Shown here: positions 1 through 36,102 of the stretch, one piece after another | Layout: the number at the start of each line of letters is the position of its first letter | Position numbering within the stretch: position 1 is the stretch's first letter | From: a virus | Length of the DNA: 36,102 bases | IMG/VR virus record: IMGVR_UViG_3300009180_000111 | Span: 1-36,102 of that record | Direction: 5' to 3' (one strand) | The notes under the pieces: model-generated | Told to the model about the DNA's origin: nothing | The model's database searches: none | What the model saw: the letters and a program-made list of their open reading frames with translations, nothing else | Position numbers and translations under genes: made by a program

Positions 1-71
1 ATTTATTAAAACAAAAAGAAGAAGAGCTTTTAAGAATTTATAAGGAAATTCAAGAAATAAAAAATCAATAA
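1..71 (+). CDS. C-terminal end of an unidentified gene (partial)
   Basis: Reading frame 3 is open from the left edge and ends in TAA at 69-71. The last 21 residues are visible (LLKQKEELLRIYKEIQEIKNQ), a charged Lys/Glu-rich stretch likely to be helical. It reads in the same direction as the virion genes and stops just before a promoter box. Too little is present to assign a function. The start lies outside the window. Confidence 0.5.
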   Translation, partial: LLKQKEEELLRIYKEIQEIKNQ

Positions 72-79
72 AAAATTTG

Positions 80-87
80 TATATTTG
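80..87 (+). promoter_or_regulatory. Bacteroidota-type -7 box (TATATTTG)
   Basis: TATATTTG matches the Bacteroidota primary sigma factor -7 consensus TAnnTTTG. It lies 17 nt before the ATG at 105, leaving a short A/T-rich leader. No clear TTG -33 element is seen at the usual distance. It could drive the run of small genes leading to the terminase. Confidence 0.6.
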
Positions 88-104
88 TAAAAAATTTAAT
101 AAAA

Positions 105-329
105 ATGAAAACAGTAACTACAGAAGAATTAGAAAACTTAAAAGACTTAAGTCTTAAATTTAACGAAGCAAAGGTTTCAATAGCTGAAGCTGAACTAGCA
201 AAACATAAATTTTTTAGAGAGTTAGACTCTTTGTCTGCTCAGTATAAAGAATTAGAGGCTACGTTAATTGAGAAGTACGGAAACGTAAATATAAACCTAC
301 AAACAGGAGAGATTAATGACCAAGATTAG
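105..329 (+). CDS. Small coiled-coil protein, function unknown
   Basis: This 74-aa protein is nearly all predicted helix, with heptad-like spacing of Leu/Ala and many Glu/Lys residues (about residues 5-58), so a coiled coil is likely. It has no cysteines, membrane segment or catalytic motif. The start is the first ATG after the promoter box at 80-87. Its 3' end overlaps the next gene by 14 nt, suggesting translational coupling. Its place at the head of the virion operon suggests a virion or assembly role, but no family was recognised. Confidence 0.75.
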   Translation: MKTVTTEELENLKDLSLKFNEAKVSIAEAELAKHKFFRELDSLSAQYKELEATLIEKYGNVNINLQTGEINDQD

Positions 330-768
330 TACATATCCAGAAATTACAATACCTACAATAGACGACCTATTGATAGGTACCGATGTTGAGAATCTAAATA
401 GAACTAAGAACTTTAGTATTCAAGGTATTATTGATCTTGCTATTCCATACAAGGTATATACTGCTATAATTACTCAGTCTTTCACATCTGCTCCAGTAGC
501 TACAGTACTTCAAAATACATTAGGAGGTAATTTAACTTGGACATATGATAGTATTGGATCTTACCAGGTTTCTTCAGATGGATTATTTACTTTAAACAAA
601 ACAACTTTAACTTGTTCAAATATGTGGTATGATATTCCAAGAGTTTATCCAAACTTTGAAGAATCAAATTTTCCAAATAATATTAAAATACTTAATATAA
701 GTTCTTATAATAAATTTCAAGTTAACGGAATTGAAAAAGCATTTGTAGAAATAAGAGTATATAACTAA
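316..768 (+). CDS. Mini-fibre protein sharing modules with the large fibre
   Basis: 150 aa. Residues 10-42 (PEITIPTIDDLLIGTDVENL and on to an Asp-Leu-Ala end) look like the N-terminal attachment segment common in Bacteroidota phage fibre and decoration proteins. Residues 45-150 form a domain that reappears at the C-terminus of the 503-aa fibre at 6922-8433. Both have YxxxITQSxTSAPxATV near the start, TWxYDxxGSY in the middle, and end in EIRVYN. It is probably a short fibre or capsid decoration made of an anchor plus a tip domain, without the shaft. It overlaps the genes on both sides, so it is part of one transcript. Role inferred from domain sharing only. Confidence 0.65.
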   Translation: MTKISTYPEITIPTIDDLLIGTDVENLNRTKNFSIQGIIDLAIPYKVYTAIITQSFTSAPVATVLQNTLGGNLTWTYDSIGSYQVSSDGLFTLNKTTLTCSNMWYDIPRVYPNFEESNFPNNIKILNISSYNKFQVNGIEKAFVEIRVYN

Positions 769-992
769 TGGATATCCGTAAAATATCTATAGGTCCAGAC
801 TATAAGAATGCAATGAGTTATATTCATGGGCAGGATGTTTTAAATGGATCTCATAAAATACACCTTATATTCTTTGACGAACTAAAGGATAGCTTTAAAA
901 TCTGGATAGAGAATGACTCGCAAGAGGTATTGCTTTGGAAGGAATTTAATTCTAACATGCCAGTATCTATAGAGTATAATATAAATTTCTAA
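768..992 (+). CDS. Conserved-looking small protein, unknown
   Basis: 74 aa, beginning MDIRKISIGPDYKNAMSYIH, with a mix of beta-type hydrophobic segments (KIHLIFF, FKIWIE, VLLWKEF). No cysteine, signal peptide or known motif is visible. Stop and start overlap by 1 nt (TAATG) on both sides, so it is translationally coupled to the mini-fibre and the Cpn10-like gene. The sequence reminded me of small proteins near the terminase in other Bacteroidota podoviruses, but I cannot name a family. Confidence 0.7.
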   Translation: MDIRKISIGPDYKNAMSYIHGQDVLNGSHKIHLIFFDELKDSFKIWIENDSQEVLLWKEFNSNMPVSIEYNINF

Positions 993-1558
993 TGAAATCT
1001 CCTTACTGCTTTATCGTAAAGCCATTAGATGGTAAGCGATATAATAACACTAAAGAAGTAGGTGGTATTAACTTAATTGTAAGCACATCCCAAGAAGACC
1101 ATACCGTATCCAATAGAATAGGGGTAGTTATATCTACCCCTGTTGGGTATAATGGAGATATAGTTCCTGGAGATTTGCTTCTCGTACATCATAATGTATT
1201 TAAGTTGTATTATGATATGAAAGGTAGAGAGAAGAGTGGGGCAAGTTATTTAAAGGATGATCTGTTTATGGTTGATAATGATCAGTTCTTTATGTACTTC
1301 CACGATAATAAGTGGAGTGCTCATTCAAAGTACTGCTTTATTAGACCAGTTAAAGCAAAGGAATCTATAATATACAAGAACACTCAAGAAGAACCCCTTA
1401 TTGGAACGATAGAGTACATAAATCAAGAATTAGTAGATCTAGGTCTATCAGTTGGAGATGAGGTCTCATTTGAGCCAAATAGCGAATATCCATTCTATAT
1501 AAACGATGAGAAGTTATACAGGATGTTCACAAGTAACATTACAATAAAATGGAATTAA
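992..1558 (+). CDS. Tandem GroES/Cpn10-like co-chaperonin
   Basis: 188 aa made of two Cpn10-like units. Residues 5-102 align by eye with GroES. They begin with YCFIVKP, followed by a mobile-loop-like segment with GGINL at 24-28 (GroES has GGIVL) and RIGVVIS at 42-48, matching the strand after the loop. VPGDLLLV at 58-65 and a YL..DLFMV end at 86-94 complete the unit. Residues 113-186 repeat the fold (KYCFIRP, GTIEYI, LSVGDEVSF, LYRMFTSNI) but lack the GGI-L mobile loop. A phage GroES normally caps host GroEL to fold the capsid protein, as T4 gp31 does; a similar role is inferred here. Plant Cpn20 is a known tandem Cpn10. The last 10 nt overlap the next gene. Confidence 0.65.
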   Translation: MKSPYCFIVKPLDGKRYNNTKEVGGINLIVSTSQEDHTVSNRIGVVISTPVGYNGDIVPGDLLLVHHNVFKLYYDMKGREKSGASYLKDDLFMVDNDQFFMYFHDNKWSAHSKYCFIRPVKAKESIIYKNTQEEPLIGTIEYINQELVDLGLSVGDEVSFEPNSEYPFYINDEKLYRMFTSNITIKWN

Positions 1559-1830
1559 AAGAAATCAAGTTACAGATTATAGATGCTGGAGAGAAGGCTG
1601 TTATGGAACTTATAAAGGTTGCATCAGATCAGATACTAAAACCTGAGGATGATGGAACTGACCTATCAGCAGATAAATTAAAGAACGCTGCTTCAGCTAA
1701 AAAGTTAGCAATTTTTGATGCCTTTGAAATTTTAAATAGGATAGAACTAGAAAGAGAAAAACTTTCTGATGAAGCACCTGTAAAAGAAGAAAATAAAATA
1801 CAAGGATTTGCAGAACGAAGATCAAAATAG
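1549..1830 (+). CDS. Possible small terminase subunit
   Basis: 93 aa, helical and charged, with the core ADKLKNAASAKKLAIFDAFE (about residues 41-60) and a basic end QGFAERRSK. No catalytic motif is present. It lies directly before the large terminase and overlaps it by 23 nt; size, helical content and position fit a small terminase (DNA recognition for packaging), but no helix-turn-helix is clearly visible. It could equally be a conserved assembly protein. Confidence 0.5.
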   Translation: MELKEIKLQIIDAGEKAVMELIKVASDQILKPEDDGTDLSADKLKNAASAKKLAIFDAFEILNRIELEREKLSDEAPVKEENKIQGFAERRSK

Positions 1831-4060
1831 TTTATATACAGTAGTTCGTGATCATATTCCACCACAGGTTGTTGTAAATAAAAACAAGAGCAAATCCTGG
1901 GAGTATGGTTATAATGAGAAGTACGACATGGTGGTTATATCTAAGGATGGAACCATTGGAGACATCTACAATATAAACGGATTAAACATAGCTATTCCTT
2001 CCGTCCCAAATATAGTGTATAAAAGGGACAACAAAAAAGAAAACCAGTACTGGGAGCCATTCGAATACCCTAAAGAACTTAGCAATATAAAGACCATCTT
2101 TAACTGGCATACAATGCCTAAAACATTTAAGGATAAGTGGGTTGATTATATTGAGGAAGAGTTTGACAGGAGAGAGAATGGTTTTTTCTTTATGAATAAT
2201 GGAGTCACTACATACATAACAGGATCTCACTATATGTACGTACAGTGGACCAAGATTGATGTTGGCCTTCCAGACTATCGTGAAGCCAACAGGATATACT
2301 ATATATTCTGGGAGGCATGCAAGGCAGATCCAAGATCATTTGGAATGGTTTACCTAAAGATTAGACGTTCTGGATTCTCGTTTATGGGATCTAACGAGCT
2401 ATCTAATACAGGAACACTTGCAAAGGATGCAAGACTTGGTATACTGTCAAAGACTGGTAACGATGCTAAGACAATGTTTACCAATAAGGTCGTGCCAATT
2501 ATAAGCAACTACCCATTCTTCTTCAAGCCTATCCAGGATGGTATGGATAAACCAAAGACAGAGCTTGCCTTTAGGGTTCCTGCTGCGAAGATCACCAAGA
2601 AGAACATGTACGAAAACAATGAGACCACCGAAGAGATAAAGGGTCTTGATACAACCATTGACTGGAAGAACACAGCTGATAACAGCTATGATGGTGAGAA
2701 ACTTCTTCTTCTAGTACATGACGAGTCTGGTAAGTGGATTAAGCCTGATAATATATTGAATAACTGGCGTGTAACTAAGACTTGTCTTAGGTTAGGTTCT
2801 AAGATTATTGGTAAGTGTATGATGGGCTCTACTCCTAACTCACTTGAAAAGGGAGGGGCTAACTTTAAGAAACTTTATGAGGAGTCTAATATTAAAACTC
2901 GTAATGCCAATGGTCAAACAAAGTCTGGTATGTACTCACTCTATATTCCAATGGAGTGGAACTTTGAGGGATACATAGACAGATATGGAATGCCAGTATT
3001 CAGAAGACCAGACAAGCCAGTACTTGGTATAGATGGTAATATGATAACAGATGGTGCCATTGACTACTGGGAGAATGAGGTTGCCTCTTTGAAGAGTGAT
3101 GCAGATGCCCTTAATGAGTTCTATAGACAGTTCTCAAGAACAGAGTCTCACGCATTTAGAGATGAGAGCAAGGCATCAATATTCAACCTTACCAAGCTAT
3201 ACCAACAGATTGACTATAACGATTCACTTATTAAGGATAGGGTTCTAACAAAGGGATCATTTAGTTGGTTAAATGGAGAGAAGGACACAAAGGTTGTATG
3301 GACTCCTGATCCAAGAGGAAGGTTTACAGTATCGTGGATTCCAGAGAAAGGATTACAGAATAACATAGTTTATAAGAACGGTAACAAGTATCCAGGTAAC
3401 GACCATATCGGAGCATTTGGATGTGACCCTTATGACATATCTGGTACAGTAGGTGGTGGTGGATCTAACGGATCTCTTCACGGACTTACTAAGTTTAACA
3501 TGGATAATGCTCCTAGTAACCACTTCTTCCTAGAGTATATAGCAAGACCTCAGACTGCCGAGATATTCTTTGAGGATGTCCTTATGGCTTGTATATTCTA
3601 TGGTATGCCAATACTTGTAGAGAATAACAAACCTAGACTCCTTTATCACTTTAAGAATAGAGGGTACAGAGGTTTCTCAATGAATAGACCTGACAAAAGT
3701 TTTATCAATCTGTCAAAGACAGAGAGGGAGCTAGGAGGTATACCTAACTCATCAGAGGACGTTAAGCAGTCACACGCATCTGCAATTGAGTCGTATATAG
3801 AGAAGTATGTAGGTCTTGATTTAGAGGGTACATACAGGGACTCAGATGAGATGGGATCGATGTACTTCTCAAGGACAATAGAGGAGTGGGCAAGGTTTGA
3901 TATAAATAATAGAACAAAGTTTGATGCTGCAATTAGCTCAGGATTAGCTATTATGGCTAACCAAAAGAACATATACACTCAAGTCAAAAAAGAATCGAAA
4001 ATAATATTTAACTTTGCAAAGTATAACAATAGCGGAACCCATAGCGAAATAATAAGATAA
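1808..4060 (+). CDS. terL: Terminase large subunit
   Basis: 750 aa ATP-driven DNA packaging motor and headful nuclease. The Walker A region is deviant: KIRRSGFS at 184-191 has Phe where the P-loop Lys is expected, with Lys/Arg upstream, as in other large terminases of this type. Walker B is LLLLVHDE at 299-306, with the catalytic Glu at 306. The coupling motif is GST at 340-342. RNase-H-like nuclease acidic residues are probably D540 (GCDPYD), E605 (ILVENN) and D706 (KFDAAISSGLA). The start used here is TTG at 1808, inside the preceding gene; the first ATG in frame is residue 41 (1928), after what looks like conserved N-terminal sequence. GC is visibly higher than in the small genes before it. 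Order and sequence look crAss-like. Confidence 0.93.
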   Translation: MQNEDQNSLYTVVRDHIPPQVVVNKNKSKSWEYGYNEKYDMVVISKDGTIGDIYNINGLNIAIPSVPNIVYKRDNKKENQYWEPFEYPKELSNIKTIFNWHTMPKTFKDKWVDYIEEEFDRRENGFFFMNNGVTTYITGSHYMYVQWTKIDVGLPDYREANRIYYIFWEACKADPRSFGMVYLKIRRSGFSFMGSNELSNTGTLAKDARLGILSKTGNDAKTMFTNKVVPIISNYPFFFKPIQDGMDKPKTELAFRVPAAKITKKNMYENNETTEEIKGLDTTIDWKNTADNSYDGEKLLLLVHDESGKWIKPDNILNNWRVTKTCLRLGSKIIGKCMMGSTPNSLEKGGANFKKLYEESNIKTRNANGQTKSGMYSLYIPMEWNFEGYIDRYGMPVFRRPDKPVLGIDGNMITDGAIDYWENEVASLKSDADALNEFYRQFSRTESHAFRDESKASIFNLTKLYQQIDYNDSLIKDRVLTKGSFSWLNGEKDTKVVWTPDPRGRFTVSWIPEKGLQNNIVYKNGNKYPGNDHIGAFGCDPYDISGTVGGGGSNGSLHGLTKFNMDNAPSNHFFLEYIARPQTAEIFFEDVLMACIFYGMPILVENNKPRLLYHFKNRGYRGFSMNRPDKSFINLSKTERELGGIPNSSEDVKQSHASAIESYIEKYVGLDLEGTYRDSDEMGSMYFSRTIEEWARFDINNRTKFDAAISSGLAIMANQKNIYTQVKKESKIIFNFAKYNNSGTHSEIIR
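4009..4016 (+). promoter_or_regulatory. -7 box TAACTTTG upstream of portal gene
   Basis: TAACTTTG fits TAnnTTTG and lies within the 3' end of the terminase gene, 44 nt before the portal ATG. The 13 nt at 4008-4020 (TTAACTTTGCAAA) recur exactly at 6898-6910 before the fibre gene, which supports both as promoters. Confidence 0.55.
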
Positions 4061-6496
4061 ATGAAGGACGTAAGTATAAAGATTAACCCTGTAAGTTTTC
4101 CAGACCTGTTTGCTTCTGATAAAGAAAAGGAGACATATGAATATGGATTGAGAATTGGTCAAAGTATTCAATATGAGTGGTTTAAGAAAGACAGTCATGG
4201 GTGTAAGTTCTATGATCAACGTGCAAACTTTCACAAACTAAGATTATACGCTAGAGGTGAGCAGTCTGTTGGTAAGTATAAGAATGAGTTATCAGTTGAT
4301 GGAGATCTAAGTCATTTAAACTTAGACTGGACTCCAGTTCCTATTATACCAAAGTTTATTGATATTGTAGTTAACGGAATGACTGATAGAATGTTTAAGG
4401 TTAAGGCATATGCGCAAGACGCTATGTCTACAGACAAACGTTCTCAGTTTCAAGAGGCTGTGCAAACAGATATGGCTGCTAAGGATTTACTTCTTCAAGT
4501 AAAAGATCAGTTTGGAATTGATGCGTTTGATACTCCTGTAGATGAGCTTCCAGAGACAGATGATGAGTTATCATTATTCATGCAGCTTAACTACAAGCCT
4601 GCTATAGAGATTGCAGAGGAGCAAGCTATTAACACTATATTTGACGATAATAAATATAACGACATTAGAAAGAGCATTGACTTAGATATAGCAACTATTG
4701 GTGTTGGTATGGCTAAACATATGTTTCTTCCTGGCGATGGTGTTCGTATAGAGTACGTTGATCCAGCTAATGTTATCTACAGCTATACAGAGAATCCATA
4801 CTTTAAGGATTGTTTCTATTGGGGAGAAGTTAAAACAGTACACACAACTGAACTTCTTAAGATAGACCCTACACTTACTGATGATCAACTAGAAGAAATA
4901 TCTAAGTACGGTCAGTCATGGAATAACTACTATAATTCAGCGCAGGTTTATAATAATAGTATGTTTAGCAGAGATAGTGCTACACTAATGTACTTTAACT
5001 ATAAGACCACTAAGAAGATAGTTTACAAGAAAAAGACTTTAGATAACGGTACTGAAAAAATGATACCTAAGGACGATACCTTTAATCCACCACAGGAAAT
5101 GATGGATGAAGGTAACTTCGAAAAAATTGAAAAAACAATTGATGTTTGGTACGATGGTATAATGGTAGCTGGTACTAACATTATGCTTAAATGGGAACTA
5201 TCTAAGAATATGGTAAGACCTAAGTCTGCCACACAACATGCAATACCAAACTATGTAGCTTGTGCTCCAAGAATGTACAAGGGTAATATTGAATCATTAG
5301 TAAAAAGAATGGTTCCATTTGCAGATCTAATTCAGATCGTTCACCTTAAGATGCAACAGGTACTAGCTAAGGTTGTTCCTGATGGTGTATTTATTGATGC
5401 TGATGGTATCAATGAAGTTGACCTAGGTACAGGAGCAGCATACAACCCAGAGGATGCATTAAGATTATACTTCCAGACAGGTAGTGTTATTGGTAGAAGC
5501 TATACTGGAGATGGAGAGTTTAATAACGCAAGGGTTCCAATTTCTGAGTTAGGAACAAATAGTGGTCAAGGAAAACTTCAAAGTTTAATTGGAAGTTATA
5601 ATCACTATCTAGGTATGATTCGTGATGTTACTGGATTAAATGAGGCTCGTGATGGATCTAATCCAAACCCAGATGCATTAGTTGGTGTTCAAAAACTAGC
5701 TGCATTAAATTCAAACACCGCTACAAGACACATCCTAGAGTCTAGCTTATACATAACTCGTTCATTATCAGAGGCTATATCTTATAGAGTAGCTGATATT
5801 TTAGAGTACTCTGACTTCAAGGAGGAGTTTATAAATCAGATAGGAAGGTACAGTGTTGGTATACTAGATAATATAAAGGACTTATATATCTACGACTTTG
5901 GAATCTTTATAGAGGTTACACCTGATGAAGAGGAGAAGGCTCAATTAGAACAAAATATTCAGGTTTCATTATCTCGTGACTCTATACTATTAGAGGATGC
6001 AATTGATATTAGAGAGATTAGAAACTTAAAACTAGCTAACCAACTTCTTAAATTAAAAAGAAAGAAGAGAGAGGAGCAGAAACAAAAGATTGCTCAAGAA
6101 ACTCAGCAGATGCAAGGTCAGATACAGCAACAGTCTCAACAGGCTGCCGCTCAAAATGCAATGCAACAGATACAGGCTGAGACACAATCTAAACTTCAGG
6201 TAAAACAAGCTGAGTCTGCCTTTGATATTCAGAAGATGCAGAGCGAGGCTGATCTTAAGATGAAACTTATGGAGCTTGAGTTTAATTATCAGATGCAGTT
6301 AAAGGGTATTGAAGTTAATACATTAACTGAAAAAGAAAAAATGAAGGAGGAGGCTAAAGATAAACGTGTTAGTTTACAAAACACACAACAATCAAAACTA
6401 ATAGATCAACGTAAGAATAACTTACCTCCAGTAGATTTTGAGTCTACTAATGATAATTTAGACTCGTTTGATTTCTCACAATTCGGACCAAGATAA
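4061..6496 (+). CDS. Portal protein
   Basis: 811 aa, the dodecameric ring at the head vertex through which DNA passes. The N-terminal part contains LDWTPVPIIPKFIDIVVNGM (about residues 89-108) followed by a basic/aromatic segment typical of portals from crAss-like and related phages. The middle is a mixed alpha/beta wing and stem region. From about residue 660 to 780 the protein is a Gln/Ala/Lys-rich coiled coil, a usual portal barrel or crown extension. It is longer than T7-type portals (about 540 aa), as expected for this group. It follows the terminase directly, starts at ATG with no Shine-Dalgarno site, and overlaps the next small gene by 1 nt. Confidence 0.88.
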   Translation: MKDVSIKINPVSFPDLFASDKEKETYEYGLRIGQSIQYEWFKKDSHGCKFYDQRANFHKLRLYARGEQSVGKYKNELSVDGDLSHLNLDWTPVPIIPKFIDIVVNGMTDRMFKVKAYAQDAMSTDKRSQFQEAVQTDMAAKDLLLQVKDQFGIDAFDTPVDELPETDDELSLFMQLNYKPAIEIAEEQAINTIFDDNKYNDIRKSIDLDIATIGVGMAKHMFLPGDGVRIEYVDPANVIYSYTENPYFKDCFYWGEVKTVHTTELLKIDPTLTDDQLEEISKYGQSWNNYYNSAQVYNNSMFSRDSATLMYFNYKTTKKIVYKKKTLDNGTEKMIPKDDTFNPPQEMMDEGNFEKIEKTIDVWYDGIMVAGTNIMLKWELSKNMVRPKSATQHAIPNYVACAPRMYKGNIESLVKRMVPFADLIQIVHLKMQQVLAKVVPDGVFIDADGINEVDLGTGAAYNPEDALRLYFQTGSVIGRSYTGDGEFNNARVPISELGTNSGQGKLQSLIGSYNHYLGMIRDVTGLNEARDGSNPNPDALVGVQKLAALNSNTATRHILESSLYITRSLSEAISYRVADILEYSDFKEEFINQIGRYSVGILDNIKDLYIYDFGIFIEVTPDEEEKAQLEQNIQVSLSRDSILLEDAIDIREIRNLKLANQLLKLKRKKREEQKQKIAQETQQMQGQIQQQSQQAAAQNAMQQIQAETQSKLQVKQAESAFDIQKMQSEADLKMKLMELEFNYQMQLKGIEVNTLTEKEKMKEEAKDKRVSLQNTQQSKLIDQRKNNLPPVDFESTNDNLDSFDFSQFGPR

Positions 6497-6648
6497 TGAT
6501 AAATAAACTAGGAGTAGAAAATTCTTTGTGGAATAATATTCGTGCAAATAAAGGTTCTGGAAAGAAACCTACAGCAGAGATGCTTAAACAAGAAAAAAAG
6601 ATAAATGGCAAAAACAGAGGCTTGGCAAAGAGCCGAGGGAAAAAGTAA
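6496..6648 (+). CDS. Small basic protein (50 aa) after portal
   Basis: ATG at 6496 overlaps the portal stop by 1 nt (TAATG). The product begins MINKLGVENSLWNNIRANKG and continues with a Lys-rich segment (SGKKPTAEMLKQEKK) to a basic end, SRGKK. It fills what would otherwise be a 108-nt gap and overlaps the next gene by 44 nt in another frame. SLWxNIRA followed by GSGKKPT-EML looks like a conserved small virion-associated motif that I have met in other phages, but the function is unknown. Confidence 0.65.
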   Translation: MINKLGVENSLWNNIRANKGSGKKPTAEMLKQEKKINGKNRGLAKSRGKK

Positions 6649-6877
6649 GACTGGAGGTTTGAATGCAAATGGAGTTGCATCGTATAGAAAAGCAAATCCT
6701 GGAAGCAAACTAAAGATGGCAGTTACGACAGCTCCATCTAAATTAAAACCTGGAAGTAAGGATGCTATGCGTAGAAAATCTTTCTGTGCTAGAATGTCTG
6801 GAATGCCTGGTCCTATGAAAAAACCTAACGGAGATCCAACAAGAAAGAAGTTATCTTTAGACAAGTGGAACTGCTAA
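6605..6877 (+). CDS. Small basic protein, DUF6321-like
   Basis: 90 aa and strongly basic. It begins MAKTEAWQRAEGKSKTGGLN and contains SYRKANPGSKLK at 27-38. The C-terminal half reads RRKSFCARMSGMPGPMKKPN and ends in LDKWNC. This matches my memory of a small phage family (DUF6321-like) found near head genes, of unknown role. The two cysteines (SFCAR and the final Cys) and positive charge are its main features, so nucleic-acid contact or a capsid role is possible. It lies between portal and fibre genes. Confidence 0.7.
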   Translation: MAKTEAWQRAEGKSKTGGLNANGVASYRKANPGSKLKMAVTTAPSKLKPGSKDAMRRKSFCARMSGMPGPMKKPNGDPTRKKLSLDKWNC

Positions 6878-6898
6878 ATAATATATAAAATTAATACT

Positions 6899-6906
6899 TA
6901 ACTTTG
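6899..6906 (+). promoter_or_regulatory. -7 box TAACTTTG upstream of fibre gene
   Basis: TAACTTTG fits TAnnTTTG in the 44-nt gap after the DUF6321-like gene. It is 15 nt before the fibre ATG, with an A-run leader. The surrounding 13 nt (6898-6910) are identical to the portal promoter at 4008-4020. Confidence 0.65.
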
Positions 6907-6921
6907 CAAAAAAAATAAGAT

Positions 6922-8433
6922 ATGGCGCAAGTACCTAGTGGAACTAGATTTATAGGAATAGCAACGACAGCGGATTTAGTTGAAAGAAAATCTGCTGTAC
7001 TTAATAAACAAACAGAACCTTATACTATTGAGGATATAGCGTCTAGCGTTACTACAGCTTCGCAAGGACCTCAAGGTGTTCCAGGTATACAGGGAATACA
7101 GGGTATCCCTGGTACTGCGGGAGCAGTTGGTCCAGCTGGATTAACTTGGAGATCAATATGGGTGTCAGGTACATCTTATGTAGCTAATGACGCAGTATCA
7201 TACGATGGTGCATCTTGGTTTTGTATTTTGGCAACTTCAGGAACTACTAATCCTTCTACTGATACAACACACTGGGCCTTATTAGCTTCTCAAGGAGCTC
7301 AAGGTATTCAAGGAATTCAAGGAATTCCAGGACAACAAGGTATTCAAGGTATTCAAGGATCTCCAGCAGCTCAAACATTACAAGAAACAGTTGACTTAGG
7401 TAATACCATTAATGACGGTTCCTACATCACTACTATAAGCTCTACTGAAATTTCAAATCAAAAAATTTCAGGCGCAACTACTTCTACATTTAGTTATGAA
7501 GGTTTAGCTTTTTCAAAAAATGGGTTTATATCTAGACTTTATCCTGCTGATACATTAACTGGGAACTATTTAGTTAGATTACCAAACGCCTCAGGAACTA
7601 TTGCTTTAACAAGTGATATGACAACTCCTACATTGCAGCAAGTAATTACTGCGGGAAACTCCTACACATTGGCAGGTTATAAAACAACTATATCAACTGG
7701 TGTTGTTTCTGTAGAAACAGTTGGAGGAAATAAAATTTCTTTATATGATAATTCTATTCAATTTAAAAGTGTACCAGCAGGTCCTTACATTGAATTAAGT
7801 CTACCAATTACTCCATTAACTGGCAGTAGAAGTGTTTATTTACCAGACGCTGATGGTACTGTTGCTTTAACAAGCGATATAACTCTTCAAAAGGCGGTAA
7901 CTGGTGGAAATAATTTTGTTAGTGGTTTTTCTAAAATAACATTAACAGGTATAGTTACAGTTGAGAACACATCTCTTTTAAGTAAGTCTACTTTAGAACA
8001 TAATAAATTATCGTTTACATCAAACAATAGTGGGTTAAAAACAACTAACTTAAGACAGTCTTTAACCCCAACTGTGAATAGGACTATTACTTTACCAGAT
8101 GCTGATGGTACTGTTGCTTTGAAAAACTATAAATCATATGTAGCATTAATTACTCAGTCTGGAACATCTGCTCCTACAGCTACTGTTGTGTTTAATGATA
8201 CTGCGGCTACGTTTACATGGAGTTATGATGATGTAGGTTCTTATTTTGTTACTTGTTCTAGCCCTATATTACTAAGTGGAAAGACTGTAGTATTTGTTAC
8301 TACTCAAGGTAATCCAGGAAATAGTCAAAATAAAATTTTTGGAGGTACAAGATCTAATGATTCTACAGTTAGTTTATTTACAAGTACTAATGGAATATTA
8401 GATTTAAATCTAGAAATCAGAGTTTACAATTAA
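6922..8433 (+). CDS. Modular fibre protein with collagen-like repeats (head or tail fibre)
   Basis: 503 aa. Residues 1-47 form an anchor-like segment (ERKSAVLNKQTEPYTIEDIA at 21-40). Gly-X-Y collagen-like blocks lie at 48-73 and 124-147. Between them, residues 74-122 resemble a CBM5/12-type carbohydrate-binding fold (Trp-rich, SYVANDAVSYDGASWF). Three ~80-residue repeats follow (153-234, 238-319, 322-401), each starting LQ(E/Q/K) and ending in a variant of LPDADGTVALTSD. The C-terminal domain (403-503) is shared with the mini-fibre at 316-768 and ends in EIRVYN. It is probably a trimeric fibre that binds host surface sugars. Its place between portal and scaffold resembles head-fibre genes of crAss-like phages, so head attachment is as likely as tail attachment. 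Confidence 0.8.
   Translation: MAQVPSGTRFIGIATTADLVERKSAVLNKQTEPYTIEDIASSVTTASQGPQGVPGIQGIQGIPGTAGAVGPAGLTWRSIWVSGTSYVANDAVSYDGASWFCILATSGTTNPSTDTTHWALLASQGAQGIQGIQGIPGQQGIQGIQGSPAAQTLQETVDLGNTINDGSYITTISSTEISNQKISGATTSTFSYEGLAFSKNGFISRLYPADTLTGNYLVRLPNASGTIALTSDMTTPTLQQVITAGNSYTLAGYKTTISTGVVSVETVGGNKISLYDNSIQFKSVPAGPYIELSLPITPLTGSRSVYLPDADGTVALTSDITLQKAVTGGNNFVSGFSKITLTGIVTVENTSLLSKSTLEHNKLSFTSNNSGLKTTNLRQSLTPTVNRTITLPDADGTVALKNYKSYVALITQSGTSAPTATVVFNDTAATFTWSYDDVGSYFVTCSSPILLSGKTVVFVTTQGNPGNSQNKIFGGTRSNDSTVSLFTSTNGILDLNLEIRVYN
7378..8124 (+). repeat. Three in-frame ~80-codon repeats in the fibre gene
   Basis: Repeat units cover residues 153-234, 238-319 and 322-401 of the fibre. Each ends with a strongly conserved Leu-Pro-(Asp/Asn)-Ala-(Asp/Ser)-Gly-Thr motif. 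At DNA level the ends of units 2 and 3 are nearly identical (for example GCTGATGGTACTGTTGCTTT in both), so copy number could change by recombination. Confidence 0.75.
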
Positions 8434-8459
8434 AATATAATAAATTAAAATCAAATTAA

Positions 8460-9536
8460 ATGGAAAATTTCACAGTAAAAGAAGTGGGTGCTGTTGAACA
8501 AAAGTCTGTACAAGAAATTGAACAACAACTTTTAGACAAGCACGAAGAAAGTTTACAACAACACGAGGAGGTACAAGTTCCTGAAGTTGTAATTGAAGAG
8601 ACAAAGGAGTACGGAGACTCTGACGTTCTTTCATATATTAAGAATAGATATAATAAGGAGGTTAACTCTATTGACGAGTTACTTCAAAAAAGAGAAGAGG
8701 CAGAGGAGTTACCTAGTGACGTTTCTGCATACTTTAAGTATAAAAAAGAAACTGGTAGAGGTATTGAAGATTTTGTTAAGTTAAATAGAAACTTTGACGA
8801 TCTTAATCCAGATGAATTATTAGCTGAGTACTACTCTCAAACAGAAGAGGATTTAGACAAGGAAGATATAGCATATCTAATTGAAGATAAATTTGCTTAT
8901 GATGAGGACCTTGACGATCCAAAGGATATCAAGAAGAAGGAGATAGCTAAGAAGAAAGAGCTTGCTAAGGCAAAGAAATTCTTTGATGATTCAAAAGAAG
9001 CATACAGAATACCTGTCGAGTCGAAAGGTGGTCTAGTTTCAGATGATGAGGCAGAGGGTTACAATGCTTACAAGAAATATGTTCAAGAATCACAGACCTA
9101 TGAGCAAGAGAATCGTAGAAAGTCTGAGTATTTTCAAAAGAAGACGGAGGAAATTTTCTCTAACGAGTTCAAAGGTTTTGAGTTCAATGTTGGAGATAAA
9201 AATATAACGTTTTTACCAGGAGATGCTTCAGAAATAATGAAAGCTCAATCGGATGTTACAAATTTTGTATCTAAACACTTAGATGAGAATGGACTAATAT
9301 CAGATGCGAAAGGTTATCATCGTTCATTAGCTGCGGCTATGAATCCTGAGAAAATGGCTAAGTTCTTTTATGAGCAAGGCAAGACCGATGCGCTATTAGA
9401 TAGCACAAAAAAAATCAAAAACATAGACATGGAAACAAGAAGTGTTCCACAGTCTGCTGGTCAATCAGGATTTAAGGTAGTTGCTTCTGAAAGTGATAGT
9501 GGTCGAGGACTAAAAATTAGAAGTTATAAACATTAA
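8460..9536 (+). CDS. Capsid scaffolding protein candidate
   Basis: 358 aa, acidic and mostly helical. The first 60 residues are Glu/Gln-rich, the middle (100-250) is highly charged with Lys/Glu coiled-coil stretches (KKKEIAKKKELAKAKKFF), and the C-terminus is basic (GRGLKIRSYKH). There are no cysteines or enzyme motifs. Location immediately before the major capsid gene and this composition are what scaffolding proteins of tailed phages show; they guide capsid assembly and leave the head. There is a 26-nt AT-rich gap after the fibre gene and an 11-nt gap before the capsid gene. Sequence similarity to a known scaffold could not be tested. Confidence 0.7.
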   Translation: MENFTVKEVGAVEQKSVQEIEQQLLDKHEESLQQHEEVQVPEVVIEETKEYGDSDVLSYIKNRYNKEVNSIDELLQKREEAEELPSDVSAYFKYKKETGRGIEDFVKLNRNFDDLNPDELLAEYYSQTEEDLDKEDIAYLIEDKFAYDEDLDDPKDIKKKEIAKKKELAKAKKFFDDSKEAYRIPVESKGGLVSDDEAEGYNAYKKYVQESQTYEQENRRKSEYFQKKTEEIFSNEFKGFEFNVGDKNITFLPGDASEIMKAQSDVTNFVSKHLDENGLISDAKGYHRSLAAAMNPEKMAKFFYEQGKTDALLDSTKKIKNIDMETRSVPQSAGQSGFKVVASESDSGRGLKIRSYKH

Positions 9537-9547
9537 AACACACAACT

Positions 9548-10972
9548 ATGTCTGTATTACCAACCCCTGGGTTTGCTTTAACCCCATCGTCTGAAAGAAA
9601 AACTCTTTCGACTAACTACATTACAAACTTTGATTTCTTGAATCAGTATCTTCCTGATACTTACGAAAAAGAATTCGAAAGATACGGTAACCGTTCTGTT
9701 GCTTCTTTCTTAAGAGCAGTTGGAGCTGAGATGCCGTCTAACTCTGACCTTATCAAATGGGCAGAACAAGGTCGTTTGCATACTAAATATGTAAACTGTG
9801 TTGCTACTGGTTTTGCTGCTGGTGTAGATACAGCTACAATTATTGTAAATGACGTATTAAATCCAGCTTTAACCTCTACAACAGGTATTGCTTTTAGAAA
9901 AGGTCAAACTGTCTTCTTATCTTCTAACGCTAATGCAGCTCATTCTAACAAAGCTATCATTACTGACGTAGATTATGTTAACAGTACTTTTGATGTTGCT
10001 TACTACGAAGGTGGTGGACAAACATTTGGAGCTGCTGAAGTAATTACTGCATTTGTTTACGGTTCTGAATTCAAAAAAGGAACTGAAGGAATGGAAGAGT
10101 CTCTTGAGGCAGTTGACGATATCTTCGAAAATAGCCCAATTATCATCAAAGATAAATACGCTGTTTCTGGATCTGATATGGCTCAAATCGGATGGGTTGA
10201 AGTAACTACTGAAAATGGAGCTACTGGATATTTATGGTACATTAAATCAGAGCACGAAACTCGTTTACGTTTTGATGATTACTTAGAGATGAGTATGATT
10301 GAAGCGGTTCCTGCTGAAGCTAACTCTGGTGCTATTAACAACACTGTTTATGGTAACAAAGGTTCTGAAGGTCTTTTCTATGCTATCAATGATAGAGGAA
10401 ACGTATGGGGTGGAGGAAATCCAGTTGCTTTAGCTGATTTCGACGCTATTATCCAAAGACTTGACAAACAAGGAGCTATTGAAGAGAATGTATTGTTCTT
10501 AAACCGTCAATTCTCTTTTGATGTTGATGATATGTTAGGAGCTCAATCTTCTAATGCTGCTGGTGGAGTTTCTTATGGTTTATTTGACAACGATAGAGAA
10601 ATGTCATTAAACTTAGGTTTCACAGGTTTCCGTAGAGGTTATGATTTCTACAAAACTGACTGGAAGTACTTAAACGATGCTGCATTAAGAGGTGGTATTG
10701 TAGGTGGATCTGTTAATGGTGTATTAGTTCCTGCTGGATCTACTACAGTTTATGACCAAGTTCTTGGTAAAAACGCTAAACGTCCATTCTTACACGTACG
10801 TTACAGAGCTTCTGAAACTGAAGATAGACGTTACAAAACTTGGATCACTGGTTCTGCTGGTGGAGCTTCTACTTCTAGCTTAGATGCTATGGAGGTTCAC
10901 TTCTTATCTGAAAGAGCTTTATGTACTTTAGGTGCAAATAACTTCTTCTTATTCGAAGGTGTTAATTCATAA
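9548..10972 (+). CDS. Major capsid protein
   Basis: 474 aa, interpreted as an HK97-fold major capsid protein by position (after scaffold), length and recognisable motifs of crAss-like capsids. These include the N-terminal FLRAVGAEMPSNSDLIKWAE (about residues 54-73), LRFDDYLEMSMIEAVPAE in the middle, GFRRGYDFYKTDW, and a C-terminal VHFLSERALCTLGANNFFLF. Codon choice differs from the neighbours: many CGT, GCT, TTC and AAC codons, as expected for the most highly translated gene. A rho-independent terminator follows 15 nt after the stop. Confidence 0.88.
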   Translation: MSVLPTPGFALTPSSERKTLSTNYITNFDFLNQYLPDTYEKEFERYGNRSVASFLRAVGAEMPSNSDLIKWAEQGRLHTKYVNCVATGFAAGVDTATIIVNDVLNPALTSTTGIAFRKGQTVFLSSNANAAHSNKAIITDVDYVNSTFDVAYYEGGGQTFGAAEVITAFVYGSEFKKGTEGMEESLEAVDDIFENSPIIIKDKYAVSGSDMAQIGWVEVTTENGATGYLWYIKSEHETRLRFDDYLEMSMIEAVPAEANSGAINNTVYGNKGSEGLFYAINDRGNVWGGGNPVALADFDAIIQRLDKQGAIEENVLFLNRQFSFDVDDMLGAQSSNAAGGVSYGLFDNDREMSLNLGFTGFRRGYDFYKTDWKYLNDAALRGGIVGGSVNGVLVPAGSTTVYDQVLGKNAKRPFLHVRYRASETEDRRYKTWITGSAGGASTSSLDAMEVHFLSERALCTLGANNFFLFEGVNS

Positions 10973-10986
10973 TAATTAATAATACC

Positions 10987-11021
10987 TAACAGGGGAGTAA
11001 TATCCCCTGTTATTTTTTTTT
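10987..11021 (+). terminator. Rho-independent terminator after capsid gene
   Basis: A perfect 10-bp stem (TAACAGGGGA at 10987-10996 with TCCCCTGTTA at 11003-11012), a 6-nt loop GTAATA and a run of nine T at 11013-11021. It would raise capsid mRNA relative to downstream genes. Confidence 0.92.
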
Positions 11022-11042
11022 AAATAATTTAAATCTTATCAA

Positions 11043-11783
11043 ATGAAAAATCAAACAGTCTTAACAGACAAAGTATACGTACTAAAGAAAAAACACACGC
11101 CACTTACCTATATGTTGGCATCAAGAAATACCCATAGATCAACACTACTACATTTTGATGGTACTTCTCAAAGAGCATTAAGATATGCTAGAAATCAGAA
11201 GAGTCCTTTCGAGGATGAACAGGATGGAAATGCAATTCTAGAACCTATTATTTTTGTTGATGGAGCACTAAGTGTTTCTAAAACAAACCCAGTACTACAA
11301 CACTTCTTATCTATACATCCACAAAACGGATCTATATTTGAAGAGGTTAATACAGAGAAGGATGCATCATCTGATGTTGATAGATTCTCTGCTGAGTTAG
11401 ACGCTCAGATTGCTGCAAGAGACTTAAGTCTTGAGATGCTTGAGGCTATTGGACGTGTATTACTTGGAGCTAAGTTAGAGAAGATATCTACTGCTGAATT
11501 GAAGCGTGATGTTTTTGTATACTCAAGAAATAATCCTATTCAGTTCTTAGAGATGTTAAATGATCCAATGCTTCAACTTCAGAATACTTGTGCTAAGTTT
11601 TTTGAGTATGATCTATTGAGATTAAAGAATAAGGGAAGAGATATTTATTTTAACTTACCTTCTAATAAAAAGAAATTACTTACTGTTCCTTTCGGAGAAG
11701 AAAAAGTCTACATATTAGCTTCTTATCTTCAGTCAGATGAAGGAATTGAAGTCCTACGATTACTAGAGAATCACGTAAAGTAA
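11043..11783 (+). CDS. Structural protein candidate after capsid gene
   Basis: 246 aa. The N-terminal half has VLKKKHTPLTYMLASRNTHR (13-32), LRYARNQKSPFEDEQDGNAI (46-65), then ILEPIIFVDG and a VLQHFLSIHPQNG segment. The C-terminal half (about 108-246) is helical. Similar proteins appear in several tailed-phage lineages among head genes; I know no confirmed function. It lies between two terminators (10987-11021 and 11793-11820) and has no obvious promoter box in the 70-nt gap before it, so it may depend on read-through. A capsid auxiliary or head-completion role is a guess from position. Confidence 0.65.
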   Translation: MKNQTVLTDKVYVLKKKHTPLTYMLASRNTHRSTLLHFDGTSQRALRYARNQKSPFEDEQDGNAILEPIIFVDGALSVSKTNPVLQHFLSIHPQNGSIFEEVNTEKDASSDVDRFSAELDAQIAARDLSLEMLEAIGRVLLGAKLEKISTAELKRDVFVYSRNNPIQFLEMLNDPMLQLQNTCAKFFEYDLLRLKNKGRDIYFNLPSNKKKLLTVPFGEEKVYILASYLQSDEGIEVLRLLENHVK

Positions 11784-11792
11784 AACAAGAAG

Positions 11793-11820
11793 CACCCTAA
11801 AATATAGGGTGTTTTTTTTT
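11793..11820 (+). terminator. Rho-independent terminator before ring protein gene
   Basis: Stem CACCCT (11793-11798) and AGGGTG (11806-11811), loop AAAATAT, then nine T at 11812-11820. It ends the transcript of the 246-aa gene and directly abuts the next promoter box. Confidence 0.88.
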
Positions 11821-11822
11821 AG

Positions 11823-11830
11823 TATCTTTG
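11823..11830 (+). promoter_or_regulatory. -7 box TATCTTTG for ring/tail genes
   Basis: TATCTTTG fits TAnnTTTG, 14 nt before the ATG at 11845. The 13 nt at 11818-11830 (TTTAGTATCTTTG) recur exactly at 19763-19775. It directly follows the terminator T-run, so it restarts transcription for the tail genes. Confidence 0.7.
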
Positions 11831-11844
11831 TAAAAAGTTTAAGC

Positions 11845-12543
11845 ATGATAAATTCGGTTAGAAATACTGTGTTATCAGTAGCTAATAAGAATAACTTTGG
11901 GTACATTACACCTGATGATTTTAACTTATATGCTAAACAGGCACAGTTAGATATATTTGAGAATTACTTCTATCAGTACAATAGCTGGATAGTAAAACAG
12001 AATGCAAGGTTATCTGGAAGTGGATACTCTGATATAGTTAGAAACATAGAACTTGTTATAGATAGTTTTTCTTCAACAGTCAGTCTTCCTTATTCTATTA
12101 TAGATGGCACATTTGATTTACCTTCAGACTATTACTATATTAATAATGTTAGATATAATAATAACAAGGAGATTGATAGAGTTAGTCAGGATAAATTAAT
12201 GTATCTACTATCTTCAAATCTTACTGCTCCATCTACAATGTTTCCTGTTTATTCTATGGAGGCCAATGTTATAAATGTATATCCTAGCTCAATAGCAGGT
12301 AATGTTGCTGCTCAGTACATAAGACTTCCTAAGGATCCTAAGTGGACGTATACTACAATTGTTGGAGGTTCTCCATTATTTGATCAATCTTCCTTAGATT
12401 ATCAAGACTTTGAACTACCAGAATCAGATGAACCATTACTAGTAGCTAAGATACTACAGTACGCAGGTATATCAATTAGAGAGACTGACCTATATGCATT
12501 TGGAAATGCTGAAGAAACTAGTGATAAACAAATAGAAGGATAA
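11845..12543 (+). CDS. Head-tail connector / tail ring protein (gp11-like position)
   Basis: 232 aa from ATG at 11845. A longer frame opens at GTG 11809 but that codon is within the terminator and upstream of the promoter, so the later ATG is chosen. The N-terminus (MINSVRNTVLSVANKNNFGY, then DDFNLYAKQAQLDIFENYFY) is helical, followed by beta-type sequence with FDLPSDYYYINNV and VINVYPS. This layout and position after the capsid gene match the first ring/gatekeeper protein (T7 gp11 role) of crAss-like and other Bacteroidota podoviruses. Function inferred from order and family resemblance. Confidence 0.7.
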   Translation: MINSVRNTVLSVANKNNFGYITPDDFNLYAKQAQLDIFENYFYQYNSWIVKQNARLSGSGYSDIVRNIELVIDSFSSTVSLPYSIIDGTFDLPSDYYYINNVRYNNNKEIDRVSQDKLMYLLSSNLTAPSTMFPVYSMEANVINVYPSSIAGNVAAQYIRLPKDPKWTYTTIVGGSPLFDQSSLDYQDFELPESDEPLLVAKILQYAGISIRETDLYAFGNAEETSDKQIEG

Positions 12544-12544
12544 T

Positions 12545-13462
12545 ATGGCATACTTAAACGGTTATCAGTACTATGAGAATGCAGGTAATTTACCTGAAGA
12601 TGAGAATTGGGGATCATACCAATATATATCGTTATCAGACTTAGTTAATAATTTTATGTTAATGTATGTTGGTAATGATAAGTTAATCAATAACGTTACA
12701 AAATATAATGTTTTATTTCATGCCAAGAGAGGAATTCAAGAAATAAATTATGATGCATTAAAAGAAATAAAGGTTCTTGAGATAAGCATATGCGATGATT
12801 TAAAGTTTGTTCTTCCTAATAATTATGTAAATTATGTTAGGATTTCACTATATAAAGACGGTATACTTAGACCGCTTTCAGAAAACATACAAGCAAACTA
12901 TAGTAATAGTTATTTACAGGATAATAACTGTCGCATATTATTTGATGAGGATGGTAATGTACTAGAGGGAACCTCTATACTAGATTACGATAGAATAAAT
13001 GATAATGTAAAGACAATATACCTTGGTGAGGGTAAGTTCTCTGGTAGAGAGGGTTACAACATAGATGGAAGGTGGTACTTTGATTATAATGTTGGATCTA
13101 GATTTGGATTAAATACTGAGACAGCAAACTCAAACCCTACATATAGAATAGATAAGCAATCTGGAGTAATTAACTTTAGTTCTGGAATGGCTGGTCAGCT
13201 ATGTATACTAGAGTATATCTCTGATGGAATGGAGGGTGGAGACGATTCTGAGGTTAACGTTAACAAACTTGCAGAGGAGTTTATGTATTCATATATCAAG
13301 TATGCAATATTAAACAATAAACATGGTGTACAGGAGTACATCGTACAACGAGCTAAGAAGGATAAAACAGCCCTTCTAAGAAACGCAAAGATAAGATTGA
13401 GTAATATGCACCCAGGAAGATTATTGATGAATCTGAGAGGCAAAGATAAGTGGATAAAATAA
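12545..13462 (+). CDS. Second tail ring/connector protein
   Basis: 305 aa. Contains YISLSDLVNNFMLMYVGNDK (about 27-46), KYNVLFHAKRGIQEINYDAL (54-73), then VLEISICDDLKFVLPNNYVNYVRISLY, a beta-rich core also seen in ring proteins of related podoviruses. The C-terminal 75 residues are basic and helical. It starts 1 nt after the stop of the first ring protein and ends 1 nt before the 1562-aa tail gene, so all three are surely co-translated. The ring role is inferred from context. Confidence 0.65.
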   Translation: MAYLNGYQYYENAGNLPEDENWGSYQYISLSDLVNNFMLMYVGNDKLINNVTKYNVLFHAKRGIQEINYDALKEIKVLEISICDDLKFVLPNNYVNYVRISLYKDGILRPLSENIQANYSNSYLQDNNCRILFDEDGNVLEGTSILDYDRINDNVKTIYLGEGKFSGREGYNIDGRWYFDYNVGSRFGLNTETANSNPTYRIDKQSGVINFSSGMAGQLCILEYISDGMEGGDDSEVNVNKLAEEFMYSYIKYAILNNKHGVQEYIVQRAKKDKTALLRNAKIRLSNMHPGRLLMNLRGKDKWIK

Positions 13463-13463
13463 T

Positions 13464-16400
13464 ATGGCTAATATAAACGGAACTGCAGAAATAAATTTCG
13501 TAGCTGGTAAAATGAACAAAGATTATGACGAGAGGTTAATACCCCCTGGTCAGTATATCGATGCGTTAAATATTAGAATTGGATCAACAGAACTTGATAG
13601 CGTTGGAGCTATTGAGAATACAAAGGGTAATACTAAACTAACAGATATAAACTTTAACGGAACTCCTCTAATTAATCCAACATGTATTGGAGCTTACGAG
13701 GATGGATCTAATGAAACTATATACTGGTTTGTATGTTCTGATAATGTTGACATGGTATTATCTTATAATACTAATAATTTTATTATTACGTACCACGTAA
13801 TATCCACATCTGTACTTAACTTTGATAGAAAATACCTTATAAACGGTATAAATAAGGTTGATGACTTATTATTTTGGACAGATAATTTAAATGCTCCAAG
13901 AAAAATAAATGTAACCAGGAACTACCCTAACCCAGTTGGTGGTGTTGACTCTATAAAGGAGAGTGATATATCTGTTATTGTATCTCCTCCTCACGAGGCT
14001 CCATCTATAGTACTACTAGATCTTCCAGCAGAAGAGAACTACATGACTGAAAAGTTTATCTCTTTTGCGTACAGGTATAAGTACAAGGATAATGAGTATA
14101 GTGCTATCTCTCAGTTTACTACCGCTGCATTTGAGCCTGGTCCGTTTCAATTAGATTTTAATACGTATAGTAATAAATCAATGCGTAATATATTTAATGG
14201 TGTTAATGTTTCTTTTAACACTGGTGATTATAATGTTATTGGAATTGACTTATGCTTTAAATTATCTGATTCAAATATTATAAACGTAATTGAAAAATAC
14301 GATAAAGCAGAGCAGGGATGGTCTGACAATATCACTCAAAGTGTTTTATTTGACAATAGAAAGATATATACTGTTCTTACAGAGAGTGAGCTATTAAGGC
14401 TATACGATAACGTTCCTAGAACTGCTAGATCTCAAACTCTTATGGGTAACAGATTGATATATGGTAACTATGTTGATGGATACGATATTGATATTGAAAA
14501 TGGTTTAGATTATTCATTAAATGTAGTAAATGAAGATATAAATCTTACATTTGTTCCGTATGAAATAGTAGATGGAGTTAGCTATACAATTGATCCAAAT
14601 AACACTGTAATATCTAATAATTCTGCTATAGAACTAGATCTAACAGGAGTTAGCTTATCTAGCGGATCTGCATTTACTATGAATTTTAATATGAATCATA
14701 GTGCGTTTTCTGGAAGTGCTTTATATAATAATCCACCGTCATCACCAGCTCCATTAAATGAATTTCAGACTTTATTTATCTTTACATTAAGAAGAGACTA
14801 CTTAAATACTTATGATCTAGTTACTAGTCCTGAGTTTATAGAGTCGTTTTCTAATCATAAACCATACCTACTATGCAGCTCAGGTACATCTCTAACAGAT
14901 AATTTCAACTGTTCTATTGTATCTAAAGGAGTTTTCCCTCCATTTACTACTCCATGGCAGGATATTGATAGTGGTGTAACTGGTATAAATGGTGGATTTA
15001 CTATAACAGCAACTCCTGGAAGTGATGTATTTCAAATTCAGGTTCCAGCTGTTAAATTTCAAATTGAAGATCCAGCAAATCCTGGTACTTATTTTTATGC
15101 TTACGAGTATTTTTCAAACTCAGCATTTACATCTTCATTTTATAAGATAGGAGCTAGAAAGAGTTTACATAGTAATAGAGGTTATGAGGTTGCCATTGTT
15201 TATATGGATGATAACTTAAGAAGTTCTACTGCATTAGTTAATAACACAAATACTGTATTTATACCAGCATCTGCATCAGACACTAGTAATCACATAGTAG
15301 CAACTGTTAATAACCTAGCTCCAAGCTGGGCAACAAGATACAAGTTTGTTGTGAAACCATCTAAAGCTAACTATCAGGTTATATATTCAAATCAATTCTA
15401 TATTGCTGATACTGGTTTAACGTGGTTTAAGTTAGAGGGAGATAATAGAAGTAAGGTTCAAGAGAACTCAACAATTATAGTTAAGAGGGATACTAACGGA
15501 GTGTTAGATGGTTTAGTTAAAACAAAGGTTTTAGAACTTAAGGCTCAAGGAGCTGATTTTATTCCTAATAATTCAAAAAATGAACCAGCTGGTATGTATA
15601 TGGCCTTAAAGGCCGCTAATTTTTCAGCTCAATACGATCCAAACGCACTGATATCTTATGGAACTATAGAAACAGGTATAACTACAATATATCCTTGCTA
15701 TGTAGATAACATATTCTTTGATCCATTAATCCCTCCAGGACCATCAAATCTAAGATATAGACCATACGACATTCCAGCTGGAAGTACTATTATAATTGGT
15801 ATTGATTTATTAAGATCTGCATCTAGTATAGATCCTGGATCTTGCGGAGATAGTCACTATCAATTTAATAAAACATTTATAGCATCCCAGGATTATGGAA
15901 GCCTATACGACTTTGTACAGGGTGATAATGTAGACTTTACAACTGGATCATACTCTGGAGGTGAGGGACCTAATGCAAATGTACAGACACATACTCTAGA
16001 AAATTGGTCTAACTGTAGTGTTCCACTTCCTTTTGGTGGAGTTGATAATGAGTGTCACCTTCCATTTAATCAAGGAACTAATCAGTACCAGTTCCAGTAT
16101 GACTCAAGCAATGGTGCTCTATACCTTGTAGTTACAACAGGTACTCCTAACTGTGGAACTGGTGGATTTATTAGCATTAATCCAAAGTATTCAAGGACTA
16201 CTATTAATATATCTGTACAAAGGGCCACATCTCTTATGATTTTTGAGACTGAAGCTGAAGACTCTGATGGAGAAATATTTTACGAGGGTAGCGATAGTTT
16301 TCCTATAGTAAATAGACTTCACATGAGTGGAAACGAGCCTACAGATCAGTCACAGACATCTTCACTTCCAGCAATAGTTAATTTAAATTTCTTTAACTGC

Positions 16401-18152
16401 TACACATTTGGTAATGGAGCAGAGAGTTATAAGATAGATGATTCTATAGTTGGTGCTCCATTTTACTTAGGAAGTAGAGTAACTGCCGTATCTCAGGAAG
16501 ACTTTAAGAAGGCTGATAGGTACGCAGGTCTTACCTATAGTGGTATTTACAATGCAGAGACAAACATAAATAAACTAAATGAGTTTAACCTTGCCCTTGC
16601 GAATTTTAAGGACTGCGAGAAATCATTTGGACCTATTAATAGGCTATATGCCAGAAAGACGGATATTCTAGTTCTTCAAGAGGATAAGATATCATATGTA
16701 TTGGCTGGTAAAAATTTACTTTCTGATGCTGCTGCTGGTGGAGCTATTACATCTATACCAGAGGTACTTGGTACTCAGATATCTAGAATAGAGGACTACG
16801 GTATTAGTAATAATCCAGAGAGCTTTGCTGTAAGGGGTGGTGAGATGTTCTTTACAGACCTTAAGCGTACTGCTGTATTAAACCTAAAGGGTGGATCAGC
16901 ACAATCAGATCAACTAGAGGTAGTATCCAATAATGGTTTAAAGAACTGGTTTAGAGAAGAATTTAAAAATTCATTAACAACTCAGAAGATAGGAGGATTT
17001 GATCCATATATGAATGAGTATGTTCTTTCATTAAATAATAATAAACTTCCATATGAAATAGATGTTCTTTCTTGTGGTGTAAGCGTATCTCAACAACTAT
17101 TTATTGGAAGTTATGAGTTTACATTACAACTAGGTAATACTGTTGGAGAGGTAACATTTGATTATGATGTTTCTGAAGGAGAAGTAAATGTAAGTGTTAT
17201 ATATAACTCTACATATGTTATAAATCAATTAATCGATGGAGTTGGTATACTTTCTTTTACAAAGGATACCATACTTCCAACCACAGCAACTGTTATTATA
17301 GAATCAGAGGAGCAGTCTTCTTATACAATAACTCCAAACTGTCCTGTATCTCCAGAGATAACAGTGATCAGAGTAGTTACTAACGCATCTACATCTTTAG
17401 ATCAGACAATACATAATAGCTATAGATGGACTCTAGGTGGTTTTAATAGTGCTTACAATACAGACTACGTTATACTAGAGGCTGATGGAGTATCTTTATT
17501 TGATGCAGATACTAATATGGCTTCTGTAGGTGTTATTCCAGCTATAGGATCCACAATATCTTTAGAATCTAATAAACTAACAAACGATACATTTGTTTTT
17601 GATCCAAACCTATGTTCATTTAAGTACTTAGTTTCAGACACGTTATATACAGATGCAGATATACTGACAATTTTATCAGCTTCAAGTACTGCTTCTCCTG
17701 TACTTAATCCTTTAGCAGGGTCTTATACAACATCGTTTGTTTATGACAATCCAGACTCTAAACAGTATCTATACCTGATATGGGATTATATAAATTCTCA
17801 TGACACAGATTTATGCTATAGTGAAGAAAGTTCTGAGACTGCTTGTCTTGGATGTGAGCCTACCTCATTTGAGTTTAAAATGTTATCATCTGGAGCTAAC
17901 GCTTCTAATGTGGCTTGTTTAAACTATTCAATTGGAGAACCTTCTCAAGCAATAACTACTAGGTACTCCTTTAATTTTAATTTAGGAGTTGAAGATGTTT
18001 TATATACTGATTCTGAGTTGAAAAACCCTTATACGCCTGTTTCACAAGAATATCTTGCATATACTCAACCTATAAACGGAATTGAAAGCTCTATTAATTG
18101 GTGTAGAGTAGATACAGACGGAACTGTTTTAGAAATTAATTTATGCTTATAA
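13464..18152 (+). CDS. Large tail protein (muzzle/nozzle, 'stabilization' type)
   Basis: 1562 aa. The N-terminus has the widely shared podovirus tail motif GKMNKDYDERLIPPGQYIDA (about 15-34), then NIRIGSTELDSVGAIENTKG. Most of the first 1190 residues look like a beta-propeller/nozzle body ending in QKIGGFDPYMNEYVLSL (about 1174-1190). The last ~370 residues are modular and Cys-containing: a module with FTLQLGNTVGEVTFDYDVSE, then Cys-flanked beta modules, ending in a domain with VLYTDSELKNP and VDTDGTVLEINLC. A similar end is found in the next gene. It forms the tail tip that DNA exits through, by analogy with T7 gp12 and the crAss001 muzzle protein. Confidence 0.75.
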   Translation: MANINGTAEINFVAGKMNKDYDERLIPPGQYIDALNIRIGSTELDSVGAIENTKGNTKLTDINFNGTPLINPTCIGAYEDGSNETIYWFVCSDNVDMVLSYNTNNFIITYHVISTSVLNFDRKYLINGINKVDDLLFWTDNLNAPRKINVTRNYPNPVGGVDSIKESDISVIVSPPHEAPSIVLLDLPAEENYMTEKFISFAYRYKYKDNEYSAISQFTTAAFEPGPFQLDFNTYSNKSMRNIFNGVNVSFNTGDYNVIGIDLCFKLSDSNIINVIEKYDKAEQGWSDNITQSVLFDNRKIYTVLTESELLRLYDNVPRTARSQTLMGNRLIYGNYVDGYDIDIENGLDYSLNVVNEDINLTFVPYEIVDGVSYTIDPNNTVISNNSAIELDLTGVSLSSGSAFTMNFNMNHSAFSGSALYNNPPSSPAPLNEFQTLFIFTLRRDYLNTYDLVTSPEFIESFSNHKPYLLCSSGTSLTDNFNCSIVSKGVFPPFTTPWQDIDSGVTGINGGFTITATPGSDVFQIQVPAVKFQIEDPANPGTYFYAYEYFSNSAFTSSFYKIGARKSLHSNRGYEVAIVYMDDNLRSSTALVNNTNTVFIPASASDTSNHIVATVNNLAPSWATRYKFVVKPSKANYQVIYSNQFYIADTGLTWFKLEGDNRSKVQENSTIIVKRDTNGVLDGLVKTKVLELKAQGADFIPNNSKNEPAGMYMALKAANFSAQYDPNALISYGTIETGITTIYPCYVDNIFFDPLIPPGPSNLRYRPYDIPAGSTIIIGIDLLRSASSIDPGSCGDSHYQFNKTFIASQDYGSLYDFVQGDNVDFTTGSYSGGEGPNANVQTHTLENWSNCSVPLPFGGVDNECHLPFNQGTNQYQFQYDSSNGALYLVVTTGTPNCGTGGFISINPKYSRTTINISVQRATSLMIFETEAEDSDGEIFYEGSDSFPIVNRLHMSGNEPTDQSQTSSLPAIVNLNFFNCYTFGNGAESYKIDDSIVGAPFYLGSRVTAVSQEDFKKADRYAGLTYSGIYNAETNINKLNEFNLALANFKDCEKSFGPINRLYARKTDILVLQEDKISYVLAGKNLLSDAAAGGAITSIPEVLGTQISRIEDYGISNNPESFAVRGGEMFFTDLKRTAVLNLKGGSAQSDQLEVVSNNGLKNWFREEFKNSLTTQKIGGFDPYMNEYVLSLNNNKLPYEIDVLSCGVSVSQQLFIGSYEFTLQLGNTVGEVTFDYDVSEGEVNVSVIYNSTYVINQLIDGVGILSFTKDTILPTTATVIIESEEQSSYTITPNCPVSPEITVIRVVTNASTSLDQTIHNSYRWTLGGFNSAYNTDYVILEADGVSLFDADTNMASVGVIPAIGSTISLESNKLTNDTFVFDPNLCSFKYLVSDTLYTDADILTILSASSTASPVLNPLAGSYTTSFVYDNPDSKQYLYLIWDYINSHDTDLCYSEESSETACLGCEPTSFEFKMLSSGANASNVACLNYSIGEPSQAITTRYSFNFNLGVEDVLYTDSELKNPYTPVSQEYLAYTQPINGIESSINWCRVDTDGTVLEINLCL

Positions 18153-18159
18153 TAATAAT

Positions 18160-19017
18160 ATGGCTACATTTTATATAGATACAGATAATTTTTCTACAGC
18201 TACAGCTGTATGGGACGATCCTAATTTAACCATTAAGTCGCCAGATGGATTTTATTCTTTAAATGGTATTTACAGACAACAACTGAATGGCTTATTACTT
18301 ATTGCATTTCCTTGCGGATTTTCATGTAAGTTATTTGTTGGAGTACGTGTTAAAGCTACTACAGACGGTGATTTTGTGGTTGGATACACAGACTGCGATG
18401 GTAATCCTAACACGTTTACATTTAGAGTTTCTGTTGATCCAAATGAGCCAATTGGATATTTTACATATTACATAGAACAAGAAATCACTCCAACTCCATG
18501 TGTAAGAGCGGGATCTATGTATAAAATATCTGGTGCTGGTCCTATAGGTGAATTTTTATATGACACATGTCCGTCACCTATTTCTGAATGCGATCAACTT
18601 GAAGCAACGGCTTTTGAAAGCAGCGTAAATTTAGAGTATATAGATTGTACTGGAGAGTCTATTTTAGTAGGATTAACTATAAACGAACCTTATAATTTTT
18701 GTGCTAAAAGAGGAACTTCTTTTGCTACTGGGGCTAATATTAGTACGTTAGGACCATGTCCGTCATATCCTAACATACACTTAAGTTTATCTACTAGCGT
18801 GAATGATTGTTTAAGTCCTTCAGTACCTACTACTTTCCCATATAGTTTATATGTATACAGTCTACCTATAAATGTTGGAGATATAATATATAACACAATT
18901 CCTCCATCATCATTAGGATTTGAAGGAAATAGCACGGGATACTATTGGGCAGGACCTGGGTATGCATACAGAATAAATAATTCGGGAGAGGTATTAGAAG
19001 TAATTGATTGTACATAA
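18160..19017 (+). CDS. Modular Cys-rich tail accessory protein
   Basis: 285 aa, beta-rich, with three visible modules. Residues 1-60 contain DGFYSLNGIYRQQLNG. Residues 130-210 have spaced cysteines, including LEYIDCTGES and NFCAKRGTS. Residues 226-285 have VGDIIYN.IPPSSLGF, YYWAG and GEVLEVIDC. The last module resembles the C-terminus of the preceding 1562-aa protein. Such modules are common in tail and adsorption proteins of flavobacterial phages. It starts 7 nt after the muzzle stop and its stop TAA touches the next ATG. Receptor binding or tail decoration is inferred, not shown. Confidence 0.65.
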   Translation: MATFYIDTDNFSTATAVWDDPNLTIKSPDGFYSLNGIYRQQLNGLLLIAFPCGFSCKLFVGVRVKATTDGDFVVGYTDCDGNPNTFTFRVSVDPNEPIGYFTYYIEQEITPTPCVRAGSMYKISGAGPIGEFLYDTCPSPISECDQLEATAFESSVNLEYIDCTGESILVGLTINEPYNFCAKRGTSFATGANISTLGPCPSYPNIHLSLSTSVNDCLSPSVPTTFPYSLYVYSLPINVGDIIYNTIPPSSLGFEGNSTGYYWAGPGYAYRINNSGEVLEVIDCT

Positions 19018-19761
19018 ATGGAAAAAACATTATCATATAGCGAATACGCTCAGGGCTGGACCTCATTCTTTTCTTATATACCAGAGATGATGATTGGTAT
19101 GAACTCCTACTTTTATACATTTAAAGGTGGAAACTTATATCGTCATAATTCAGATGCTGTAAATAGAAACTACTTCTATGATACTCAGTATACCTCAAAG
19201 GTAACTAGTGTATTTAACTTAGAGCCATCTACTGTTAAGAACTTTAATACTATTGTTTTAAATAATAGTACCTCTTGGCATTTTAATGGTTTTACAGATA
19301 TGTCTAGCGGATATATTGATGAGTCGTTCTACGAGTTTAAGGAGGGTAACTACTTTGCCTATATAAGAAGTTATGGAGGTACTCAAGACTTAAATCTAAG
19401 ATCAACTCAAGGTATAGGAACTCCTATAGCTGTTGACGCATCTATTATTACAGCTGTAGTAGTAACGTTTGGATTTAATCTTGGAAGCATTATAAGTATT
19501 GGAGCTGATGCTTATTCAAATAATTTAGGATCTCCTCAGAGGTTAGGAAGGATAATAGCAAAGACAAATACAACAATAACTATAGATACTACCTTAGGTA
19601 ATATACCACTAGTAACAGACTATATATTATATTTCCAAAACTCAGTTGCTGAGTCTTATGGATTGAGAGGATACTACATGCAGTTTGAGCTTGAGAATGT
19701 TGCTACTGATAGAATACAACTATATACCGTTGGAAGCAGTATATTCAAAAGTTTCCCATAA
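19018..19761 (+). CDS. Tail protein, possible detached C-terminal part of the muzzle
   Basis: 247 aa. It begins TLSYSEYAQGWTSFFSYIPE followed by MMIGMNSYFYTFKGGNLYRH, and later has SKVTSVFNLEPSTVKNFNTI. From memory, in many related phages this stretch lies inside the large muzzle protein, shortly after the GGFDP...YVLSL motif. Here it is a separate gene two positions downstream, so the muzzle may be encoded in pieces. The C-terminal half is beta-rich (TTITIDTTLGNIPLVTDYIL). It starts immediately after the preceding stop codon, and a promoter box lies right after it. Confidence 0.65.
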   Translation: MEKTLSYSEYAQGWTSFFSYIPEMMIGMNSYFYTFKGGNLYRHNSDAVNRNYFYDTQYTSKVTSVFNLEPSTVKNFNTIVLNNSTSWHFNGFTDMSSGYIDESFYEFKEGNYFAYIRSYGGTQDLNLRSTQGIGTPIAVDASIITAVVVTFGFNLGSIISIGADAYSNNLGSPQRLGRIIAKTNTTITIDTTLGNIPLVTDYILYFQNSVAESYGLRGYYMQFELENVATDRIQLYTVGSSIFKSFP

Positions 19762-19767
19762 ATTTAG

Positions 19768-19775
19768 TATCTTTG
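19768..19775 (+). promoter_or_regulatory. -7 box TATCTTTG abutting the GNAT-like gene start
   Basis: TATCTTTG fits TAnnTTTG, and TTTAGTATCTTTG (19763-19775) is identical to 11818-11830. The first ATG follows after a single base, so a transcript from this box would start at or after the first ATG. This suggests a leaderless message, use of a later start, or that the box mainly serves downstream genes. Confidence 0.55.
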
Positions 19776-19776
19776 C

Positions 19777-20175
19777 ATGATGCATAGCTGTAGATTAGAG
19801 TACAAGGATGATTATTATGAAACACTAGTAAGCTGGTGGACTAAATGGAGTTTTCCTATACTACTAAAGTCATCACTGCCAGAGAGAATATTTGTGGTAA
19901 GTGCAGAAGGAGTTGATTTATATGCAGCTCCAGTTTATGTTAGCGACTCTTCTTGGTGTTGGATTGGTTTTATAACTGGTAACAAGGAGGCAGAGAAGAA
20001 ATACAGAAAGAATGCTCTTAAAGTTTTACTTTATAATATAGAGCATCATATGAAAAGCATTGGGTACGATCTTATTATGACAGTAAGCTCTAGTCCAGTT
20101 TTAAAGAAGTTATTTGAAGATGCAGACTACGAGTCATCTTCTAAAAATATTGTAGAATATATAAAAAAAATATAG
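19777..20175 (+). CDS. GNAT-like protein, T7 gp13 position
   Basis: 132 aa. The pattern is that of a degenerate GNAT acetyltransferase fold: a beta strand with IFVVSAEGVDLYAAPVYVSD, a strand WCWIGFITGN, a helix KKYRKNALKVLLYNIEHHMK in place of the acetyl-CoA loop, then YDLIMTVSSSP and an end with KLFEDADYE. The usual R/Q-x-x-G-x-G/A loop is not visible, so catalysis is doubtful. T7 gp13 is also a short GNAT-like protein encoded before the internal core genes 14-16, as here. Two adjacent ATGs occur at 19777 and 19780; the choice between them is uncertain. Confidence 0.6.
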   Translation: MMHSCRLEYKDDYYETLVSWWTKWSFPILLKSSLPERIFVVSAEGVDLYAAPVYVSDSSWCWIGFITGNKEAEKKYRKNALKVLLYNIEHHMKSIGYDLIMTVSSSPVLKKLFEDADYESSSKNIVEYIKKI

Positions 20176-20176
20176 T

Positions 20177-20968
20177 ATGGGAGCAGCAGCAGGAGGCGCA
20201 GCAGCAGGAGGCGCAGGAGCATTAGGAGGTGCAGCAGGAGCAGCATCAGCAGCAACGCCATGGTTAACTATGGGGTTAGGTGCAGTAAATGTATTAACTG
20301 ATTTAGCAGGAGCTGGAGCTCAAGTAAATGAGGCAAGATCAGCTGAAAGAGCAGCTCAAGACGCAGCTAAAAAAGAGGAGCAACTAAGAAGTCAGGACCT
20401 GTTCCAGGCGCTACAGATGCCTATGGAGCAGTACAACAGAGCTGGAAGAGAGATAACATCTCAGGTAGGTCAAACTGTTGGTGCTTTACAGGAGGGAGAT
20501 CCTAGGTTATTAGCTGGAGGTATTGGTAAGGTTGCAGCAGCTGGTATAGAAGGAGAGGCGGATACAAGAGATGCAGCCGCTAATGATTTATTTAAGATAG
20601 GAGTGGCTCAGGCACAGTCTGGAATGAATGTTAATCAAGACTTAGCTAATTTAGAGGCTGAAAGATTAAAAGGAGCTCAACAAGCGCAAGCCGCAGCAAA
20701 GCAGGCTGAACTAGCTGCGTATACTGGAGCTGCTAATGCAGGAATTGGAGTTTTAAATACAGGTCTTTCAATGATACCATCCTTTGGATCTGATGGAGAG
20801 GCGCCTGTTTCAGGGTTAAAGGCAGTACAGCCAGTACAGTCAGTAAACATGACTCCAGGACAACAACTACAAAACATGTCAAATTCTAACATAGCTGCAT
20901 TTAATAATAAATACCAGCCTATCCCAAGTTGGATGAACTCATTATCGTTTTTAAACAAACCACAATAG
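20177..20968 (+). CDS. Gly/Ala-rich internal virion protein (T7 gp14-like)
   Basis: 263 aa. Residues 2-50 are almost entirely Gly/Ala with a hydrophobic run (WLTMGLGAVNVLTDLAGAGA), suited to membrane insertion. Residues 52-180 form a long Ala/Gln/Glu-rich helix. The C-terminus (180-263) has a hydrophobic GIGVLNTGLSMIPSFGS and a Gln/Asn-rich tail. T7 gp14 and analogues share this plan: ejected on infection, they form the outer-membrane pore. It starts 1 nt after the GNAT-like gene and ends 1 nt before the next, as in a T7-like 13-14-15-16 set. Assignment rests on composition and order. Confidence 0.6.
   Translation: MGAAAGGAAAGGAGALGGAAGAASAATPWLTMGLGAVNVLTDLAGAGAQVNEARSAERAAQDAAKKEEQLRSQDLFQALQMPMEQYNRAGREITSQVGQTVGALQEGDPRLLAGGIGKVAAAGIEGEADTRDAAANDLFKIGVAQAQSGMNVNQDLANLEAERLKGAQQAQAAAKQAELAAYTGAANAGIGVLNTGLSMIPSFGSDGEAPVSGLKAVQPVQSVNMTPGQQLQNMSNSNIAAFNNKYQPIPSWMNSLSFLNKPQ
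20183..20212 (+). repeat. 15-bp direct tandem repeat (2 copies)
   Basis: GCAGCAGCAGGAGGC occurs twice in a row, encoding repeated Ala-Ala-Gly-Gly-Ala at the N-terminus of the gp14-like protein. It is in frame, so a gain or loss would only change the length of the Gly/Ala segment. Confidence 0.8.
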
Positions 20969-20969
20969 T

Positions 20970-22472
20970 ATGGCAGAATACAGAGGATATGTCAATCCAG
21001 CAGATGTAAAAGCAACACCAACATTCGACTGGAATGCAGTCATTGGCAGTGTTCAGAAGTCATTAACAGATTCTGAGGCTGCAAGACAAGCAAACAGAGA
21101 TAAACTAGAGAAGGATACCAACGATAGTATTACCGAGATGGGTAAGATTACCCTTGGTAAGGACGAGGCTCTTAATCAAAAGCTTACTGAGGCTGCATAT
21201 AATTCTAAGAAGGCAGTAGGAGACTATGCTAAACTAGTTCGTGAAGGTAAGGCTGCTCAGAAGGACTTTAACTTGTTCAATCAAAACGCAAAGGACACCT
21301 TTAATCAGATTGATGCTGTAGGTAAGAATGCAAAGGCAGCTTATGACACATATATAGCAGAAACTAAGGCTGGTAATCTATCAGCTGCTTCTGATTATAT
21401 GGCTCAGACGCTTGGACTAGCTGCTACATTAAAAGATAAAAATATTATAATGGATAATAAGGGTAGAGGCTTTATAGCTGGTAAGGACCCTAACGATATT
21501 ATTGAGGTTAACTGGTTAAATAACGAAAGAAACTTATTAGTGCCTAAGGTAAAACTAGACGTTGAGCTTGACGCTCAGGCAGATAAGATCAAAGACTTTA
21601 CTAAGTATGGTAAGGTAGGTGCTGGCGGAATATGGACCATTAATGATCCTGTTGCTAGACCTGGATTTGAAGCATTTGAGAATAATGTGGCTAATGGTTT
21701 AACTAGTGAGCCTCTTAAGGCACTATCTGTACTTGTTGACTATGGTGACATTGACGGTAAGAGATTTACTCCTACGATAAACAAGGCAGAAGCTGCTAAG
21801 GATCCATCTAAGATCTTTGTTCAGCTGAACTCAACTGGTAACCCAGAGCCTGTGTTAACTCCAGAGCAAGACAAGATTGCTAAGGATACAGCTAAGAGAT
21901 ACCTAAGAGAGAGACTAGTATACGAACAAAAGCAGGTAGAGAATACTTGGCGTGGATGGGCTCCAGATAGAAGCGGAGGAGGAGATGGTAAGCCAGCTCC
22001 AGTTGTTCCTACAACCCAAGACATAAGATACACAACATCTACTATAGATCCAGCTACTGGAAAGAGAACTTCAAGGTCAGGATTTACAATGGATGTTCCA
22101 GTTATTGACAAGTCAACAGGAGCCGCTCAAAATCTTAAGGCTATATATATAGATCCAGTAACTAATGAGTTACAGATGAAGATTGAAGAAAAGAATGTAG
22201 TTGATGGCGTAACAACTGTATCTGATGTTACCTACTCAAGCAAGAAGACAAAGAATAAAGAAGGTAATGATGTAGCTCCTGATATTTCTAAGATATCAAA
22301 CGTAGCTACTCAGATATATGATCCTGCAAGAAGAAGGTACTTAAGTGGCTATAAAGAACTTTTTGACTACTTAAAACCTCAGGCTGATAAAAACTGGAAG
22401 TACATAAAGTCACAACAAGGAGGTGGACAAGAAACTCCTGAACAGAGAGCTGCTAGAATTGCTAATCAATAA
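20970..22472 (+). CDS. Internal virion protein (T7 gp15-like position)
   Basis: 500 aa, soluble-looking. Residues 20-150 are helical and Lys/Ala/Asn-rich (DSEAARQANRDKLEKD). Residues 150-310 are mixed. Residues 325-355 form a Gly/Pro/Arg-rich hinge (WRGWAPDRSGGGDGKPAPVV), and 355-480 are beta-rich. The end is QETPEQRAARIANQ. No enzyme motif or membrane segment is visible. It lies between the gp14-like protein and the giant protein, as T7 gp15 does, so a role as a structural part of the ejection tube is plausible. No sequence match to gp15 is claimed. Confidence 0.55.
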   Translation: MAEYRGYVNPADVKATPTFDWNAVIGSVQKSLTDSEAARQANRDKLEKDTNDSITEMGKITLGKDEALNQKLTEAAYNSKKAVGDYAKLVREGKAAQKDFNLFNQNAKDTFNQIDAVGKNAKAAYDTYIAETKAGNLSAASDYMAQTLGLAATLKDKNIIMDNKGRGFIAGKDPNDIIEVNWLNNERNLLVPKVKLDVELDAQADKIKDFTKYGKVGAGGIWTINDPVARPGFEAFENNVANGLTSEPLKALSVLVDYGDIDGKRFTPTINKAEAAKDPSKIFVQLNSTGNPEPVLTPEQDKIAKDTAKRYLRERLVYEQKQVENTWRGWAPDRSGGGDGKPAPVVPTTQDIRYTTSTIDPATGKRTSRSGFTMDVPVIDKSTGAAQNLKAIYIDPVTNELQMKIEEKNVVDGVTTVSDVTYSSKKTKNKEGNDVAPDISKISNVATQIYDPARRRYLSGYKELFDYLKPQADKNWKYIKSQQGGGQETPEQRAARIANQ

Positions 22473-22482
22473 AATAAATTAA

Positions 22483-25400
22483 ATGTTACAGAGACCTAAA
22501 AATAACCCGTCTGGATTAAATGATGAAAATCATAAACAATTAATTTCTGAACTAACTAAATACGCTCAAGAAGGAGCATCTGATGATGATCTGAAGAAAT
22601 TCAAGGAAACATTTATAGCTCAAAAAAAAAAGTCCGTATCACAGCCTACTTCTCAAAAAAATGTATTGGCATCCAAACCAAAACAGAATGTAACATCTAC
22701 TTTATCGGTTACAGAAGAAACTCAGGCTCCTGCGGAATCGGATGGTTTAGGTGGACCACCTAAAATGAAAACTTTTACTGGACTTACACCTGAAGAACAA
22801 CAAACTCTTCAGGCTAAACCTGTTATAAAGGTTTCTAAATCTTCTGAGTTAATAGGTAAAAGATTAAAACTACAAAATGAATTATCAAAAATAAAGGTTA
22901 CTCCTCAAAACCAAGAGGAGATATCTAGAAAAACAGATGAGTTATCTTCTGTGATTTTTGAACAAGATCTTATTGACTATAGTAGATTATCTGAAATAGA
23001 GAATCAATTTAAACAAGCTAAGAATGAAGAGGCTGTAGATTTAGAAGCTAATAAAAGACTTGATGATTTACTTACAACTACTGGTATTTGGAATAATGTA
23101 AAGGCAACATCATTAAATGCATATAATACTTTAATAGATCAAGCAGCATCTATTACGGATGAACCTGGTATAAAAGAATTTAAGGCTGATATAGACCCCT
23201 TATCTGAAGAAAAAAAAGAAGTAAAAAAGGATGCTGCTATTAAAAAAATTAAGTTAAATGATGATCAGATAAACGAACTTGCAAAACAATTATATAAAAA
23301 CAAACAAGTTAACTATATTGAGACTGATAATATAAACTCTTTTTTAGATAATCTTAATGAAGATGATAAAAATTTATTAAAACAATCAAGAAAACAAACA
23401 GCAGAACACCTTCAAGAAAGTAATTTAAAAGAGGAAAAAATTATAAATGCATACGAAGTTATAGGTAACAAAAAAATAAAGGAATATAAAAATATAGAGA
23501 ACCAGATTCTTAATTATAAAAATTCAGGATTACAAATACCAAAAAATTTGTCTGATTCTTATGTTTCATTAGGTCAAGAAATAATAGGTATTGGTTCTGA
23601 TATAAAGAAAAGACAAGATATAATTAATAAAAACAAATCAGACTTAGGTACTGCACAGCAAGAATTTGATTTACTTAAAAGACAGTACGGAGATGTAGAA
23701 AATTTTTTATTAAATACTGGTATCGCAGCTAGAGAGTTAGGTGTAGGTATAATAAGTGGATTAGACTATTTAGGATCTAGAACAAGTCCTTTAGCTGGTT
23801 TACCTAATGTGCAACTTCAGAGAAAAATAATAGATATAAACAAAGGATTAGAAGAGGAAAGAAGTAATTTAAGAAAATCAGTAGAAAGTGTTGAAAGTCC
23901 TGAAGGATTTTTAAATTATGTTTCTGATGTAATGTCTAATCAAATACCTAATTTAGTTGCTACATCTACTGGTGCTGGAGGACTAGGTATTATAGGGTTA
24001 TCTAGTACTGGTCAAAAGTATGCAGACATGAATAAAGAAGTTCTTGAAGGAAAGGCTTCTTATTCTCCATTGCAGATGGCTTCTGCTCCTTTATTATATG
24101 GAGCTGCTGAGGTAGTGTCTGAATTACCTACACTATCTATATTAAAAAAAGGAGGAAGAGTTTTTGAATCTATAGTTAAAAATGAAAGTGATTTAATAAC
24201 TAAATCAGCAAAACAAAAGGCTAAGGAATGGGCTAAGGACTGGGGTATTGATACATCAAAAGAATTAGCTGGTGAGGAGTTTACTAATTTTGCTCAAAAC
24301 TTTAACGATAAATATGTTTTAGGTAAAAAAGATGTTGGTTTATTAGATAACACTGGTACAGTATTTAAAGATACGTTTACTTTAACTAGTATACTAAAGG
24401 CAGCTCCTCATGTTGCTGGAGCTATACTTAAGCCTTTACAAACAAATAAAGATTTAAATGTATTAGATGAGAATTCAAGAAAAATAATACAGTTCTCTAA
24501 ACAATTAGAAGATGAATCTTTAACTGATGTAGAGAAATCTGTTATAAAAAAACAGATAGATAAAGCAACAGTTGAGAATTCAACTATATTAGCAAACACA
24601 ATCGAAAAGGTAAACAACATGCCTGATGATGTTTATAAGAAAATAATTGATTTAAATAATAAAGCAGCTGAAATTAAAACAGATGCTTTTGATATAAACA
24701 ATGGAACACTTCCAAATAAAGAAGAATTAATTAAAGATCTTCAACAAGAATATAAAACTATACAGGAAGATAGATCTTCGCTTATAGATGCTAAATACGA
24801 ACCTGTTGAGGTAGTTGCTACAGAAGTAATCTCTCCAGAGACATCATCAAACTATGCTAACCTTACAGAGGATAAGGATGGTAACTTTGTATTCTTCCAC
24901 GTTGGAGGTAAGGGTTATGACAAGATAAACAAGTCCACTGGAGGCACCACTGCTACCTCTAAGGAGGAGGCTGGAGCATTAAGCAAGGTAGGTGGTGTAG
25001 CTATGTACTATACCAAGCCAGAGGATAGCGAAAGGATGGTTAATGGTGAGGCTAAGTACGCTGTATCCATTGCTAAAGACAAGGTGTATGATGCCAATAC
25101 CGATGCTAACAACTATGCTGAACAGGCTAAGACTCTTCACGAAGAGGAGAACCCTGGTAAGGCGTTTGATGCTAACAGTAAACTAGCTTACATTACTAAG
25201 ATAGCTGGTGAGAATGGTTATGATATGGTAGTATCTGAGTGGATGGGTAAGACTAGAGCTCAGACCACCACAGAGTTTGCTCCTACTGATGTTCAGTTAA
25301 AGGAGGGTGATAAAATATCTAAAGCCTTTGATCAAGAATATAGAAGTAATACTGATAAGGGCTATAAGGCTATTATACCAGACTCTAAGGACGCTAAATT

Positions 25401-28400
25401 AAAAGCTGTTTATGATCAAATTTATACTGAAAAAAACAAGGTAAATGAGTATGATGATCTTTATAGATTATCGTCTCAGGAAGCCGCTACAATAAACCAA
25501 GACGAGGTAACTAAACTTATCGAAGAGGATAAAACATTATCTCAAGAGACAAAGGATATGTACGCAGAGGCTTTGGCTTATGAGCCAGGACAGAGACGTA
25601 CTGAATTACCAGTAGAAACTCAGTTTGAATCTCATAAAAAAAATGGAGGATCTACATTCTTGGCAAACGGAGAAAATAAGGCAGGATCTGACGCCTCTTC
25701 TGTGTCTATATTTACAGAGAGATCAAAGATAATTGATGGAGAGATTACAGAAAAAGATATAAATGATTTCAAGGAAGCCAACAAAGATTTATTTGAAGGT
25801 AACGAAGATATACTTGCTATTGGTACTTGGTATGATGCTAAGTCTGGAAAGACTTATATAGATGTATCTGCTGTTGTACCAAATGAGCAAGCAATAAGAC
25901 TTGGTAAGCAGTACAATCAAAAGGCTGTTTATAATTTAAAAACAAACGAAGAGGTAGATACTGGAGGTACTGGTGAAGCTATTGAAGGATTGAAGCCAGA
26001 GATAGATAGAATTAATGATATTAGAGAGATACTAAAACCAACTGCTGCTAAATCTAAACTTGCAGCATTTAAGGCTAAGTATATTGATAAACCAGTTTAC
26101 GATAGAGCTAAACTAGATACTCAGGTTGAGAATGCTAAGAAGTCATTATCTAAGATACTACCTAATGTCAAGTTCGTAGTACACGATACTGAAAAATCTT
26201 ATGAAAATGCTACAGGAGAGTCTGGATCAGGAGGTATGTATATAATGTCTTCAAATGGAGATAAGGTAATACATGTAAATTCTCAGAAAGCAAACGGAAG
26301 GACTGTTGCGCACGAGGTATTTCACGCTATTATATTAGATAAAATAGGTGGAGATAAGTCAGTACAAGATATAACTAAGAGAATGGTAGATGCTGTATAT
26401 AAGACAGCAAGTCCTGAGCTAAAGGATGAGCTAGATGCATTTGCTTCAAGGTACACAGACAAAACAATTAGAGATGAAGAAAAATTAGCAGAACTTATTG
26501 GTATAATGGCTGATGGATACCCACAGATGTCAGCAGCTAATAAGAGTGTAATTAAAAAATGGTTAGACTCTTTAGCTAAAATTTTTGGACTTAAGCCATT
26601 TACAGACAATGAAGTCATAGACTTACTTAACGTAATAGCTTCAAACGTATCTACTGGAGATGTTATTCTTGATGAAAAAGTTAGTATTCTTGGGTACGGA
26701 AGTGTAGAAATAAAAAAAGATATAAAGAGAGAGAGCAAGTTTATAGATTCTCTTATATTTAATAGGTTTCCAACAAACAAAAATACTAAGGTAATAGAGA
26801 ATTTCGATCTGTCAAAGATAAATGGCCAGGTTGCTGGATCCACACTTTCAGATAAGTTGACCGCTGGAGAACTTAAAAAATATAAGACTGTAGATGGAGA
26901 AGATGTACTTGAATCAGTATATACATTCTTAGGAGGAGTTGGTTATCCAGAAGTAACAGGATATGTATGGGCAGCATCTGAAGAGAGTGGGGTCAAAAAA
27001 ATAATTGATACTATGAAGGTTAGCTCTGACGGATACAGGTACTTAATACCTGCCGTTATGTCTAATGTATCTCATATGTCAAATAAGAATATGACTTCAA
27101 TTACTATGGAGGTGTTCAAGGAGGCTATTAACAATAAAGAATTAAACAGGGATACATTTAAAAAAGTAATACTAAAGGCATTCGATAAAAAAGAAGTTAA
27201 AAGATTTAAAGAAGGAGCTACAAAGGCTATATCTGGTAATATATCTGCTATAGATATGGCAGATAAATTGAGAGATTATGTTATCTCAAGCAAGATGACT
27301 TTTGAGTCTAGAAGAGGTCTATTAGAAGGAATGGTAGGTAACTCAGAGGCTGGAAATCCAAAGTTTTCTACAGTTGGAACATTCTTAAGTTTAGCTAAAT
27401 CTTTAACTGAGCCTATAGCAAAGGACGCTGAATTATATCAGGTGCCAGTTGTAATAAGAACAAAGGGTAACCTTACTCCAGTAAAAACAAATAAAGAAGA
27501 TAAGTTCTATCATGAGTCATACGGATATCATATAGAGTCTGACCAAGAAATAGAGGTGCTTCATTTAGATGGTGTATACAATTTAACAGATATAATACCT
27601 GAATTTACAAAGGAGGACGGAACCACTGTATCTACAGAAAAAGAATTAAAAGAAAAGGGAGCAAAGGGATGGGACATAAAGAGAATACTTACCAACCTTG
27701 GAAGGACTCACGGACTATCTAAGTACTCAGCAGAAATTGTATCTAAGAAAAGATCACAAGAATCTGAGAGTTACTCAGACATGAAGGATATTGTTAAGGA
27801 TATGATCGATGATGGTATGTCCATTACAGAGATCAAAAAAACTATAACTAGTGAGTTGGGTGCTGATCAGGTTTCATTAGCTGAGAGAGCCTATAATGAG
27901 CTTACAACGGTTAAAGAAGAGGTGGTTGCTACCAACGATACTGAAGCATTTAGAGATAAGGTTAAGGACCTACCAAAGTCTGGTATAGTTGGAAAGTACT
28001 TGAGTGGTGAGACCATAGAAACTGTTGAAGGTGAGGCTCCACGTAACGCTCAAGAGACAGAGGTTATGTCTCTTATTGATGCTGGTATGCACGGTAAGGA
28101 AACTGTTACCATGGCTAAAGAAGTTTTTGGAGACAAGTACATTGAAAAAACACTTGAGTTCTTAGATACTGCTAACCTAAAACCTCACGAGAAGGCTGTG
28201 CTATATGTTTCGTTAGAGAATGAAATGTTTGATAGAGTTAATGCAGAGCCAGATAACGTAGGATTGAAGAAGTTACAGGATCTAGTTAGAGCAAAATCAC
28301 AACAGTTCTTAAGAGAGTCTTCACTTGCTATAAACGCTGGTAGATTAAGAGCTATAATGAAGGACGGATTTAACTACGAAGCAGTTACAGATAAGTTCCT

Positions 28401-31053
28401 ATCAAGCGATCAGTTAAGAGATAAGAAGGCTGTAGAGAAGGCCATTCAGTCTGATACTAATGCAATCCAGAAGGAGTACGAGAGTATAGTTGCTGAGTCT
28501 GACTTGGAACAAATGATACTTAGTGGTGTTGAGAAACAGGTTAACGAGATCTATAAAAAATTACCTACAGCAAGAAGAGCAAAGGCAGATAAGGCTATTG
28601 CTGCTCTTGAAAAGATACAGAATAAGTTAAGAGGCAAGGCTTACGATGCTACCATTGGAGTTCCAATTGCTCTTATCGACTCTAGTATAACTATTATAAA
28701 GAACTCTATCAAGGCTGGTGTTAGTATAGCTGATGCTATCGAGATAGGTATCAATCATATAAAGGAGAGGTACGGTAATAACTGGGCCAACGAAGATATG
28801 TTCAGAAAGGATATGACCGAAGGTTTTAAGACTGAGGGTATATCTGAAAAGGAAATAAAAGCCAAGGAACTATCTAAGAAGGAGATAGTGAAACAAGCCC
28901 TTATAGATGCTGGATTTGGTAAGGAGATAACAGTAAAGACTAAAGAAGGTAAAGTAAAACGTGATGTACTTGACTGGAAGAAACTTGCTGGAGAGGAAGG
29001 AAGTGTAGATAAGATAAGAGAGAATGTAGAGGGAATAATAGGTAAGGAAGCTGCTAAGGAATTAGAGGACGAGTACAACAACCTTAGAGCTAGTATTATT
29101 GAGAAGTCTCTTAATGAGTTAGAGAATAGAAACACTCCAAGAAAGAAGGTAGATCTAAAGACAAGCGCTAAAAAGTTAGCAGAGCTTTACAACTATGGTC
29201 TATTTGAAAAGGAGTCTGACACCTACGATCGATTAATAAATACTGCCCTTGGTATGAACCAACTGGATCAGAAAAGTTTTGACGAGGCTAAGTCTTTAGC
29301 TAAGAGCTTGTCTGAATTGTTCTCTCAAGAGGATAGCGAAGGAAATAAACTAAGCCAGGAGTACTTAAAGTATGCTGAGAGATCTATAAATAAAAAAATA
29401 GAATCATTATTAAGTAAGGTTGCATGGTCACAATCAAATGGAGCCTACAAGGCTGTTGTGGTTGCTAAAGAGTTCATTGGTTTAGCACAAAGAAATGCGT
29501 TAGTATCTGTAGCTCAGGCTATTGAGAACACAACTTCTGGATATATCTCTAGAGCATTTAAGAAGATTGGATTTATGTTTGATAATGTAGATACAAAAGA
29601 AATGAAGGCTTCTAGAAACAAGTTAGCTAGGATGACCTTTAAGGATATTACATTAAACGGAGGTCTTGAGTTTGGTGATGTTACATCTCCATTCATTACT
29701 AAAAGTAAGACAATGGATTTAATTATTAACGGTAGTGATAGCAGACTATACCATGCACTAACATCTACAGCTCTTGGTAAACCATTCCTAGAGTCTGCCG
29801 ATAGTATGCACAAGGCTGCGCTTGCTCAAGGATTCTTCCATTACAACCTAATAAAGATACTTAGAAAGAAGGGTATGTCTAAGACAGAGGCTAAGAACTA
29901 TGTTTCAGAACAACTAACTGGACAGTCTTTTGAGGATGCCTTAGTTACTTCTAAACAGATCATTGATAAGATAAATGAGAATGCTGGTAAGAAGGTAATC
30001 TCAGACTCTAAAGAAAGTGTCTACAGGTTCGCAAATGACTTGGTTAATGAGGCTTTAGTTCAGGGCAATAAAATTACACTACAGGAACTTGAGGCTTCTT
30101 TAAAGTCAGCTGAGACTGTTGCTGGATTCGAACTAGGTCATGAACCAAACAACATTATATCTAAACCATTAAACCTATTCAACTCTTGGGTACAGACCAG
30201 AACAGATAGAGCTGTTAAGGAGAAGAAGTGGAACGATGCTGCTGCATTAACTGCTGCGTCAATAGTTACAACAAATATACTTAACCCTTACGTTGGAGGT
30301 GGTACTAACTGGACGTTATTAGCAGCTCAAAAGGCTGGTATACCTACACTAAGTACCATATACTGGAACATTAAGTCTAGAGGAAGTAAGCTTGACTTAA
30401 GTTCAGAGGAAGGAATGAAGAACCTTGAGAAGGATCTTAAGTACCAGTTACTGGCTAAGAACGCTAACGCTAGAATGTTTATTGGAGCTGCTGTAACTTT
30501 AGCTGCATTTGCATTAGCTAGTGCTACTGGAGCTGATGATGATCTGTACGAGTGGTTAGAGAAGAATACTTGGGCTAAAAAGTATATGAAGAAGATGAAT
30601 CCTCCAGCTGTACAGTTTATGTTAGCTCAGAAGGATCAAAAGCTTGGAGAGTTCTTAGGCCAGCAGATGAATATAAAGGCAGACGCGTTTGATGAAGGTA
30701 AAAAACTTCAACAGGCACTGAAGAATGCCGCATCTGGTAAAACACAGAAGGCTTTAGGAGGTGCTGGTCAGCTAGTTGGAAGTAGATTATCTACGCCTAT
30801 CATACCTTGGAGAGTGGTTAGGGATGTTCGTGATATCTATAGAGGATTGAATGGACTGCCAGCTATAGAATACGACTACAAGTCTAGTGGATTTGGAAGT
30901 GGATACTTCCAGGGAGGAATGGTAGAACAGCTAGGACTAAGACCTGAGAATGTAAATGATACCGAAGGAAATAGAGGATCATCTGGAAACAGAATGTCAT
31001 CTGGAAATAGAGAGGCTTCTGGAAGCAGAAGTCAGAGTGGCAGTAGAGATTAA
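22483..31053 (+). CDS. Giant polyvalent internal/ejection protein with ART-like and zincin domains
   Basis: 2856 aa. Residues 1-400 are Lys/Gln-rich coiled coil. Residues 400-560 contain hydrophobic Gly-rich stretches (GIAARELGVGIISGL at 412-426; GGLGIIGLSSTGQKY near 500; LLYGAAEVVSELP near 540). Residues 797-945 resemble an ADP-ribosyltransferase fold: FFHVGGKGYD with H806, GVAMYYTKP with Y842/Y843, and TTTEFAPTDVQ with E931. Residues 1190-1375 carry a zincin metallopeptidase motif, HEVFH at 1277-1281 with a likely third ligand E1337. Residues around 1650-1690 and 1900-1960 (SSLAINAGRL) look like polyvalent-protein modules. A membrane-like helix lies at 2663-2684, and the tail is a Ser/Gly/Asn/Arg repeat. 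By position it corresponds to T7 gp16: packed in the head and injected with DNA. Host-modifying activities are inferred. Confidence 0.75.
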   Translation: MLQRPKNNPSGLNDENHKQLISELTKYAQEGASDDDLKKFKETFIAQKKKSVSQPTSQKNVLASKPKQNVTSTLSVTEETQAPAESDGLGGPPKMKTFTGLTPEEQQTLQAKPVIKVSKSSELIGKRLKLQNELSKIKVTPQNQEEISRKTDELSSVIFEQDLIDYSRLSEIENQFKQAKNEEAVDLEANKRLDDLLTTTGIWNNVKATSLNAYNTLIDQAASITDEPGIKEFKADIDPLSEEKKEVKKDAAIKKIKLNDDQINELAKQLYKNKQVNYIETDNINSFLDNLNEDDKNLLKQSRKQTAEHLQESNLKEEKIINAYEVIGNKKIKEYKNIENQILNYKNSGLQIPKNLSDSYVSLGQEIIGIGSDIKKRQDIINKNKSDLGTAQQEFDLLKRQYGDVENFLLNTGIAARELGVGIISGLDYLGSRTSPLAGLPNVQLQRKIIDINKGLEEERSNLRKSVESVESPEGFLNYVSDVMSNQIPNLVATSTGAGGLGIIGLSSTGQKYADMNKEVLEGKASYSPLQMASAPLLYGAAEVVSELPTLSILKKGGRVFESIVKNESDLITKSAKQKAKEWAKDWGIDTSKELAGEEFTNFAQNFNDKYVLGKKDVGLLDNTGTVFKDTFTLTSILKAAPHVAGAILKPLQTNKDLNVLDENSRKIIQFSKQLEDESLTDVEKSVIKKQIDKATVENSTILANTIEKVNNMPDDVYKKIIDLNNKAAEIKTDAFDINNGTLPNKEELIKDLQQEYKTIQEDRSSLIDAKYEPVEVVATEVISPETSSNYANLTEDKDGNFVFFHVGGKGYDKINKSTGGTTATSKEEAGALSKVGGVAMYYTKPEDSERMVNGEAKYAVSIAKDKVYDANTDANNYAEQAKTLHEEENPGKAFDANSKLAYITKIAGENGYDMVVSEWMGKTRAQTTTEFAPTDVQLKEGDKISKAFDQEYRSNTDKGYKAIIPDSKDAKLKAVYDQIYTEKNKVNEYDDLYRLSSQEAATINQDEVTKLIEEDKTLSQETKDMYAEALAYEPGQRRTELPVETQFESHKKNGGSTFLANGENKAGSDASSVSIFTERSKIIDGEITEKDINDFKEANKDLFEGNEDILAIGTWYDAKSGKTYIDVSAVVPNEQAIRLGKQYNQKAVYNLKTNEEVDTGGTGEAIEGLKPEIDRINDIREILKPTAAKSKLAAFKAKYIDKPVYDRAKLDTQVENAKKSLSKILPNVKFVVHDTEKSYENATGESGSGGMYIMSSNGDKVIHVNSQKANGRTVAHEVFHAIILDKIGGDKSVQDITKRMVDAVYKTASPELKDELDAFASRYTDKTIRDEEKLAELIGIMADGYPQMSAANKSVIKKWLDSLAKIFGLKPFTDNEVIDLLNVIASNVSTGDVILDEKVSILGYGSVEIKKDIKRESKFIDSLIFNRFPTNKNTKVIENFDLSKINGQVAGSTLSDKLTAGELKKYKTVDGEDVLESVYTFLGGVGYPEVTGYVWAASEESGVKKIIDTMKVSSDGYRYLIPAVMSNVSHMSNKNMTSITMEVFKEAINNKELNRDTFKKVILKAFDKKEVKRFKEGATKAISGNISAIDMADKLRDYVISSKMTFESRRGLLEGMVGNSEAGNPKFSTVGTFLSLAKSLTEPIAKDAELYQVPVVIRTKGNLTPVKTNKEDKFYHESYGYHIESDQEIEVLHLDGVYNLTDIIPEFTKEDGTTVSTEKELKEKGAKGWDIKRILTNLGRTHGLSKYSAEIVSKKRSQESESYSDMKDIVKDMIDDGMSITEIKKTITSELGADQVSLAERAYNELTTVKEEVVATNDTEAFRDKVKDLPKSGIVGKYLSGETIETVEGEAPRNAQETEVMSLIDAGMHGKETVTMAKEVFGDKYIEKTLEFLDTANLKPHEKAVLYVSLENEMFDRVNAEPDNVGLKKLQDLVRAKSQQFLRESSLAINAGRLRAIMKDGFNYEAVTDKFLSSDQLRDKKAVEKAIQSDTNAIQKEYESIVAESDLEQMILSGVEKQVNEIYKKLPTARRAKADKAIAALEKIQNKLRGKAYDATIGVPIALIDSSITIIKNSIKAGVSIADAIEIGINHIKERYGNNWANEDMFRKDMTEGFKTEGISEKEIKAKELSKKEIVKQALIDAGFGKEITVKTKEGKVKRDVLDWKKLAGEEGSVDKIRENVEGIIGKEAAKELEDEYNNLRASIIEKSLNELENRNTPRKKVDLKTSAKKLAELYNYGLFEKESDTYDRLINTALGMNQLDQKSFDEAKSLAKSLSELFSQEDSEGNKLSQEYLKYAERSINKKIESLLSKVAWSQSNGAYKAVVVAKEFIGLAQRNALVSVAQAIENTTSGYISRAFKKIGFMFDNVDTKEMKASRNKLARMTFKDITLNGGLEFGDVTSPFITKSKTMDLIINGSDSRLYHALTSTALGKPFLESADSMHKAALAQGFFHYNLIKILRKKGMSKTEAKNYVSEQLTGQSFEDALVTSKQIIDKINENAGKKVISDSKESVYRFANDLVNEALVQGNKITLQELEASLKSAETVAGFELGHEPNNIISKPLNLFNSWVQTRTDRAVKEKKWNDAAALTAASIVTTNILNPYVGGGTNWTLLAAQKAGIPTLSTIYWNIKSRGSKLDLSSEEGMKNLEKDLKYQLLAKNANARMFIGAAVTLAAFALASATGADDDLYEWLEKNTWAKKYMKKMNPPAVQFMLAQKDQKLGEFLGQQMNIKADAFDEGKKLQQALKNAASGKTQKALGGAGQLVGSRLSTPIIPWRVVRDVRDIYRGLNGLPAIEYDYKSSGFGSGYFQGGMVEQLGLRPENVNDTEGNRGSSGNRMSSGNREASGSRSQSGSRD
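30967..31050 (+). repeat. Low-complexity SSGNR-type repeats at the end of the giant protein
   Basis: The last 28 codons encode imperfect repeats of (Ser/Gly)-Ser-Gly-(Asn/Ser)-Arg: GNRGSSGNRMSSGNR then EASGSRSQSGSRD. The DNA repeats TCATCTGGAAA(T/C)AGA. This is a disordered, basic tail, possibly DNA-contacting or a packaging tag for the head. Confidence 0.75.
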
Positions 31054-31055
31054 AC

Positions 31056-31073
31056 AAAAAAGCCTCCAATTAA
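31056..31073. repeat. Left copy of 18-bp direct repeat flanking the HNH gene
   Basis: AAAAAAGCCTCCAATTAA is identical to 31398-31415, with the start of one copy 342 bp from the start of the other. It contains the left half of the terminator hairpin but lacks the right half. The HNH stop codon lies inside it. Confidence 0.9.
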
Positions 31074-31384
31074 GAAACTGTCCAATCTTTCTGATTAAAT
31101 GTTTTTAGCCTATGACAATTTGCACATAATGTCTGATGGTTAGATGAATCGTTATTATTTCTATTTCCATCAATATGATCTAGATCAAGTTGACATGGAT
31201 TAATAGGTATAAATCCACACAATTCACAAGTATCTTTTTTTAGTATTTTATTTATTCGTTCTTTCTTACCATGTTTTGTTTTAGAACATGATCGACAATA
31301 AGTATTAAATAATGGATTTCCAGTAACACGACTAAATCCATTAGGTCTGCATTTATTTCCGCATTTACATAAAGGTCTATTCAT
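31070..31384 (-). CDS. Free-standing HNH endonuclease
   Basis: 104 aa from the ATG at 31384; the frame is open to TTG at 31411, but that codon is in the terminator hairpin. A zinc-binding N-terminus (CKCGNKC at 6-12; YCRSC at 29-33) is followed by the HNH module: CELCG at 53-57, LDLDHIDGN at 66-74, and NHQTLCANCHRL at 82-93 with the zinc pair C87/C90 and the catalytic-site H70 and H91. Such proteins nick or cut DNA and often act as mobile homing enzymes in phage genomes. It lies between convergent modules, exactly between the two 18-bp repeats, and has no visible promoter, so it may need read-through of the upstream terminator. Confidence 0.85.
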   Translation of the reverse strand: MNRPLCKCGNKCRPNGFSRVTGNPLFNTYCRSCSKTKHGKKERINKILKKDTCELCGFIPINPCQLDLDHIDGNRNNNDSSNHQTLCANCHRLKTFNQKDWTVS

Positions 31385-31394
31385 AATAATGTAA

Positions 31395-31433
31395 GTTAAA
31401 AAAGCCTCCAATTAAAGGAGGCTTTACTTTTTT
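31395..31433. terminator. Bidirectional terminator between the convergent modules
   Basis: Stem AAAGCCTCC (31401-31409) and GGAGGCTTT (31417-31425) with a 7-nt A/T loop. A T-rich run follows on the plus strand (ACTTTTTT). On the minus strand the hairpin is followed by TTTTTT, so it can stop transcripts from both sides. It sits immediately after the stop of the minus-strand 78-aa gene. Confidence 0.9.
31398..31415. repeat. Right copy of 18-bp direct repeat flanking the HNH gene
   Basis: AAAAAAGCCTCCAATTAA, identical to 31056-31073. Here it is followed by AGGAGGCTTT, so the full hairpin is intact on this side. Confidence 0.9.
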
Positions 31434-31668
31434 AGTCTATTAGATTATCTATATCTATACCGTACTCTTCGAACAGTTTGTTGATGTGTTCAAATACAAC
31501 ATACAGGTCATCATCTCCTGACTGGTCTAGAAGCTGCTCACATTTTTTATAGGAGTTATGCTTTAACTCCCAAAGCATCATGGCCATGTCTCTAGACTTT
31601 ACAAACCTATTAAAGTCTTGATTCTCATCAAAATCATTTAAGTTCCAAGTTATTACTGCCTTGCTCAT
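31432..31668 (-). CDS. Small acidic protein of a common phage family, unknown role
   Basis: 78 aa: MSKAVITWNLNDFDENQDFN, then a helix with RFVKSRDMAMMLWELKHNSY, and an acidic C-terminus ending GIDIDNLID. Short proteins with a beta-strand start, an Asp-rich turn and a DMAxxLWE helix occur in many unrelated phages and have no known function. It is the last gene of the minus-strand module and overlaps the phosphoesterase gene by 4 nt, so the two are translationally coupled. Confidence 0.75.
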   Translation of the reverse strand: MSKAVITWNLNDFDENQDFNRFVKSRDMAMMLWELKHNSYKKCEQLLDQSGDDDLYVVFEHINKLFEEYGIDIDNLID

Positions 31669-33239
31669 AGTGTGGTGTACTTACCGTTAACAATATTTAT
31701 AAGCTGGGCCTTACCATTAGGATGTATTACAGCGTTTGTATTCATCCAGCTCGATAATCCCTTGTTATAGCCTACCCTAAGGTGTGTTAGTGTTCCAACA
31801 CATATGTGACCGTCCAGCCTCAAAGGAGAGTGCGTGTGTCCTGTGATGTTCTTGGTATTCATCTGGGCATACTGCATGGCACTACCCCTGCTACCGTTTG
31901 CACCTATGTGACCGTGAACTCCAAGCTCCCAGTCCATAACCCTAAGGCTATCGTCTATACCTAAACAGAATGCGTTAGTAACGCCAAGTGTCTTCAAGTA
32001 CAATGGAATAACTCCCTTACTATCGTCAGAGTTAACCATCATAGAGGCAAGCTGTATGTAGGCCATCTTGTTACTGTGCTTACGCCAGTCTACATCGTTT
32101 AGCCATCTGTCTAGGAACTCATCGTGGTTACTTCTTACTACACCGAAGTTATAGTCGGAGTACCTCTCGAAGAAGTCAACCATCTCATCAAGCTCATCGA
32201 TCAACGAGTTTGATCCATCCTCCTCACGCTTAAGTAGTTGAAACGGTTGGTTTCTCTCGTGGTGAGATATAGAGTGTCCATTGAACACGTCATGGAGTAT
32301 GATCTGCTTGCAGTTAAGTCTATCAGCCATATCCAAGGATACCTCCAGGACCTTTTCATTTGTTTCTCCAAGGTGTAGGTCACCAAACACCATCACGGTA
32401 GGGTCGTCAACCTTCTCAACCAGTCCAGCAGATACGTGGAAGTCAAGGTCATAGAATGATCCAAGGTCATCTGCTGTAACCTGTCTAACGTGGAAGTCAT
32501 CACCATCAAGCTCTACTATAGCAAATCCATACGTGTGATGGAACTCGCCCTTCTTACCCACCTTTGTGTCTGTGTAGTTCTCAACAGATACAGACCCTGT
32601 AGTAAGGATCAGCTTGTGAGGATAACCATCAAGTATTGGAAGTGACTTAAGGTGAACCCTAGGATGCCCAATGATGCATGATTCAAGCCCTGTCAGCCCA
32701 TTTATTCCAGATAGTGGAGTAGATGCTGTCGGCTGAATTTTAAGGTCTGATAGGATGCATAGGTGCTTGTGTATCTTGTGTCTATTTGCATCAAGGTATG
32801 GAACCACCCTCTCGTGCCAAGAGTTCTGAGCAACGTCCTCCTTGTTCTGGATTGACTTGCTCGCAGACAGTGATATTGGGTTCTTGTACCTTCCAGCTAT
32901 GATGTGTATGGACGCATCGATATGACTAGCGTAGGCCTCGATATTTGTCATTAGCCTATGGTTTATGTCTGTCTCTGACTGACACCATGACACTATAAAC
33001 CTCCTCTTAGAGTTATCGTGCACCTTCTTCTTAGCCTCCTTGAAGACATCCGTGTTCTCAATCTCTAGATTATTAGAGATCTTATTCTTCTCAAGCCACT
33101 TTGACACCTTTCGTCTAACATTATCGTCATAGACAATACCGTGTTCATTGCATGATTTCTCGCAGGACACCTTTATGCTATGTCCAGTTGAGAAGTAATG
33201 CAGCACTGAATCTTTAAACTCCTGAGTATACTTTTTCAT
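31665..33239 (-). CDS. Calcineurin-like metallophosphoesterase with N-terminal HTH-like segment
   Basis: 524 aa. Residues 1-55 look like a helix-turn-helix (FKDSVLHYFSTGHSIKVSC). The catalytic domain carries all the two-metal motifs: GDLH at 286-289, HDVFNGH at 316-322, NHDE at 371-374, VHGHIG at 441-446 and GHTH at 467-470. This family includes DNA nucleases (Mre11/SbcD) and phage T5 A1, an early DNase of similar length; a nuclease role is possible but not shown. GC is about 43-50% in sampled lines, much higher than the genes upstream of it in the operon. It overlaps its neighbours on both sides. Confidence 0.85.
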   Translation of the reverse strand: MKKYTQEFKDSVLHYFSTGHSIKVSCEKSCNEHGIVYDDNVRRKVSKWLEKNKISNNLEIENTDVFKEAKKKVHDNSKRRFIVSWCQSETDINHRLMTNIEAYASHIDASIHIIAGRYKNPISLSASKSIQNKEDVAQNSWHERVVPYLDANRHKIHKHLCILSDLKIQPTASTPLSGINGLTGLESCIIGHPRVHLKSLPILDGYPHKLILTTGSVSVENYTDTKVGKKGEFHHTYGFAIVELDGDDFHVRQVTADDLGSFYDLDFHVSAGLVEKVDDPTVMVFGDLHLGETNEKVLEVSLDMADRLNCKQIILHDVFNGHSISHHERNQPFQLLKREEDGSNSLIDELDEMVDFFERYSDYNFGVVRSNHDEFLDRWLNDVDWRKHSNKMAYIQLASMMVNSDDSKGVIPLYLKTLGVTNAFCLGIDDSLRVMDWELGVHGHIGANGSRGSAMQYAQMNTKNITGHTHSPLRLDGHICVGTLTHLRVGYNKGLSSWMNTNAVIHPNGKAQLINIVNGKYTTL

Positions 33240-33360
33240 ACTTTTTCTTTATTATGTTACGGTAAACATTATTTACAGACTCCTTATTACCACCCCTGCG
33301 GTATAGGTACTGCATAACTACTAGTATTCTTTGTAGAGGGGATTGCTTATGTTCTTTCAT
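33214..33360 (-). CDS. Small basic ORF before the phosphoesterase
   Basis: 48 aa from ATG at 33360: MKEHKQSPLQRILVVMQYLY, then RRGGNKESVNNVYRNIIKKK and a short end. It fills an otherwise empty 107-nt gap, overlapping the MazG-like gene by 14 nt and the phosphoesterase start by 26 nt, in keeping with the packing of this operon. It is basic and helical with no recognised motif. Coding status rests only on context. Confidence 0.45.
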   Translation of the reverse strand: MKEHKQSPLQRILVVMQYLYRRGGNKESVNNVYRNIIKKKYEKVYSGV

Positions 33361-33604
33361 TTAGTTCTATTTGAATTCTTTTTAAATAAAGTGAAAGGTC
33401 AAGTACCTCCTCAAGTGCGTGAGTTACCCAACCTTTAAGATCAATATCAGTTCGATCTAGCGTTGTATTGTATTTTTTAATACCTACTACTGATCTTCTT
33501 AAAAGATCGTCTCTAACAGCCTCTACCACAGAATCCTTTGGAGGACTCATTATCTCGTGACCGTTTACTACAATATCATTTGTTGTTGTCGTTGTGTATT
33601 TCAT
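33347..33604 (-). CDS. MazG-like (NTP pyrophosphohydrolase-fold) protein
   Basis: 85 aa. The core RRSVVGIKKYNTTLDRTDID (36-55) followed by LKGWVTHALEEVLDLSLYLK (56-75) has the GxxKY...L...EExxD pattern of short phage proteins related to the all-alpha MazG pyrophosphohydrolases; EEVLD is at 65-69. Such enzymes hydrolyse nucleoside triphosphates. The protein is shorter than full MazG and the first metal-binding EExxE is not evident (RDD at 31-33 may stand in), so activity is uncertain. The start follows a poly-Thr N-terminus, MKYTTTTT. Confidence 0.6.
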   Translation of the reverse strand: MKYTTTTTNDIVVNGHEIMSPPKDSVVEAVRDDLLRRSVVGIKKYNTTLDRTDIDLKGWVTHALEEVLDLSLYLKRIQIELNERT

Positions 33605-33609
33605 ATTTT

Positions 33610-33834
33610 TTATTTATTTCTTTTAACAAAACCTACAATATTTCCTTTTTCATCTACAATGTCGTTATATAACCCAAGTTCCTCATCACTATTAATTATC
33701 TCAATGATGTGGTTTTTTTGTTTACACTTATCACAGAATAATTCTTCAGTCTTTGGACCTGTAGATATTATAGTTCTACAACCATTGCAGAGCATTGCTC
33801 CTCTACCATTATTAAATTTGTGTATTGGTTCCAT
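33610..33834 (-). CDS. Zinc-ribbon protein
   Basis: 74 aa with two CxxC pairs, LCNGC (C16, C19) and FCDKC (C34, C37), 14 residues apart, typical of a zinc ribbon. It is preceded by NNGRGAM. The C-terminal part (40-74) is acidic then basic (NIVGFVKRNK). Small zinc-ribbon proteins of this kind are frequent in phage early operons and may bind nucleic acid or host proteins; no target is known. It overlaps the upstream gene by 23 nt. Confidence 0.75.
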   Translation of the reverse strand: MEPIHKFNNGRGAMLCNGCRTIISTGPKTEELFCDKCKQKNHIIEIINSDEELGLYNDIVDEKGNIVGFVKRNK

Positions 33835-34240
33835 CTTTCTTAGTTATTATTTTATATCCAGTATCAATCTTTTTAAAGTCTTCTACTATAGAGTATTTGA
33901 ACCCAAAGCTACCTAATGACATACCTCTAGTAATGTATGGACCACCTGATGGATCTACCATGTCAACTTCATCTCTTAGACAATCAACCATCTCAATGTA
34001 TTCAGGATATTCGTATTTAAAAGTTTCATCATCGTAATGATGTACTACGCTTTTAAATTGAGGTAAATTCATAAGGTGTTGCTTACCCTCATTATCTTTT
34101 AAATACGCATCGTAAGCTCTAGTATAGTCATTAGGCATACCAAATCTGCAGTACTCAAAGTTTCCCTCCCATAGTATATCATTGTTCTCATCCTTAGTAA
34201 AGGTGAACACATCTCCGTACCTGTTTTTATATTGTTTCAT
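33812..34240 (-). CDS. Hypothetical protein with PSGGPYI motif
   Basis: 142 aa. The N-terminal half is beta-rich (NRYGDVFTFTKDENNDILWE). The C-terminal half has DMVDPSGGPYITRGMSLGSF (93-112), followed by a strand and a basic tail. A D-x-x-GGPYI-x-x-G pattern recurs in hypothetical phage proteins, but I know no function. It overlaps genes on both sides, consistent with operon translation. Confidence 0.65.
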   Translation of the reverse strand: MKQYKNRYGDVFTFTKDENNDILWEGNFEYCRFGMPNDYTRAYDAYLKDNEGKQHLMNLPQFKSVVHHYDDETFKYEYPEYIEMVDCLRDEVDMVDPSGGPYITRGMSLGSFGFKYSIVEDFKKIDTGYKIITKKDGTNTQI

Positions 34241-34482
34241 TTTATTTTTTTAAATTGTTTATAGGCTCTCTTAGACCAGTACTGTTTAAGTAGTTTTGTT
34301 TGTTTTAATTCATCTAATACAAAAGCCAAGTCAGGAGTTGAATAAATTGGTTCATATCTATTTCTTTGAAACGCATTGGTTTTCTTATTAAACATAACCA
34401 ACTCCTTATTGTACTTATGTTCATCAAGAACATACTTAATTAAACATAACTTACGAATCTTTCTTAAGAGCTTTACTCTCAT
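34237..34482 (-). CDS. Small basic hypothetical protein with a strong ribosome site
   Basis: 81 aa, very Lys/Arg-rich at both ends (MRVKLLRKIRKLCLIKYVLD; SKRAYKQFKKIK). No known motif; charge suggests nucleic-acid contact. It is preceded by AAGGAGG four nt before the ATG, unusual in this window where most genes lack a Shine-Dalgarno site. Start and stop overlap the 52-aa gene upstream (ATGA). Confidence 0.65.
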   Translation of the reverse strand: MRVKLLRKIRKLCLIKYVLDEHKYNKELVMFNKKTNAFQRNRYEPIYSTPDLAFVLDELKQTKLLKQYWSKRAYKQFKKIK

Positions 34483-34637
34483 AACTCCTCCTTAATAGAT
34501 TGTTGTACGTCCTTTAGTATAGCCATAAGTTTTACTATACTCTTATTTACTGCGTCAGAATCTCCGTCCGCAAGACCTTCATAGATTTCGTCTGTAAGGT
34601 CATTGATGTTTTTCATTGTGCTGTTGATGTATTCCAT
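34479..34637 (-). CDS. Small acidic ORF (52 aa) at the head of an internal promoter
   Basis: ATG at 34637, stop TGA overlapping the next ATG by 4 nt. The product starts MEYINSTMKNINDLTDEIYE and ends KDVQQSIKEEL; it is acidic and helical. It explains the otherwise empty 200 nt between the DnaA-like gene and the 81-aa gene, and lies 13 nt after a -7 box on the minus strand. No family recognised. Confidence 0.6.
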   Translation of the reverse strand: MEYINSTMKNINDLTDEIYEGLADGDSDAVNKSIVKLMAILKDVQQSIKEEL

Positions 34638-34650
34638 AGTATTTTTTTAT

Positions 34651-34658
34651 CAAATTTA
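34651..34658 (-). promoter_or_regulatory. -7 box TAAATTTG (minus strand)
   Basis: Read on the minus strand, TAAATTTG fits TAnnTTTG and lies 13 nt before the 52-aa gene start. This is the only gap over 50 nt without a gene inside the minus-strand operon, so an internal promoter is plausible. No TTG at the normal -33 spacing was found. Confidence 0.45.
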
Positions 34659-34676
34659 TAAACAAAAATGTTTATA
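34657..34676. promoter_or_regulatory. Inverted repeat overlapping the minus-strand promoter
   Basis: TATAAACA (34657-34664), AAAA, TGTTTATA (34669-34676): a perfect 8-bp palindrome with a 4-nt centre, overlapping the edge of the -7 box. It could be an operator for a repressor or a weak hairpin ending the DnaA-like transcript; no poly-T run follows immediately. Confidence 0.4.
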
Positions 34677-34690
34677 TATAATAAAAGTTA

Positions 34691-35167
34691 TTAACAATTC
34701 ATCCTTACAATAGCACTTATGCGCTCAAACATCAACTCCTCTTTTTCTTCTGGGATCCTATCTATAAGTTCGTGGAGTCTACTTACACTTCTCATCGATG
34801 TTATATGATCTGTAAGCTCCTTAACCTTCATATCTAGGAGTATGTTATTATATCTTAACTTACTAAGCTCTGAGTCATCCATAGAGTCATACTCATAGTG
34901 GTGTATCATGTGCATCACATTGTTGTAGTTCCTCCTTAGGTCCTCACTGTAGCTTGCCCATATATCAAAGTTCTTTATGCTATGTAGTATGGTGGCGTGG
35001 TCCTTGTTGACTGTGTCAGCGATAGACTGTAGCGTCATACCTAGCACATCCCTTAGTATCTTGTAGTACAGGGCTCTTATCTCTACAAAGTTTCTCTTTC
35101 TGGATACAATATCTACATCGATCCCTGTCTCTAGCTGTATTATTTTTTTAAATCTTTCTGGTGTCAT
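34691..35167 (-). CDS. Stand-alone DnaA domain IV (DnaA-box-binding) protein
   Basis: 158 aa. Residues 10-70 match DnaA domain IV: VSRKRNFVEIRALYYKILRD (21-40), MTLQSIADTV (44-53), then the signature DHATILHSIK at 56-65, equivalent to DHTTVLHA in DnaA. Host DnaA uses this domain to bind DnaA boxes. The AAA+ ATPase domain is absent; residues 75-158 are helical, with a coiled coil near 100-125. It may recognise a phage origin or occupy host DnaA boxes. The start overlaps the VRR-NUC stop by 4 nt. Confidence 0.8.
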   Translation of the reverse strand: MTPERFKKIIQLETGIDVDIVSRKRNFVEIRALYYKILRDVLGMTLQSIADTVNKDHATILHSIKNFDIWASYSEDLRRNYNNVMHMIHHYEYDSMDDSELSKLRYNNILLDMKVKELTDHITSMRSVSRLHELIDRIPEEKEELMFERISAIVRMNC

Positions 35168-35418
35168 GGGTATATCTTTCCTTTTATTGAATGTAGGCAG
35201 AATGCCTCAAATCCTTGTTTAATTAACTCGTCTATTCTGAACTCCTGAAGTGGCTTCAGTGTATCATTACCTTCCTTACACTCTATAAATAGAGCCTTAC
35301 CATCCTTGAAGCAGAACAGGTCTGGATAACCATTAACACTAAGCTTTATAGTGTTGATAACTATCCATCCGTTTGCCTCGTAGTGCTTCTTAATCTTCGT
35401 TTGAAACTTAGATGCCAT
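35164..35418 (-). CDS. VRR-NUC domain nuclease
   Basis: 84 aa, a single minimal nuclease domain. Motifs: QTKIKKHYEANGW (6-18), GYPDLFCF (30-37, catalytic Asp 33), FIECKEG (44-50, catalytic Glu 46 and Lys 48) and PLQEF with Gln 58. This is the PD-(D/E)xK-type VRR-NUC fold, seen in phage and plasmid Holliday-junction or flap nucleases. It lies next to the DnaA-like gene, consistent with a DNA replication or recombination role. It overlaps the upstream gene by 11 nt. Confidence 0.85.
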   Translation of the reverse strand: MASKFQTKIKKHYEANGWIVINTIKLSVNGYPDLFCFKDGKALFIECKEGNDTLKPLQEFRIDELIKQGFEAFCLHSIKGKIYP

Positions 35419-35608
35419 CTATTTCTTGTTTAACTTGTTGCCAAAAATAATATCTTTCTCTGCCATATCTTTTAGTTTTGTTTGATAAGTGATCGTTTAA
35501 CATTTCGTTGACTACTTTTAAAGCGCACTGCTTTGCTTTCTCGCTATCTCCAATTATGTCTCTAACAAATGAAAAATATAGGTGGAATGCTTTTTCTTGT
35601 GGTGTCAT
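35408..35608 (-). CDS. MTPxEKA family protein, copy 3
   Basis: 66 aa, third in direction of transcription of a tandem family. It starts MTPQEKAFHLYF, has AKQCALKVVNEML in the middle and ends FWQQVKQEIDGI. It is the most diverged of the three and carries an extra basic stretch (SNKTKRYGRERYY). Helical, no known function. Overlaps both neighbours. Confidence 0.7.
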   Translation of the reverse strand: MTPQEKAFHLYFSFVRDIIGDSEKAKQCALKVVNEMLNDHLSNKTKRYGRERYYFWQQVKQEIDGI

Positions 35609-35634
35609 AGGTTTTCTATTTCTTGTTTAACTTC
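35588..35634. repeat. 47-nt junction repeat, copy A
   Basis: This stretch spans the stop of copy 2 and the start of copy 3 of the MTPxEKA genes. It matches 35782-35828 with one mismatch (35611 G versus T). Confidence 0.85.
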
Positions 35635-35802
35635 CTGCCAAAATGGTTTCATTACTTCATAACAGTTTTTTAATATCTCATCAACTGCCATTATAGCACA
35701 AACCTTAGCGTCTTCCCAAGCTTCCTTATCATCCATTAAATTAGCCTTTAAATAACTGTAGTATTTTTTAAATAACTCTTCTGCTTTTTCTTGTGGTGTC
35801 AT
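35605..35802 (-). CDS. MTPxEKA family protein, copy 2
   Basis: 65 aa: MTPQEKAEELFKKYYSYLKA, core AKVCAIMAVDEIL, end FWQEVKQEIENL. It overlaps its neighbours by 4 nt on each side. Its start and end share nearly identical DNA with those of the other copies. No enzyme motif; a small helical protein of unknown role. Confidence 0.75.
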   Translation of the reverse strand: MTPQEKAEELFKKYYSYLKANLMDDKEAWEDAKVCAIMAVDEILKNCYEVMKPFWQEVKQEIENL

Positions 35803-35828
35803 AGTTTTTCTATTTCTTGTTTAACTTC
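35782..35828. repeat. 47-nt junction repeat, copy B
   Basis: Spans the stop of copy 1 and the start of copy 2; matches 35588-35634 with one mismatch. A shorter match (19 nt, TCTATTTCTTGTTTAACTT) recurs at 35418-35436 at the end of copy 3. Confidence 0.85.
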
Positions 35829-35999
35829 TAAATAAAACTTATCAATAGCCCAATTTTCTTCATCGCAATTAGATAAACCTAAATTTAAATCTAATATTTC
35901 ATCAACTGCTATTAATGCACATTTTTTAGCATCTATTAAAAATGCATCTACAGTATTAAACTTATATACTAAATCTTCTGCTTTTTCTTTTGGTGTCAT
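35799..35999 (-). CDS. MTPxEKA family protein, copy 1
   Basis: 66 aa: MTPKEKAEDLVYKFNTVDAF, core AKKCALIAVDEIL, end FYLEVKQEIEKL. First of three tandem paralogues, overlapping the gene before and after by 4 nt. Proteins with this start and a CALIAVDEIL core are familiar from Bacteroidota phages; function unknown. Confidence 0.75.
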   Translation of the reverse strand: MTPKEKAEDLVYKFNTVDAFLIDAKKCALIAVDEILDLNLGLSNCDEENWAIDKFYLEVKQEIEKL

Positions 36000-36102
36000 A
36001 TTCCTGTTTTTTTAAAAAATTGTGATAAAGTAAATCCTTCATATTGTTTTTCTAATTTCTTTTCAAGAGTAGACTTACCAAGAGACTCTATATATCCTTT
36101 TG
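35996..36102 (-). CDS. C-terminal end of an unidentified gene (partial)
   Basis: Minus-strand frame open from the right edge, ending TGA at 35998-35996 and overlapping the ATG of the first MTPxEKA gene (ATGA). Visible residues: KGYIESLGKSTLEKKLEKQY then EGFTLSQFFKKTGI. Charged and helical; no function can be assigned. Confidence 0.55.
   Translation of the reverse strand, partial: KGYIESLGKSTLEKKLEKQYEGFTLSQFFKKTGI

Follow-up and report, generated by a model that had tools for sequence, protein, structure and literature searches.

Lambdoid phages carry short conserved boundary (linker) DNA between their modules, which permits the exchange of unlike material. In diversity-generating retroelements and in invertible tail-fibre cassettes, a constant frame is combined with a variable insert. 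The HsdS subunits of type I restriction systems hold two recognition modules between conserved regions and recombine at these regions, and their modules also move between positions (domain movement), as described in PMC3077401. Diversification of phage proteins by shuffled fragments is reported by Smug et al. (2023; PMC10684548), where proteins of unknown function and accessory proteins are expected to hide unreported cases. The sequence test of that study accepts no aligned fragment shorter than 50 aa; it would thus be blind to the modules described here, which have about 16–20 aa and lie below domain size.

The widespread phage protein family considered here, PHROG_21441, is entered in its database as a single family of unknown function, and the entry says nothing on two-module exchange. 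No paper on module exchange, anchor peptides or phrog_21441 was found in a literature search that left subscription papers and bioRxiv largely uncovered. Each member is built as start anchor, V1, core, V2 and end anchor, where the constant blocks have the consensus MTPKEKAKEL (start), AKQCALIAVDEIL (core) and YWQEVKQEIEKL (end), and the variable segments have mean lengths of 20 aa (V1) and 16 aa (V2). As in HsdS, conserved regions alternate with two variable modules that are exchanged independently of each other. However, HsdS proteins are full-size DNA-binding subunits, whereas the members of this family are phage-borne and have about 66 aa, and the three copies analysed below lack a Pfam match; and unlike in HsdS, no module of the family was found at both positions, as none of 58,081 comparisons of V1 with V2 segments reaches a score of 40. 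We regard the likeness as an analogy of layout, not as homology. In contrast to the lambdoid linkers, one anchor of the three is internal to the gene, and each of them forms part of the protein fold. The difference from retroelements and invertible cassettes is that reverse transcriptase is absent and tyrosine recombinases are few in 36 records scanned, and that the protein is not apparently a tail protein. Overall, anchor-guided shuffling of two module libraries on one scaffold, with modules that are probably binding surfaces, appears to be the best explanation (probability about 0.75).

The starting point is the virus record IMGVR_UViG_3300009180_000111, which was analysed over its whole length of 36,102 nt (the window). 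A profile search assigns the terminase, portal and capsid-region proteins encoded on it to PHROGs 6681, 6547 and 13704. Near its end the following features are found:

35799–35999, minus strand: copy 1, 66 aa, PHROG_21441 match with E = 6.4e-11
Parts of copy 1, minus strand: start anchor 35999–35970; V1 35969–35931; core 35930–35892; V2 35891–35838; end anchor 35837–35802
35605–35802, minus strand: copy 2, 65 aa, PHROG_21441 match with E = 1.8e-8
Parts of copy 2, minus strand: start anchor 35802–35773; V1 35772–35710; core 35709–35671; V2 35670–35644; end anchor 35643–35608
35408–35608, minus strand: copy 3, 66 aa, PHROG_21441 match with E = 1.6e-8
Parts of copy 3, minus strand: start anchor 35608–35579; V1 35578–35537; core 35536–35498; V2 35497–35447; end anchor 35446–35411
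35782–35828, minus strand: junction anchor of copies 1 and 2 (end anchor, ATGA and start anchor), 47 nt
35588–35634, minus strand: junction anchor of copies 2 and 3, 47 nt
35164–35418, minus strand: gene of a VRR-NUC domain nuclease (PF08774, 3.4e-07), directly downstream of copy 3
34691–35167, minus strand: gene with a DnaA C-terminal (helix-turn-helix) domain (PF08299, 7.4e-08), next in the run after the VRR-NUC gene

An earlier note on this DNA had described three genes of about 66 aa with 4-nt overlaps and a common start, core and end. This description agrees with the reading frames of 66, 65 and 66 aa, which are joined by ATGA at both joins (35802–35799 for copies 1 and 2, 35608–35605 for copies 2 and 3), all begin with MTP[K/Q]EKA and all carry C-A-[L/I]-x-[A/V]-V-[D/N]-E in the core; the VKQEIE end is found in two of the three copies, while the third ends in VKQEIDGI. 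The junctions, said to be near-identical over 47 nt, are indeed 98% identical (46/47), far above chance according to the repeat finder, and the interiors have diverged as claimed, with 60% (copy 2) and 43% (copy 3) whole-protein identity to copy 1. Of the junction repeat, only the start segment is found at the first gene (at 35999; 31 nt, 94%). The end of copy 3 overlaps the start of the VRR-NUC gene by 11 nt, and this junction matches the array junctions at only 62%. No Pfam family above the cut-off was found for any of the three copies.

The VRR-NUC gene directly follows a family member in locus L004 too, and lies three genes after the member in phages P12024L/S. Among 147 of 150 listed neighbour proteins, scanned from 34 loci, the DnaA C-terminal domain is one of the commonest named neighbours of PHROG_21441 members in other phages (4/147), together with ResIII helicase (4/147) and N6/N4 methylase (3/147). 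The recognisable neighbours belong mostly to DNA metabolism, and a few are structural genes. The DnaA C-terminal domain protein of the window (34691–35167) is without the ATPase part. Elsewhere in the window, a 2856-aa protein (22483–31053) gave no confident Pfam match when searched in three pieces; it contains AHEVFHAI, which by eye resembles a metallopeptidase motif. A 503-aa protein (6922–8433) shows repeats of the collagen type (PF01391) and weakly matches a carbohydrate-binding module.

Loci on viral contigs were collected via the neighbouring nuclease (28), via the DnaA-domain gene (2) and via family alignment (80 kept of at least 494 confirmed), and further loci via two DNA patterns on viral contigs and from bacterial genomes (4 loci). 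The resulting 252 sources (the window and 251 loci), 21 of which hold no family member, comprise at least 296 family reading frames and at least 241 distinct proteins among the matches listed; the two numbers differ because some contigs were fetched repeatedly. The PHROG_21441 profile matches all three window copies and all of the 95 members scanned. Segments could be assigned in 293 of the 296 frames with HMM-based borders, which for V1 and V2 are approximate since they derive from a single HMM alignment. As the search for members went through the anchors and sorted the hits by similarity to the window, anchor-less members are missed. From 225 proteins about 167 V1 and about 170 V2 families were collected; the counts are still climbing, and the collected sets are far from complete.

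In bacterial genomes of the phylum of G003, phrog_21441 was found in one of 395, which is G003 itself, a carrier known beforehand; the family is therefore mainly phage-borne. The genomes behind L114–L117 all match phrog_21441 (4/4), by selection. A search of plasmids for the family gave no match. Members are present in ON968456.1 (L267:3501-3701) and OP947161.1, phages with a cyanobacterium (Pan5) and Rhodobacteraceae as their recorded sources; the other isolates that carry the family have Bacteroidota hosts, and these two lie outside that group. Frames that match only the core, V2 and end of the profile occur at G408:26718-26855 and G415:14847-14984, in the records of L012 and L013; they may be half-genes, or members whose N-terminal half is of another kind. 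Another small family, whose start (MTxxERAxxLxxKY) and end (W.EVxxEL) are related to those of PHROG_21441 but which is without the core, was seen at L126:2607-2807, L252:4207-4398 and L237:7102-7278. Its start motif occurs twice in L126 and in L252, and its proteins in these two loci have no Pfam match.

The 241 distinct proteins (among the matches listed) give 28,920 pairs, of which 147 share V1, 156 share V2 and 15 share both. The other segment is unrelated in 131 of the 147 V1-sharing and in 138 of the 156 V2-sharing pairs. Almost all multi-member V1 families are combined with at least two V2 families (34/37), and likewise V2 families with at least two V1 families (32/37), where families were formed by single linkage and the biggest V1 family chains unlike segments. 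Two complete squares were found, each with every one of the four pairings of two V1 families with two V2 families, and one of them includes copy 2 of the window. A half-shared partner exists for 159 of 237 members; for this count and for the totals of about 167 V1 and 170 V2 families both-sharing pairs were removed, and at thresholds of 40 and above the number of such pairs is zero by construction. In the window, the V2 of copy 1 is nearly identical to that of members in L010 and L034, whose V1 differs, and its V1 is its own. Copy 2 has a V1 common to seven members (L080, L253, L233, L235, L130, L169, L242) and shares its V2 with L087. Copy 3 shares V2, and not V1, with L004, L008 and L252.

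Homologous pairs of other reading frames of 55–100 aa, taken from these loci, served as a control. Given identity of 80% or more in one segment, identity in the second falls below 30% for 4.9% (n = 307) and 0.7% (n = 288) of control cases, and for 67.7% (n = 62) and 90% (n = 238) of family cases, where very short segments inflate the latter V2 figure. If the score threshold is relaxed, the other segment is unrelated in 397 of 1277 control pairs that share segment 1 and in 111 of 811 that share segment 2, hence general phage mosaicism or uneven divergence contributes partly. Among the control frames, a pair of small proteins (window 33610–33834 and L008:6463-6690) has a near-identical N-terminal part and an unrelated C-terminal part. 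Taken together, the family layout is fixed at three anchors, which are constant as protein and for the most part as DNA, and V1 and V2 form large, position-specific module sets that reassort between phages, a conclusion in which we have high confidence.

Modules shared by otherwise different proteins have a median DNA identity of 0.77 (V1) and 0.76 (V2), with pS of 0.5–0.6 and a pooled dN/dS of 0.16 (V1) and 0.20 (V2), and are under purifying selection. It might be argued that nothing has been exchanged at all, and that in a small helical protein unconstrained loops have drifted at unequal rates and resemble each other by chance. In the structure models the variable segments coincide with the ends of a helical bundle, where constraint is often low, which would suit such drift. 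However, shuffled controls reach the sharing threshold in only 0–0.01%, some shared modules have 94–100% DNA identity while the other half is unrelated, flanks are up to 99% identical around an unrelated interior, and the selection on the modules also speaks against it. The probability of this explanation is close to nil.

Swaps in place were sought among non-identical members with flanks of 150 bp that agree at 80% or more of positions on both sides, which gave 24 distinct pairs; 43 cases of identical proteins in near-identical flanks, probably mostly the same virus fetched twice, were excluded. Both modules are replaced in 14 pairs and kept in 4, and V2 is kept with V1 replaced in 2. The rest have a replaced V1 with an intermediate V2 (3 pairs) or a replaced V2 with an intermediate V1 (1 pair). 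At the DNA level, L119 and L161 show no difference as far as the start anchor, have unrelated V1 segments, and are near-identical again from the core on, and L113 and L235 follow the same pattern. L130 and L242 have V1 in common, and divergence begins in the core. In 23 recent pairs of each kind, the excess identity declines through the core away from the shared side, and the gradients of V1-sharing and V2-sharing pairs run in opposite ways. The core is a crossover zone, with identity breaking inside it; the exchange unit is often half a gene, and replacement of the whole interior between the end anchors also occurs.

Cultured phages show the same kind of change. P12024L and P12024S, which grow on the same host, are 96.9% identical in the upstream helicase and 98.1% over 3.2 kb downstream, and their members have identical start and end anchors and differ in both modules. 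That two phages of one host strain carry different modules argues against a simple rule of one module for one host strain. Between the Cellulophaga phages phi19:3 and phi13:2, V1 differs and V2 does not. The V1 of P12024L is related to that of L105 and L088, and the V2 of P12024S scores 41 and 39 against those of L181 and L224; the P12024 modules thus belong to the sets from which the metagenomic modules are drawn. For the modules of phi19:3, phi13:2 and Pan5 no partners above the threshold were found within the collected set. These isolates bear on the concern that metagenome assemblers switched genes at the conserved anchors and so produced chimeras. Most of the sequences are IMG/VR metagenome contigs, and the anchors are repeats that would permit such a switch. 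On the other hand, the swaps occur in complete genomes of cultured phages, the anchors differ by about 20–30% between members, mostly too far for k-mer joining, and the module joins are old, because the shared modules have diverged. Assembly chimeras, an extremely improbable explanation, were rejected in view of the isolates and of this divergence.

As to the anchors themselves, their codon use differs sharply from that of long reading frames on the same contigs, and the codon for one and the same residue varies by position: in the core, an alanine is GCA in 92% at one position and in 28% at another, and a glutamate is GAG in 58% and in 3%. Such site-specific codons bear out the earlier suggestion of a junction conserved as DNA, in that they fit anchors that are conserved, or recently related, as DNA. 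Near the start, codon choice could alternatively have a role in translation.

The earlier note spoke of a triplicated gene and of unequal recombination that could add or remove whole genes. In full, this explanation would be a local triplication of one gene in this lineage by unequal crossing over, after which the interiors would have diverged and gene conversion would have kept the junctions alike. The 46 of 47 identical positions, the variable copy number and a slight excess of anchor identity within arrays (0.788 vs 0.773 and 0.784 vs 0.762; permutation p = 0.04 and 0.012) may be read in its favour. However, in the 33 distinct tandem pairs not one V1 or V2 module is common to both neighbours, and arrays are therefore not recent duplicates. 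The module relatives of the window copies are found in other phages, not in their neighbours. The junctions of unrelated loci are almost equally alike: for the 33 tandem pairs, mean identity across 51 nt is 81% and the highest value 96%; the first junction of the window has 0.96 identity to a junction of L083 and 0.92 to its own neighbour junction. The likeness of the junctions belongs to the whole family and is not special to the window array. Local triplication as the main source of the array was rejected, since neighbours have no module in common, and we consider it improbable. Rather than as copies of one gene, a row is better described as differing module combinations that a uniform overlap links together.

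Counting copies in relatives had been suggested as a further test, and the number does vary. Among 40 fetched loci, picked mainly for long contigs, 35 of the long viral records hold one to four copies and five gave no match. In relatives of the window, L004 and L008 have one copy and L012 and L013 have two. The VRR-NUC protein of L004 is identical over the query, and the single copy there has the V2 of copy 3 but another V1. The 4-nt overlap is kept across relatives as well: in 115 members from loci fetched without a DNA pattern, the start is ATGA in 110 and the end is ATGA in 90. This terminal ATG opens a reading frame in 85 of the 90, which is another family member in 13 cases.

The shuffling favoured here would most likely proceed by ordinary homologous exchange at anchors of 30–47 nt. 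Co-infecting phages, and sometimes the copies themselves, would use the anchors as homology. A crossover in the core would swap half a gene, and crossovers in both outer anchors would swap the whole interior. ATGA at both ends would allow copies to be gained or lost within a translationally coupled row, which would explain why phages have one to four copies with unrelated modules. Scans for recombinases and reverse transcriptase covered 36 records (35 of the 40 long records, each with a family match, and the window). A recombinase common to the carriers was not found in these (Erf 3/36, RecT 2/36), and the exchange enzyme may be that of the host. PMC3945230 describes phage Rad52-like recombinases as accepting diverged homology.

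That one defined segment is replaced again and again while its ends stay constant is reminiscent of programmed variation, and a dedicated system may be thought of, either a DGR-like retroelement or a site-specific recombinase drawing on a module archive. Against it stand the scans, in which reverse transcriptase (PF00078) is found in 0 of 36 records and tyrosine recombinase in 2 of 36, where records may be fragments. Moreover, there are at most four copies per record and no archive, and the changes consist of unrelated modules replacing each other, not of point changes. We consider such a system very improbable.

With respect to function, an AlphaFold2 model of copy 2 (input of 95 members) shows three helices at residues 3–20, 25–46 and 49–64, with a mean pLDDT of 95.5. 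In the model of the L161 member, which has long modules, the ten-residue blocks that hold the anchors score 91–97, and blocks in the variable parts go down to 63–67. From the order of the helices, V1 and V2 would lie at opposite ends of an up-down-up bundle. Comparison with PDB folds gave generic helical bundles, the best being BsaWI (Z = 7.4, below what helical bundles may reach by common arrangement) and YvfG (Z = 6.3). The best BFVD matches are uncharacterised phage proteins, inclusive of the P12024L member. A sequence search of solved structures gave no match with E below 0.9. Of the PADLOC defence models searched with 95 members, 18 match one member each (best E = 3.7e-4), and none does so consistently.

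Since in these models the constant parts form the three-helix bundle and the variable parts its ends, we tentatively hypothesize that the protein may be a common scaffold with two exchangeable contact surfaces, which would probably bind strain-variable or fast-evolving components of the host or of rival phages. The same shuffling could also serve modules with one fixed job, such as mutual exclusion of related phages or evasion of an inhibitor that recognises the loops. That module identity differs between phages of one host strain, and that whole sets turn over on an unchanged scaffold, would agree with this, but the purifying selection seen within modules points to a separately maintained contact for each of them, and a single job seems rather doubtful. 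More speculative still, and in our opinion unlikely, would be a phage-wide role as combinatorial two-ended adaptors, in which each end joins one of many partners and rows of one to four face changing targets in hosts or rivals. It seems equally unlikely that, in such adaptors, both ends would be drawn from a shared environmental pool via the DNA-conserved anchors.

Based on this dataset, a 66-residue phage protein of unknown function is assembled from two exchangeable parts below domain size, and provides a concrete case of short DNA kept alike both inside and between genes. The precise exchange of unlike phage material, an old question, becomes directly testable here. If the modules are target-binding surfaces, the family would be a natural library of small binders, and cultured phage pairs that differ in one or both modules are a ready test of this binding idea.
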